IMG/VR virus record: IMGVR_UViG_3300013104_000035
Coordinates: 1-43,557 of that record
From: a virus
Direction: 5' to 3' (one strand)
Length of the DNA stretch: 43,557 nt
Shown here: positions 1 through 43,557 of the stretch, in pieces
How positions within the stretch are numbered: position 1 is the stretch's first letter
Layout of the letters: every line of letters starts with the position of its first letter
Notes under the pieces: model-generated
Told to the model about the DNA's origin: nothing
What the model saw: the letters and a program-made list of their open reading frames with translations, nothing else
Databases searched by the model: none
Program-made: the position numbers and the translations under genes

Positions 1-180
1 GGATCGGCCGAGTTCAGCGAGCTGGAGATCAAGGCCATTCAGGCCCTCGTCCGCCCGCAGGGCTTCGGCTCCCTCCAGATGATCGCCTGGGGCACGCAGG
101 CCGGCGCTTCCGAGGTCGGCCAGTTCACCCCTGACGACCCGGGCAGCAAGAGCCTGCCCTTCATCACGGAGCCCTGGTGA
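1..180 (+). CDS. Head-to-tail connector (adaptor-like), C-terminal part only
   Basis: The reading frame is open from base 1 to a TGA at 178-180 and gives 59 residues ending in ITEPW. The start lies outside the window. I recognise no motif in this fragment. Its place immediately before the head-tail stopper-like gene, which starts inside its stop codon (GTGA), fits the adaptor position of the siphovirus head-tail module. The function is therefore inferred from gene order. It could instead be the end of another capsid-associated protein. Confidence 0.6.
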   Translation, partial: GSAEFSELEIKAIQALVRPQGFGSLQMIAWGTQAGASEVGQFTPDDPGSKSLPFITEPW

Positions 181-542
181 GCTTCCAGCGCCGCAGGCGC
201 GGCCAGGAGGCCACGGTCTACCCGGGCGTCCTCATCGAGGACCGGCGCGGCAACAAGCAGCGCATCGTGGACATGAGCCAGCCCATCCCGATCAAGGGCG
301 TCATCACCCCGCAGCGCTCGGCGCGAGCCGAGGTGCCCGGTCAGGCCCAGATCAACGTCAACCGCGTGATCCTCGACAGCGACCTGCCCATCAAGCTGGA
401 GAACGTCGGGACTCCCGAGCTCGGCATCTGGGGCCGCCTGGAGTGGCGCGGCATCGCGTGGGACATCGTGACCCCGCCCGCCTACCACCACGGCACGCGC
501 CACACCCGGCACTGGACCATCGACATCCGGGAGCGTCCCTGA
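177..542 (+). CDS. Head-to-tail stopper-like protein
   Basis: A 121-residue protein starting at GTG 177, overlapping the previous stop by four bases. It is basic at the N-terminus (MSFQRRRRG) and beta-rich, and it ends in a WTIDIRERP strand. Size, composition and position between the adaptor-like fragment and the gp10-like gene match the stopper that seals the capsid exit before tail joining. The assignment rests mainly on conserved gene order in actinophage siphoviruses. No catalytic residues are expected. Confidence 0.6.
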   Translation: MSFQRRRRGQEATVYPGVLIEDRRGNKQRIVDMSQPIPIKGVITPQRSARAEVPGQAQINVNRVILDSDLPIKLENVGTPELGIWGRLEWRGIAWDIVTPPAYHHGTRHTRHWTIDIRERP

Positions 543-976
543 TGGCCGTCTACATGTACAAGGGCGTGGGCGGCAAGCCCCTGGAGGAGTTCATCGCGCT
601 GCTCGACAACGTGCAGTTTGAGGTGGACTCCCGAGCCCTGGAGATCGCTGAGCGAGGCCAGAACCTCCTCCGAGACCACCGGGTGGACGGCATCGCCCAC
701 ATGGAGGTCGAGAAGGGCGACATCGACGCCTACGCCGTCCTCGTGGACAGCAACGTGACGAACGACGAGTCCTCCGAGTCGAACTCGGCGCTCTCCATCG
801 AGTTCGGTCGCGCCGGCTGGATCGACCAGGACGGTGAGACGTGGGGCGAGATGAAGGGCCTCCACATCCTCGCCAGCGCCGCGAACATCCCGAAGAAGGG
901 CGGCAAGCGCTCCAAGAAGCGCCGCAACCGCCCCAAGCGTGACGGCCTCACCGGCCGCTTCAAGCGAGGTGACTGA
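542..976 (+). CDS. Neck/tail-completion protein (DUF5403-like, HK97 gp10 position)
   Basis: A 144-residue protein. I chose ATG 542 because it shares one base with the preceding stop (TGATG); an in-frame upstream start at 443 would overlap the stopper gene by 100 bases. The N-terminal half contains a helix with ALEIAERGQNLLRDH, as in gp10-type tail-completion proteins. The C-terminus is a very basic tail (KKGGKRSKKRRNRPKR). Its place between stopper and tail terminator supports a neck role. The DUF5403 resemblance is from memory of the family and should be treated as probable. Confidence 0.6.
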   Translation: MAVYMYKGVGGKPLEEFIALLDNVQFEVDSRALEIAERGQNLLRDHRVDGIAHMEVEKGDIDAYAVLVDSNVTNDESSESNSALSIEFGRAGWIDQDGETWGEMKGLHILASAANIPKKGGKRSKKRRNRPKRDGLTGRFKRGD

Positions 977-1458
977 TGGCCGGACTCCCCGACTCCGTGC
1001 GAGCTCTCGCAGAGCGCACGCCCGTCGAGGACTTCCTCCTCGACCTCCTCCGGGCCGAGCTGCCGGACATGCCCGTCAACTCGCTGATCGGGCCCGACCA
1101 GCAGTTCCCGTTCCTCCTCGTGCGCCGCATCCCCGGCGTCGGTGAGGGCGCGGGCGACCCCCGCTTCCTCGACGCAGCCACCATCGCGGTCCACGCCTTC
1201 GTGCCAGACCCTGACGGCGACGAGGACGCCGCGATCCTCTCCGAGGCCGTGCGCGTGGTCCTCCGGGACGCCTGGCTGAAGCAGAAGGTCGTCCCCGGTC
1301 GAGGCCACCTCACCGAGTGGGAAATGACCATCGCTCCTCGCCGCGTCACCGACTGGGCGACAGCGACGGGTCCCGTCCAGTACGCCGACCTTCCCACCGG
1401 GATCGTCCGCTACGAGACGCAGTACCACCTCATCATCCGCAGGCCCACTCGGGCCTGA
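976..1458 (+). CDS. Tail terminator protein
   Basis: A 160-residue alpha/beta protein starting at ATG 976, which overlaps the previous stop (TGATG). It has the features of tail terminators: an early helix (VEDFLLDLLRAELPD), a central strand (FPFLLVRRIPG), a helix over the alternating D/E-rich segment, and a final strand (QYHLIIRRP). Terminators form a ring that ends tail-tube growth. It directly precedes the major tail protein, the normal order in HK97-like siphoviruses. Confidence 0.7.
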   Translation: MAGLPDSVRALAERTPVEDFLLDLLRAELPDMPVNSLIGPDQQFPFLLVRRIPGVGEGAGDPRFLDAATIAVHAFVPDPDGDEDAAILSEAVRVVLRDAWLKQKVVPGRGHLTEWEMTIAPRRVTDWATATGPVQYADLPTGIVRYETQYHLIIRRPTRA

Positions 1459-1498
1459 GTTCCCAAGCACATCAACGCGATTCGCCTAGGAGGCACTC

Positions 1499-2053
1499 GT
1501 GGCAGTCAACGACGCCGCAACGCTGGTGATCGGTAGCGGCAACTACTTCACCGCTCCCGTCAACACCCCCATCCCCGTCGACCTGAAGACGGTCGCCACT
1601 CCTTGGGAGAGCGTGGGTCACACCTCGCTGGAGGACATCCTCTCCATCTCCTCGGAGGGCGGCGAGGCCACGGTCATCGGCACGCTCCAGAACAAGAGCC
1701 TGCGGACGAGCTACTCGTCCCGCACCGAGACCATGGCCGTCATCCTCCAGCAGTTCGACAAGGCCGGCCTGAAGCTCTACTACGGCTCCAACGCCCCCGA
1801 GCTCCCGGACGGCACCATCGGCGTGCCGGTGAACCCGGTCCCGACGACCGCTGCGTTCCTCGCGGTGTTCATCGACGGCGACAACGTGTTCGCCTTCTAC
1901 GCCCCCAAGGCCGAGCTCTACCGCGGTGACGACCTGTCCCTCGCGGACACGGAGTCGCTCGCCGGCCTGCCGATCGGCGTCAAGCCGATGCAGTACATGG
2001 CCAACGAGTACACCTACGCGGTCACGCCGCTCGGTGAGGTCGACCCGGGCTGA
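1499..2053 (+). CDS. Major tail (tube) protein
   Basis: A 184-residue protein from GTG 1499, with a strong ribosome site (AGGAGG at about 1488-1493). It opens with a beta strand (AATLVIGSGNYFTAP) and is beta-rich with Gly/Thr-rich loops, as expected of tube subunits. A 40-base untranslated gap before it and the strong stem-loop after it (2072-2110) fit high, separately regulated expression of the most abundant tail protein. The assignment combines position, size and fold features. Confidence 0.8.
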   Translation: MAVNDAATLVIGSGNYFTAPVNTPIPVDLKTVATPWESVGHTSLEDILSISSEGGEATVIGTLQNKSLRTSYSSRTETMAVILQQFDKAGLKLYYGSNAPELPDGTIGVPVNPVPTTAAFLAVFIDGDNVFAFYAPKAELYRGDDLSLADTESLAGLPIGVKPMQYMANEYTYAVTPLGEVDPG

Positions 2054-2071
2054 TCCAGCCCCCCAGCACCA

Positions 2072-2110
2072 CCCTCTCCCCGCGTGAAGCGGACCTCCGC
2101 GGGGAGAGGG
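2072..2110 (+). terminator. Strong hairpin after the major tail gene
   Basis: A perfect 13-base-pair stem pairs CCCTCTCCCCGCG (2072-2084) with its complement (2098-2110), around a 13-base loop. The following bases are GTTTCACCC, so the T tract is poor. This is probably a partial terminator or RNA-stabilising hairpin that lowers transcription into the chaperone and tape measure genes. Confidence 0.75.
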
Positions 2111-2163
2111 GTTTCACCCAGAGGCCCGCGAATCCCATTGCTATCACGGAGGTCCGCAACCCC

Positions 2164-2538
2164 ATGGCTACTTTCTCTCTCGACCAGATCAAGGCCGCAG
2201 CCGACGCCAAGTACGGCTCGCTCGACATCCCCCTCAGCGACAAGGCCGGCGACGTGGTTCGCCTGCTCAACCCGCTCCGCATGTCCGAGGCGCAGCGCGC
2301 CGAGCTCCGCACGATCCAGGACAAGCTCAACGACATCAGCGCAGCGGCCGAGGGCGACGAGGAGCCCTCCGAGGACGCGGTGAAGGAGCAGACCGACCTC
2401 ATCGCGGAGATGCTGCTCGCCGTGGCCGAGAACAAGGTGGCCGGCAAGAAGCTGCTCGACGCCCTCGGCGGCGACCTCGCCATGACCATGGTCGTTTTCG
2501 AGCAGTACACGGAGGGCACCCAGGCGGGGGAAGCCTGA
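2164..2538 (+). CDS. Tail assembly chaperone, short form (gpG-like)
   Basis: A 124-residue acidic helical protein starting at ATG 2164 with GGAGG upstream (about 2149). It lies between the major tail and tape measure genes, where siphoviruses encode the gpG/gpGT chaperones. The last codons before the stop contain a run of five G followed by AA, the frameshift signal used to make the longer form. The short product would coat the tape measure protein during tail assembly and is not expected in the mature tail. Confidence 0.85.
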   Translation: MATFSLDQIKAAADAKYGSLDIPLSDKAGDVVRLLNPLRMSEAQRAELRTIQDKLNDISAAAEGDEEPSEDAVKEQTDLIAEMLLAVAENKVAGKKLLDALGGDLAMTMVVFEQYTEGTQAGEA

Positions 2539-2939
2539 GCCTCGCTGAGCTGATCGACAACTACGGGGCCGGGCTGTGGCCGGACCTCCTTCACCTCTAC
2601 GGGATCAACCTCGTGGACGTGATCGAGGGCCGCGGCCCGGCCCCCGCGTTTGTCCTCTGCGCAGTGAGGGCTCTGCCCGACACCACCTACACCTACGCGC
2701 TGATGCGTGGCGGTGACGAGCACAAGGGGTGGGGCATCGACCGGCACATGCAGGCCGACCTGATCGACGCCCTCAATCAGAACACGCGGGCCACGGGGAA
2801 CTGGGGCAAGAAGGCCCCGAAGATTCCAAGCTACCCGCGCCCACAGCAAGTGCGCTCTCCCGCAATGGGATCGAGCAAGAAGGCGCGGAAGAAGGTCTCG
2901 GTCGCAGAACTCTGGGGCCGGATGAAGAAGGCCCTGTAA
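2164..2939 (+). CDS. Tail assembly chaperone, long frameshifted form (gpGT-like)
   Basis: The long product reads the short chaperone through GAA 2530-2532, shifts by -1, and continues from 2532 with SLSLAELIDNYG to the TAA at 2937-2939, about 258 residues in total. The second-frame segment has no good start with a ribosome site of its own: its first possible start is GTG 2613, well inside the continuous open frame. Its C-terminus is basic (SSKKARKKVSVAELWGRMKK), suited to binding the tape measure. The annotation depends on the frameshift. Confidence 0.8.
2526..2532 (+). other. -1 programmed ribosomal frameshift site
   Basis: The heptamer GGGGGAA spans the zero-frame codons GGG (2527-2529) and GAA (2530-2532), two codons before the short chaperone's stop. 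Slipping back one base moves translation into the frame that is open to 2939. The position and the conserved G-then-A heptamer type match tail chaperone frameshift sites known from many siphoviruses. The re-pairing of the GAA-reading tRNA is imperfect, so the exact slip point could be one base earlier. Confidence 0.75.
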
Positions 2940-2955
2940 CCCCCGGAGGTGGTCC

Positions 2956-5900
2956 ATGCCCGCAGGAAGGGTCATTGGTCGCGTCAGCGTCAAGGTGCTG
3001 CCCGACACAGATGACTTCAAGCACAAGGCCAAGAACGACCTGGAGCGTATCGCCCGGACGCTGAAGGTCCAGGTCCCGACGACCATCGACATGAGCGGTG
3101 CGTCCCGGGAGCTCCTGGCAGAGATCAGGAAGATGAACCAGCGCAACAAGGCGCTGTCTTCTCGACACATCAAGCTCTACACCACGCTCGACACGTCGGG
3201 CAATCACATGAAGGGCCAGATCACCAAGGCCCTCCGGTCGATTGACGACCAGATCAAGACGGGCAAGCGGAACCCCAAGCTGAAGATCGACCTCGTGGCC
3301 GGCACGCTGAGGGCCGAGCTCGACAAGCAGTCCCTCCGCGACATCGAGGACAAGCTGAAGAACTGGCGGGACAAGATGTCCCCGCTGAAGGTCATCATCC
3401 GGCCGGAGCTCGCACTCGGCTCCACGACCTGGGCCGAGAAGCGCCTCGACTACCTGACCCGCCCCCGCACGGTGCCGCTCATCCCGATGCTCAACAGCAT
3501 GGCGAGCGTCAAGGCCGCAGCTGGCATCGGCTCCCTCGTCGCCGCCCTCTCGGGTGGCCGCGTATCGGGAGACATGTTCGACAACCTCTGGCGAGCGTTC
3601 AAGAACCTCGACAAGTCGGTCCCGCTGATCTCCAGCATCGCCACGGCCATCGCTGGCCTCGGTGCGGTCGGCATCACCGCGGTGAGCAACCTCGCCGCCC
3701 TGTCGGTCACCCTCGCGCAGATCGGAGCCGCAGCGTTCGCGCTGCCCGGCTTCTTCGCCGCAGCTGCCATCGGCATCGGCATCACGGTCATCGCGCTGAA
3801 GGACATGAAGAAGCACGTCCCGGACATCACCGCCCGCTTCAAGGAGATGGGCAACACGATCCGGGAGAACTTCTGGTCGACGGCTGCCAACGGCATCCGC
3901 TCGCTGGTCGACGTGTACCTCCCCGAGCTCGGCGCGATCTCCAAGGACATCGGCCGCTTCTGGGGCACGCTCGCTGGCGAGATCGCCAAGCCGCTGAAGT
4001 CCAGCCTCCCCACGATGATGGGCAACCTGGCCAAGGCCATCGGCATCACCAACGGCTTCGCCGGCACGTTCGCCAGCATCATCAACACCCTCGGCCTCAC
4101 GGGCTCGGAGTACCTGCCCAAGTTCGCCCAGTGGTTCGGTGACATCGCCAAGAAGTTCGACGGCTGGCTGTCCAAGGCCGCGGCCTCGGGCGAGCTCCAG
4201 GAGTGGATCGACGCTGGCATTCAGGGCCTGAAGGACCTGGGCAACATCATCGGTGACCTCGGTGGCATCTTCGCCGGCATCGGTCGCGCCGCTGCTGCTG
4301 GTGGGGGCTCGACGCTCTCCATGGTCGCGGACACCCTCGACCGCATCCACGCGGTCGTGGACAGCGCTGACTTCCAGGCCGGTCTGGCCAACGCCTTCAA
4401 CGCCGCCCACACGGCGATGACGGCCATCTCGACCGGCGCCGGCCCGGCCATCAAGGAGTTCTTCTCGTGGTTCGGCACCACGCTGACCACGGTGATGCCG
4501 CTCGCCGGCATGGCCATCGGCAACCTGCTCGGCGGCATCGCTGACGCGCTCGCACAGCCGGGTGTCCGACAGGGCCTCACGGACCTGTTCGTCGGCATCA
4601 ACAACGCCGTCCAGGGCCTCATGCCGGCCCTCGCGCCCATCGGCGCGATGCTCGGTCAGCTCGGCTCGACCATCGGCACGTTCCTCGGCGTGATCGGCCC
4701 CATGATCGGGACCGTCCTCGGGGCTCTCGCCCCGGTCATGACCAGCCTGTTCGCAGCGCTGGAGCCGCTCATCGTCACCCTCGGTGGCGCACTCGGCGGG
4801 ATCATGACCTCGCTCGCCCCGGTCATCGGGGCCGTGGGGGCGGCGTTCGTCGGACTGGTCACCGCCCTCGGGCCGGTCATCCAGGCCGTCGTGGATGCAC
4901 TGCTCCCGGCGTTCCAGCAGATCATCCCGATCATCGGCGGAGTGCTCATCCAGGCGCTCAACTCCCTGGTGCCGCTGTTCCCGCTGATCGGCCAGATGAT
5001 CGCCACGGTGGTCCCGCTGGTCCTCCAGCTCGTCGCGGCCTTCCTGCCGCTGCTGCCGGTGCTGATCCAGCTCGCCGTGCAGGTGCTCACGCCGCTCATC
5101 CCGATCATCACCAACCTCGCCATGACGGTGCTGCCCCCGCTCATCGCAGCGATCCAGCAGCTCGTCCCGGCGATCATCCCGGTGCTCGGCATGATCGGCC
5201 AGTTCGCCGCCTTCCTCCTCGACATCCTCTCCCCGGCCATCACCTGGATCGCGGAGCTCGTCGTGGGGATGGTGACCAGCCTGATCGGGGGCATCACGTC
5301 GATCTTCACTGGCATCCAGCAGATCTTCCAGGGCTTCGTGACCATGTTCTCGGGCGGCTGGCAGAACTTCTGGGACGGCATCCTGATGGTCGGCCAGGGC
5401 ATCTGGAACATCATCAAGGGCGCGTTCGACGTGCTCATGAACATCGGCATCTTCAAGCTGGCGAGCCTCGGGCTCAGTGCCATCAAGGGCCTGTTCACCA
5501 AGTCGTGGGGTGCCATCACTGGCGGCCTCCGCTTCGCGTGGGCCGGCATCAAGGGCCTCGTGTCCGGTGGCATCTCCGCGGTCAAGGGCTTCATCTCGGG
5601 TGGACTCAACACCGTCAAGGGTTGGTTCGGCACGACGTGGACCCAGATCAAGACCGACCTCGGAATCGCCTGGCAGGCAATCAAGGAGGGCGTCGGCAAG
5701 GGCATCACTGCGGTGGTGACCTTCGTGAAGGAGCTCCCCGGCAAGTGCCTCTCGGCGCTGGGTGACATCGGCAGCACGCTCCTCGGAGCGGGCCAGAAGA
5801 TCATCCAGGGCTTCCTCGACGGCATCAAGCGCAAGTTCGAGGACGTGAAGCAGCTGCTCGGCAAGCTGACCGACCTGCTCCCCGACTGGAAGGGCCCCGC

Positions 5901-6252
5901 CAAGCGCGACGGCACCATCCTCATCGGCGCCGGCCAGCTGGTCATCGACGGCTTCATCAAGGGCCTGGAGTCGCGTTACGACGCGGTGCGTCAGTCCCTC
6001 TCTGGGCTGACGGATGACGTTGCGGCCACGACGTTCTCGGACCTGTCGGTCCCGAGCATCACTGGCCAGCTCTCCCGCTTCGACCCGATCGCTGACCCGT
6101 CCACCGGCCTGTTCGGCACGGGCGGCGGCGCGAACGTCGAGGTCAACATCCCCGTCCAGACGGACGCCAACCCCGAGGACATCGCGGACTCGATGCTGTT
6201 CGCGCTTCGGCGCGTCTCGTCGGGTGGCGTCTACGCAACCCGAAAGGGGTGA
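2956..6252 (+). CDS. Tape measure protein
   Basis: A 1,098-residue protein from ATG 2956, with GGAGGT at 2944-2949. The N-terminal 170 residues are basic and helical. Hydrophobic Gly/Ala-rich stretches follow at about residues 200-300 and 500-800, with repeated units such as LGGIMTSLAPVIG. The C-terminus carries further amphipathic repeats (WAGIKGLVSGGISAVKGF). This composition and its place after the chaperones define tape measures. At about 0.15 nm per residue, the tail would be roughly 165 nm long. No lytic peptidase or transglycosylase motif was seen. Confidence 0.92.
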   Translation: MPAGRVIGRVSVKVLPDTDDFKHKAKNDLERIARTLKVQVPTTIDMSGASRELLAEIRKMNQRNKALSSRHIKLYTTLDTSGNHMKGQITKALRSIDDQIKTGKRNPKLKIDLVAGTLRAELDKQSLRDIEDKLKNWRDKMSPLKVIIRPELALGSTTWAEKRLDYLTRPRTVPLIPMLNSMASVKAAAGIGSLVAALSGGRVSGDMFDNLWRAFKNLDKSVPLISSIATAIAGLGAVGITAVSNLAALSVTLAQIGAAAFALPGFFAAAAIGIGITVIALKDMKKHVPDITARFKEMGNTIRENFWSTAANGIRSLVDVYLPELGAISKDIGRFWGTLAGEIAKPLKSSLPTMMGNLAKAIGITNGFAGTFASIINTLGLTGSEYLPKFAQWFGDIAKKFDGWLSKAAASGELQEWIDAGIQGLKDLGNIIGDLGGIFAGIGRAAAAGGGSTLSMVADTLDRIHAVVDSADFQAGLANAFNAAHTAMTAISTGAGPAIKEFFSWFGTTLTTVMPLAGMAIGNLLGGIADALAQPGVRQGLTDLFVGINNAVQGLMPALAPIGAMLGQLGSTIGTFLGVIGPMIGTVLGALAPVMTSLFAALEPLIVTLGGALGGIMTSLAPVIGAVGAAFVGLVTALGPVIQAVVDALLPAFQQIIPIIGGVLIQALNSLVPLFPLIGQMIATVVPLVLQLVAAFLPLLPVLIQLAVQVLTPLIPIITNLAMTVLPPLIAAIQQLVPAIIPVLGMIGQFAAFLLDILSPAITWIAELVVGMVTSLIGGITSIFTGIQQIFQGFVTMFSGGWQNFWDGILMVGQGIWNIIKGAFDVLMNIGIFKLASLGLSAIKGLFTKSWGAITGGLRFAWAGIKGLVSGGISAVKGFISGGLNTVKGWFGTTWTQIKTDLGIAWQAIKEGVGKGITAVVTFVKELPGKCLSALGDIGSTLLGAGQKIIQGFLDGIKRKFEDVKQLLGKLTDLLPDWKGPAKRDGTILIGAGQLVIDGFIKGLESRYDAVRQSLSGLTDDVAATTFSDLSVPSITGQLSRFDPIADPSTGLFGTGGGANVEVNIPVQTDANPEDIADSMLFALRRVSSGGVYATRKG

Positions 6253-6253
6253 C

Positions 6254-7144
6254 ATGGCAGACCCCGTTCTGGCCGTAGGTCAGTTTGACCTCGACGGCTA
6301 CACGTTCGGGGGCGAGAAGGATCCAGTGACGGTGACGCCCGGAGGTTTCGACCCGGGCGTCACCGGCTGGCGCACCCAGGATGCGGAGAACCCGGTAGGC
6401 GACAGCCTCCTGTTCGGCCGCGACCGGCTCACACCCGGCACCTGGGGCTTCAACCTCCAGACCAACCAGACCAGCGCCGCATCCGCCCTCGGGGCCATGG
6501 AGACCATGGCTGCCAAGTGGCGGGCTGACGGCATCCGCTCGACCCCCGGCTCGGTCAGCCGGCTGCGCTACAACCTCGGCAACGGCACGCGCCGCGTCTA
6601 CGGCCGCTCGCGTCGCTGGGCACCCGCGATCAACGTCGGGATGTTCCGCGGCGTCACCGACGTGCTGGCTGACTTCCAGCTCGCGGACACGCTGTTCTAC
6701 GACGACGTGCAGCGCAACATCGACATGAGCATCATCCCCGGCGTGACGAGCGGCCTTCGCGGGCCGCTGACCGGCAAGCTCTCGACGCTCCTCGCGGGCG
6801 AGCGAGCTCGGTCCATCGCTGACATCGGGGGCACCGCCCCCGCCCCGTTCGTCGCTGTCATCTACGGCCCGGTGCAGAACCCGTGGCTCTCCGAGGACGG
6901 CTTCAAGCTGGAGCTCACCACGACCCTGGCCTACGACCAGTTCGCGGTCATCGACACGCGCCCGTGGGCCAACACGATCACCCGCTCTGACGGCGCGTCT
7001 CTGGCCGGCGCCCTGACCCGCACCTCGCGGCTCTCCACTGCCCGGCTGAAGCCCGGTGGCGCCAACCTCCGCTTCGGCGGCAAGGACGCCTCCGGTCGCT
7101 CTCACGTCGCCGTCGCCTGGCGTCCCACCTACTACTCCATCTGA
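6254..7144 (+). CDS. Minor tail protein, distal tail (Dit-like)
   Basis: A 296-residue protein. I chose ATG 6254, one base after the tape measure stop; the open frame extends upstream but inside the tape measure gene. The N-terminus (FDLDGYTFGG) and the central ADFQLADTLFYDD segment resemble distal tail proteins that cap the tube and carry the baseplate. It directly follows the tape measure, the usual Dit position. The assignment is from position and general resemblance. Confidence 0.7.
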   Translation: MADPVLAVGQFDLDGYTFGGEKDPVTVTPGGFDPGVTGWRTQDAENPVGDSLLFGRDRLTPGTWGFNLQTNQTSAASALGAMETMAAKWRADGIRSTPGSVSRLRYNLGNGTRRVYGRSRRWAPAINVGMFRGVTDVLADFQLADTLFYDDVQRNIDMSIIPGVTSGLRGPLTGKLSTLLAGERARSIADIGGTAPAPFVAVIYGPVQNPWLSEDGFKLELTTTLAYDQFAVIDTRPWANTITRSDGASLAGALTRTSRLSTARLKPGGANLRFGGKDASGRSHVAVAWRPTYYSI

Positions 7145-7153
7145 GGAGCCCAC

Positions 7154-8095
7154 ATGGCACTTGACCCCGTTCCCTGGTTCATCGGTGGTGGCGCTGAGCA
7201 CTCGGCCGGCACCGCCCGGCTGCTGGTCCACATCGCCACTGGCGGCGCGGCTGGCATCGTCTCCTCCCCGGACCTGTTCGTCACGCAGAAGCCCGCCCCG
7301 ACCGACCTCATCACCATCGCTCCCGGGGCGGCGATCATCCCGAACACCAACGCAGTTCAGCAGTCGTACGCCCTGCGGGCCCCGTCCGCGACGGACCTCG
7401 ACATCACGCCGACCGGCTCCGTGTCGGGCCGCTCGGACCTCGTGGTCGCCTACGTGGACGACCCCGAGTTCACCGGTCAGGTGCTCCCCGAGGACGAGGT
7501 GCAGTTCGGCCCGTACGTGAAGTTCGCCCTCATCGAGGGTGTCAGCCCGACCCAGACCACGGTGCCGGAAACGTTCGACTACCCGGCCATCGCGCTGGCC
7601 CGGATCACCATGCCGGTCAACACCGCTGCGGTGACGCAGGCGATGATTACCGACCTGCGGAAGGTGGCGATGCCCAAGCGCACCCGCGACCTCTACAACA
7701 CGCAGCCGACCGCGACGAGCTCGGTGGCGTCGACGGGCTTCGTGGACTGGATTCCCCAGTGCCAGAGGAACATCACCATCCCCGCCTGGGCCACGCAGAT
7801 CAAGGTCGTGGGCACCATCGCGGGGGCCAAGTCCACCACGGTGGGCACGGTCGGGAACGTCGCGTGGACCCTCGGCACGCTCGGCTCGCAGGCCACGGCC
7901 TTCGACTTCGACCCCAACAGCCGCTCCGTCTGCATGACCGCCGACACGGTGTCCATCCCGGCGAACCTGCGGGGCACGACCCAGACGCTGAAGCTGCGCG
8001 GCTCCCGCGCCAGCGGCACCGGCAACCTGGTGTCGGATGCGCTCTCCACCGTCCTGTGGGACGTGGAGTTCCTGGAAGTCGCATCGGCTGACTGA
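7154..8095 (+). CDS. Minor tail protein (baseplate component)
   Basis: A 313-residue protein from ATG 7154, with GAGGAGCC upstream. Residues 1-165 resemble a baseplate or receptor-binding scaffold (WFIGGGAEHSAGTARLL, then IAPGAAIIPN). The C-terminal third is a beta-rich domain (ITIPAWATQIKVVGTIAG) like those in tail appendages. Its stop overlaps the next start (TGATG), which couples it to the neighbouring tail gene. The exact role in host binding is unknown. Confidence 0.65.
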   Translation: MALDPVPWFIGGGAEHSAGTARLLVHIATGGAAGIVSSPDLFVTQKPAPTDLITIAPGAAIIPNTNAVQQSYALRAPSATDLDITPTGSVSGRSDLVVAYVDDPEFTGQVLPEDEVQFGPYVKFALIEGVSPTQTTVPETFDYPAIALARITMPVNTAAVTQAMITDLRKVAMPKRTRDLYNTQPTATSSVASTGFVDWIPQCQRNITIPAWATQIKVVGTIAGAKSTTVGTVGNVAWTLGTLGSQATAFDFDPNSRSVCMTADTVSIPANLRGTTQTLKLRGSRASGTGNLVSDALSTVLWDVEFLEVASAD

Positions 8096-9201
8096 TGAGT
8101 GACTGGCAGTACGTCATCTCTCGACTGAGCGGCGCTGGCACTGAGACGGTGCTCGACTGGGATGTCCCCCTTGGCGGGGTCGTCCTGTCGAGCGCCCTCT
8201 CGGGGCCTGACTCGATGAGCGGCATCATCTCCCCCGAGCTCGCCTCCCTGAAGGCCAGCGACGGGCGAGCCCTCATCACTCCGTGGTCGACGGCGCTGTA
8301 CGCGATCAAGGACGACCGCGTGCGCCTCGGCTGCATCGTGACCGACCTGCGAGCCCGCGACAGCTCGCTGACCATCGACGGCATCGGCTTCTCGGGCTAC
8401 CTCCACGGCATCCCCTACACGGGCGCGGTCAAGGACTTCGGCGGGCAGGACCCGCTCAACGTGGTCGAGTTCGCCTGGTCCCACGCGCAGGGGCAGAGGC
8501 GCGGCAACATCGGCATGAGGGTCGAGAACAAGAGCAGCAAGCCGCGCCTGGCCACGGCCAAGGCCGCGGAGAAGGACTCGGCGCTGAAGACGGTCGTCAT
8601 GTCGTGGGAGACCACGCACGACCTCGGCAAGCTCGTGGACGAGCTGGCTCTCTGGACCCCCTTCGACTACCGCGAGGACCACGCCTTCAGCGGCAACACG
8701 ATCCAGCACAACCTCCGCATCGGCTACCCGCGGCTCGGAGCCAAGCTCACCGGCCTGCGCTTCGTCGTCGGAGAGAACGTCATCGTCATGCCCGACTCGA
8801 TTGACGAGGGCGGCGACTACGCCTCCGAGGTCATCGTGCTGGGTGCCGGCGAGGGCAACAAGATGGTCCGCACCTCGGTCCCCCGCACCAACGAGCCGCG
8901 CCTGCGCCGGCCCGTCATCGTGTCCGACAAGTCGCTCCGCACGCCCCAGCAGGTCTCGACCCGGGCGCGGCTGGAGCTCACTCTGCGCCTGGGCCTCCCC
9001 GAGATCGCAGACATCAAGGTCATCGACCACCCCAACGCACCGCTCGGCTCCGTTAGGCCAGGCGACGAAATCTTCCTCCAGACCGGCCCTGAGGGCTGGC
9101 AAGGCGACCTCGGCTTCTGGGCTCGGGTGCTGGAGGTGACCGTCCGCCCTGACGAGCCGGGCTCTATCACCCTGAGCCTCGCTCGGGTGGAAGGAGTGTA
9201 A
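8095..9201 (+). CDS. Minor tail protein (ReqiPepy6 Gp37-like)
   Basis: A 368-residue protein starting in the stop of the previous gene. The N-terminus (WQYVISRLSGAGTETVLDWD) and the segment SSALSGPDSMSGIISPE match the Gp37-like family of actinophage tail proteins, which occupy the tail-tip hub (Tal-like) position. The order Dit, baseplate protein, Gp37-like, fibre is common in these phages. I see no catalytic motif. The family name is recalled rather than searched. Confidence 0.7.
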   Translation: MSDWQYVISRLSGAGTETVLDWDVPLGGVVLSSALSGPDSMSGIISPELASLKASDGRALITPWSTALYAIKDDRVRLGCIVTDLRARDSSLTIDGIGFSGYLHGIPYTGAVKDFGGQDPLNVVEFAWSHAQGQRRGNIGMRVENKSSKPRLATAKAAEKDSALKTVVMSWETTHDLGKLVDELALWTPFDYREDHAFSGNTIQHNLRIGYPRLGAKLTGLRFVVGENVIVMPDSIDEGGDYASEVIVLGAGEGNKMVRTSVPRTNEPRLRRPVIVSDKSLRTPQQVSTRARLELTLRLGLPEIADIKVIDHPNAPLGSVRPGDEIFLQTGPEGWQGDLGFWARVLEVTVRPDEPGSITLSLARVEGV

Positions 9202-9203
9202 GT

Positions 9204-12200
9204 GTGAGTTCTGCACTGAACCGCCTCGCCCTGCGCATCCACGCCGTGGAGTCCGAGCTCGCTGCCGCCCGCACGCCGCAGCTCGCCTACTCCTCGGTCG
9301 AGGTCGAGGACGGCGTGGAGATGACGGTGGTCGAGGGCATCCAGGCCGCTCTCGCGGCCGAGACCGTGGCCTCCGGGGCGCAGGACGCTGCCGACCAGGC
9401 AGCCGAGGCTGCTGCTGCCGCCGACCTCGCAGCCAAGGCTGCTGACGCTGCCGCTGCGCAGGCCAAGGCCGACGCGGTTGCCGCTGACGCCAAGGCCGCG
9501 GCTGCGGCCACCGCTGCGGCACAGGCCGCTTCGGACGCTGCGGCTGTAGCCACCGAGGTGGACGGCATCCCCGCACTCATCTCGACGGCCAAGTCCGAGG
9601 CCATCAGCACGGCGGCCGGCACGGCCCAGCAGAAGGCCGACGCCGCCAAGCAGGCAGCCATCGACGCCGCCGCCATCACGGCTCAGGCCAAGGCCGACGC
9701 GGCCAAGGCTGCCGCGCTCACTGCTGCCGCTCAGACGGCCCAGGAGAAGGCGGATGCAGCTGCGGCCACGGCCAAGGCCGAGGCGCTCTCAGCGGCTGCC
9801 ACCGACGCCCAGAACAAGGCGGACCTGGCCAAGGCTGCCGCGATCAACGCGGCTGCCACCGACGCTAAGTCCAAGGCGGATGCGGCTCAGGCTGCGGCGA
9901 TCTCGACCGCGGCGACCGACGCCAAGAGCAAGGCGGACGCAGCTCAGGCTGCCGCCATCAGCTCGGCCGCAACGACGGCCCAGCAGAAGGCCGATGCTGC
10001 CAAGCAGGCTGCTATCGACGCGGCTTCCCTCGACGCCAAGAGCAAGGCCGACGCGGCACAGAGCGCAGCGACGACCGCGGCTGCGGCTGATGCGAAGGCG
10101 AAGGCCGACGCCGCCAAGGCTGCGGCCGAAGCTGCCGCCAAGACCTACTCCGACACGGTTGCGAGCGGGGCGCAGAGCGCCGCCATCGCGGCTGCGGCTG
10201 CTGATGCGAAGGCCAAGGCTGACGCAGCCGAAGCTGCCGCCAAGACTGCGGCTGCCGCAGACGCCAAGGCGAAGGCCGATGCCGCCCAGGCGGCTGCCAT
10301 CGCGGCGGCTGCTGCGACGGCCCAGAGCAAGGCCGACCTCGCGCAGGCCGCGGCCCTCGCGCAGGCCAAGGCGTACGCCGTCCCCAACTACGACGACCGC
10401 GGCAACCCGAAGATCCTGCGCAACCCGCTGAACTTCTACAACGCGGCCCCGAGCTCGACGGACAGCATCGTCATCCGCACCCACATCGCCTTCACCGGCC
10501 CGATGGTGCGGTTCTCGTTTGAGGGTGCCCAGCTCGGCCGCGGCGACGTGTCCGGCTACTGCTCGCTCTACGCCTACGCCCTCAATGGCGGCACCGCCTA
10601 CATGCCGCGCTTCACCACGCAGGGCGACTTCTCCGTCAAGGTGCGCATGGCCAAGGACGCGGCCAACGAGCTCGTCCTCATCATCGACCCGGTCGGGCCA
10701 CCCAGCGCCACCTGGTCCTACCCGCGCCTGTCCATCACGGAGGTGCAGTTCGGCTACACGGCACCACAGCCACAGGGCCTCACCGGATGGACCGGGACGC
10801 TCATGGCCGAGGACGCCATCCAGGCCGAGTTCGGCACGACCATCGTGAACTGCACCGCCCGCGACATGCAGGAGAACTACGACGTTACCCGCGGTTGGCG
10901 CAAGGCCGGCACGGTGCAGATCGACGGTGGCGACATCTACGCCGACTCCGTGACGGCTGCCCAGATCGCGGCCAACGCCGTCACCGTCAACGAGCTCGCG
11001 GCCGATGCCGTGACCGCGGACAAGATCAAGGCGGGCTCGGTCATCGCCGGGAAGCTCGCCGCTGACGCGGTGCTCGCCAACAACATCAAGGCCGGCGAGA
11101 TCACCGTGGACAAGCTCGCCACGAACGTCCTGACCATCGGCAACGTCCCCACCCTCCAGGCCACCCTGGACGGCAAGGAGACGCCGACTGGGGCTCAGGC
11201 CAAGGCTGACGCCGCCAAGACGGCTGCCATCACGGCGGCAGCTGCGGATGCCAAGTCCAAGGCCGACGCTGCCGAGCTGGCCGCTAAGACCGCTGCCGCA
11301 TCGGACGCCAAGGCCAAGGCTGACGCGGCTGAGGCCGCTGCCAAGGCTGCCGCCGCTCTCGACGCCAAGGCCAAGGCTGACGCAGCGGAAGGGGCGGCCA
11401 AGACGGCTGCTGCCGCAGATGCCAAGAGCAAGGCTGACGCCGCTCAGGCCGCTGCGATCACCGCTGCCGCCTCGGATGCCAAGGCCAAGGCTGACGCTGC
11501 CGAGCTGGCCGCTAAGACGGCTGCGGCTGCCGACGCCAAGTCCAAGGCTGACGCGGCTGCTGCGGACGCCAAGAGCTACACCGACACCAACTACGGCGAG
11601 ACCAAGACCCTCGTCGGCGGGTGGCGCGTGACGGGCAAGACGACCATCGCGGGCGGGAAGATCGAGACCGACTCGATCACCTCGGGCCAGATCGCCACCG
11701 ACGCCATCACGGCGAACGAGCTCCAGGCCAACTCTGTGATCGCGGGCAAGATCGCCGTGGATGCGGTGCTGGCCAACAACATCAAGGCCGGGGCGGTCGT
11801 CGCTGGGAAGCTGGCGGCTGACGCAGTGGTGGCCACGAACGTGGCCGCAGACGCGATCCTCGCCCGGAACATCAAGGCTGGCGAGATCCTCGCCTCGCAC
11901 ATCAGGACGGGCACGATCACCGCGGCCTCCGGTGTCATCGGGGACCTCGATGCCAGCAAGATCACGGTCGGCAAGATCACGGCAGCCCAGATGGCCACCG
12001 GGACGATCACCGCCGCAAGCGGTGTCATCGCTGAGATCGACGCCAGCAAGATCACGGTGGGCAAGCTCACCGCCGCCCAGATGGCGACAGGCACGATCAC
12101 CGCAGCGTCTGGAGTCATCGGCTCCATCGACGCGGCCAAGATCACGGTGGGGCAGATCTCCGCCTCGCAGCTCGCGGCTGACGCCATCGACGGCAAGACG

Positions 12201-13289
12201 ATCACGGGCGTCACGATCACGGGTGGCCTGTTCAAGACGGCCCCCAGTGGCAACCGCTGGGAGATGGGCGGCAAGGACACCTGGATGGGCAAGGCCAACA
12301 CTCTGCTCGGCTTCTCTGGTCGCAGCGATGAGGTTGCCCCGGCCCAGGTCTACACGGACGCGCTCGGGCGCGTGACCCTGACCGGCGCCCAGTATTCGCC
12401 CACTACGAGCGGCACGGGCATCCACCCGGTCGCCATGCTGCAAGTCGGCTCGGACTCCTCGGGCGGGCTGGGCGACCCGCTGAGCCCCGGCTCGGGGACC
12501 GGCGTCTACATCACAGGACGCACGCACTACTGGAACGGCGATGTGCGGGACAGCCTCACGGACGCTGGCGAGTTCCAGATCAACACCAGCGGCATCATGT
12601 CCGGCCAGAATGTCGACCAGTACGCGGGCCTCACGGTTCGGAGCGTCGTCACCGGCCACACCGGCCCGTACAAGACGCAGGCTCGCCTGTGGACGCAGAG
12701 CACGACTGGCAGCAGCTCCGTCGACCTGACTCCGACTGGGGTCGACATCCGCGGCAAGAGCATCACGCTGGCCTCCGAGTCTGGCGGCACCCGCCTCACG
12801 GTGGACGCCACGAGCGTCACGGCCTCCATTGCGATGAAGGCCAACTCGGGCCTGACGGTCACTGGCACGACGACCACCGGCGCGATCAACGCCAGCGGCA
12901 AGCTCACCGTCAGCTCGGGCGGCGCGTCCATCAGGGGCGAGCTCATCGACGCCGACGACACCGGCTGGGTGACCTGCTCGCTGAAGGCCGGCTATGGCTG
13001 GCAGAACGGCGTGACCGGAGAGCCGATCCAGGTGCGCAAGAAGTTTGGCGTCGTCTACATCCGCGGGGCGGTGAGCAACACGGGCATCACGGCCAGCTCG
13101 TCCCACACGGTCGCGTCCCTGCCCCCGGGCTTCGCCCCGACCAAGAACGTCGTCAACTCGTGTGGCACCTCGTCCGGCGCCGCCTCTGCCGTCGCCTTCA
13201 TCGAGTCGGGGGGCAACCTCCAGATCCGTACCAACGGCGTCGTCAGCGGCTACTACTTCTTCGGCGGCTTCACCTGGACTACCGACTGA
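9204..13289 (+). CDS. Giant alanine-rich tail fibre
   Basis: A 1,361-residue protein from GTG 9204, preceded by AAGGAG (9191-9196). After a short N-terminal attachment region there are two long coiled-coil blocks rich in units like ADAKAKADAAKAAA (about residues 63-393 and 663-796). Each is followed by a WR..G beta segment and a run of shaft repeats such as ADAVTADKIKAGSVIAGKLA (about 573-653 and 813-1003). The last 350 residues form a beta-rich tip with a SGYYFFGGFTW end. This is a trimeric fibre design, and the tip probably binds the host surface. The start codon lies inside a TAAGTGTG element. Confidence 0.85.
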   Translation: MSSALNRLALRIHAVESELAAARTPQLAYSSVEVEDGVEMTVVEGIQAALAAETVASGAQDAADQAAEAAAAADLAAKAADAAAAQAKADAVAADAKAAAAATAAAQAASDAAAVATEVDGIPALISTAKSEAISTAAGTAQQKADAAKQAAIDAAAITAQAKADAAKAAALTAAAQTAQEKADAAAATAKAEALSAAATDAQNKADLAKAAAINAAATDAKSKADAAQAAAISTAATDAKSKADAAQAAAISSAATTAQQKADAAKQAAIDAASLDAKSKADAAQSAATTAAAADAKAKADAAKAAAEAAAKTYSDTVASGAQSAAIAAAAADAKAKADAAEAAAKTAAAADAKAKADAAQAAAIAAAAATAQSKADLAQAAALAQAKAYAVPNYDDRGNPKILRNPLNFYNAAPSSTDSIVIRTHIAFTGPMVRFSFEGAQLGRGDVSGYCSLYAYALNGGTAYMPRFTTQGDFSVKVRMAKDAANELVLIIDPVGPPSATWSYPRLSITEVQFGYTAPQPQGLTGWTGTLMAEDAIQAEFGTTIVNCTARDMQENYDVTRGWRKAGTVQIDGGDIYADSVTAAQIAANAVTVNELAADAVTADKIKAGSVIAGKLAADAVLANNIKAGEITVDKLATNVLTIGNVPTLQATLDGKETPTGAQAKADAAKTAAITAAAADAKSKADAAELAAKTAAASDAKAKADAAEAAAKAAAALDAKAKADAAEGAAKTAAAADAKSKADAAQAAAITAAASDAKAKADAAELAAKTAAAADAKSKADAAAADAKSYTDTNYGETKTLVGGWRVTGKTTIAGGKIETDSITSGQIATDAITANELQANSVIAGKIAVDAVLANNIKAGAVVAGKLAADAVVATNVAADAILARNIKAGEILASHIRTGTITAASGVIGDLDASKITVGKITAAQMATGTITAASGVIAEIDASKITVGKLTAAQMATGTITAASGVIGSIDAAKITVGQISASQLAADAIDGKTITGVTITGGLFKTAPSGNRWEMGGKDTWMGKANTLLGFSGRSDEVAPAQVYTDALGRVTLTGAQYSPTTSGTGIHPVAMLQVGSDSSGGLGDPLSPGSGTGVYITGRTHYWNGDVRDSLTDAGEFQINTSGIMSGQNVDQYAGLTVRSVVTGHTGPYKTQARLWTQSTTGSSSVDLTPTGVDIRGKSITLASESGGTRLTVDATSVTASIAMKANSGLTVTGTTTTGAINASGKLTVSSGGASIRGELIDADDTGWVTCSLKAGYGWQNGVTGEPIQVRKKFGVVYIRGAVSNTGITASSSHTVASLPPGFAPTKNVVNSCGTSSGAASAVAFIESGGNLQIRTNGVVSGYYFFGGFTWTTD

Positions 13290-13299
13290 CCAACACCAC

Positions 13300-13338
13300 G
13301 AGGGCCGATTCGCTTGCACCACAGGCGGATCGGCCCTC
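13300..13338 (+). terminator. Hairpin terminator after the tail fibre gene
   Basis: GAGGGCCGAT (13300-13309) pairs with 13329-13338. The stem continues through a G-U wobble and CGC/GCG, leaving an 11-base loop. The following bases, CCCTATCTG, are not T-rich. It separates the tail operon from the lysis genes and may allow partial read-through. Confidence 0.7.
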
Positions 13339-13361
13339 CCCTATCTGAAAGGAGGGACGGC

Positions 13362-14252
13362 ATGGGAGGAGGAGCTTCGCTCCCCACCGCGTCGACCCCC
13401 GGCTACGCCCTCTACGGCAAGCGTGTGACCTGCGACTGCATGGTCCGCTGGCTCGACGCAGCCGAGCGGCTCGGGATCGCCCGCGGCCTCATCAAGTTCA
13501 ACCTCGACATCGTGCAGCTCACTGGCGGCAACCCGCTGTCCGGTGGCACGCACACCAAGGGCGGCGCTGCCGACCTGAAGCAGAACAGCAACGCCTGGAT
13601 CGCGCTCTACCGCGAGATGGGCGCAGCCGCCTGGCGGCGCGACGGGCCCGACTGGAAGGGCAACGAGCACGCCCACCTGATCCTCGTCGGCTGCCCGCAC
13701 AACAGCCCCGGCGACTACCAGGTCACCGCGTGCAAGCGCGGCTACGACGGCCTCGGCAAGGCCACGTCCGGCACCTACGCCGGCATGTGGGGCTACGGCA
13801 AGAAGGACATCCACCCCCAGCCCTCGACCTGGCGTACGTGGTCGCAGGGCATCGCTTGGGCAGAGGCCCAGATCAAGACTCTCACTACCCCCCAGGAGGA
13901 CATCATGGCCAGCATCGAGGACCTGCGGAAGGTCATCAAGGAGGAGGTCGGGAACGCGGTCTGGAGCGCCCCGCTCCTCAACCACGACCCCAACCCCAAG
14001 GACTCCACGCCGGCCCAGACCTACGCCGCCAAGTCCTACGTGGTCATGGCGAACTGGCGAGCCTCCGACCTCCAGGCCACTGCCGTCAAGGCCATGGCGA
14101 CCTCGACCGCAACGCTCGCCGCGGTGAAGGCCCTGGCCAACGCGCAGGGCCAGAACGGCGAGGCCATCGCCTCCATCGTGGAGCGTCAGGTCAAGGCCGC
14201 GCTCGACAACCTCGACATCAAGCTCGTGGCCGAGATGAAGCAGGCCGGGTGA
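13362..14252 (+). CDS. Endolysin, M15-type peptidase domain plus C-terminal domain
   Basis: A 296-residue protein from ATG 13362, with AAAGGAGG at 13348-13355; an in-frame ATG at 13314 lacks such a site. Residues 1-175 carry an M15/D-Ala-D-Ala peptidase pattern: H64xxGxAxD71 (THTKGGAADL), then HAHL (H103, H105), which together would bind zinc. It should cut peptidoglycan cross-links in the periplasmic space. Residues 182-296 start with MASIEDLRKVIKEEV, are helical and probably bind the wall. It is followed at once by two small membrane proteins, as in lysis cassettes. An internal start is described separately. Confidence 0.8.
   Translation: MGGGASLPTASTPGYALYGKRVTCDCMVRWLDAAERLGIARGLIKFNLDIVQLTGGNPLSGGTHTKGGAADLKQNSNAWIALYREMGAAAWRRDGPDWKGNEHAHLILVGCPHNSPGDYQVTACKRGYDGLGKATSGTYAGMWGYGKKDIHPQPSTWRTWSQGIAWAEAQIKTLTTPQEDIMASIEDLRKVIKEEVGNAVWSAPLLNHDPNPKDSTPAQTYAAKSYVVMANWRASDLQATAVKAMATSTATLAAVKALANAQGQNGEAIASIVERQVKAALDNLDIKLVAEMKQAG
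13905..14252 (+). other. Possible internal translation start: separate endolysin C-terminal domain
   Basis: Inside the endolysin gene an ATG at 13905 is in frame and follows a full AGGAGG (13894-13899) with five bases between. It falls exactly at the boundary between the peptidase domain and the C-terminal domain. It would give a 115-residue protein beginning MASIEDLRKV. Internal starts that make free wall-binding subunits are known for some endolysins, for example that of enterococcal phage F170/08. This is inferred from the ribosome site only. Confidence 0.45.
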
Positions 14253-14253
14253 C

Positions 14254-14568
14254 ATGGCTCCCGAGACCATGAACGTCTCGGTGGTCACCGATCAGGACAT
14301 GCCCGCATGGGCCATCCGCCTGGAGGGCAAGGTCGACCTCGTAGTGGCCCAGCAGACCCAGCGGCTGGACAGCCACGCCGAGGACCTGAAGGACCACGAG
14401 AACCGTCTCCGCTCCCTGGAGTCGGTCCAGCCCGAGGACGCCAAGCATCGCCTCCGCGCTGTCGAGGAGCGCAAGACCGTCGCCCCGGCCCAGCTCTGGA
14501 TCGCCGTCACCTCCGGTGTCGCTGCCATCGGCGCCGCGTCCACCGCCATCAACATCCTCATGAAGTAA
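14254..14568 (+). CDS. Small membrane protein of the lysis cassette
   Basis: A 104-residue protein from ATG 14254, one base after the endolysin stop. Residues 20-75 form a charged coiled coil (LDSHAEDLKDHENRLRSLE). One membrane helix follows near the C-terminus (LWIAVTSGVAAIGAASTAI). A long coiled coil with one C-terminal membrane segment is typical of the second lysis membrane protein, which may act as a holin partner, antiholin or anchored spanin-like factor. Which of these applies cannot be told from the sequence. Confidence 0.6.
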   Translation: MAPETMNVSVVTDQDMPAWAIRLEGKVDLVVAQQTQRLDSHAEDLKDHENRLRSLESVQPEDAKHRLRAVEERKTVAPAQLWIAVTSGVAAIGAASTAINILMK

Positions 14569-14578
14569 GGACCTGAAT

Positions 14579-14854
14579 ATGACCGTTCTGAAGCACGTCA
14601 AGGAGACCGAGCCGGTTCGGCTCTACCTCTACTCGGTCCTCGTGCCGGTGCTCGCCTTCCTCGTCCTGAAGGGCGTCATCGGCGGCGACGAGATGGCCGC
14701 CTACCTCGCCATGGGTGCCGCCGTCCTCGGCGTCCCTGCGGTCGAGAAGGCCCGCTCTGCCGTCGACTCGCCGGCCACTGCCACCGCCAAGCAGGAGGCG
14801 CTGGAGGCCGAGTACGAGCTCAACATCGAGCAGGAGTACATGCCGCGCCACTGA
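14579..14854 (+). CDS. Holin
   Basis: A 91-residue protein from ATG 14579, with TAAGGACC upstream. It has two predicted membrane helices, about residues 13-34 (VRLYLYSVLVPVLAFLVLKG) and 39-56 (MAAYLAMGAAVLGVPAVE), and a charged C-terminus. Size, topology and position after the endolysin fit a holin that opens the cell membrane. It is the last rightward gene before a strong terminator. Confidence 0.7.
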   Translation: MTVLKHVKETEPVRLYLYSVLVPVLAFLVLKGVIGGDEMAAYLAMGAAVLGVPAVEKARSAVDSPATATAKQEALEAEYELNIEQEYMPRH

Positions 14855-14860
14855 GCGCAA

Positions 14861-14906
14861 GACGAAGCCCCCGCCAGCCAACACGGCTGAGCGGGGGCCT
14901 TTCGTC
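14861..14906. terminator. Bidirectional terminator between convergent genes
   Basis: GCCCCCGC (14867-14874) pairs with GCGGGGGC (14891-14898). Outer GACGAA pairs with TTCGTC after a small bulge, and an inner CAGCC/GGCTG helix closes the loop. It sits between the rightward holin and the leftward gene ending at 14918, so it probably stops transcription from both sides. Confidence 0.85.
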
Positions 14907-14917
14907 GTTCCCGGGCG

Positions 14918-15196
14918 TCAGCCCTTGGAGCGCTCGATCTCGTCAATCGTCGTGACCTTGGTCAGGCCGGTGCGAGCTGCGGGCCTGCGGGCCGTACGCT
15001 TGCGTGCGGGCGCCGGCGTAGCCGCGGGTGGCGGCGCCTCCTTGTCCCGCAGAGCCAGGAGCTTCTCCAGGGGCTTGCGGCCCTCCGCGCATAGATCGAG
15101 GTGGGCCTTGCCGTCGCCATCCCACAGGATGTCGTAGTCGAGCACGTCCTCCATGGTGCCGCAGTGATCGCACACCAGGACTGTCACGCTTGCCAT
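14918..15196 (-). CDS. Lsr2-like small DNA-binding protein
   Basis: A 92-residue protein read leftward. I chose ATG 15196 because AAGGAGG precedes it by seven bases. Residues 1-50 (VTVLVCDHCG, a DILWDGDGKAHLDLC segment, then a leucine helix) match the strand-strand-helix pattern of the Lsr2 dimerisation domain. The rest is Pro/Ala/Arg-rich (RKRTARRPAARTG), suited to DNA contact. A CDHC pair and a third Cys could instead bind zinc. It is transcribed away from the repressor gene, so it may be expressed in the prophage. Lsr2 resemblance is moderate. Confidence 0.55.
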   Translation of the reverse strand: MASVTVLVCDHCGTMEDVLDYDILWDGDGKAHLDLCAEGRKPLEKLLALRDKEAPPPAATPAPARKRTARRPAARTGLTKVTTIDEIERSKG

Positions 15197-15238
15197 CTCC
15201 GGTCCTCCTTCCACTTGCTTCTCTCCCCGTAACCACTC

Positions 15239-15268
15239 ACACTATCTCACTTGCGGAACTGTGTGCAA
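15239..15268 (-). promoter_or_regulatory. Leftward promoter for the Lsr2-like gene
   Basis: On the minus strand, TTGCAC (15263-15268), an 18-base spacer and TAGTGT (15239-15244) form a sigma-A-like promoter, followed by the gene's ribosome site. Operator copies overlap both the -35 box and the spacer. Confidence 0.55.
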
Positions 15269-15273
15269 GTGTG
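15246..15273. promoter_or_regulatory. Paired operators in the repressor control region
   Basis: CAAGTGTG at 15266-15273 on the plus strand and the variant CAAGTGAG on the minus strand (15246-15253) face opposite ways, each in line with the promoter it overlaps. A weaker CAAGTGG copy is on the minus strand at 15211-15217. The arrangement suggests repressor binding to both divergent promoters. Confidence 0.55.
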
Positions 15274-15279
15274 CATACT
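15251..15279 (+). promoter_or_regulatory. Rightward promoter for the repressor gene
   Basis: TTGCGG (15251-15256), a 17-base spacer and CATACT (15274-15279) lie 50 bases before the repressor start. The spacer contains CAAGTGTG at 15266-15273, so the repressor may control its own gene. It overlaps the opposite promoter. Confidence 0.55.
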
Positions 15280-15328
15280 TGGGTACAGACAACCAGTACG
15301 GTTTGCACCATTGACGAAGGAGGTGACG

Positions 15329-15784
15329 ATGCCTGGCAAGAAGATCCAAGATGAGACCGAGGTCAAGCGCTGGATCGAGGAGGGCAAGACCTACGCCTGG
15401 ATGAGCGAGGAGTACCTCCGCAAGTACAACATCGAGACGACACCGAGCCTGTGGTCGAACTTCAGGCGCCGGCACGGCCTTGACCGGCGCATAGCCCGCA
15501 ACGACGACCTGATCCCTTGGGAGGTCAAGCGGGAGCACCGCTGGCGCTACCCGCTAGCCATGCTTCGTCACGAGGCGCGACAGCGTTCGGGCATGGAGTC
15601 GGCAGAGGGTATCCCGGAGAAGCTGGTGGCCTGGAAGGCCAACCTCGATGCGGACGGGGTGGTCGTCCACTACGACCCGGACACCGAGGACGGCTTCTTC
15701 TACGTGCCGAGGCGTAAGGGGATAGACCGGGACCTGATCCGGGTGCCGGACAGGAAAACGACCAAGAGGCGAGCTGCGGACTAG
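15329..15784 (+). CDS. Immunity repressor, L5 gp71-like
   Basis: A 151-residue protein from ATG 15329, with AAGGAGG just upstream; an in-frame start at 15251 lies inside the promoter. Residues 11-50 look like a helix-turn-helix (WIEEGKTYAWMSEEYL, then LWSNFRRRHGL). The rest follows the mycobacteriophage L5 repressor pattern: IPW (62-64) then a conserved His, a KLVAWK helix, YDP (115-117), FFYVPR (123-128) and DLIRV (135-139). That repressor keeps the prophage silent by binding an operator and scattered stoperators. Identity is inferred from remembered L5 motifs. The repeated CAAGTGTG element is its likely site. Confidence 0.75.
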   Translation: MPGKKIQDETEVKRWIEEGKTYAWMSEEYLRKYNIETTPSLWSNFRRRHGLDRRIARNDDLIPWEVKREHRWRYPLAMLRHEARQRSGMESAEGIPEKLVAWKANLDADGVVVHYDPDTEDGFFYVPRRKGIDRDLIRVPDRKTTKRRAAD

Positions 15785-15797
15785 CGGCTCGCCTTTT
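15767..15797 (+). terminator. Intrinsic terminator of the repressor gene
   Basis: AGGCGAGC (15767-15774) pairs with GCTCGCCT (15787-15794), which runs into TTTT. The stop codon of the repressor lies in the loop, so gene end and terminator are merged. This is a classic intrinsic terminator. Confidence 0.85.
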
Positions 15798-15949
15798 GGC
15801 GTACCGAGTGGGCTGGTGTGACCTCCCGCCTGCCTGAAATGTCCGCTTACTCCGGGGTAGCACACACCCTGTCACGCTAGTTGAAATCTACGTGATATGG
15901 TCAAACCCGGCGTGACGAGCCCGACAGATAGCTCGCCCCAGCGGCAACT

Positions 15950-15984
15950 CACACTTGCACATCGCACGTCCCTTCTGGTAGAAC
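15950..15984 (+). promoter_or_regulatory. Rightward promoter with reversed operator at its -35 box
   Basis: TTGCAC (15955-15960), an 18-base spacer and TAGAAC (15979-15984) point right toward the gene at 16018. CACACTTG (15950-15957) covers the -35 box, with the operator on the minus strand. This is the one exact copy that opposes local transcription. A short AGTGGG/CCCACT hairpin begins near the expected transcript start. Confidence 0.55.
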
Positions 15985-16017
15985 GAGTAGTGGGAGCAAC
16001 GGACCCACTCTCTCCAC

Positions 16018-16839
16018 ATGAGAGCGACTCACAGCACCATGAACGAAGTACGACAGGGGATCACGGTGGTCCTCGATGAGTCCCGGCACGCATTCCATGT
16101 GACGTGCGCACCGGGCTACAACTCCCGCGTGCTCGCGGAGCTCCTGGACCGGCTGGAAGCCGAGGGCTACGAGCTCCTCGACTCGTGGGAGGAGCCGAAG
16201 GAAGTGCTGGACGAGGGGCGCATCCGCATCTGGCTGCGCAGGGCCATCGTGGCCGGCCTGATGGCGGTGGCGTTCGCGTTCTTCGTGGCCGGTCGAGCAG
16301 GCTCGGTTGACCTGCTGGACACCAGTCAGAACGGCAACGTGATCGCGGCGGGGACCGTCGCAGGCAAGAAGAAGTCGTCCGTCCCTCCGGGGGTGGTGAC
16401 ACAACAGAATAAGGAGGGCAAGGCGCTTGGAGATCGTAGACATCAGTCCGCATGGTCGGAAGCACAAGTCGAGCGAGAGCAGCTCAACAGGGCCAGTCGA
16501 GCGGGACGGGAACGGCCGTCCGAAGGTGATCGTTCCTTGCGATCACTGCGAAACGACTGGCAAGGTGCCAAGTCAGAAGGTCGAGGGGCGACTGAACCAG
16601 TGCCCGAAGTGCAAGGGCGCCGGCCGCAAGCTGAAGGCGTACAGCCGAATGACGACCTTCATCGACTGCCTGGAGGACAAGTCAAACCTCACGCAGTGGA
16701 AGCAGCGCAACGTTGTGCTCGGGCTCTCGCGGAGTCCCTCTTTGCTGGAAGCGTTCTCCGCTCTCCAGGAGCCGCACTCGACCGATCGCTCGCAGGCCAA
16801 TGCGTTGGTGCAGCGGGCGGAGGAGGCGGCGGGCTCTGA
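16018..16839 (+). CDS. Predicted single-pass membrane protein; 3' end uncertain
   Basis: The frame opens at ATG 16018 (or ATG 16039; neither has a clear ribosome site) and runs to 16839, 273 residues. Residues 1-75 form a small alpha/beta domain (ITVVLDESRHAFHVTCAPG), followed by one membrane helix (AIVAGLMAVAFAFFVAG). After about residue 135 the frame lies over the nuclease gene starting at 16427 and looks like its shadow (Arg/Gly/Ala-rich). The biologically real protein may end earlier through frameshifting or a sequence error. I do not recognise a family. It is the first gene of the rightward early block. Confidence 0.5.
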   Translation: MRATHSTMNEVRQGITVVLDESRHAFHVTCAPGYNSRVLAELLDRLEAEGYELLDSWEEPKEVLDEGRIRIWLRRAIVAGLMAVAFAFFVAGRAGSVDLLDTSQNGNVIAAGTVAGKKKSSVPPGVVTQQNKEGKALGDRRHQSAWSEAQVEREQLNRASRAGRERPSEGDRSLRSLRNDWQGAKSEGRGATEPVPEVQGRRPQAEGVQPNDDLHRLPGGQVKPHAVEAAQRCARALAESLFAGSVLRSPGAALDRSLAGQCVGAAGGGGGGL

Positions 16840-17419
16840 CCTGAAGGCCCTCACCGGCACGGCGCTGCACGACATCATCGAGCGCATCAACCTCGGCCAG
16901 GACCCGGGCTTCATCCCCCCGGAGCACGAGGCTGACATCGCGGCCTACAAGGAAGCGGTGGCGCTGGCCAAGATCGTGGTGGTCGCAGCCGAGACGTTCG
17001 TCGTCAACGACACGTTCGGCGCGGCCGGCACGTTCGACATCCTCGGGCTGCACTGGGACGAGGCGCGTCAGCGCTGGGTCCTGAAGATCATGGATATCAA
17101 GACCGGCCGCATCGACTACGGCCTGAGCAAGATCGGGATGCAGCTGGGCGGCTACGCCAACAGCCAGGCGTACGACGCCGAGACGGGGGACCGCTCCCCC
17201 ATCCAGTGGACGATGGAGGACGGCACGGTCCTCGACGTGGACCTCGATGAGGCCCTCATCATCCACCTGCCGGCAGGGCAGGGAGCCTGCACCGTGGTGC
17301 CCGTGGACATCCGTGGGTGCTACGACGGCCTGGTGCTGGCGCAGCAGGTCCGCAAGTGGCGCTCTCGGAAGTTCCAGCAGGAGCCTCTCGTGAGCGTCGA
17401 CATGTCCTCAGCCGCTTGA
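16427..17419 (+). CDS. RecB/Cas4-like PD-(D/E)XK nuclease with zinc ribbon
   Basis: A 330-residue protein from TTG 16427, supported by AAGGAGGG (16411-16418) eight bases upstream. Residues 38-62 hold two CxxC pairs in a DnaJ-type ribbon (CDHCETTG and CPKCKGAG). The nuclease core follows: GTALHD (144-149), GTFD with D204, DIK (D223, K225) and a QLGGY helix. This is the RecB/Cas4 exonuclease pattern, used for DNA end processing in recombination and replication. It overlaps the upstream frame by 413 bases. Two promoters follow directly. Confidence 0.8.
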   Translation: MEIVDISPHGRKHKSSESSSTGPVERDGNGRPKVIVPCDHCETTGKVPSQKVEGRLNQCPKCKGAGRKLKAYSRMTTFIDCLEDKSNLTQWKQRNVVLGLSRSPSLLEAFSALQEPHSTDRSQANALVQRAEEAAGSDLKALTGTALHDIIERINLGQDPGFIPPEHEADIAAYKEAVALAKIVVVAAETFVVNDTFGAAGTFDILGLHWDEARQRWVLKIMDIKTGRIDYGLSKIGMQLGGYANSQAYDAETGDRSPIQWTMEDGTVLDVDLDEALIIHLPAGQGACTVVPVDIRGCYDGLVLAQQVRKWRSRKFQQEPLVSVDMSSAA

Positions 17420-17420
17420 T

Positions 17421-17449
17421 TTGTGTTCAAGTGTGACATGAGGTAGAGT
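17421..17449 (+). promoter_or_regulatory. Rightward promoter 1 with operator in spacer
   Basis: TTGTGT (17421-17426), a 17-base spacer and TAGAGT (17444-17449). The spacer contains CAAGTGTG (17428-17435) directly after the -35 box, so a bound repressor would block polymerase. The following 16-base stretch has a GGCCGG/CCGGCC hairpin with a GTGA loop (17462-17477). Confidence 0.7.
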
Positions 17450-17461
17450 GAGATGTGAAGG

Positions 17462-17477
17462 GGCCGGGTGACCGGCC
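17462..17477 (+). other. GNRA-loop hairpin between tandem promoters
   Basis: GGCCGG (17462-17467) and CCGGCC (17472-17477) form a perfect six-pair stem closed by GTGA, a GNRA tetraloop. It would be near the 5' end of the promoter 1 transcript. It may stabilise that leader or act as a weak terminator; no T tract follows. Confidence 0.5.
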
Positions 17478-17516
17478 ACTCCGAGATCACCGTCTAGCGA
17501 CCTCGACCGCTTCGGT

Positions 17517-17545
17517 TTGTGTTCAAGTGTGAGGTGTGTTAGTGT
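17517..17545 (+). promoter_or_regulatory. Rightward promoter 2 with operator in spacer
   Basis: TTGTGT (17517-17522), a 17-base spacer and TAGTGT (17540-17545). CAAGTGTG occupies 17524-17531, exactly as in promoter 1, and the two share a 17-base identical stretch starting TTTGTGTTCAAG. It lies about 50 bases before the start at 17598. Confidence 0.7.
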
Positions 17546-17597
17546 GAGTCTTGGAGGGCAGGGAAACCTGGCCCCTCCCCGAGAGAGAGGAGTGAGC

Positions 17598-17933
17598 ATG
17601 AGCACTGCAACCGAGGATCACCCCGAGCAGGACAGCACGTTGGTCGAGGAGCCGGTGGCTCCGACCGAGACCAAGGCCGACGCCAAGGCCAAGCTGATCC
17701 CCTGGCCCGGCCAGCCTGAGATCGCCACGCCGCTGGGCGTGCTCCAGGGGCGGTTCGACGTGGTGGACTTCCTGATCCGCAAGGAGATGGACGACATCGC
17801 CAGCCACCAGCGGATCATCCAGCGCAGCAAGGACCGGCTGTACGAGCTCGGCCGCGAGAGGGCGGCCCTGAAGCGGGCGGCAGCGGCACTGAGCGACGAG
17901 GCCGACATCAACGACGAGAGGGCCACCGCGTGA
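17598..17933 (+). CDS. Hypothetical protein, coiled-coil
   Basis: A 111-residue protein from ATG 17598, with GAGAGGAG just upstream; GTG 17592 in the same frame is an alternative. The N-terminus is acidic and disordered. Residues 50-100 form a helix rich in charged residues (EMDDIASHQRIIQRSKDRLYELGRERAALKRAAAAL), which looks like a coiled coil. No family recognised. It is the first gene after two repressible promoters and overlaps the next gene by four bases, so it probably belongs to the replication operon. Confidence 0.75.
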   Translation: MSTATEDHPEQDSTLVEEPVAPTETKADAKAKLIPWPGQPEIATPLGVLQGRFDVVDFLIRKEMDDIASHQRIIQRSKDRLYELGRERAALKRAAAALSDEADINDERATA

Positions 17934-18439
17934 GCGACGAACTGACCACCAGCCTGACGCTGAAGTACCCCGAGGCCAAGCGCTACGAGGGCGCCCCGTG
18001 GATCGTGTTCAAGGGCAGCGTCGGCCAGATCAAGGATCAGGTGGTCGCCTACTTCGGCTACGACCAGAACCAGATCGCCGGCATGACCATGCACGAGATC
18101 ACGCTGCTGGCCAACCAGAGCATCCGACAGGCCGGGGCGCTGGCGATCAACCTCGGCGCGACCCCGATCTCGCAGGAGAACGACTGGGGCAACCCGAAGG
18201 GTGACGCGGACGCCAAGGGCGCACCGGGCGGCAACGTCTGGGATCAGGTGAACGGCGGCAGCAACGGGGGCGGCGAACCGTCCAACCCGCACGCCGGCCT
18301 GATCGGACTCCTCAACGAGGCCGCGTCCATCGAGGAGCTGAAGCGCCTCTGGGTCACGAACAAGCCGGCCTTCGAGGACAAGGCAGTCGCGGATGCGTAC
18401 AGCGCCCGGGGCAAGGCCCTGAAGGCCGCAGCCGCCTGA
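17930..18439 (+). CDS. Hypothetical protein of the replication operon
   Basis: A 169-residue protein from GTG 17930, overlapping the previous stop (GTGA). Residues 1-75 form a compact domain (APWIVFKGSVGQIKDQVVAYFG). Then comes a Gly/Asn/Asp-rich linker (VNGGSNGGGEPSNPHAG), and the C-terminal 50 residues are a helical domain (LLNEAASIEELKRLW). Two domains joined by such a linker are common in DNA-handling phage proteins, but I recognise no family. Context between a nuclease and a helicase suggests a replication or recombination accessory. Confidence 0.75.
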   Translation: MSDELTTSLTLKYPEAKRYEGAPWIVFKGSVGQIKDQVVAYFGYDQNQIAGMTMHEITLLANQSIRQAGALAINLGATPISQENDWGNPKGDADAKGAPGGNVWDQVNGGSNGGGEPSNPHAGLIGLLNEAASIEELKRLWVTNKPAFEDKAVADAYSARGKALKAAAA

Positions 18440-18501
18440 CGTAGCACCACCCAGCAACACCAGCACGACCCCCACACAACTGAACAGAGGAGACACACCA
18501 C

Positions 18502-18924
18502 ATGCAGTTCGCTGACATCGCCACCGGAGCCGGCTCGTTCTTCAAGACGGCCGACAACCTCGACGCCGTGGCCATCCTGGTCGACGTGAAGCGCCTGGAG
18601 CCCCAGCGCCCCGGCAAGTTCGGCCCGAAGGACGCCATCCACGGCGACATCCACATCTTCAAGGACGCGGCCTCGCTCGACGCCGGCACGCCCGAGGTGC
18701 TCCAGGGCGCGATCATCAACCAGGCCCCGCTCGTCCGTGACCTCGCGGACATCGTTGGTCAGGCCACCGTCGTCAAGCTGGAGATGACCCACTTCAAGAA
18801 CGTCGGCAAGGACGTGGCCGTCTTCCGCACGGTCGACCCCCTGACCAAGGGCAAGGTCGTGGAGTACGCCAAGGCCCTCCAGGAGAAGGTCGCCGCCGAG
18901 ATGGACGACGCCCCCGACTTCTGA
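18502..18924 (+). CDS. Hypothetical protein, possible ssDNA-binding fold
   Basis: A 140-residue protein from ATG 18502, with AGAGGAG upstream. It is strand-rich (AVAILVDVKRLE, then AIHGDIHIFKD, TVVKLEMTHFKNVG and VAVFRTVDP) and ends in an acidic tail (EKVAAEMDDAPDF). A beta barrel plus acidic C-terminal tail before a DnaB-like helicase is how phage single-strand-binding proteins look, but I see no decisive motif. The function is an inference from shape and position. Confidence 0.75.
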   Translation: MQFADIATGAGSFFKTADNLDAVAILVDVKRLEPQRPGKFGPKDAIHGDIHIFKDAASLDAGTPEVLQGAIINQAPLVRDLADIVGQATVVKLEMTHFKNVGKDVAVFRTVDPLTKGKVVEYAKALQEKVAAEMDDAPDF

Positions 18925-18941
18925 TCGGGCCAGCCATTCAA

Positions 18942-18975
18942 GGGGAGCGGGTGTGTAAGTGTGTGCCCGCTCCCC
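18942..18975 (+). terminator. Hairpin with operator variant in its loop
   Basis: GGGGAGCGGG (18942-18951) pairs perfectly with CCCGCTCCCC (18966-18975) around a 14-base loop that contains TAAGTGTG (18956-18963). It lies between the SSB-position gene and the helicase gene, without a T tract. It may attenuate transcription, alone or with repressor bound. Confidence 0.6.
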
Positions 18976-18997
18976 CGGTAGATCGGAAGGAGGCTGA

Positions 18998-19816
18998 GTG
19001 CTCAGTCCAGGACGAGCCCTGAAGCTCAATGCAGACTCGGGGCGTGAGCTGCCTCGGGTCCCGGCGCTGGCGGCTCTCTACAACATCGGGGTGAAGCCCC
19101 GACACGGCGAGGTCATCATGGTGGCCGGCAGGTCCGGCACCCAGAAGTCCGGCTTCGCCCTGTGGTGGACGGCCCAGATGGGCCTGCCCACGCTCTACTT
19201 CTCGGGTGACATGAGCGCCTTCACGGCGTCGTCGCGCATCGCCTCCATGCAGATGGGGATGAGCACCGAGGTGGTCGAGCGCCTGCTCGCGGACCACGGT
19301 GACGCGGCCGAGGAGATCATCCGCCAGGCCGACATGGTGAACATCCAGTTCGCCTTCGGGAAGATCGCGTGGGCCAGCGTGGACGCCGACATCGAGGCGT
19401 ACATCGAGCTCCACAACCGCTACCCCGAGGTCATGGTGTTCGACAACCTCATGGACATCGAGGACGCGGCCTCGGACTACACCGAGCAGATGGAAGTGAT
19501 GAACTCCCTGACCGACCTGGCGCGAGCCACGGGGGCCACGGTGATCGTCCTCCACCATGCGAGCGACAAGTCGTGGGAGGCCAAGTCCGACCCGTGGTCG
19601 CCGCCGAGCCGTGACCAGGTGAAGGGCGGGCTCAGCGAGAAGCCAGAGCTCTCGCTCTCCGTCGCCCTCAACCCGCAGAGCCACGAGTACCGAGTCGCCT
19701 GCATCAAGCAGCGCATGGGTCCCTGCGACCCGACAGCGCAGAGCTACGCCCGCATCCGGGCGATCCCCGATAAGACCCAGTTCGCCCAGTGGGGCGAGCC
19801 GCTGGGCACCATCTGA
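18998..19816 (+). CDS. DnaB-like replicative helicase / RecA-fold ATPase
   Basis: A 272-residue protein from GTG 18998, with AAGGAGG four bases upstream. It has Walker A GRSGTQKS (44-51), the YFSGDMS segment after strand 2, Walker B VMVFDN (145-150) and VIVLHHAS (182-189, polar strand). These match the C-terminal ATPase domain of DnaB. The N-terminal primase-interacting domain of DnaB is missing, so it is shorter than the bacterial enzyme. It should unwind DNA at the phage fork, or load and remodel DNA as a RecA-like ATPase. It leads the gene run that includes the primase pieces. Confidence 0.8.
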   Translation: MLSPGRALKLNADSGRELPRVPALAALYNIGVKPRHGEVIMVAGRSGTQKSGFALWWTAQMGLPTLYFSGDMSAFTASSRIASMQMGMSTEVVERLLADHGDAAEEIIRQADMVNIQFAFGKIAWASVDADIEAYIELHNRYPEVMVFDNLMDIEDAASDYTEQMEVMNSLTDLARATGATVIVLHHASDKSWEAKSDPWSPPSRDQVKGGLSEKPELSLSVALNPQSHEYRVACIKQRMGPCDPTAQSYARIRAIPDKTQFAQWGEPLGTI

Positions 19817-19827
19817 GAGGAGTCCCT

Positions 19828-20004
19828 GTGAGTAGGGAGAAGGTCAAGGTCGAGGGCTACGACGCGAGCGTCGCCGCCTACGGCCTCACCATCGACGTGG
19901 AGGTCGGTGACAGCCCGGTGCTGGAGCTCTACCCCGACGAGTCCAAGGCGTTGCGCAAGGCGCTGAAGCGCGCCGAGCGGAAGATCAGGGAGGCCCGTCG
20001 ATGA
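19828..20004 (+). CDS. Small hypothetical protein
   Basis: A 58-residue protein from GTG 19828, with AGAGGAG upstream at 19816-19822. A strand-rich first half (YGLTIDVEVGDSPVLELYPD) is followed by a basic helix (KALRKALKRAERKIREARR). No family recognised. It overlaps the next ATG by four bases and lies in the replication run, so co-expression with helicase and nuclease is likely. A nucleic-acid contact through the basic helix is possible. Confidence 0.65.
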   Translation: MSREKVKVEGYDASVAAYGLTIDVEVGDSPVLELYPDESKALRKALKRAERKIREARR

Positions 20005-20213
20005 GCGACGCGACTTCCGAGACGACCGTGCCCGACCTGCCCGTCAGGAAGGCGATCAAGGTCGGCGGCACGCTGTTCGTTACCGACCAGTGGGACTCCG
20101 TGTCCCTCAACGTGTTCGGCTCCTACGCCGACCTGTCGCCGGCCATGGCCCGCGAGGTGGGTCTGGCCCTGCTCGACGCAGCCGACCGCGTGCAGGCCGG
20201 TGGTGGCGCATGA
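20001..20213 (+). CDS. Small hypothetical protein
   Basis: A 70-residue protein from ATG 20001 (ATGA overlap with the previous stop). It contains short strands (AIKVGGTLFVTDQ, then SVSLNVFGS) and one helix (SPAMAREVGLALLDAADRV). No family recognised. The preceding small protein has a similar strand-then-helix plan, so the two may be distant relatives or partners. Its stop is shared with the start of the nuclease gene. Confidence 0.65.
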   Translation: MSDATSETTVPDLPVRKAIKVGGTLFVTDQWDSVSLNVFGSYADLSPAMAREVGLALLDAADRVQAGGGA

Positions 20214-20593
20214 GCGAGGTCGCCAAGCGCAACGCCCGCAACCGCGGCGCCGGCAAGCGCTGGGAGAAGGAGATCGAGGACGGTGGCCGTGCCTCTGGCA
20301 TCGACACCGACCGCACTCGGGACACCGGCACGAAGGATCAGGGCGACCTGGTGATGCGGCCGGGCGGCGGCAAGTTCGTCGTCATCGAGGCCAAGAACGC
20401 CAAGCTGGAGCCGGGGCCGTTTGTGGAGGAGGCGCTCATCGAGGCGGCTCACTTCGCGGAGCTCCGGGGCCTCGACCCGGCGAACGTCCACCCTGTGGTG
20501 TTCGTCAAGCGCCGGGGCAAGGGCTTCCTCGACAGCTTCGCACTGACGACGACGCGGGAGTACCTGCGGCTCGTGAAGGGCGAGGCGTCGTGA
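20210..20593 (+). CDS. Holliday-junction-resolvase-like nuclease (PD-(D/E)XK)
   Basis: A 127-residue protein; ATG 20210 overlaps the previous stop. It opens with the basic motif RNRGAGKRWEKEIE (E19/E21), then DQGDLV (D46) and VVIEAK (E60, K62), the E..GD..ExK pattern of small Hjc-like resolvases and VRR-NUC-type nucleases. These cut branched DNA formed during recombination and replication. The length is normal for the family. Direct cleavage specificity cannot be told. It lies between small unknowns and the primase genes. Confidence 0.75.
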   Translation: MSEVAKRNARNRGAGKRWEKEIEDGGRASGIDTDRTRDTGTKDQGDLVMRPGGGKFVVIEAKNAKLEPGPFVEEALIEAAHFAELRGLDPANVHPVVFVKRRGKGFLDSFALTTTREYLRLVKGEAS

Positions 20594-20745
20594 GGGAGGT
20601 CATCGGCCTGCTCGACGGGCTCTACGACTCGGGCATCGGCGGCGTCATGGTCGAGACCATTCGCAACGTCGAGGGCGTCGACAACGTGCTGGAGCTGATC
20701 CCGGGCGACCTGGCGATGCTCCGCGAGGAGGGCTTCCTGCGGTGA
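20590..20745 (+). CDS. Very small acidic protein
   Basis: A 51-residue protein from GTG 20590, overlapping the nuclease stop by four bases and the primase gene start by four. It is mainly helical (VIGLLDGLYDSGIGGVMVET and a LRE EGFLR end) and net acidic. The tight overlap on both sides supports real translation. I recognise no family. It may be a partner for one of the adjacent enzymes. Confidence 0.6.
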   Translation: MREVIGLLDGLYDSGIGGVMVETIRNVEGVDNVLELIPGDLAMLREEGFLR

Positions 20746-21116
20746 GCGACGAGGGGAAGCCGGACCTGCAAGCAGTCCTGGAGCACTACGGGGTCTCGGG
20801 GCGCGCCCGCATGATCGCGTGCCCGCTTCATGGGGACCGGACCCCCTCGTGCTCAGTGAACTACGACAAGGGCGTGTGGAAGTGCCACTCATGTGGCGAG
20901 GGCGGCGACGCCTACACGCTGATCCAGAAGATGGAAGGAGTGGACTTTGGAGGAGCCAAGGACTTTGCAGCCTCTCACGGCCTCGCAGATGGAGGAGCTG
21001 GAGGCGGCGGTGTCGTCGTACGAGGCAGCGCTTACGGTCGACGCCGCGAGGTACCTCGTCGGAAGGGGTCTCGGCCAGCAGGAGGTGGCTACCAGCCGTC
21101 TTGGCGTCGTGGCTGA
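20742..21116 (+). CDS. DNA primase zinc-binding subunit (CHC2-type)
   Basis: A 124-residue protein from GTG 20742. Residues 23-55 are a CHC2 zinc finger: C27 and H30 (ACPLHGDRTPS), then C48 and C51 (KCHSCGEGGDAYTLI). This is the DNA-recognition module of bacterial primases. After about residue 85 the frame becomes Gly/Arg-rich and overlaps the TOPRIM gene by 170 bases, so the tail may carry little function. Primase activity would need the TOPRIM protein encoded next. Confidence 0.8.
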   Translation: MSDEGKPDLQAVLEHYGVSGRARMIACPLHGDRTPSCSVNYDKGVWKCHSCGEGGDAYTLIQKMEGVDFGGAKDFAASHGLADGGAGGGGVVVRGSAYGRRREVPRRKGSRPAGGGYQPSWRRG

Positions 21117-21615
21117 CCCGTTCCCCGGGCACCAGCACTACCGAGGGATGCTCGCCATCCCCTACCTCGACCGCGAGGGCAAGCCGCTCGCACTCCGCTT
21201 CCGTTGTCTGGAGCAGCACGAGCACCGCTCGTACTTCCACGGCAAGTACAACTCGATGAAGGACGAGCCGACCCGGATGTACGGCATCCCGGCCCTGTTC
21301 GGCGCCAACGAGGAGATCCACGTCTGCGAGGGCGAGCTCGACTCGCTCATCCTCAACAAGGTCGGCCTGCCGGCCGTCGCCATCGCGGGAGCCAACAACT
21401 TCCAGTGGCGCCACCAGAAGATGCTGGCCGGCTTCAGCCGCATCTACATCTGGGGCGACCCGGACGACGCCGGCCTGGAGTTCAACGCCAAGCTCACGAA
21501 GCGCATGAAGCGCGCCAAGTCCGTGCGGCTGACGCAGGGCGACGTGACCGACACCTACACGGCGGGTGGCATCGAGGCCATCTACGCCCTGATCGACCGG
21601 GAGCCGCCGCGATGA
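20947..21615 (+). CDS. DNA primase TOPRIM subunit
   Basis: A 222-residue protein from TTG 20947, supported by GGAAGGAG (20933-20940). It has a primase-core segment (YRGMLAIPYLDREGKPLALRFR) and then a TOPRIM domain: CEGELD (E128, E130, D132) and WGDPDDAG (D171, D173, D174), which bind catalytic metals. It makes RNA primers with the zinc subunit. The single bacterial DnaG is split here into two overlapping genes. The protein lacks a C-terminal helicase-binding domain. Confidence 0.8.
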   Translation: MEEPRTLQPLTASQMEELEAAVSSYEAALTVDAARYLVGRGLGQQEVATSRLGVVADPFPGHQHYRGMLAIPYLDREGKPLALRFRCLEQHEHRSYFHGKYNSMKDEPTRMYGIPALFGANEEIHVCEGELDSLILNKVGLPAVAIAGANNFQWRHQKMLAGFSRIYIWGDPDDAGLEFNAKLTKRMKRAKSVRLTQGDVTDTYTAGGIEAIYALIDREPPR

Positions 21616-21821
21616 AGGCGACCCGCGGCCCCTGGATGCTCTACCACTCCCGCCCCCGGACTGTGGAGGCGTACGAGGGCCGCGACGAGCGAGGCAACGA
21701 CCACATGGTGGTTCGCCACCCGGACGGGACCATCGAGGCCCTCCCCCGGGACATCTTCAACGCCCGCTTCGCCCCTGTTGGTGCGTGGGCAAGTGTGACA
21801 CGACGAGAGGAGAACGCATGA
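21612..21821 (+). CDS. Small hypothetical protein
   Basis: A 69-residue protein from ATG 21612 (ATGA overlap). The sequence has short strands (GPWMLYHSRPRTVEAYEG, then HMVVRHPDGTIEALPR) and ends with SVTRREENA. No family recognised. The 3' end of this gene contains an exact operator copy (21790-21797) and also carries the ribosome site of the next gene (AGAGGAG), which starts inside its stop codon. Confidence 0.6.
   Translation: MKATRGPWMLYHSRPRTVEAYEGRDERGNDHMVVRHPDGTIEALPRDIFNARFAPVGAWASVTRREENA
21790..21797 (+). promoter_or_regulatory. CAAGTGTG site within a gene (stoperator-like)
   Basis: The sequence GTGGGCAAGTGTGACA spans this site, matching the fullest form of the element and pointing with transcription. 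It is inside the coding end of the 69-residue gene and has no promoter boxes around it. This is how stoperators that block elongation are placed. Confidence 0.5.
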
Positions 21822-22258
21822 CTGACGAGAACGTGGTCCAGAAGGTGACCGAGGTCAACGAGGGCGAGGCCAAGCGACGACGCGGCCCCAACAAGCCCAA
21901 GGAGATCACCCCGACCCAGGCCGTCTTGCTGGAGGTCGAGGCCGAGCGCCAGGCGCAGGACAAGCGCTGGGGCGAGCAGAACCACCCGCAGCAGGGCGGC
22001 AACGCCCCGGCCAAGGGCATCGCCCACTACGCCGAGCTGGCCGACCAGTGGAAGCGCTTCAACGACGCCCGCGTGAAGGCCGGCACCCTCGGCTTCGACT
22101 CGATCCTCCTGGAGGAGGTCTACGAGGCCCTCGGTGAGGAGAGCCCCGGGCTGCGCCGCGAGGAACTGCTCCAGGTCGCCGCTGTCGCCGTCTGTGCCGT
22201 CGAGGCGCTGGACCGCAACGGCTCGGGCGAGCCGGCACCAGCAGCGGCAGCCGCGTGA
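21818..22258 (+). CDS. MazG-like nucleotide pyrophosphohydrolase family protein
   Basis: A 146-residue protein; ATG 21818 has AGAGGAG upstream, while the in-frame GTG 21785 lies in the operator. The N-terminus is basic (KRRRGPNKPKE). The core carries ERQAQDKRWGEQNHP, then a helix with ILLEEVYEALGEE and LRREELLQVAAVAVCAVEALD. This is the pattern of phage all-alpha NTP pyrophosphatase-like (MazG-related) proteins, whose paired E residues bind metal. It may cleanse or balance nucleotide pools. Catalytic activity is likely but not proven by sequence. Confidence 0.65.
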   Translation: MTDENVVQKVTEVNEGEAKRRRGPNKPKEITPTQAVLLEVEAERQAQDKRWGEQNHPQQGGNAPAKGIAHYAELADQWKRFNDARVKAGTLGFDSILLEEVYEALGEESPGLRREELLQVAAVAVCAVEALDRNGSGEPAPAAAAA

Positions 22259-22431
22259 TGCGCGGCGAGGCAGAGCTCATCGTCCGCGACCTGCTGAACG
22301 CCTACCACAACAAGGGCATCCGGGCCGTGCAGCTCCCTGACGCCAAGCCCGGGGAGACCTTCCTCGGCCATCCGGTGCGCGAGGGCAACCCCGGCATCGT
22401 CATCACCCAGACCAAGGAGGTCACCGCGTGA
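22258..22431 (+). CDS. Small hypothetical protein
   Basis: A 57-residue protein from ATG 22258 (TGATG overlap). It begins with a helix (EAELIVRDLLNAYHNKG), then strands (IRAVQLPD) and ends GIVITQTKEVTA. Its stop overlaps the exonuclease start (GTGA). No family recognised. The overlaps on both sides and a coding-like third-base bias support it as real. Confidence 0.6.
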   Translation: MRGEAELIVRDLLNAYHNKGIRAVQLPDAKPGETFLGHPVREGNPGIVITQTKEVTA

Positions 22432-23192
22432 GCGGACCCAACATTCTCGTGCTCGACGTGGAGACCGCTCCGATCCTCGCTTACACCTGGGGCATCTGGC
22501 AGCAGAACGTCGGCCTCAACCAGATCGTCCGCGACCCGCGGATGCTCTGCTGGGGTGCCAAGTGGCACGGCCACAAGGACATCCACTTCGCCAGTGAGTA
22601 CCACGACGGCCGGGAGGACATGCTCCTCGCGCTCCACGAGCTCATCAACGAGGCGGACTTCATCGTCGGCTGGAACAGCGCCCGGTTCGACCGGCCGTGG
22701 ATCGACGGCGAGTTCGACAAGCTCGGCCTCGGCCCGGCAGCCCCGGCCCGCGACATCGACCTGATGAAGGTGGCCAAGCGGCAGTTCCGCTTGCCCAGCT
22801 ACAAGCTCGACTACGTGGCCCAGAAGCACTATGGCCTGAAGGGCAAGGTCGCCCACCAGGGCTTCACCCTTTGGTCGGATGCCATCGACGGCGACGAGGC
22901 CACCAAGGCCAAGGCGTGGAAGAAGATGAAGTCCTACCAGCTCGGGGACATCCGGGTCACCGACCGCGTGTTCTCCAAGATGAAGCCGTGGATCAGGGTC
23001 CTCCCGAACTTCGTCCTGTGGGGCGAGGATGGCGACCCTGACAAGTGCGCCTGCGGTTCGACCCGCTTCCAGCGCCGTGGCTACAACTACACCAAGGTGT
23101 CGCGCTACCAGCGCTTCCAGTGCCAGGGCTGCGGTGCATGGTTCCAGGGCGGTCGCCGCGAGGCGGGCGTGGACCTGCGGAGGGCCGGCTGA
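22428..23192 (+). CDS. DnaQ-like 3'-5' exonuclease with zinc ribbon
   Basis: A 254-residue protein from GTG 22428. The exonuclease core has LDVETAP (D10, E12), then GWNSARFDRPWI (N83, D88) and YQLGDIRVTD (D174, D179), the DEDD layout of the RNase-H fold. A C-terminal ribbon has CAC (C207, C209) and CQGC (C232, C235), probably binding zinc and DNA. No polymerase domain is attached, so it may act as a free proofreading or processing nuclease alongside the host polymerase. Confidence 0.8.
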   Translation: MSGPNILVLDVETAPILAYTWGIWQQNVGLNQIVRDPRMLCWGAKWHGHKDIHFASEYHDGREDMLLALHELINEADFIVGWNSARFDRPWIDGEFDKLGLGPAAPARDIDLMKVAKRQFRLPSYKLDYVAQKHYGLKGKVAHQGFTLWSDAIDGDEATKAKAWKKMKSYQLGDIRVTDRVFSKMKPWIRVLPNFVLWGEDGDPDKCACGSTRFQRRGYNYTKVSRYQRFQCQGCGAWFQGGRREAGVDLRRAG

Positions 23193-23521
23193 TGGGCCGG
23201 CGCAAGGTGGACGAAGCCACCGAGGCCGACTGGACCTTCCACGAGGACCGTCGCGCCGTCCACTGCGTCGAGTCGGCGGCTCGCCGGGCGGCCCGTGAGT
23301 TCGAAGCCGTCGAGTACACCGACGCGGTGCAGGACGCGCTCCTGTGGCTGGCCGTCCGCCCGGACTTCTACGCCAAGGCGGTTGCCACGGACGACTGGCG
23401 CCAGCTCGGGCAGGACATCTACAGCAATGCCCTCCGCAAGCCCGCGGTGGCCGACAGCAACAAGCGTGCGCTGACCGTCAGCCGCGAGCGACTGGAGGAG
23501 GAGCGAGGTTGGGAAGTCTGA
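23192..23521 (+). CDS. Sigma-factor-like region 2 protein (first half of pair)
   Basis: A 109-residue protein from ATG 23192 (TGATG overlap). Residues 25-80 are helical (VEYTDAVQDALLWLAVRPDFYAKA) and resemble the helices of sigma region 2, but the match is weak. It is followed, overlapping by 13 bases, by a protein with a region 4-type helix-turn-helix. The two may together act as a split sigma factor or a transcription regulator pair. Alternatives include an unrelated DNA-binding protein. Confidence 0.55.
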   Translation: MGRRKVDEATEADWTFHEDRRAVHCVESAARRAAREFEAVEYTDAVQDALLWLAVRPDFYAKAVATDDWRQLGQDIYSNALRKPAVADSNKRALTVSRERLEEERGWEV

Positions 23522-23889
23522 CCTACGACCGGCGCACGGTCGAAAGGACCCTGCCGGCTGTCTGGGATGACGCCTACCTCACCGAGGGATTCCGGGACGA
23601 CAGCGCCCCGGACCCGGACATGCCCAAGGGCTCGGTGGACCACAGCAAGGGTGGCGGCACTGTCGTCGCCATCGCTGATGTCCGCCGGGCCTACCGGCAG
23701 GCCGACCTCACGGTCGGGCAGCGCCAGGCGCTCCTCCTGCGCTTCGGGATGGACGAGCCCTACGACGACGCGGGCCGGCTCCTCGGGGTCAGCAAGCAGG
23801 CCGTGCAGCAGCGCTGCGAGCGGGGCGTCGGAGTCCTCGTCGCCCACCTCAACGGCAACGAGATCGAGGACGAGGAGGAGGCGGCGTGA
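23509..23889 (+). CDS. Sigma region 4-like helix-turn-helix protein
   Basis: A 126-residue protein. I chose TTG 23509 because GGAGGAGGAG (23494-23503) lies just upstream. Residues 55-115 read ADLTVGQRQALLLRFGMDE then DDAGRLLGVSKQAVQQRCERG, the classic sigma-70 region 4 pattern with a helix-turn-helix that reads -35 boxes. No region 2 is present in this protein; the gene just before may provide it. Probably regulates phage transcription. The C-terminus is acidic (EIEDEEEAA). Confidence 0.65.
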   Translation: MGSLTYDRRTVERTLPAVWDDAYLTEGFRDDSAPDPDMPKGSVDHSKGGGTVVAIADVRRAYRQADLTVGQRQALLLRFGMDEPYDDAGRLLGVSKQAVQQRCERGVGVLVAHLNGNEIEDEEEAA

Positions 23890-24137
23890 CGCTCATCATC
23901 GCCTCCTGCCACCGCGAGGCCCAGGCCATCGCCCGCAAGCGGAAGCTGAAGGCCGGCGAGTGGCGCTACGTCGAGAGCGTCCGGGTGCTGGAGGGCCGGC
24001 GCGGCCTGACCGTCCTGCGGACCAACTGCTCCTGGTACGTCGGAAGCCTGGAGCGCATCACTGACATCGAGGAGTACCTGGCCCGGATGCGGGTCATCGG
24101 AGAGATCGAGAGCGAGACCTACGTGGACTGCGAGTGA
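23886..24137 (+). CDS. Hypothetical protein
   Basis: An 83-residue protein from GTG 23886 (GTGA overlap). It starts with a strand (LIIASCHREAQAIARKRKL), then WRYVESVRVLEG and VLRTNCSWYVG strands and a helix (ITDIEEYLARMRVIG). The start resembles a nucleotide-binding or toprim-like beta-alpha unit, but no full motif is present. I do not recognise a family. It lies at the end of the sigma-like pair. Confidence 0.65.
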   Translation: MTLIIASCHREAQAIARKRKLKAGEWRYVESVRVLEGRRGLTVLRTNCSWYVGSLERITDIEEYLARMRVIGEIESETYVDCE

Positions 24138-24144
24138 GGACGAC

Positions 24145-24312
24145 ATGAGGATCAGCTTCAGCATCGAGATCACTCGGGACAGCGAGCCCGAGCCCGAGCC
24201 CGAGGTGACCATCCAGCCGGACATGTCTGGCGTTCACATCGAGGTGAGTGCGGCGGACATCGGCCGCGAGCTGGAGATGGCGACACGACGTGTCGGCTTC
24301 GGCACCCACTGA
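24145..24312 (+). CDS. Small acidic protein, last gene of the rightward block
   Basis: A 55-residue protein from ATG 24145, with GAGGACG upstream. It opens with strands (MRISFSIEITRD), then a PEPEPE repeat and a second strand pair (VHIEVSAADIG). The sequence is similar to short phage proteins of unknown function with an acidic PE linker. It directly precedes a strong terminator, so it is the final gene of the early rightward operon. Confidence 0.6.
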   Translation: MRISFSIEITRDSEPEPEPEVTIQPDMSGVHIEVSAADIGRELEMATRRVGFGTH

Positions 24313-24324
24313 GCTCGACAACGA

Positions 24325-24358
24325 GAAAGCCCCCTGCCTTCTGGCGGGGGGCTTCTCT
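24325..24358. terminator. Terminator between rightward block and small leftward gene
   Basis: AAGCCCCC (24327-24334) pairs with 24347-24354 through a T-G wobble and GCC/GGC, closed by a TTCT loop. Flanking GAGA/TCTC extends it after a bulge. It lies between convergent genes and can serve both directions. Confidence 0.85.
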
Positions 24359-24368
24359 GCGTTCCGGG

Positions 24369-24557
24369 CTACACCCACTCGACCTGACAGGTCACCACGG
24401 CCTCCGTGCGGGCCGGTGGCAGTGCGGGAGCGGGGCCGCGAGGCGCAGGCTGGGCGGGCCGGCGCTGGACTGCGAGAGAGGCCAGCAGCGCCTCCCTCTC
24501 CCCCTCGGGCAGGTCCATCAGCAGCTCGGCCAAGCGCTCGACCGTCGCCCGGTTCAT
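24369..24557 (-). CDS. Small hypothetical protein on the opposite strand
   Basis: A 62-residue protein read leftward from ATG 24557, facing away from the integrase. Residues 1-30 form a helix (TVERLAELLMDLPEGEREALL), then a Pro/Arg-rich linker and a TCQVEWV end. The ribosome site is weak. Its orientation opposes all nearby genes, so it could be expressed from the prophage or be an excision-type regulator, but there is no motif to support either. It ends at the bidirectional terminator. Confidence 0.45.
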   Translation of the reverse strand: MNRATVERLAELLMDLPEGEREALLASLAVQRRPAQPAPRGPAPALPPARTEAVVTCQVEWV

Positions 24558-24689
24558 CGACGTTCCAGCAGGTCAGAGGGCTTTTTCACCGTGAGCGGGA
24601 GCATCTTCCCGCCAGGCGGAGCCAGTTCTATGGTTGTGCCCATCTGCGGGCAGATGGAAATGGCCCGAGAATCAGACTAGGCTGCGCCC
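24558..24689. other. Candidate attP region upstream of the serine integrase
   Basis: The 132 bases between the small leftward gene and the integrase hold two inverted repeats: GCGGGA/TCCCGC (24595-24612) and CCATCTGC/GCAGATGG (24640-24657) with a GG centre. Serine integrase attachment sites usually lie right beside the integrase start and have imperfect dyad symmetry around two central bases. The second repeat is the best candidate core, but the arms match for eight bases only. Either repeat may instead be an integrase-gene operator. Confidence 0.35.
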
Positions 24690-26297
24690 ATGAGCCAGCG
24701 ACGTGGCCCCGCTGCGGGGCGAGACGCCTACGACATCGACGCCGAGTGGACCCCCGCCGACCTCGCGCTGCTGCGCGACCTGGAGCAGGCTGAGGCGCTG
24801 CTCCCTGCCGACGCGCCTCGCGCCCTCCTCTCTGTCCGCCTGTCCGTGTTCACCGATGACACCACATCCCCGGTGCGGCAGGAGCTAGACCTGCGGATGC
24901 TCGCCCGCGAGAAGGGCTACCTGGTCGTCGGCGTTGCCAGCGACCTCAACGTGTCGGCAACCAAGGTGCCGCCATGGAAGCGCAAGTCCCTCGGGGAGTG
25001 GATCAACAACCGCCTGCCCGAGTTCGACGCGCTCCTGTTCTGGAAGATCGACCGCTTCATCAGGAACCTGAACGACCTGAACACGATGATCCGGTGGTCG
25101 GAGAAGTACGACAAGAACCTGGTGTCCAAGAACGACCCCATCGACCTCACGACGACGCTGGGCAAGATGATGGTCTCGCTCCTCGGCGGCGTGGCCGAGA
25201 TCGAGGCGGCGAACACCAAGACCCGAGTCACCTCGCTGTGGGACTACACCAAGACGCAGGAGCAGTGGCTCGTGGGCCGGCCCGCCTACGGCTACGTGAC
25301 GGGACGAGACGAGGCCGGCAAGGCGGTCCTGCGGATCGACCCCCACGCCCAGGAGGCGCTCGTCGCGGCGCGTGAGCTGATCGTCGGCGGGATGGCGGCG
25401 AGGGCCGTCGCACGGGAGCTGAAGGCGCGGGGGCTGGCGACCGACAGCCTGACGCCGAGCACCCTCCTGCGCCGGCTGAGGAACCCGGCCCTCATGGGCT
25501 ACCGGGTGGAGGAGGACAAGAAGGGCGGGCTGCGCCGCTCCAAGATTCTGCTCGGCCACGGCGGCCAGCCGATCCGGGTCGGTAGCCCGATCTTCACCCA
25601 GGAGGAGTTCGACTCACTCCAGGCCGTCCTCGACGCCCGAGGGATCAACCAGCCCGAGCGCAACCCGGGCGGTGCGACCAAGTTCCGCGGCGTCCTGAAG
25701 TGCGCGGACTGCGAGTCCAACATGACGGTCCAGGTGAGCAACAAGAAGGAGGGCACGTACGCCTACATGCGCTGCCAGCAGTGCAAGAGCGGCGGGCTCG
25801 GAGCGCCCCACCCCCAGGGGGTCTACGACGCCCTCGTGGAGCAGGTGCTCGCCCTGATGGGCGACATGCCGGTGGAGGTGCGGGAGTACGCCCGCGGCGA
25901 GGAGGCTCGGAAGGAGGCGGAGCGCCTGGAGCAGTCCATCGCCTACTACATGAAGGAGCTGGAGCCGGGGGGTCGCTACACCAAGACGCGGTTCACCCAG
26001 CAGCAAGCCGAGGCCACGATGGACAAGCTCATCGCTGAGCTGGAGGCCATCGACCCGGAGAGCACTCAGGACCGCTGGGTCTACGTCGCGGCCGGCAAGA
26101 CGTTCCGCGAGCACTGGGAGGAGGGTGGCGCGGACGCCATGGGCAGCGACCTCCTGCGGGTTGGGGTCGAGTGCCTCGTCAAGCGCACGAAGGTGCCCGG
26201 CGTGCGGGCGCCCAAGGTGGAGCTCGACCTGCGAGTCCCGAGGGACGTGCGCGACAGGCTCCGAATGCGCCCCGACGAGTTCGGCGGCGACTTCTAG
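24690..26297 (+). CDS. Large serine recombinase (integrase)
   Basis: A 535-residue protein from ATG 24690, with no clear ribosome site. The resolvase domain has the catalytic serine S52 in VRLSVFTDD, followed by TSPVRQELDL, and FWKIDRFIRN (118-127). A recombinase domain lies around residues 190-300 (WLVGRPAYGYVTG). The zinc ribbon has CADC and CQQC at about 337-368, with a coiled-coil insertion after it (EEARKEAERLEQSIAYYMKEL). This is the full large-serine-integrase layout. It should insert the phage at one host site and needs a directionality factor for excision. Confidence 0.92.
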   Translation: MSQRRGPAAGRDAYDIDAEWTPADLALLRDLEQAEALLPADAPRALLSVRLSVFTDDTTSPVRQELDLRMLAREKGYLVVGVASDLNVSATKVPPWKRKSLGEWINNRLPEFDALLFWKIDRFIRNLNDLNTMIRWSEKYDKNLVSKNDPIDLTTTLGKMMVSLLGGVAEIEAANTKTRVTSLWDYTKTQEQWLVGRPAYGYVTGRDEAGKAVLRIDPHAQEALVAARELIVGGMAARAVARELKARGLATDSLTPSTLLRRLRNPALMGYRVEEDKKGGLRRSKILLGHGGQPIRVGSPIFTQEEFDSLQAVLDARGINQPERNPGGATKFRGVLKCADCESNMTVQVSNKKEGTYAYMRCQQCKSGGLGAPHPQGVYDALVEQVLALMGDMPVEVREYARGEEARKEAERLEQSIAYYMKELEPGGRYTKTRFTQQQAEATMDKLIAELEAIDPESTQDRWVYVAAGKTFREHWEEGGADAMGSDLLRVGVECLVKRTKVPGVRAPKVELDLRVPRDVRDRLRMRPDEFGGDF

Positions 26298-26312
26298 CCA
26301 GAACGCAGAAAT

Positions 26313-26340
26313 GCCCCCCAGCCGCTTATGGCTGGGGGGC
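26313..26340. terminator. Main terminator after the integrase
   Basis: GCCCCCCAGCC (26313-26323) pairs with GGCTGGGGGGC (26330-26340) around a six-base GCTTAT loop, followed by TATCTGTTT. It lies between the convergent integrase and leftward arm. A second hairpin follows at 26356-26378. Confidence 0.9.
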
Positions 26341-26355
26341 TATCTGTTTGCCGCT

Positions 26356-26378
26356 GCCCGACCGCTTGTGGTCGGGGC
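26356..26378. terminator. Second terminator hairpin in tandem
   Basis: GCCCGACC (26356-26363) pairs with GGTCGGGGC (26370-26378, one bulge) around GCTTGT. Loop sequence nearly repeats that of the first hairpin (GCTTAT), so the pair looks duplicated. It protects against read-through from the leftward operon. Confidence 0.75.
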
Positions 26379-26382
26379 TGGG

Positions 26383-26460
26383 CTAGAGCATCCCCTCCTC
26401 GTAGGGGACCTCCTCGCCATCGCTTTCGATGATGGTGACCTTGATGGTGATGGCGCTCAC
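26383..26460 (-). CDS. Tiny protein, last of the leftward operon
   Basis: A 25-residue product from GTG 26460, sharing GTGA with the stop of the HicA-like gene. The sequence is a strand (AITIKVTIIESDG) plus an acidic end (EEVPYEEGML). The overlap suggests translation coupling. No family recognised; HicB antitoxins are much longer, so it is not a complete HicB. It may be a genuine small protein or a translation by-product. Confidence 0.4.
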   Translation of the reverse strand: MSAITIKVTIIESDGEEVPYEEGML

Positions 26461-26648
26461 ACAACCAGCCCCTCGCGCCGCAGCCATGCCTTGGCGTTCT
26501 TCAGGCCGCGGTACTCGCTGGGGGTGGTCGGGGTGAACACGGTGCGGCCGACCGGGCTGCGCCAGCAGAGGTGATTGCCTCCGGTGACGGTGACCTGCCA
26601 CCCCTGCTCCTCGGCCAACTTGACGAGCTTCTTCAGCTCCTTCTTCAT
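26457..26648 (-). CDS. HicA-like putative RNA-cleaving protein
   Basis: A 63-residue basic protein from ATG 26648, whose start overlaps the previous stop. It matches the HicA fold: a first helix (LKKLVKLAEEQGWQV), then TGGNHLCW with the catalytic-type His H26, a strand (RTVFTPTTP) and a final helix (LKNAKAWLRREGL). HicA proteins are dsRBD-like mRNA-cleaving toxins normally paired with HicB. No HicB is adjacent. It could be a solo nuclease, or a remnant in which the fold is used for RNA binding. The RNA ligases nearby make RNA handling plausible. Confidence 0.55.
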   Translation of the reverse strand: MKKELKKLVKLAEEQGWQVTVTGGNHLCWRSPVGRTVFTPTTPSEYRGLKNAKAWLRREGLVV

Positions 26649-26884
26649 GGCAGGCTCACCACCGAGAAGCGCTCCGCCCCGCTCACCTCGATGGACCCGT
26701 GGTCCTTGGTGTCCCAGGTGATCTTGCCGGGGCGAGGAGTGGCGTTGTGGACCTTGGTGATCGTCACCGTCACCGGCTCCGCGTCACCCATCGCGGCCTT
26801 CAGCGCCGAGGCGAGGCCGGTCCCGAACAGGACGACACGGACCTCGGCCCTGGCGGGGATCGCAGCTGCGGGCAGGCGCCTCAT
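26645..26884 (-). CDS. Hypothetical protein
   Basis: A 79-residue protein; ATG 26884 shares four bases with the metallophosphoesterase stop. It starts with strands (AEVRVVLFGTGLASALKAAM), then PVTVTITKVHN and ITWDTKDHGSIEVSG. The pattern suggests a small beta-rich domain. No family recognised. It lies between the phosphoesterase and the HicA-like gene with overlaps at both ends, so they form one translation unit. Confidence 0.65.
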   Translation of the reverse strand: MRRLPAAAIPARAEVRVVLFGTGLASALKAAMGDAEPVTVTITKVHNATPRPGKITWDTKDHGSIEVSGAERFSVVSLP

Positions 26885-27504
26885 GCCGCCACCCCCTCGG
26901 CCGATGCCATGAGCTGAGCGATCTCGTCCAGGTGGACGAGCCTCTGGCCCCAGGCATCGAGCCCGACGTGGACCTCGCGGGCGGGCGCGAAGATGAACTC
27001 CGTGCCGGGGATCGGCGGCGTGATGGTCACGCGCTCCGTGCCATGGGTGTGGCCATGGATCAGCCACAGGCCCTCGTCACGCAGCCGCCACTGGGCGTGG
27101 CGCGTCTCCTCGCGGTCCCGCTCGTACGGGAAGTGCGAGAGGAGCACGTTGCGCCCAGCAATGCGACGGCGAGCCGCCATGGCGACCGAGTGGAAGCCGT
27201 AGTGGTACTCGTTGCGCTTGTGGGCGTCCCGGTACATCGGGTGCGCCGCGTCGTGGTTGCCGAGGACGAGGTGCTTCAGCCCGGGCAGCCATGCCATGAA
27301 GTTCACGGCACGCATCACGACACCCTTGGCCGTGGAGCCCGTGACATCCCCGAGGACCCACACGGAGTCCTCCTTGCGGACGGTCGAGCGCCACATGTCG
27401 GCCAGGGCCTCGTCGTGCTCGGCCGGCGAGTCGAAGCCGCGGATGCTGGCCACCTTGGCGTGACCGAGGTGCAGGTCCGAGGTGAACCAGACGTTGCCCG
27501 CCAT
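26881..27504 (-). CDS. Calcineurin-like metallophosphoesterase
   Basis: A 207-residue protein from ATG 27504 (TGATG with the RtcB stop; GTG 27507 is possible). All metallophosphoesterase motifs are present: DLHLGH (D10, H12), GDVTG (D53), LGNHDA (N83, H84), LLSHFPY (H124) and HGHTHG (150-155). These hold two metals and cleave phosphoesters. Many family members act on RNA ends or 2',3'-cyclic phosphates. Lying directly downstream of RtcB, it may process broken RNA ends before or after ligation. The substrate is unknown. Confidence 0.85.
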   Translation of the reverse strand: MAGNVWFTSDLHLGHAKVASIRGFDSPAEHDEALADMWRSTVRKEDSVWVLGDVTGSTAKGVVMRAVNFMAWLPGLKHLVLGNHDAAHPMYRDAHKRNEYHYGFHSVAMAARRRIAGRNVLLSHFPYERDREETRHAQWRLRDEGLWLIHGHTHGTERVTITPPIPGTEFIFAPAREVHVGLDAWGQRLVHLDEIAQLMASAEGVAA

Positions 27505-28685
27505 CACTGACCCTTGACGTTGACGATCTGGCGCAGCTCGTACTTGACCTCCACGAGGTCGGCGGCGTCGGCCATCACCACGTCGATGTCCTTGTAGGCG
27601 GCGGGGATCTCGTCCACGAAGGCGTCGATGGCCCGGAACTCGATGTCGCCCATGGCAGCCTTCAGGTCGTCCAGGGTGAACGCCTTGCGGGCGGCGGAGC
27701 GGCTGTACTCACGGCCGGCGCCGTGCGGAGCTGAGTGGAGGCCGATGCGGTTGCCCTTGCCGGTGACGACGTACGAGCGGGTGCCCATCGAGCCGGGGAT
27801 CAGGCCCCACTCCCCCGCCTTGGCCGAGATGGCGCCCTTGCGGGACAGCCACACGTTCTCGCCGTAGTGGCGCTCCTGCTCGGTGTAGTTGTGGTGGCAG
27901 TTGACCTCGCGGGTCACCTCGACCGAGCCGCGACCGATGGGCTCGATCCACTTCGTGAAGCAGTCGAGCACCCGGTCCATCATCTCCTCGCGGTTGAGGA
28001 GGGCGAACTCCTGCGCCCAGCGGAGCTCGCGGATGTAGGCGTCGAACTCGGGCTCACCCTCCACGAGGTAGGCGAGGTCACGGTCGGGCAGAGTGATCCA
28101 GCGCTTGGCGCACTGCTCCTGCGCCACCTTGATGTGGTGCTGGGCGATCTTGTTGCCGACGCCACGACTGCCCGAGTGCAGGAACAGCCACAGGTGACCG
28201 TCCTGGTCGACGCTCACCTCGATGAAGTGATTGCCGCCACCCAGCGAGCCGAGCTGGAGAGCCCAGTTCGCTGCATACGACGCCGGGTTGAAGCCGAGGT
28301 CGAACGCCTCGTCCTCCAGCACCTTGACCCGCTGGCCCGCGGTGTAGGTGAGCTCGGCGTTGTACTTGCCCGGCGAGAGCGGGACGTGGCGCTCGATGGC
28401 CTCGCGCAGCTTGGAGCGGTCGAGCCACTCCACGTCACCCAGGGTGATGTCGGTGCGCAGCGCCATCATCCCGCAGCCGATGTCCACGCCGACCGCGGCC
28501 GGCATGATCGCGCCGAGCGTCGGGATGACCGAGCCGACCGTCGCACCCTTGCCCAGGTGGGCGTCGGGCATGAGGGCGAGGTGCGGGAAGATGAACGGCA
28601 TGGTCGAGGTGACCTCGGCCTGCTCCCGGGTGTTGTCCCCGAGGATCGAGGCGAAGTTGAACAGCTTGACGTTGAGTCGCTTCAT
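27504..28685 (-). CDS. rtcB: RtcB-type RNA ligase
   Basis: A 393-residue protein from ATG 28685, with AAGGGAG seven bases upstream. The RtcB signature is complete: DAHLGKG (D41, H43), VGVDIGCGM (C71), GGGNHFIE (149-156), HSGSRG (170-175), NCHHNY (262-267) and SAPHGAGR (H321, guanylated in the family). RtcB joins RNA with a 2',3'-cyclic or 3'-phosphate end to a 5'-OH end, as after anticodon nuclease cleavage. Family length is normal (about 390-480). It shares an operon with an Rnl2-like ligase and a phosphoesterase. Confidence 0.92.
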   Translation of the reverse strand: MKRLNVKLFNFASILGDNTREQAEVTSTMPFIFPHLALMPDAHLGKGATVGSVIPTLGAIMPAAVGVDIGCGMMALRTDITLGDVEWLDRSKLREAIERHVPLSPGKYNAELTYTAGQRVKVLEDEAFDLGFNPASYAANWALQLGSLGGGNHFIEVSVDQDGHLWLFLHSGSRGVGNKIAQHHIKVAQEQCAKRWITLPDRDLAYLVEGEPEFDAYIRELRWAQEFALLNREEMMDRVLDCFTKWIEPIGRGSVEVTREVNCHHNYTEQERHYGENVWLSRKGAISAKAGEWGLIPGSMGTRSYVVTGKGNRIGLHSAPHGAGREYSRSAARKAFTLDDLKAAMGDIEFRAIDAFVDEIPAAYKDIDVVMADAADLVEVKYELRQIVNVKGQ

Positions 28686-28687
28686 GG

Positions 28688-29113
28688 TCACGCTCCCTTC
28701 TTCCACTGGCCCTTGCGGACCCACGGCAGGCGGACGGCGGTGTGGCCGCGCTTCTTGCTGGCATCGACGTAACCCCGCTCCAGGAGGCCGGCGTCGGCCA
28801 TGGCGTCGAGGAGGCGGCTGTACTTGTCCCACGACACGAGACGGTCGAGGTAGAGGTGGTGCTGGCCCGGCGTCGATGACGGCACCACCTGGACGCCGAA
28901 GTCGAGGTCGAGGACCGGGTAGTGCAGGTGGTCGGTGTAGGCCACGGCGTAGCTCGTCACGAGGTTGGCCTCGGCTGCCGTCACGTCGTACTTGATCGGC
29001 AGCACGGGGGCATCCCCGCCCTGGTAGTCCTTCGAGCTGTTGGTGTCGATGTCCTCGACCAGCGCCAACCGGCGCTTGACGCTGCCGAGCAGGCGGATCA
29101 TGTTGTCCTTCAC
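28688..29113 (-). CDS. Hypothetical protein next to RtcB
   Basis: A 141-residue protein from GTG 29113 (GTGA overlap). The C-terminal half has VLDLDFGVQVVPSSTPGQHH, then LYLDRLVSWDKYSRLL and GYVDASKKRGHTAVRLPW. This VPSSTPGHHHLY-like core recurs in actinophage proteins of unknown function and loosely recalls primase-polymerase small-domain segments, but I would not assign an activity. Its fixed place between RtcB and an unknown gene suggests a shared RNA-related role. Confidence 0.7.
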   Translation of the reverse strand: MKDNMIRLLGSVKRRLALVEDIDTNSSKDYQGGDAPVLPIKYDVTAAEANLVTSYAVAYTDHLHYPVLDLDFGVQVVPSSTPGQHHLYLDRLVSWDKYSRLLDAMADAGLLERGYVDASKKRGHTAVRLPWVRKGQWKKGA

Positions 29114-29652
29114 GCTGCCTCCGTTCCTTCCAGCGGGCGACCGCAGCCGTAGCAGTAGTCGCCCTGTTCGTCGTCAATGTCGTCGGGGAGCTCCAGGACC
29201 CCCGGGTTGGCCGCGAAGAACTCGGTGCGGCGCTTCAGCGCGGCCTCTCGCTGCGCTCGGTGGCTCGTGTCCGCCTTGGCCTCGACCTTCTTGCGGGCGT
29301 CGGCACGGTCCTTGAAGAACGCGGCCGGCGTGCCGTGGTGGTAGGGCACCAGCCACGCCTTGCACTCCTCGCCCGTGACCTTGCTGAAGGCGAGGTCCAT
29401 GGCGGCGTTCTTGGCCTGCGTCTCGGTGCCGAAGGGGCCGACGACCACGCGGTTGTCCACGATGTCGGCCTTGTCGAGGTAGCCGCCCGGCCCCCAGTAG
29501 ACCTGCGCCGCCACGACCCACTTGGCCTTCTGCTCGTAGAGGTCGAAGGCGGCGGCTAGGACGGCCGAAGCCGCCTCGTCCAGCGAGTCGTACTCGGCGT
29601 CGATCACGGCTGCGATCCTTGCCACGTCACGCTTTCCGATGGAGAGACTCAC
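29110..29652 (-). CDS. Hypothetical protein with C-terminal CxxC
   Basis: A 180-residue protein from GTG 29652 (GTGA overlap). The N-terminus is helical (IAAVIDAEYDSLDEAASAVLAAAF). The middle has WVVAAQVYWGPGGYLDK and VVVGPFGTETQAKNAAMDLA, resembling a double-stranded-RNA-binding or sporulation-related repeat fold. A coiled-coil linker follows and the end is CYGCGRP, half a zinc ribbon. No family recognised. It lies between the two RNA ligase genes. Confidence 0.65.
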   Translation of the reverse strand: MSLSIGKRDVARIAAVIDAEYDSLDEAASAVLAAAFDLYEQKAKWVVAAQVYWGPGGYLDKADIVDNRVVVGPFGTETQAKNAAMDLAFSKVTGEECKAWLVPYHHGTPAAFFKDRADARKKVEAKADTSHRAQREAALKRRTEFFAANPGVLELPDDIDDEQGDYCYGCGRPLEGTEAA

Positions 29653-30281
29653 GCAGCGGCCTCCAGGAGGGACTTGGGGAGCTCGTCGTTCTCCAGGAGG
29701 ACCTTGTAGACCTGGCGGCTCGCGGTGTGGAACACGCAGACGCCCTCGGCCTTGCCGGCCCAGCCCTCAGCGGCGACCTTGGAGCCGGTGAAGCGGAGCT
29801 CCTCCACGGCGCCGTCGATGGCCTGCTGGGAGAAGCGACCCCGGTAGAGGATCGGCACGGTGTCGAGCCCGTGGGCGACCCAGCCGTCCTGCCGGCCGAG
29901 GTCGATGAGCTGCGCCCCGCGGTCGGCGTTGAACAGGCTGAAGCGCTTGTGGTCGAGGCCGTACTTGCGGGCGATGCCCTGCCCCCACCATTCGCCGAAG
30001 TGGTGGCCGGCGCCGAGGATGTGGACGAGCGCCTCGGCGTGCTCGCGGACCCAGCCGGCGAAGCCGAAGTGGTCGGTGGCCTTGCCCGGGGTGACGAGGC
30101 GGTTGCGGGACTGGGCGCCGACCGCGAAGTTGCCCTGCCGGGTGCAGACGACGTGCTCGCCGTCGTTGAAGCTCTCGACCTGCTCGATGATGACCGCGGC
30201 GTTGGTGCCGTCGATCTTCTCGGTGACGATGATGTCGCGGTTGAGCCGGGGCGTCTTGCCCCAGTCCTTGAACTCGATCAC
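29649..30281 (-). CDS. Rnl2-like RNA ligase
   Basis: A 210-residue protein from GTG 30281 (GTGA overlap). It carries the nucleotidyltransferase motifs: EKIDGTN (K22 takes AMP), GEWWGQ (96-101) and FSLFN (114-118), EGVCVF (179-184) and YKVLL (K193). This is the adenylation domain of ATP-dependent RNA ligases of the Rnl2/DRB0094 type, which join 3'-OH and 5'-phosphate RNA ends. The C-terminal domain of T4 Rnl2 is missing. Together with RtcB it covers both chemistries of RNA-break repair. Confidence 0.85.
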   Translation of the reverse strand: MIEFKDWGKTPRLNRDIIVTEKIDGTNAAVIIEQVESFNDGEHVVCTRQGNFAVGAQSRNRLVTPGKATDHFGFAGWVREHAEALVHILGAGHHFGEWWGQGIARKYGLDHKRFSLFNADRGAQLIDLGRQDGWVAHGLDTVPILYRGRFSQQAIDGAVEELRFTGSKVAAEGWAGKAEGVCVFHTASRQVYKVLLENDELPKSLLEAAA

Positions 30282-30505
30282 GCGCCGGCCTCCTGCGGGG
30301 CGGCGGGCGGGACGTACGTGCCCTGCTGGGCGTCGCGGATGGCGGCCTCGATGATGCGCGAGAGGCCGAGCGCCTGGAGCTGGCTCATCTCCAGCGGCTT
30401 GAAGTCGGGCTTGTTGAGGTCGAGGACGATGACGTTCGCGTCCTCGGCGTAGGTCTGGACCGTGCCCTCGGCCAAGTTGGTGTTGTGGGTCAGGATGTTG
30501 CCCAT
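30278..30505 (-). CDS. Small hypothetical protein
   Basis: A 75-residue protein; I chose ATG 30505 because AGAGGAG precedes it. It reads MGNILTHNTNLAEGTVQTYA, then a strand (NVIVLDLNKPDFKPL) and a helix (LQALGLSRIIEAAIRDA), ending Pro/Ala-rich. No family recognised. It begins the RNA-ligase run with an overlap to the ligase gene, separated by 13 bases from the sigma factor gene. Confidence 0.65.
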   Translation of the reverse strand: MGNILTHNTNLAEGTVQTYAEDANVIVLDLNKPDFKPLEMSQLQALGLSRIIEAAIRDAQQGTYVPPAAPQEAGA

Positions 30506-30518
30506 GTGACTCCTCTCG

Positions 30519-31265
30519 TCAGGCCGCACGCATGGCGGCGATGTCTGCTCGGCGGGCGAGGGTGAGCTCGCGTCGCCTTCGTGATTGGCAGGGGATGCAG
30601 TAGCGCCGGCCGTCAGACCAGCCCGTGTTCTCGGCCGTGAACTCGTGGCCTTGGGTGCAGTGGGTGTCGGTGCGCTTGGCCCGCTTGGGGGCCTCGACGG
30701 CGACGCCGTAGCGCTCTCGCCAGAGGGCCTTGGCCCTCGCTGCCCACTTCTGGACCGACGACGTGGAGACGCCGTGGCGCTCGGCCGCAGCTGACGGGAT
30801 GGCGCCTAGGGCCAGCACGTCGAACAGCGCCTCGCGCTGCCGCTCAGGCACCATGGCCAACAGCTCGTCCACCAGGGGCGTGGACTCGTGGTCGGGCTCT
30901 GCGGCCCCGGGGAGGGCGTCCACCACCTGTGCAGTGGACACCCCCTCCCGCTCCCCCGAGCCGTCGAATGCGCCCGGGGTGCTGTCGAACCTGTGCTCGT
31001 ACACGACCCGCTCCATGCGGCTCTCGGTGGCCCGGCTCCACCAGGTGCGCCATGCGACGCCGACCCAGGTGGAGATGGTCCCCTTGGCGGGGTCGTAGGT
31101 GTGAAGGTAGGTGAGGACGTGCAGGAGCCAGTCCTGCCTCTCGTCCTCGACCTCCATCAGCCGGAAGTACGAGTGGGCGTTCTTGACGAACATGGCCGAG
31201 GCCACGTCCACCGCGTCGGTGGTCAGGTCGCCAGTCCTGCCCTTGTGGAGGTTGGTGGAGCTCAT
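30519..31265 (-). CDS. Sigma-70-family factor with C-terminal zinc motif
   Basis: A 248-residue protein from ATG 31265. Residues 39-86 match region 2 (ERQDWLLHVLTYLHTYDPAK, then GTISTWVGVAWRTWW). Residues 139-184 match region 4 (VPERQREALFDVLALG and AAERHGVSTSSVQKWAAR helix-turn-helix). The tail has CTQGHEFTAENT and CIPCQ (C203, H207, C223, C226), a zinc motif typical of phage HNH-type proteins and rarely seen on sigma factors. It probably redirects host RNA polymerase to phage promoters. Two operator variants lie right upstream of the start. Confidence 0.75.
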   Translation of the reverse strand: MSSTNLHKGRTGDLTTDAVDVASAMFVKNAHSYFRLMEVEDERQDWLLHVLTYLHTYDPAKGTISTWVGVAWRTWWSRATESRMERVVYEHRFDSTPGAFDGSGEREGVSTAQVVDALPGAAEPDHESTPLVDELLAMVPERQREALFDVLALGAIPSAAAERHGVSTSSVQKWAARAKALWRERYGVAVEAPKRAKRTDTHCTQGHEFTAENTGWSDGRRYCIPCQSRRRRELTLARRADIAAMRAA

Positions 31266-31267
31266 GT

Positions 31268-31283
31268 CACACTTACTCACTTG
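31268..31283 (-). promoter_or_regulatory. Two operator variants before the sigma gene
   Basis: On the minus strand GGCAAGTGAGTAAGTGTGAC carries two near copies (CAAGTGAG 31276-31283, TAAGTGTG 31268-31275), spaced eight bases and ending three bases before the sigma start codon. They overlap the end of the SPFH gene. No clear promoter boxes; stoperator-like. Confidence 0.45.
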
Positions 31284-32203
31284 CCCCCGACGATGACCGG
31301 CGTGCTGCTGCCGTTGAGGGCGCAGTTGAAGGTCTGGGGCAGCGGGCCGTTCTTCGTGACATCCCACGAGTTGGCGATCTCCAGGCAGTAGCGCTGGTTC
31401 GCGGCGGGGCTGAGCGCACCGGCCGACTCACGGAGCTTCGCGGTCTCGACATCCGTCTCGGCGCGGCGCTTCTGGGACTTGGCCGTCTCCTCGTCGTTCT
31501 GAGCCGCCACGATCTTGTCGAGGCTGGCCTGGGTCCGAGGGTCGAGCGGCATCGAGAGGATGCTCACGCGGTCGAGGACGACGCCGTACTTCGACAGCTC
31601 CCCACCGAGCGTGGCCTTGACGGCCTCCGCGATCTCGGCCTGCTTGGTGCGGGCGTCGTTCGGCGTGTAGTCGTTCGCCACGTTGAGCACGGCGTCACGG
31701 CCGGCCCGGTCCACGAACCGCTGCACGGTGTCGAAGTCGCGGTACTTCTCCCAGAGGGCCTTGGCCCCCGCGTCGCCCTTCTCGGCGCTGATGGCCCAGG
31801 CGAACTGTGCGTTCACGACGCCGCTGCCGCCACCGGAGAAGGTGACCTGGACCCCCTGCTCGCCCTCCAGGTCGGCGGTCTGGAGGCGAGTGGTGAACTC
31901 CTCGACCGAGGACCACGGCGCGACGAGCTGGGCACCGGAGCTGAGGGTGTCGGAGAACTTGCCGAAGGCGGTCTGGATGCCGACCGCACGGGCGTCGACC
32001 GTGGTGAAGGACATGGCCAGCGTGAAGATCACGAGGATGCCGGCCACGACGGCGGCGACGATGCGGGCGGGCTTGCGGACGCCCGGCTCGGTGCGAGCCA
32101 TGTAGCCCTCACCGACCTTGCGGTCATCCGGGCCGACGATCCCGGTGACGAGCGCCGCGATGAACGCGATGGCGAGGATGGAGGCGATGATGATGTAGGT
32201 CAT
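31277..32203 (-). CDS. SPFH/Band-7 membrane protein
   Basis: A 308-residue protein from ATG 32203. It has two membrane helices, residues 1-23 (IIIASILAIAFIAALVTGIV) and about 46-66 (RIVAAVVAGILVIFTLAMSF). The SPFH fold follows to about residue 235 (VDARAVGIQTAFGK, then WEKYRDFDTVQRFVDRAGRD and YGVVLDRVSILSMPLDP), then a charged coiled coil. SPFH proteins (stomatin, prohibitin, HflK/C) form large membrane rings that organise proteases or lipids. Phage roles are unclear. It is followed by the sigma gene. Confidence 0.85.
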   Translation of the reverse strand: MTYIIIASILAIAFIAALVTGIVGPDDRKVGEGYMARTEPGVRKPARIVAAVVAGILVIFTLAMSFTTVDARAVGIQTAFGKFSDTLSSGAQLVAPWSSVEEFTTRLQTADLEGEQGVQVTFSGGGSGVVNAQFAWAISAEKGDAGAKALWEKYRDFDTVQRFVDRAGRDAVLNVANDYTPNDARTKQAEIAEAVKATLGGELSKYGVVLDRVSILSMPLDPRTQASLDKIVAAQNDEETAKSQKRRAETDVETAKLRESAGALSPAANQRYCLEIANSWDVTKNGPLPQTFNCALNGSSTPVIVGGK

Positions 32204-32254
32204 GGGTGTGGTGCTCCCTTCAGTAGGCGGTGATGGTCGTCAGTTCGTCGTCCG

Positions 32255-32737
32255 TCACGCGCCCCCGGGGATGTACTCGACCTGCGGAAGCTTGCGCATC
32301 GCATCGTGCGCCATGTTCCGATCCCTCGTGGGGAAGGAGTTCAGCAGGTTGCTGTCGAGCACGCGCCAGTCGTTGTGGCCGAGCTTGAAGTAGCGCCGGT
32401 CGCGCAGGTGGGGGTAGTAGAGCACCGTGCCGAGGGGCAGCGAGCTGACCCCCTCCACGTCCTCCACCGTGATGACCTCGGGCTGGGCCGGCGCGGGCAG
32501 TGCGCCGACGAACAGAGCCAGCGCGTCCTTGCTGACCTCACCGAGGTCGAGGTCGAAGGTGATCGGCTCCATGAGGCCGGCCAGCGGGCACGGCTCGGAG
32601 CCGACGATGTAGTCCGCCAGGTCGAGCACGTCGTCCGTCTTGACGCTGCGGCCCTCGGTCATGCTCGCGGCCATCGACAAGGCTGCGGCACGGACGTTCT
32701 GAGCCTGGCTCAGCGGGTTCTGGAAGGTGTCGGTCAT
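32255..32737 (-). CDS. Hypothetical protein
   Basis: A 160-residue acidic protein from ATG 32737, with GAGAGAGGAA upstream. The N-terminus is helical (LSQAQNVRAAALSMAASMTEG). The middle is Asp/Glu-rich (LDLGEVSKDALALF, then VITVEDVEG). The C-terminal 55 residues look like a beta domain (GTVLYYPHLRDRRYFKLGHNDWRVL). No family recognised. It has its own upstream promoter and operator region (32765-32808). Confidence 0.7.
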   Translation of the reverse strand: MTDTFQNPLSQAQNVRAAALSMAASMTEGRSVKTDDVLDLADYIVGSEPCPLAGLMEPITFDLDLGEVSKDALALFVGALPAPAQPEVITVEDVEGVSSLPLGTVLYYPHLRDRRYFKLGHNDWRVLDSNLLNSFPTRDRNMAHDAMRKLPQVEYIPGGA

Positions 32738-32764
32738 GTGTAAGTGGTTCCTCTCTCTCGGTGT

Positions 32765-32808
32765 CACACTTGCTGATCTCACACTAGCACACGGTCACAC
32801 TAGGTCAG
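32765..32808 (-). promoter_or_regulatory. Leftward promoter and operator before the 160-residue gene
   Basis: On the minus strand CTGACC, a 16-base spacer and TAGTGT (32781-32786) form a promoter. A second TAGTGT lies at 32797-32802. An exact CAAGTGTG is at 32765-32772, just downstream of the likely transcript start, where a bound repressor would stall polymerase. The -10 box follows GTGTGC, as in the right-end promoters. Confidence 0.5.
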
Positions 32809-32934
32809 GACCACCCGGCCCTCGGTGATGTAGTAGTGCGGGCTCCTCGGGAGAGCCTTGAAGTAGGTCAGGCCCGTGACCGGGCAGATGGCCTCGTCGT
32901 CGCGGAGCTCGGCCTCCGATGCGCCCTCATCCAT
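32800..32934 (-). CDS. Tiny hypothetical protein
   Basis: A 44-residue protein from ATG 32934, overlapping the previous stop (TGATG). It reads MDEGASEAELRDDEAICPVT then a strand-rich end (HYYITEGRVVLT) with one Cys. The coding bias and overlap support translation. No family recognised. Its stop lies inside a promoter region for the next operon segment. Confidence 0.5.
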   Translation of the reverse strand: MDEGASEAELRDDEAICPVTGLTYFKALPRSPHYYITEGRVVLT

Positions 32935-33170
32935 CAGGCAGCACTCCTCTCCTGGTCGCGGACCCAGGCGTTGAACTCCAGCTCGGTGCGGCGCTGGTCC
33001 CGCTCGATGCGGTCGGCCGCGGTGCCGATCTGCCGGCCGAGCATGTAGGCGACCTGGCGGTTGCTGTAGCTGTCGCCGCCGCGTCCCGGCGTACTCGCCA
33101 AGACCTCGCGGACGGCCCGGCCCTGCTCACTGCCGGCCTGTGCGGCCCCCCGCACGCTTCCCTGTGGCAT
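32934..33170 (-). CDS. Small helical protein
   Basis: A 78-residue protein; ATG 33170 shares a base with the upstream stop. It is mainly helical and charged (NRQVAYMLGRQIGTAADRIE, then RDQRRTELEFNAWVRDQER), with a Gly-rich segment near residue 33. No family recognised. The coiled-coil C-terminus suggests that it forms an oligomer. Confidence 0.6.
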   Translation of the reverse strand: MPQGSVRGAAQAGSEQGRAVREVLASTPGRGGDSYSNRQVAYMLGRQIGTAADRIERDQRRTELEFNAWVRDQERSAA

Positions 33171-33406
33171 CACGCTGCGTCCTCCTGTCCCTCGGCAGGC
33201 AGCCAGACACCGTGCTTCCGGCTGCTGCGAATGTCGATTCCCTTGCGCCGCAGGCTCGCCGTCAGGAACGAGAGCCGGGCGTAGTTGTGGTCGGCGGGGT
33301 CTCCCCCGAGGGCCACGAAGATCGCGGCCTGCTTCTGCGGCGTCGTGGTCAGCGCCGCGAGGAACTCCCGCTCGGTGATCTCCGCGACGCTGCGGTAGCG
33401 CCTCAC
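33170..33406 (-). CDS. Small helical DNA-binding-like protein
   Basis: A 78-residue protein from GTG 33406 (GTGA overlap). Its helices (ITEREFLAALTTTPQKQAAI, then HNYARLSFLTASLRRKGIDI) followed by a basic wing (RSSRKHGVWLPAEG) look like a winged helix. The pattern with SSRKHG near the end resembles small phage regulators, but no named family fits with certainty. It probably binds DNA. Confidence 0.6.
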   Translation of the reverse strand: MRRYRSVAEITEREFLAALTTTPQKQAAIFVALGGDPADHNYARLSFLTASLRRKGIDIRSSRKHGVWLPAEGQEDAA

Positions 33407-34290
33407 GCGGCCTCCTGCTTGAAGCGGGTGTCCGTCCCAAGGTCGCGGACCATGAAGGACACCAGCGCGAGGGCGTGCCACGCGGCGTGCGCCGGGTGTG
33501 GCAGGCCCGACTCGGGGTCGTTGTCCTCCCCGTCCCAGAAGGCGAGGATGTGGCGCTGGAGGGCGTCGAACGAGAGGTCCCACCCATAGCCCTTCAGGTA
33601 GTTGAACGCCTCATACTTCCGCGCCCCGAAGCCCGACACCTCGGCCAAGACGAGCAGGGCTCGCGGGTCGACCGTGCCCAGCTGCGCCGGCTTCTGGCCC
33701 TTCTCGCCGCCTGTCTCGGAGACGAGCCGGACCTCGCAGGTCTGGATCGAGGAGATGGCCTCGCCGCCCTTGGGCGCCGGCTGACTGATGAGCGTGACCG
33801 GGACCTCGGTGATCTCCGCCAGCGCCTTGATCTCCGCGTCGAGGACCTTGGTCAGCGCCAGCACCTCGTCGCCGTCGATGGTCGAGCCCATGGAGCGGAA
33901 CATGCTGGGCGACGGGGCCCTGCCCTTCTCTCGCGCCATGGCGATCCACTCGGAGACCGACTTGACGGGCAGCCCGAGGGCGATGGCGGTGTTGACCTCG
34001 GCCTTGGCGCCCTTGCTCTTGTGCCAGCCGGGCAGCGTGGCGATCCCGTCGCAGCGCGTGGCGATCTGGTCGAGGTCCCACGCGAGGGCCGAGCGGAGGT
34101 TGAAGCCGAGCTCGGTCAGGTCCTCGTCGCCCGTGAGCGTGTCGTAGTTGGTGAAGCCGTTGTCCACGTCACGGCGGGCCGGATTGACCGTCTCGTAGCC
34201 CCAGCCGTTGAGCGTCATCTCCGTGTCGAAGAAGGCCGGGAAGTTGAAGGCCCGGATGCCCCGCATGGGGCCGGCGATGTAGAGCTTCAT
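33403..34290 (-). CDS. Fusion: DUF4406-like domain plus dGTP/dATP diphosphohydrolase-like domain
   Basis: A 295-residue protein from ATG 34290. Residues 1-105 (MKLYIAGPMRGIRAFNFPAF, then GWHKSKGAKAEVNTAIALG) match DUF4406, a relative of nucleoside deoxyribosyltransferases. Residues 205-295 (GARKYEAFNYLKGYGWD, then LQRHILAFWDGEDND and PHPAHAAWHALALVSFM) match the N-terminal dGTP/dATP diphosphohydrolase domain (DUF5664). The middle is a linker. Both domains act on nucleotides, so the product probably reshapes the nucleotide pool. These are usually separate proteins. Confidence 0.7.
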   Translation of the reverse strand: MKLYIAGPMRGIRAFNFPAFFDTEMTLNGWGYETVNPARRDVDNGFTNYDTLTGDEDLTELGFNLRSALAWDLDQIATRCDGIATLPGWHKSKGAKAEVNTAIALGLPVKSVSEWIAMAREKGRAPSPSMFRSMGSTIDGDEVLALTKVLDAEIKALAEITEVPVTLISQPAPKGGEAISSIQTCEVRLVSETGGEKGQKPAQLGTVDPRALLVLAEVSGFGARKYEAFNYLKGYGWDLSFDALQRHILAFWDGEDNDPESGLPHPAHAAWHALALVSFMVRDLGTDTRFKQEAA

Positions 34291-34760
34291 GCGGGCCTCA
34301 CCATCCAGTGGTTGGAGGCGCTGTCCCAGTCGAGGCTGCGCCCCGCGAGCAGGTCGTCGCGGAAGCGGCGCAGCACGCCGGCGATGTCCGTGAAGCTGTG
34401 GGGGAACTGCTTGTCGTCGTTGGCCATGGCGAGCGACGCGCGGGTCTTGTGGGACAGGCCGTGCAGCGCCTCGGGCGTCTCGCTCGGGTAGACGGTGGTG
34501 CCCGAGTGCTCGTAGAAGTAGTCGAGCGCCTGGTAGCCGTCCACATCCTCCGAGGTGGAGGCCGTGGCGTCGAGGTCGAGGCCGTCGATCTGGCACTTCA
34601 GCCCGAGGCAGCAGTAGCCATACTTGCCGGTCTCCAGGTCGGTGTGAGCCGAGCGGAGCTGGCCCGTGGCCTGCTCGTGCTCGCCGGACTCCAGCCCCGC
34701 GATCCAGCGGTCGAGCTCGTCCGCCTCCAGCGGCCGGTGGACCTTGGTCAGGTCGCTCAC
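34287..34760 (-). CDS. Conserved phage protein of unknown function
   Basis: A 157-residue protein from GTG 34760 (GTGA overlap). It belongs to a widespread phage family marked by ELDRWIAGLESGEHEQATG, then YGYCCLGLKC, and a late helix with IAGVLRRFRDDLL. The CC pair in CCLG could bind a metal or form a disulphide. The family's function is not known. Its start overlaps another small gene and its stop overlaps the fusion gene start. Confidence 0.7.
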   Translation of the reverse strand: MSDLTKVHRPLEADELDRWIAGLESGEHEQATGQLRSAHTDLETGKYGYCCLGLKCQIDGLDLDATASTSEDVDGYQALDYFYEHSGTTVYPSETPEALHGLSHKTRASLAMANDDKQFPHSFTDIAGVLRRFRDDLLAGRSLDWDSASNHWMVRPA

Positions 34761-35137
34761 GCGGCCACCTCCTGCTCCTGCGACGCGATGGCGAGGCGGA
34801 GGTAGCGGGCGGACACGCTCCACGGCTCACGGGCGTCCTGCTCGGACTGGGCGGTGGCCATGTGCTGGCCGAGCCGGCCCCAGGAGAAGTGGGCCCTGTC
34901 GATGAGCTCGCGGATGACGGCGTTGATGTTGCTGCCCTCACACGAGGTGGGGACGGCGACTCCGAGGGCCGCGAGAGCCTGGCCGAACAGGCAGCCCTCG
35001 CCGGGGATGGGCTGGCCCTCGGAGTCGCGGTGGACGTAGCGGCAGATGCCGCTGCTGTCCGTCTTGTAGATGGTGTCCGGGCTGGCCTCGGCCAACTCCA
35101 GGGCCTTCTTGGCCACGTCCAGTGCGGTGATGCTCAC
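34757..35137 (-). CDS. Conserved phage protein, CLFGQAL family-like
   Basis: A 126-residue protein from GTG 35137, with AGAGGAG seven bases upstream. It contains CRYVHRD, then EGCLFGQALAALG and an amphipathic helix (INAVIRELIDRAHFSWGRLG). A Cys-rich strand before a helix with CLFGQ resembles the neighbouring CCLGLKC family, so the two may be distant paralogues. Function unknown. Two exact operator copies lie 44 to 71 bases upstream. Confidence 0.65.
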   Translation of the reverse strand: MSITALDVAKKALELAEASPDTIYKTDSSGICRYVHRDSEGQPIPGEGCLFGQALAALGVAVPTSCEGSNINAVIRELIDRAHFSWGRLGQHMATAQSEQDAREPWSVSARYLRLAIASQEQEVAA

Positions 35138-35180
35138 GCTTGGCTCCTCTCTGTCATCGGGCCGCTCGGCCCGGGTCGAT

Positions 35181-35208
35181 CACACTTGCCCATCGTACCT
35201 CACACTTG
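35181..35208 (-). promoter_or_regulatory. Pair of operator sites 20 bases apart
   Basis: Two identical minus-strand copies, CAAGTGTG at 35181-35188 and 35201-35208, each preceded by ATGGG and followed by A. Spacing of 20 bases (two helical turns) puts them on one face of DNA. TACGAT between them could be a -10 box for the gene starting at 35137. Confidence 0.65.
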
Positions 35209-35224
35209 CCCATGCTCGATACGG

Positions 35225-35482
35225 TCACGCTCGCCCGTCATAGCCCACGCAGTAGACCGTCGTGCGGTCCACGGTGATGGGGGCGACGCCCTCGCCGTAG
35301 AGGTCTGAGGTCTCGCCCCGCTCGATGACGACGGGGTAGGTCACGTTGCGGTCACACTTGCCCTCCTCGGCCCAGATGCGGGCATGGAAGCCGAGCATCC
35401 CGACGCCTGCGGCAACGAGGCCGGTCAGCAGCGAAAGGATGGCGGCAGCCGCGATGCGCCAGGGCCAGGTGGGCTCGTTCAT
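35225..35482 (-). CDS. Small membrane protein
   Basis: An 85-residue protein from ATG 35482. One membrane helix spans residues 8-33 (WRIAAAAILSLLTGLVAAGV). The outside part has two Cys (KCDRNVTYP, then VYCVGYDG) that could form a disulphide. No family recognised. It may alter the envelope or superinfection. The gene contains an exact operator copy. Confidence 0.65.
   Translation of the reverse strand: MNEPTWPWRIAAAAILSLLTGLVAAGVGMLGFHARIWAEEGKCDRNVTYPVVIERGETSDLYGEGVAPITVDRTTVYCVGYDGRA
35353..35360 (-). promoter_or_regulatory. CAAGTGTG site inside a gene (stoperator-like)
   Basis: On the minus strand GGGCAAGTGTGACC matches the extended element for 13 bases, pointing with transcription, inside the membrane protein gene. 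There are no promoter boxes beside it. Confidence 0.5.
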
Positions 35483-35514
35483 GAATGGGGTGGTCCTCTC
35501 TCGTCAGTGGGTGG

Positions 35515-36051
35515 TCACCAGGCGTCCTCGCCGCCCGGGTACCACTTGCCGTACTCGCCGCGGGCGTAGCTGTAGTCCCCGAGGTACTCGGGCGTGAAGT
35601 CGTCGGCCGGCGCCGCGTAGTAGCCGTTCCTGCCCCCGGGCCCCTGCATCGAGGTGGAGATCCACGAGCCGCTGTAGGGCTCCCGCCCTCGCTCGCGGTA
35701 CTCGTTGACGAGGGACTCGACGGCTGCCTTGACGCGCCTGCGGGTCGCACCCGACGACACGAAGTCGTCCAGGAACACCCAGCGCCTGCCGAGGACGCCG
35801 GCAGCCCGCGCCCCGGAGTGGTTGGAGGTGTCGTCGTCCTTGCGGATCAGCAGGGTCGTCTTGCCGAGTGCGTGGGCCAACAGGCCGGCGACGTTGACGC
35901 CGCTCAGGCCCGTGGCCACGAAGGTGTCGAACTCGACGCCGGCCAGCTGCTGCTTGGCCTGCTCGATGATGCGCTCGGGCTGGTGCAGGGCGATGTCGAA
36001 GTAGCCCGAGGCGACGACCAAGCGGTCCTCCCTGACGGCGAGCCCGCTCAC
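35515..36051 (-). CDS. Phosphoribosyltransferase-like protein
   Basis: A 178-residue protein from GTG 36051 (GTGA overlap). It contains the PRPP-binding motif VFLDDFVSSGAT (92-103, with DD and SSGAT), the upstream VATGLSG loop (46-51) and LLIRKDDD (67-74), the type I phosphoribosyltransferase plan. These enzymes salvage bases; phage versions may also modify nucleotides. The C-terminus is aromatic (GYYAAPADDFTPEY). Its start codon lies in a CAAGTGAG operator variant (36047-36054). Confidence 0.7.
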   Translation of the reverse strand: MSGLAVREDRLVVASGYFDIALHQPERIIEQAKQQLAGVEFDTFVATGLSGVNVAGLLAHALGKTTLLIRKDDDTSNHSGARAAGVLGRRWVFLDDFVSSGATRRRVKAAVESLVNEYRERGREPYSGSWISTSMQGPGGRNGYYAAPADDFTPEYLGDYSYARGEYGKWYPGGEDAW

Positions 36052-36530
36052 TTGCCGCCCTCCAGCTCCCGGGCGAGGTCGCCCAGACGGTTGCCCACCC
36101 AGCGCATGAGCTCGGCCTCCGTGCGGAGGGCCGGGGCCATCGACGTAGCGAAGCGCTTGGCCTCGTCGGTCACCTTCTCCACCAGGCGCTGGCTCTCGGC
36201 CTGGAACTCCCAGCCGTCGAGGACCTCCTGCGGGATGGTGTGGCCGTGCTGCATGGCGTAGTGCTTGATGCTGCTCTGCGCTGACGGGCTGGCGATGCCG
36301 TCCAGCGTGCGCCAGCCCCCGGGGTCGCTGTGGAAGATCGCCAGGGGTGGCGGCGCCTCCTTGGCGACGGCGCTGGCCGTCCACGGCTGGAGGTCTCGGA
36401 CGTTGTTGCCCATGACGGCCCGCTCCCACGCCCACAGGGTCCACGGCAGCTCGGGGATGGGCGTGGCCTCCGGGCGGGCCGGCGTGGCGTCGAACCGGCG
36501 ATCCCAGTCGGGGTGCATCTCGGTCGTCAC
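36048..36530 (-). CDS. Hypothetical protein
   Basis: A 160-residue protein from GTG 36530 (GTGA overlap). It has Trp-rich segments (PWTLWAWERAVMGN, then GGWRTLDGI) and a helical C-terminus (QRLVEKVTDEAKRFATSMAP, then MRWVGNRLGDLARELE). No family recognised. It sits inside a run of small genes that overlap one another, upstream of the phosphoribosyltransferase-like gene. Confidence 0.65.
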   Translation of the reverse strand: MTTEMHPDWDRRFDATPARPEATPIPELPWTLWAWERAVMGNNVRDLQPWTASAVAKEAPPPLAIFHSDPGGWRTLDGIASPSAQSSIKHYAMQHGHTIPQEVLDGWEFQAESQRLVEKVTDEAKRFATSMAPALRTEAELMRWVGNRLGDLARELEGGK

Positions 36531-36805
36531 GCGACCACCGCCTCGGTCGGCAGGGTGCGCGAGTCCACTCCGTGCTTGTCGGCCAGGACTGCGGCGACGT
36601 GCTCGGCCGCGGTCCGGCTGTCGTAGTCCTCGACATGCATGGTGGGCTCGTCGTCGTAGGTCACGTAGACGCCCCACGCATCGGCGTCGTGCTCGTCGGC
36701 CGGCATCATGCCGTACCCGGTCTCTCGGACGGCCATCACCTCGAAACCGTTGACGGTGTGCTCGTCAGAGAAGGGCACGGCAGGCAGGCTGAAGTCCTTG
36801 GACAT
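36527..36805 (-). CDS. Small acidic protein
   Basis: A 92-residue protein; ATG 36805 has GAGAGGAGG upstream, while the frame opens earlier. It reads NGFEVMAVRETGYGMMPADE, then VYVTYDDEPTMHVEDYD and a helix (AAEHVAAVLADKHG). The acidic composition is like DNA-mimic or host-takeover phage proteins. No family recognised. Confidence 0.65.
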   Translation of the reverse strand: MSKDFSLPAVPFSDEHTVNGFEVMAVRETGYGMMPADEHDADAWGVYVTYDDEPTMHVEDYDSRTAAEHVAAVLADKHGVDSRTLPTEAVVA

Positions 36806-36816
36806 GTGGCCTCCTC

Positions 36817-37122
36817 TCAGAAGTTCACGCCGGGGCCTCGGACCCCGAGCTTGGCCAGTGGCTGGATGGGGTCGGCGCCGTCCTCCCACTCCCAGGCGAC
36901 GCCGCCCATGCCGTTCACGTAGAGGCTGGTCAGCCCCTTCGGGAAGGCGTAGACGAGGTAGCCGCGAGTGAGGCTGCCCCCGGCAGAGCGGAAGGAGCGC
37001 TTGGCGTCATCGAGGGTGTCGCCCTTGCCCCAGTAGTTCGGGCCGAGGATGAGCACCTGTGCGGTGTCGGCGGGCAGGTCGGCCGCGAGGTTGCGGGCCG
37101 TGGTCACGGTGAGGTCAGACAT
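36817..37122 (-). CDS. Hypothetical protein
   Basis: A 101-residue protein from ATG 37122, overlapping the upstream gene by eight bases. It begins with a helix (TTARNLAADLPADTAQVLIL), then DDAKRSFRSAGGSLTRGYLV and TSLYVNGMGGVAWEW strands. No family recognised. The overlap with its neighbour supports expression in the same operon. Confidence 0.6.
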   Translation of the reverse strand: MSDLTVTTARNLAADLPADTAQVLILGPNYWGKGDTLDDAKRSFRSAGGSLTRGYLVYAFPKGLTSLYVNGMGGVAWEWEDGADPIQPLAKLGVRGPGVNF

Positions 37123-37384
37123 GGTGGTCCTCTCGGGAGAAGGGGGTGGCCGCGACGATCACGACCTGCTCGTGGGTGATGCGCCCAGCGGTGTGGGCGA
37201 TGGCGACGATGCGTCGGGTCGCCTCGGTGTCGTCGTAGGTGCCCTGCTTGCGGGCGTAGGACAGGTCCACGTTCGTCGTGAACGTGCCGTCCTCGTTGTG
37301 CTTGGGCGCCCAGCGGCTGATGGTCCCCGTGGGGCCGGCGTCAGCCCCCTCGACGCGGTAGGTGACTCGGAACTGGTCGCTCAT
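37115..37384 (-). CDS. Hypothetical protein
   Basis: An 89-residue beta-rich protein from ATG 37384 (ATGA overlap). It reads QFRVTYRVEGADAGPTGTIS, then FTTNVDLSYARKQGTYDD and a helix with EATRRIVAIAHTAG. No family recognised. The ribosome site falls within the coding end of the upstream gene. Confidence 0.6.
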   Translation of the reverse strand: MSDQFRVTYRVEGADAGPTGTISRWAPKHNEDGTFTTNVDLSYARKQGTYDDTEATRRIVAIAHTAGRITHEQVVIVAATPFSREDHHV

Positions 37385-37785
37385 GCGATCACCCCGAGCA
37401 GGACGCGCACGGCCTCCCGGAGGCAGTCGAGGTCCTCACCCCGCTCCGCGTTCATGTCGGCGCTGAGCGAGTCGTGGTCGTAGTAGTCCGCCCGCTCCTC
37501 GGCGTCGGCAGCTGACTCCACCAGCGCGGTGGTCCGGCGCTGCTCGCTGGCCGTGATCTCGTCGTAGACCTTGCGGAGGGCGTCGCGGGCCTCGTCCTGC
37601 GGCTGGGTCTCGGCGTGCTTCACCGAGTCGACCGTCACGGCGTTGTGGCCGAAGTGCGGGTCCGTGCGGTTGTAGGCGCCGTCCTCGATCCAGTGGAAGA
37701 TGGAGTCGGTCAGTTCGGCCGCGGTGTCGTCGGGGTCGTAGGGCGCGTTCTCGATGTTGACGCGGGTCGTGATCGTGAACCTCAT
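37381..37785 (-). CDS. Hypothetical protein, acidic helical
   Basis: A 134-residue protein; ATG 37785 has GGAGAGGA upstream. The first 30 residues are strand-rich (RFTITTRVNIENAPYDP). The rest is helical and acidic (DEARDALRKVYDEITASEQ, then AERGEDLDCLREAVRVLLG). No family recognised. Heptad-like leucines suggest coiled-coil pairing. Confidence 0.65.
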   Translation of the reverse strand: MRFTITTRVNIENAPYDPDDTAAELTDSIFHWIEDGAYNRTDPHFGHNAVTVDSVKHAETQPQDEARDALRKVYDEITASEQRRTTALVESAADAEERADYYDHDSLSADMNAERGEDLDCLREAVRVLLGVIA

Positions 37786-37786
37786 G

Positions 37787-38323
37787 TCAGTCCTCTCCAC
37801 AGCAGTCGGTGCAGATGTCCTTGGAGTTGGGGCAGGCGTACTCGTCCATGACGAACTCGCCGCACCAGCGGCAGGGCACGTCTCGGTTGGGCAGCCGGGT
37901 GCCGTCCGGCACGTTGCTCATGGCGACCAGGTAGGCCGGGTGGTCGTCCGGCACCTCGGTGACGTAGAGGCCGCGCCCGTCGCCCGGACCCTCGAAACCA
38001 CCGGGCGACCACGGGGCCGGGTCGTTGCAGTCGTTGGTCATCTCGTGCCGGCGCAGCAGGTCGTACGCGGCCTTCTGGAAGCCGGGGTGGACGTAGACGG
38101 CCGAGTCGTTGTCGGAGCCGTCGTGGCGGTCATCCTCGGGCACCCACCAGGAATCGAGCATGGCCTTCTGGCTCGGCCCGAGTCGCAGGAACCTCTCGGT
38201 GCCCGGTCGGGGCATCAGCGCGGCGGCGAAGCCTTCGGCGTCCTCCCGGGTCATGGGCGCCTTGCTCGTCACCGTTAGGGCGAACAGGATGGTGTGCTCG
38301 CTGTACTGGCTGTAGTCGGTCAT
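37787..38323 (-). CDS. Hypothetical protein with C-terminal zinc ribbon
   Basis: A 178-residue protein; ATG 38323 overlaps the previous stop. It includes ILFALTVTSKAPMTREDAEG, then a helix and SWWVPEDDRHDGSDNDS. The end is a cysteine ribbon (CRWCGE, then ACPNSKDICTDCC), which probably binds zinc and could contact nucleic acid. No family recognised. Confidence 0.65.
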   Translation of the reverse strand: MTDYSQYSEHTILFALTVTSKAPMTREDAEGFAAALMPRPGTERFLRLGPSQKAMLDSWWVPEDDRHDGSDNDSAVYVHPGFQKAAYDLLRRHEMTNDCNDPAPWSPGGFEGPGDGRGLYVTEVPDDHPAYLVAMSNVPDGTRLPNRDVPCRWCGEFVMDEYACPNSKDICTDCCGED

Positions 38324-38568
38324 GCCATGCCTCCCCGGCAGAAGTCGTTGTCGTTCAGGTCGCACTCGTCCCAGTCGCAGATGTGGTCGACGTACTCGAT
38401 CGGCAGGTCGTCGCCGTACTCCTCGACGGCCTCGTCCTCGGAGTCGAACCAGTAGCGGCCGATGCCGTCCGGCGTGACGAAGGCTGCGTCGCCCTCGTTG
38501 CGGACGTAGATCACGTCCGGCTCCTGCGTGGAGCGGTCCACGAAGTCAGCGGAGATCGTGCGGGTCAT
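38320..38568 (-). CDS. Small acidic protein
   Basis: An 82-residue protein from ATG 38568, with GAGGAGG upstream. It reads ISADFVDRSTQEPDVIYVRN, then FVTPDGIGRYWFDSEDEAVE and CDWDECDLNDNDFC. The strongly acidic, Cys-containing end is unusual. No family recognised. It starts a gene run after the operator at 38627. Confidence 0.6.
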   Translation of the reverse strand: MTRTISADFVDRSTQEPDVIYVRNEGDAAFVTPDGIGRYWFDSEDEAVEEYGDDLPIEYVDHICDWDECDLNDNDFCRGGMA

Positions 38569-38626
38569 GCGTGCCTCCTCGGGCAGGGTGGAGTGGTTGA
38601 CCTGACGGTCAGCGCCAGACCCGTGA

Positions 38627-38634
38627 CACACTTG
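38627..38634 (-). promoter_or_regulatory. Operator copy in an 88-base gap
   Basis: On the minus strand GTGGCCAAGTGTGTCAC carries the exact core, flanked by CGTG and CACG. The gap (38569-38656) also holds a CTGACGGTCAG dyad near 38601. A -10 box is not clear, so this may be an elongation-block site. Confidence 0.5.
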
Positions 38635-38656
38635 GCCACGGGCCTCGCACTCAGCA

Positions 38657-39001
38657 TCAGGACAGGGTGGTGAAACCGTCCGCACAGGCGATGACGGAGG
38701 TGTCTCCGACGTTGATCCAGCAGTCGGAGTGCGGAGCCTCCTCGGCGTCGTAGATGTCGCCGTCGAAGGGCTCCCAGCCCTCCCCCAGCGTCAGACCGAA
38801 CTCCACGTCGGCCGGGTCGACCTCGGGCGTCACCGGGGCCTCGACCTGCGTCGTGTCGAGAGTGGCCGTGGGCGTCCACGTCCCGGCGTCGACCAGGGTC
38901 AGGGCAGGGTCCGGCTTGCCGGCGTTGGCGATCTGGCTCGGGACCAGGGCCGCGGCTAGCAGGACAGCGGCAGCGCCGACGACCTTCAGGTTGGCGCTCA
39001 C
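38657..39001 (-). CDS. Predicted secreted or surface protein
   Basis: A 114-residue protein from GTG 39001 (GTGA overlap). Residues 1-28 form a signal peptide: VSANLKVV, a hydrophobic core (GAAAVLLAAALV) and an Ala-X-Ala-like cleavage end (IANAG). The mature part is acidic and ends CWINVGDTSVIACADG, with two Cys that may pair. Phage-encoded secreted proteins can mark lysogens or block superinfection; the role here is unknown. Confidence 0.65.
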   Translation of the reverse strand: MSANLKVVGAAAVLLAAALVPSQIANAGKPDPALTLVDAGTWTPTATLDTTQVEAPVTPEVDPADVEFGLTLGEGWEPFDGDIYDAEEAPHSDCWINVGDTSVIACADGFTTLS

Positions 39002-39138
39002 GCGGTCACCCCGCGGCTGATGTCGAGCATCGAGAGGTCGAGCTCTCGCGTGGCGTACTTGGCGGCGCGCTTGGCGCGGCGTGCCAGCGTCTGGGCCTTG
39101 CCCGTGCGGCCGGACTTGTGGGTGCTGTGCTTGGCCAT
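38998..39138 (-). CDS. Small basic protein
   Basis: A 46-residue protein from ATG 39138, with AGGAGG upstream. The N-terminal 32 residues are very basic (KHSTHKSGRTGKAQTLARRA), suggestive of nucleic-acid binding; the end is LDLSMLDISRG. No family recognised. It overlaps the next gene by four bases. It would be missed by length-filtered gene calling. Confidence 0.6.
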   Translation of the reverse strand: MAKHSTHKSGRTGKAQTLARRAKRAAKYATRELDLSMLDISRGVTA

Positions 39139-39173
39139 GGTGATGGTCCTCCTGTGTGGTGTGTCGGTTGTCC

Positions 39174-39193
39174 CTCAGGCCCCGTGGCCTGAG
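39174..39193 (-). terminator. Hairpin at the end of the 84-residue gene
   Basis: CTCAGGCC (39174-39181) pairs with GGCCTGAG (39186-39193) with a four-base loop, overlapping the stop codon of the gene ending at 39175. There is no T tract on the transcribed strand, so it is more likely an attenuator or end-stabilising hairpin. Confidence 0.5.
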
Positions 39194-39429
39194 AGGAAGA
39201 ACTGGCGGACCCACTCGGGTCCGAAGGTGCCGAAGCGGCTGGGGTCGCTCACGGGGTGCTGGACCCCTGCGGGCGTCACCATGACGACCGGCCCGCCGTA
39301 GAGGCTGCCGACGAAGGTGACTGGGGCTGAGGGCTCGTCGGGGTACTGGACCCAGACGGTGTAGGACACCTGGCCGGCGATGCCGCCCTGACGGCGGATG
39401 GGACCGAGCGTGGGCTTGCGGTCGTTCAC
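39175..39429 (-). CDS. Small hypothetical protein
   Basis: An 84-residue protein. I chose GTG 39429, which shares GTGA with the peptidase stop as in the rest of this operon; ATG 39441 in frame would overlap by 16 bases. It reads IAGQVSYTVWVQYPDEPSAP, then VTFVGSLYGGPVVMVTP and a GPEWVRQFFLSGHG end. The strand-rich sequence is not a recognised family. Confidence 0.6.
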   Translation of the reverse strand: MNDRKPTLGPIRRQGGIAGQVSYTVWVQYPDEPSAPVTFVGSLYGGPVVMVTPAGVQHPVSDPSRFGTFGPEWVRQFFLSGHGA

Positions 39430-40307
39430 GTTGTCTCCCATGCAGTCATTGCTCGCTCGATGTCCTCGGGCGTCGGGTCGTCGTTCCGGTAGTCCCAGTC
39501 GCGGTAGTGGTCGGACTCGCGCTCCCACTCCTCCTCCCACTGACGCTGGAGCGCCTCCCAGCGCGCCTCGTCGTCGGCGTCGTCGCCCCACTCGTCCGCT
39601 CGGGATCCGGGGATGTGCTCCAGATGCACGCCCTCGTTCTGGGCGTGGAAGCGTCGGTACAGTTCGACCATGGCGAACGTGTCATCGAGGTAGGCGTAGC
39701 CTCGCGTCGAGTGGTAGTCGTGGTAGCCCACGCCCCAGTTGATGGCCTTGCAGCCGAGGTGCTCAAGGAACGCCGTGTCCGAGAACGCTCCGATCCCGAC
39801 GACAGCGCCTGCCGCCTCGACTCGCTGAATCGTGGCGTCGTCCTCGTACTGGTAGAGCACGACATCCGTTCCGCCACGGTCGAACTCGATTACGTGGTCG
39901 TACTGGCGCTCCGCTTCGAAGTGGGCGGCCGTCGACCGGCCCGACTCCTCACCCACGGTGAGCAGCACGTCGGTGACGATGCCCAGCTTGGGCAGCATCT
40001 CCAGGATCACGTAGGCACCCAGTCGGTCATCGAGGGCACCCGAGTTGACGACCAGCCCGTCCGCCCGCTCGATGAAGCGGGCCTTGCGCTGCCTCGGGGA
40101 CACCACCGTGTCCAGATGCGCCACGGCCAGCACGTTGGAGCCGCGGTCGAGGAAGTGGTAGAAGTCCTCCGGGGCCCGCTCGGGGACCTTGACGGTCTTC
40201 ATGCCGTAGTGCCTGCCGAAGTTGCGCTCCGCCCTTGTCAGGGTCCCGGCCAGCGCATTCCGGTCGAACACGTCCCACGCGGTGGGACCACACACTTGCA
40301 CACTCAT
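39426..40307 (-). CDS. M28/M42-like zinc aminopeptidase
   Basis: A 293-residue protein from ATG 40307 (ATGA overlap). It has a co-catalytic zinc peptidase pattern: AHLDTV (H64, D66), SGALDDRLGAY (D93, D94), VGEESG (E120, E121), IEFDRGG (D143) and DYHSTRG (H199), the order seen in the M20/M28/M42 group. The last 70 residues are a very acidic, Trp-rich extension (EEEWERESDHYRDWDYRN). It probably trims peptides inside the cell; the phage role is unknown. The start region contains an operator copy. Confidence 0.75.
   Translation of the reverse strand: MSVQVCGPTAWDVFDRNALAGTLTRAERNFGRHYGMKTVKVPERAPEDFYHFLDRGSNVLAVAHLDTVVSPRQRKARFIERADGLVVNSGALDDRLGAYVILEMLPKLGIVTDVLLTVGEESGRSTAAHFEAERQYDHVIEFDRGGTDVVLYQYEDDATIQRVEAAGAVVGIGAFSDTAFLEHLGCKAINWGVGYHDYHSTRGYAYLDDTFAMVELYRRFHAQNEGVHLEHIPGSRADEWGDDADDEARWEALQRQWEEEWERESDHYRDWDYRNDDPTPEDIERAMTAWETT
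40291..40298 (-). promoter_or_regulatory. CAAGTGTG site at the start of the peptidase gene
   Basis: On the minus strand the start codon reads ATGAGTGTGCAAGTGTGTGG, so the exact core begins ten bases after the ATG. It points with transcription. As a bound site it would block elongation at the beginning of the gene. Confidence 0.45.
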
Positions 40308-41548
40308 GCCGCAACCTCAATCTCACTGGACTCCATGGCCCACAGGTCGGAGTGCAGGTCGGTGGAGAACTCCATCCAGTCCCGGCCCTCCAGGATGTCG
40401 GAGGGGCCGACGAGGAACCCTCCGTTGTTCACGTACATGTTCCCGGGGTCGAAGGACACCCGCTTGCTGGCCCAGCCCTCCATCGTGGCGGCGAGGACCC
40501 GGCCCTGATCGGCCTCCGACAGTTCGCCGTAGCCGTTGAACACCACGAAGGCGACAGCGCTGGTCGTGTCGAACGTGGGGACCAGCTTGGTGCCGTCCAG
40601 TCGGAGCGGGAAGGCCCATGCCCGACCGCTGACGTAGCCGTTCTCGTCGAACGTGCGGATCCCGAGGCCACCGTTGGACTTCAGGGTGCAGCGCGAGTGG
40701 CTGTACTCGGTCCACCAGCAGGAGCCCTCGTGGTAGAACTCGTCGGCTGGCAGGTTCAGCTGGCGCGTGAAAGCGACCCGCTTGGTGCCACCCACGCTGG
40801 ACTTCTGTGCCGCCTGCCCGATCTTGGACAGCAGCGCGTCCGGAGCCTTCTCGCCCCACGTCTTGTGGAGGTACTTGGCGATGCGCTTGGAGTATTTGCC
40901 GTCCTTGGAGACATACTCCATCCCGACGTTCCACGACGCGCTGATGAGCCTGTCGCGGAGCAGCCACTGCTCGCTGTTGTAGGGGATCTCCTGGTAGATC
41001 AGGGTACGGATCGCCTCCATACCGCTGGCCGTGATGAGGCCGTCCGGCAGGGTGACCTCGATGGTCTCGTCCTGCGGCGTGCCGTTCGGCATCACGAAGT
41101 GGATGGCCGGGGAGTCGCAGCAGTCCGACGACGAGTCGGTGTCGTGGTAGTGGTCCTCGTCGTCGCTGTGGACGTAGTAGTCGCACGAGTCGCAGTAGTT
41201 GTAGTAGTCGAAGCACGAGGAGCAGACGTGCTCGTTCCCGCAGTACACCGAGTAGATGTCGGAGTCGGGGACGTGCTCGTCGCAGCGGTCGCAGGAGGGG
41301 TAGCTGTCGAGGCAGTCGTCGCAGACCGTCCGGTAGCCACGGTCGACCGTGGTCATGTCCCCGTCCGGGGTGATCTCGTCGCAGTCCTCACACGTCGAGA
41401 AGTACGCGGCGATGCAGTCCTCGCAGACATCCTCGCCCGACTTGACGCCGGTCACGTCCTCGACGGTCTCCAGACAGTGCGCACACTCCAAGGCCGGTTC
41501 GGCGGCCTCCGTGGCGTCCTCGGTCACTCTCTCCATCACAGCGGTCAT
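40304..41548 (-). CDS. Multi-zinc-ribbon protein
   Basis: A 414-residue protein from ATG 41548. Residues 20-145 hold at least eight CxxC pairs in series (CAHC, CEDC, CEDC, CDDC, CDRC, CSSC, CDSC), a LIM/treble-clef-like array that would bind several zinc ions. After residue 150 there is a separate domain (FVMPNGTPQDETIEVTLPDG, then PYNSEQWLLRDRLISASW) with a long aromatic C-terminus. No family is certain, though related proteins occur in actinophages. The ribbons suggest protein or nucleic-acid binding in host takeover. It is the first large gene after the leader. Confidence 0.7.
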   Translation of the reverse strand: MTAVMERVTEDATEAAEPALECAHCLETVEDVTGVKSGEDVCEDCIAAYFSTCEDCDEITPDGDMTTVDRGYRTVCDDCLDSYPSCDRCDEHVPDSDIYSVYCGNEHVCSSCFDYYNYCDSCDYYVHSDDEDHYHDTDSSSDCCDSPAIHFVMPNGTPQDETIEVTLPDGLITASGMEAIRTLIYQEIPYNSEQWLLRDRLISASWNVGMEYVSKDGKYSKRIAKYLHKTWGEKAPDALLSKIGQAAQKSSVGGTKRVAFTRQLNLPADEFYHEGSCWWTEYSHSRCTLKSNGGLGIRTFDENGYVSGRAWAFPLRLDGTKLVPTFDTTSAVAFVVFNGYGELSEADQGRVLAATMEGWASKRVSFDPGNMYVNNGGFLVGPSDILEGRDWMEFSTDLHSDLWAMESSEIEVAA

Positions 41549-41599
41549 GACAGTTCTCCAGTGTCTAGGTGTGGTTCAGGCTTCTGCCTGCCAACGCGA

Positions 41600-41641
41600 G
41601 GCCCGGTCCCCAACCGGGCCGCACGCAAGCACTCAGGTGCT
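41600..41641 (-). other. Two hairpins in the leader of the zinc-ribbon gene
   Basis: GGCCCGGT (41600-41607) pairs with ACCGGGCC (41613-41620) around CCCCA. Then AGCAC (41628-41632) pairs with GTGCT (41637-41641). They lie in the roughly 200-base leader between the likely promoter near 41756 and the ATG at 41548. I see nothing else in this gap apart from the operator. Confidence 0.55.
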
Positions 41642-41746
41642 CGGTGTCTCGTGCCGTTCCAACAAGTCGCCTCGTGGACGACCCTCCATGTACTCCCCCC
41701 TCATATCTCCCCTCTCGGATCGGCGATACCCAGTGTGTTGGTGTGA

Positions 41747-41773
41747 CCACGGTAGCACACTTGCCCACCGTGG
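41747..41773 (-). promoter_or_regulatory. Operator and -10 box inside an inverted repeat
   Basis: CCACGGT (41747-41753) and ACCGTGG (41767-41773) enclose the exact core CAAGTGTG (minus strand, 41756-41763). On the minus strand the core is followed by CTACCGTGG, a plausible -10 (TACCGT), so it resembles the right-end CAAGTGTGCTAGAGT sites. It likely serves the zinc-ribbon gene. Confidence 0.55.
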
Positions 41774-41786
41774 CCAGACTGATGAC

Positions 41787-41888
41787 TCAGCCCAGCAGGC
41801 TGAGCAGGTCAGGCCCGAGGCAGATCACGACAGCGCTCACCAGGAGCCTGCGGACGCCTCGCTTCGACATCGTGGCGCAGGTGGCCAC
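41787..41888 (-). CDS. Tiny predicted membrane protein
   Basis: A 33-residue product from GTG 41888, one base after the previous stop. Its second half is hydrophobic (RRLLVSAVVICLGPDLLSLLG), enough for one membrane helix. There is no ribosome site, so translation would depend on coupling. ATG 41870 in frame would give 27 residues. Small hydrophobic proteins at operon starts are common in phages, but this is a weak call. Confidence 0.4.
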   Translation of the reverse strand: MATCATMSKRGVRRLLVSAVVICLGPDLLSLLG

Positions 41889-41889
41889 G

Positions 41890-42096
41890 TCAGTACCCGG
41901 CCATCACACGGCGGCGGAGCGTCGCGGGGTCGAGTGGCTTGAAGGTCGGCGCGACTCGTCGCGTCTCGACCGGGTGCGTCTTGCCGTCCGACGAGCGCCA
42001 GCGGCTGGAGCCCTGCGTCACGTTCTGGACGTAGTTGGAGCGGAACCGAGGCCCTCCGGGCGTCGGGCCTTGCAGGTAGGCGTGTGCCTTGGACAT
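41890..42096 (-). CDS. Small basic protein
   Basis: A 68-residue protein from ATG 42096, with GGAGGAACG upstream. It reads AYLQGPTPGGPRFRSNYVQN, then GSSRWRSSDGKTHPVETRRV and LRRRVMAGY. It is basic with Pro/Gly, suggesting nucleic-acid or surface binding. No family recognised. The next gene follows one base after its stop. Confidence 0.6.
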   Translation of the reverse strand: MSKAHAYLQGPTPGGPRFRSNYVQNVTQGSSRWRSSDGKTHPVETRRVAPTFKPLDPATLRRRVMAGY

Positions 42097-42115
42097 CGTT
42101 CCTCCAGTGGTCGGG

Positions 42116-42325
42116 TCAGAACTTCAGGATGTCTGCGAGGTGCGCAGCTTCGATCTCGGCAGCGGCGAGGTCGATCCCGTCCTCGTGGAGGACGAGCATG
42201 ATCTCGGTCTCCAGATCGGAGCGGGTGAGCAGGCCATGGGCGAAGTGCCCGGCCAGCTTGTAGAGGTGCGACCAGGCGAACTCGGAGATGTCGAGCCGCT
42301 CGGGGCGCGTGGCAGTAGCAGCCAT
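42116..42325 (-). CDS. First gene of the leftward operon, small acidic protein
   Basis: A 69-residue protein; I chose ATG 42325 because GGAGG lies upstream, although the frame opens further. It is helical (DISEFAWSHLYKLAGHFAHG, then RSDLETEIMLVLHEDGIDLA and AAHLADILKF). No family recognised. As the first gene after the right-end promoters it should be made very early after infection, a position often used for host-takeover proteins. Confidence 0.65.
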   Translation of the reverse strand: MAATATRPERLDISEFAWSHLYKLAGHFAHGLLTRSDLETEIMLVLHEDGIDLAAAEIEAAHLADILKF

Positions 42326-42419
42326 GGTGGCCTCCAGTGATCGGTGGTTGTTGCGGCTCCAGCGTGTGGCCAGTGGCCGGACACGGCGGAGCCGTTGTGG
42401 TGAGGGCGGGAGTTGATCC

Positions 42420-42476
42420 CTAGCACTTGCGCGGTGGCCAACGGCCACCCGCCTGCCGTCCGACTGTCACTCGGAC
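42420..42476 (-). other. Leader hairpins upstream of the first leftward gene
   Basis: GGTGGCC/GGCCACC (42433-42449, AAC loop) and GTCCGA/TCGGAC (42458-42476, seven-base loop) are both perfect. They lie in the leader of the leftward transcript. CAAGTGCTAGGGAT on the minus strand at about 42416-42429 is a shortened version of the operator-plus -10 element. Confidence 0.55.
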
Positions 42477-42516
42477 CTAGCAGCGAATCCCTCACCTAAA
42501 GTTTGTTGTCGCTTTC

Positions 42517-42596
42517 GGCGGACTCACTCGGAGCGACTGTCTCAGTCACTCTCACTCGGAGCGACTGTCTCAGTCACTCACCGGAGTGAGTCCGCC
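42517..42596 (-). ncRNA. Candidate three-way-junction leader RNA with tandem repeat
   Basis: An outer 13-base-pair stem pairs 42517-42529 with 42584-42596. Inside are two copies of a 28-base direct repeat (42523-42550, 42551-42578), each giving a nine-pair hairpin with a triloop (42531-42551 and 42559-42579). In the minus-strand transcript all nine pairs form with one U-G wobble and an AGA loop; in the plus strand that position is a C-A mismatch. So structure favours the leftward RNA. It lies between the early promoters and the first gene. Confidence 0.55.
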
Positions 42597-42889
42597 TACA
42601 CCCAGAGTCCTCACCTAGTTCAGCCCTCACCTCCCGAGCGGACATCCACAAGGGTGACGAGACAGCGGCCTAGATCAGTGTGCTGACCACCCGGAGGTGC
42701 CAGCCGAGACGCTAGTCACGACGTTGATCGGGGGACGGAAGGGATCGACCTACTAGGTGCGAGGATGCCCTCGTGCTCACCGTTGGGTGTCACCGCCGAT
42801 TCAGTGGGTACTGCCCACCTACTTGACCGCCGACTCCATGCTCTGAAGTTGTGGTGCGAACCCGACCCGCTGGGCCGTTCGCTTGGTCC

Positions 42890-42908
42890 TACTCTAGCAC
42901 ACTTGGCC
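42890..42908 (-). promoter_or_regulatory. Right-end operator-promoter module 1
   Basis: The minus strand reads GGCCAAGTGTGCTAGAGTA: exact core (42898-42905), one base, then -10 TAGAGT (42891-42896). The -35 box is not clear (TTCGCT about 18 bases upstream). Points to the leftward operon. Confidence 0.65.
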
Positions 42909-42968
42909 ACCCGGAGCGAACCGAGCGGGCCAGCGGCCCGATCCTCACCGACCGGAGCCGGTGAGCCC

Positions 42969-42987
42969 TACTCTAGCACACTTGGCC
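42969..42987 (-). promoter_or_regulatory. Right-end operator-promoter module 2
   Basis: Identical 19 bases to module 1, 79 bases further right: core 42977-42984, TAGAGT 42970-42975. A CTCACCG/CGGTGAG hairpin (42944-42965) begins about five bases after the -10 box, so the transcript would start with it. Confidence 0.65.
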
Positions 42988-43048
42988 GGACCGGCGAACC
43001 GGAGCGACTGGGCAGTGCCTGCCCTCACCGAGCGAACCCGGTGAGCCG

Positions 43049-43067
43049 TACTCTAGCACACTTGGCC
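43049..43067 (-). promoter_or_regulatory. Right-end operator-promoter module 3
   Basis: Same 19 bases again, 80 bases further right: core 43057-43064, TAGAGT 43050-43055. CTCACCG/CGGTGAG hairpin at 43024-43045 follows it. A reversed variant CAAGTGAG is at 43073-43080, making a facing pair. Confidence 0.65.
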
Positions 43068-43218
43068 GGAGCCAAGTGAGTCAAGCGATACGCCGGAGGT
43101 CTGTAACCAGTCCCCGCTGGTGCGCCCTACTGAGCACGGTCCCCTACGGTTCCATGCCGTTCGCAACGCTATCCCCTCCCCCAAGCGCTAGGCGCTCGGT
43201 TCGGTGCGGCGTGATGCC

Positions 43219-43235
43219 ACTCTAGCACACTTGCT
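43219..43235 (-). promoter_or_regulatory. Right-end operator-promoter module 4
   Basis: The minus strand reads GAGCAAGTGTGCTAGAGTGG, with core 43226-43233 and TAGAGT 43219-43224. It lacks the following CTCACCG hairpin of modules 2 and 3 and is 169 bases from module 3. Confidence 0.6.
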
Positions 43236-43327
43236 CACGTGCCTGCCCAGTGACCGGGCTAGATGCGAGTCACGTCCCGGAGCGGTGAACCGTTCCGGCC
43301 TGACAACGAGAACACTACGGGTCGGCA

Positions 43328-43335
43328 CACACTTG
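43328..43335 (-). promoter_or_regulatory. Rightmost CAAGTGTG site
   Basis: The minus strand reads TTGTGCAAGTGTGTGCC. The core is exact but no TAGAGT follows, so it is an operator-like site without an attached -10 box. It lies about 120 bases downstream of the end-most promoter (43457-43485) in the transcription direction. Confidence 0.5.
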
Positions 43336-43449
43336 CACAAGTCGAGTGGCCAGATTGGGTGCGTTTCCGCAGGTCAGCCCGTGTAACGCAGTCGGGCGTG
43401 TCGCGCCTCCCTCGCGTGCGCCACTCCTGTTCTCTCACACGCACACATG

Positions 43450-43495
43450 TAACGTTGTGTTATGGGTCTGAGCCTAGCTGCCCAACGCGACGTTA
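43450..43495. repeat. Imperfect inverted repeat near the right end
   Basis: TAACGTTGTGTT..GGG (43450-43466) pairs with CCCAACGCGACGTTA (43481-43495) over 15 positions with a two-base bulge, and two pairs are G-U in the plus-strand RNA. The loop is 14 bases. It could be a structured RNA, a protein-binding site or part of an end-processing site. A promoter overlaps it. Confidence 0.5.
43457..43485 (-). promoter_or_regulatory. Leftward promoter at the right end
   Basis: On the minus strand TTGGGC (43480-43485), a 17-base spacer and TAACAC (43457-43462) resemble a sigma-A promoter. It lies inside the inverted repeat and upstream of all operator modules, so it may be the outermost start of the leftward transcript. 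Confidence 0.4.
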
Positions 43496-43557
43496 TAACC
43501 GCAGGTCAGGCGGCATGTTACCCGGGGGTAGCACCCCTTCGGCATGAAAGCCCGCAC

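Follow-up and report, generated by a model that had tools for sequence, protein, structure and literature searches.

A tandem-repeat RNA in the early leader of a Streptomyces phage with a possible effect on elongating polymerase

The put RNA of coliphage HK022 (putL and putR) causes antitermination in cis without a phage protein, via the beta' zinc-binding domain. To our knowledge, this is the one coliphage system from which RNA-only antitermination is known in detail. The put RNA is about 70 nt long and has two stem-loops, and putR lies about 270 nt from the start site (PMC9378689). Here, we describe an 80-nt structured RNA element (42517 to 42596, minus strand) in the leftward early leader of a Streptomyces phage. 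It resembles put in being short (80 versus 70 nt), in the two stem-loops of one of its folds, and in its position at the start of the early operon, where it follows an early promoter on the expected transcript; the element begins about 290 nt downstream of the start site inferred for a promoter homologous to known early promoters, a distance similar to that of putR. The two differ in that the hairpins found here are identical repeats inside a 13-bp outer stem and the equilibrium favours a rod. The host polymerase is also a different one, and antitermination by the present element is a proposal. The put-like arrangement, with two 9-bp stem-loops in 80 nt, is one of two predicted folds of the element, making up 0 to 3% of the modelled equilibrium ensemble and favoured by the order of folding.

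The record comprises one virus of 43,557 bp, an uncultured Streptomyces phage; we call this whole stretch of analysed DNA the window. Its left part is 74 to 77% identical to the head-tail and tail genes of the Streptomyces phages such as phiScoe25, Celia, and Spernnie, members of the subfamily Arquatrovirinae, and the window encodes a serine integrase, a DnaB-like helicase, RtcB, and an RNA ligase. This phage is a temperate Streptomyces siphophage related to the Arquatrovirinae, and the terminase and capsid region, located to the left of the tail genes in relatives, appears to be missing from the record. The early region is at the right end and reads leftward, with a non-coding leader of 1.2 kb (42326 to 43557). 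Celia and phiScoe25 have a matching architecture, with right-end non-coding leaders of about 1.1 and 0.8 kb, respectively, as cut by their annotation. The first early gene (42116 to 42325, minus strand), 3' of the element, encodes 69 aa with no assigned function, and its start codon (42325) is 191 nt from the element, in agreement with the approximately 190 bases of the original prediction. This protein had no match in Pfam, phages, or viral contigs, and no homologues were found of the second early protein, of P0002, or of the 293-aa protein. Integrase relatives in Streptomyces-like genomes were set aside, as they share no DnaB and no leader with the window. RtcB and a second RNA ligase are encoded close together (27504 to 29177 and 29649 to 30281, both minus strand) and form an RNA repair pair; relatives of this temperate phage bear self-cleaving and tRNA-like RNAs.

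In the minus-strand RNA, the element starts with the 5' arm of the outer stem (GGCGGACUCACUC, 42584 to 42596) and ends with its 3' arm (GAGUGAGUCCGCC, 42517 to 42529). These two 13-nt arms are 100% complementary and separated by 54 nt, so the 13-pair outer stem exists as predicted. Two 28-nt direct repeats were said to be enclosed by it. They are indeed 100% identical (42551 to 42578, transcribed first, and 42523 to 42550, transcribed second), but the last 7 nt of the second copy lie within the outer stem and make up 7 of the 13 bases of its arm. Sequence and folding gave two nine-pair hairpins with an AGA triloop on this strand, again as expected: hairpin 1 (GAGUGACUG-AGA-CAGUCGCUC, 42559 to 42579, including one U.G pair) and hairpin 2, of the same sequence (42531 to 42551). 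The linker GAGUGAG (42551 to 42557) repeats the sequence with which the outer 3' arm begins. Just 3' of the element there is another, small hairpin, GTCCGA-CTGTCAC-TCGGAC (42461 to 42479), which matches the region of the 28-nt repeat over 13 nt (12 of 13) and may be a smaller third relative of it.

No other exact tandem repeat with a period of 15 to 59 bases occurs in the 43.6-kb window, and 60 shuffles gave none. An inverted repeat of 13 bp within 100 nt arose in 2 of 500 shuffles of the leader. Since the window holds further inverted repeats of at least 13 bp (13 to 15 bp, at 2072, 6330, and 34956), the stem alone is not unique, whereas the combination is. The last of these, a perfect 15-bp inverted repeat with a 43-nt loop (34956 to 35028), is inside a predicted coding frame (34757 to 35137, minus strand) and, on either strand, ranks with the stablest folds in the window. 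When one repeat copy of the element is deleted, a plain 52-nt hairpin of -38.8 kcal/mol remains. The present element thus looks like a hairpin with its inner unit duplicated, and this modelling suggests that it derives from such a hairpin by internal duplication. The duplication could be a functionless product of recent replication slippage within a hairpin, as would fit the 100% identity of the copies, the presence of other 13- to 15-bp inverted repeats in the window, and the fact that no relative keeps the element. Nevertheless, the outer 13-bp stem is perfect, is shared only in part with the duplication, and is rare by chance in the leader shuffles, and we regard a neutral origin of the whole as improbable.

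The fold of the 80-mer is very stable. The minus strand reaches -54.8 kcal/mol (z = -8.1), with none of 200 shuffles as stable, and the plus strand -50.1 kcal/mol (z = -7.2), which no shuffle equalled. Two competing minus-strand folds draw on the same arms. In the three-way junction put forward by the original prediction (-50.5 kcal/mol), each repeat copy closes on itself. The minimum-energy fold is instead a rod (-54.8 kcal/mol), where the copies pair together across an AGA/AGA internal loop, the arms of hairpin 2 pairing with those of hairpin 1. It lies 4 to 5 kcal/mol below the junction and, at both 30 and 37 C, accounts for 95 to 100% of the sampled ensemble, against 0 to 3% for the junction, with three parameter sets (Turner 2004, Andronescu 2007, and Langdon 2018). 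Within the 562-nt leader, the outer stem has a pair probability of 1.0 for 12 of its 13 pairs. The expectation of a strongly folded minus-strand RNA was therefore borne out, but its best fold is the rod, and the junction is plausible only through co-transcriptional folding.

Such folding was modelled by letting the hairpins form on emergence, and the best folding path in this folding-order analysis ends at the junction. In prefix folds of 48 to 73 nt, the linker competes for CUCACUC during synthesis: along the path it pairs with the 5' outer arm first and is displaced by the true 3' outer arm at nucleotides 74 to 80. The direct path from junction to rod has a barrier of 16.8 kcal/mol, and assuming a prefactor between 10^6 and 10^8 per second the relaxation would, by a rough estimate, take hours to days, longer than a typical bacterial mRNA lasts. 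Given a barrier of about 17 kcal/mol, the junction may persist on the mRNA time scale, and in these models it could arise kinetically but is not the stable form.

The length of the rod is relevant to a different function, in which the element serves the processing or stability of the mRNA: RNase III would cut the long stem, or the stem would shield the early mRNA from exonucleases, and the duplication would merely have lengthened the double strand. At equilibrium, the rod offers 13 bp, 9 bp, and 9 to 10 bp, a length generally sufficient for RNase III; other leader transcripts likewise begin with strong hairpins, and the leaders of relatives bear a tRNA-like element resembling a minimal RNase P substrate. 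T7-type RNase III sites, too, are long stems in early transcripts. Unlike these, the putative site described here is in a leader and not between genes. Against this role, the stems of the kinetically favoured junction are of just 13 and 9 bp. We consider a processing or stability role a serious candidate, if still on the unlikely side.

A leftward transcript was expected at this locus, and the promoters argue for it. The last early promoter of the window, with its -10 TAGAGT (42896 to 42891) and the leader start (42871 to 42896, minus strand, TAGAGTAGGACCAAGCGAACGGCCCA), has a homologue in Camvirus phages, where it is again the last of the early promoters (TAGAGTAGGACCCAGAACGAACGGCCCA). The alignment TAGAGTAGGACC(C)A..CGAACGGCCCA scored 40 to 45 with six phages (L028, L031, L032, L035, L036, and L039), compared with shuffled maxima of 28 to 32, and several of the aligned Camvirus phages have TTGACA 17 nt upstream of the -10. 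A tandem promoter-like motif, AAGTGTGCTAGAGT, is found on the minus strand at 42970 to 42983 (extended -10 TGCTAGAGT), 43050 to 43063, and 43219 to 43232; its pattern occurs 5 times versus 0.10 expected. Four minus-strand promoter-like motifs are upstream of the element, which accordingly lies downstream of the right-end promoters, as had been stated. Two of the tandem motifs (42970 to 42983 and 43050 to 43063) are directly followed by minus-strand hairpins (42943 to 42966 and 43023 to 43046, respectively), which differ from each other by a paired G-C to C-G swap. Both are more stable as minus-strand RNA (-17.2 and -15.0 versus -11.2 kcal/mol; the first and last values are those of the 42943 to 42966 hairpin on the minus and plus strands). 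The promoter homology implies a leftward transcript, and leftward transcription through 42517 to 42596 is well supported by these sequence comparisons.

Another sequence, GCAAGTGTG, occurs 11 times in the window (15265, 15950, 21789, 32765, 35181, 35201, 35353, 40291, 41756, 43226, and 43328) versus 0.38 expected, often before genes and in promoters. Palindromic CACTTGTGCAAGTG forms are present in related phages, and judging from its distribution GCAAGTGTG is likely to be an operator or promoter element.

Selection on the RNA had been proposed from a difference between the strands: all the inner pairs are canonical or U.G on the minus strand, and the plus strand has a C.A mismatch at the place of the U.G pair. 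The sequence confirms the difference. Since both strands fold strongly, the argument rests on one base pair, present twice through the duplication, and is weak on its own. It is strengthened by the promoter-linked hairpins, which favour the minus strand, and by the homology with Camvirus promoters, and the element most likely belongs to the leftward early leader as a feature of the RNA. The almost equal folding of the two strands could also reflect a site acting as DNA, where the two imperfect 21-bp palindromes in the 28-bp repeats would be operator or replication-initiator sites, or would extrude as cruciforms. Such a site could also account for a sequence made of repeated GTCACTC/ACTCACTC blocks. 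Yet the palindromes are imperfect on DNA exactly where the RNA pairs by G.U, a spacing of 28 bp does not make up complete turns of the helix, and the promoter-linked hairpins of the same leader also favour minus-strand RNA. A DNA site seems improbable to us, a shade more so than a neutral by-product.

The position of a GC-rich stem ahead of the first gene raises the question of whether it is a terminator or attenuator limiting leftward early transcription. Actinobacterial terminators may lack a U-run. No U-run follows the stem on either strand, and a scan of 41500 to 43557 found no intrinsic terminator (a GC-rich stem followed by a U-run). Moreover, an unregulated block situated 190 nt ahead of the first gene would shut the early operon down, which makes this role among the least probable of those considered.

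No relative turned up, either of the element or of the adjacent early proteins that were tested, when we searched phages and 2.9 million viral contigs as well as 49 related phage records and about 400 Streptomyces genomes. Homologues of the leader were equally absent from phages by blastn and from the 49 related phage records and 5 actinobacterial genomes by DNA search. Two isolated matches were judged to be due to chance: one to the hairpin pattern, inside a coding ORF of an unrelated viral contig, and one from the DNA search of related phages and actinobacterial genomes, inside an apparent tail-gene region. The 22 single-copy matches to the pattern CAAGTGTGCTAGAGT in viral contigs were also taken as chance, and the string AAGCGACA, common to the flank in the window and to Camvirus leaders, is too short to weigh. 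In Rfam 15, no family matched at its gathering score (best at the element, 17.1 bits versus 70 needed), consistent with the earlier statement that no named phage RNA has this shape. Neither a tRNA-like element nor an rrn-like box was found at the element, and a literature search retrieved no paper describing these leaders. Structured early-leader RNAs of phages are already known; what is new is the duplicated, two-state form and the actinophage setting.

Related phages have other RNAs in this place. In Camvirus, the slot contains a copy of the antitermination region of the host rRNA leader, then hairpins with compensatory changes, and then a tRNA-like T-arm with a closing stem. The box TTGAGAACT(C/G)AACAG is found in the leaders of 17 Camvirus or Camvirus-like phages, in Yosif and the L134-L137 group, and in Streptomyces rRNA leaders about 190 nt before the 16S-like start (L117 and L118). 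In phiScoe10, a stretch of 59 nt is identical to a Streptomyces rrn leader at 53 positions, and L137 shows the similarity across about 106 nt, TAGAG(T) included. This copy of a leader from the host's rRNA operon, comprising TTGAGAACTCAACAG and bases upstream of it, was observed in L026 (10659 to 10811, minus strand), in L028-L044, and on the reverse strand of L134-L137. These similarities suggest that Camvirus and related Arquatrovirinae borrow rRNA antitermination for the early operon. The hairpins after the Camvirus box showed 26 double-change cells versus 10.6 in shuffles, a value reached by 0 of 500 shuffles, and a covariation score of 0.228 versus 0.109; the shuffles ignore relatedness, and slid controls were also much lower.

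Like the actinobacterial rrn leader copied by Camvirus, the element described here follows homologous early promoters and precedes the first early gene, but the two do not share their sequence. The box is absent from the window at up to one mismatch (it is present in 10 of the 43 records searched), and no alignment of the window with the rrn leader exceeded shuffles. A covariance model of the Camvirus early-leader RNA built from 17 phages (R1) gave a best hit of 2.2 bits (E = 0.59) with filters off, and none in the whole window at E values up to 5. In the R4-like phages (L138-L144 and L151), the same slot is occupied by another branched RNA with a closing outer stem. This RNA (R4-like and related phages, L134-L144) is similar to the present element in being branched, closed by an outer stem, and located shortly before the first early gene; it differs in sequence, has unequal hairpins, and lacks the tandem repeat. 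Its model (R2, from 10 phages) keeps only 5 pairs and is mainly a sequence test; in this weak test there was no match at 42517 to 42596 and no clear match in the window, the regional best (9.8 bits, E = 0.08) being elsewhere on the plus strand. The R4-like RNA has an outer stem CTCCCC..GGGGAG, a hairpin of 6 to 7 bp, and a short GCC-GCAAA-GGC loop; some of its differences from phage to phage are paired (records L138, L139, L142-L144, and L151, and L134-L137). From these comparisons, the element occupies the place where phages of this group carry structured and in part host-derived early-leader RNAs.

Within this setting, the single most likely function in our analysis is that the 80 nt are a lineage-specific, cis-acting early-leader RNA which acts on the elongating polymerase in an antitermination-like manner. 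We give this a probability of about 0.38, with RNase III processing or stability close behind. We rank an effect on the polymerase first by analogy with rrn-type leaders and HK022 put (PMC9378689). As the polymerase advances, hairpin 1 and then hairpin 2 would snap shut, the emerging outer 3' arm would displace the linker copy, and the junction would close. The folded RNA would then act on the elongating polymerase by antitermination or anti-pausing, on the principle of HK022 put, and the early operon would be read through. We count in favour of this function the fold and chance tests, the promoter homology, the robust outer stem, the folding order with its barrier, and the comparison of leader slots. 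Against it, the element lacks relatives in the searched sets, the equilibrium favours the rod while a put-like action would need both hairpins, no terminator to overcome was shown 3' of the element, and there is no sequence similarity to the rrn-like leader of relatives; the exact identity of the copies could also be recent slippage without function. A bistable version of the put-like RNA, whose co-transcriptional junction would modify the actinobacterial RNA polymerase before turning into a later, inactive rod, and which would replace the captured rRNA antitermination leader of relatives, appears about as improbable as a terminator.

If the element does act on the polymerase, it would be a second, unrelated antitermination RNA, in an actinophage, which would open the mechanism to comparison. 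Across these Streptomyces phages, the leader slot accommodates several unlike structured RNAs, of which one seems to have been copied from a host rRNA operon, so that the borrowing of the rRNA antitermination machinery by phages for their early genes becomes directly testable.

Other small RNAs were noticed in the relatives. The tRNA-like element consists of a T-arm (CCNGG-TTCGAGT-CCNGG) closed by GGGTG/CACCC, has no D or anticodon arm, and varies with its pairing kept; it looks like a minimal RNase P substrate. It had no Rfam match in the loci scanned. It is located at the ends of Camvirus leaders (L029, L030, L035-L038, and L040-L044) and, in Streptomyces phages and mycobacteriophage Konstantine, between early genes; the other loci noted are in L027 (near 312, 766, 1523, and 2282), in L039 (near 1327), and on the reverse strand of L134 and L135 (near 1250 and 2010). 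Finally, a type II hammerhead ribozyme (RF02276, 46.2 bits, E = 1e-6) was found between early genes of Streptomyces phage VieEnRose (L045, 1286 to 1350).
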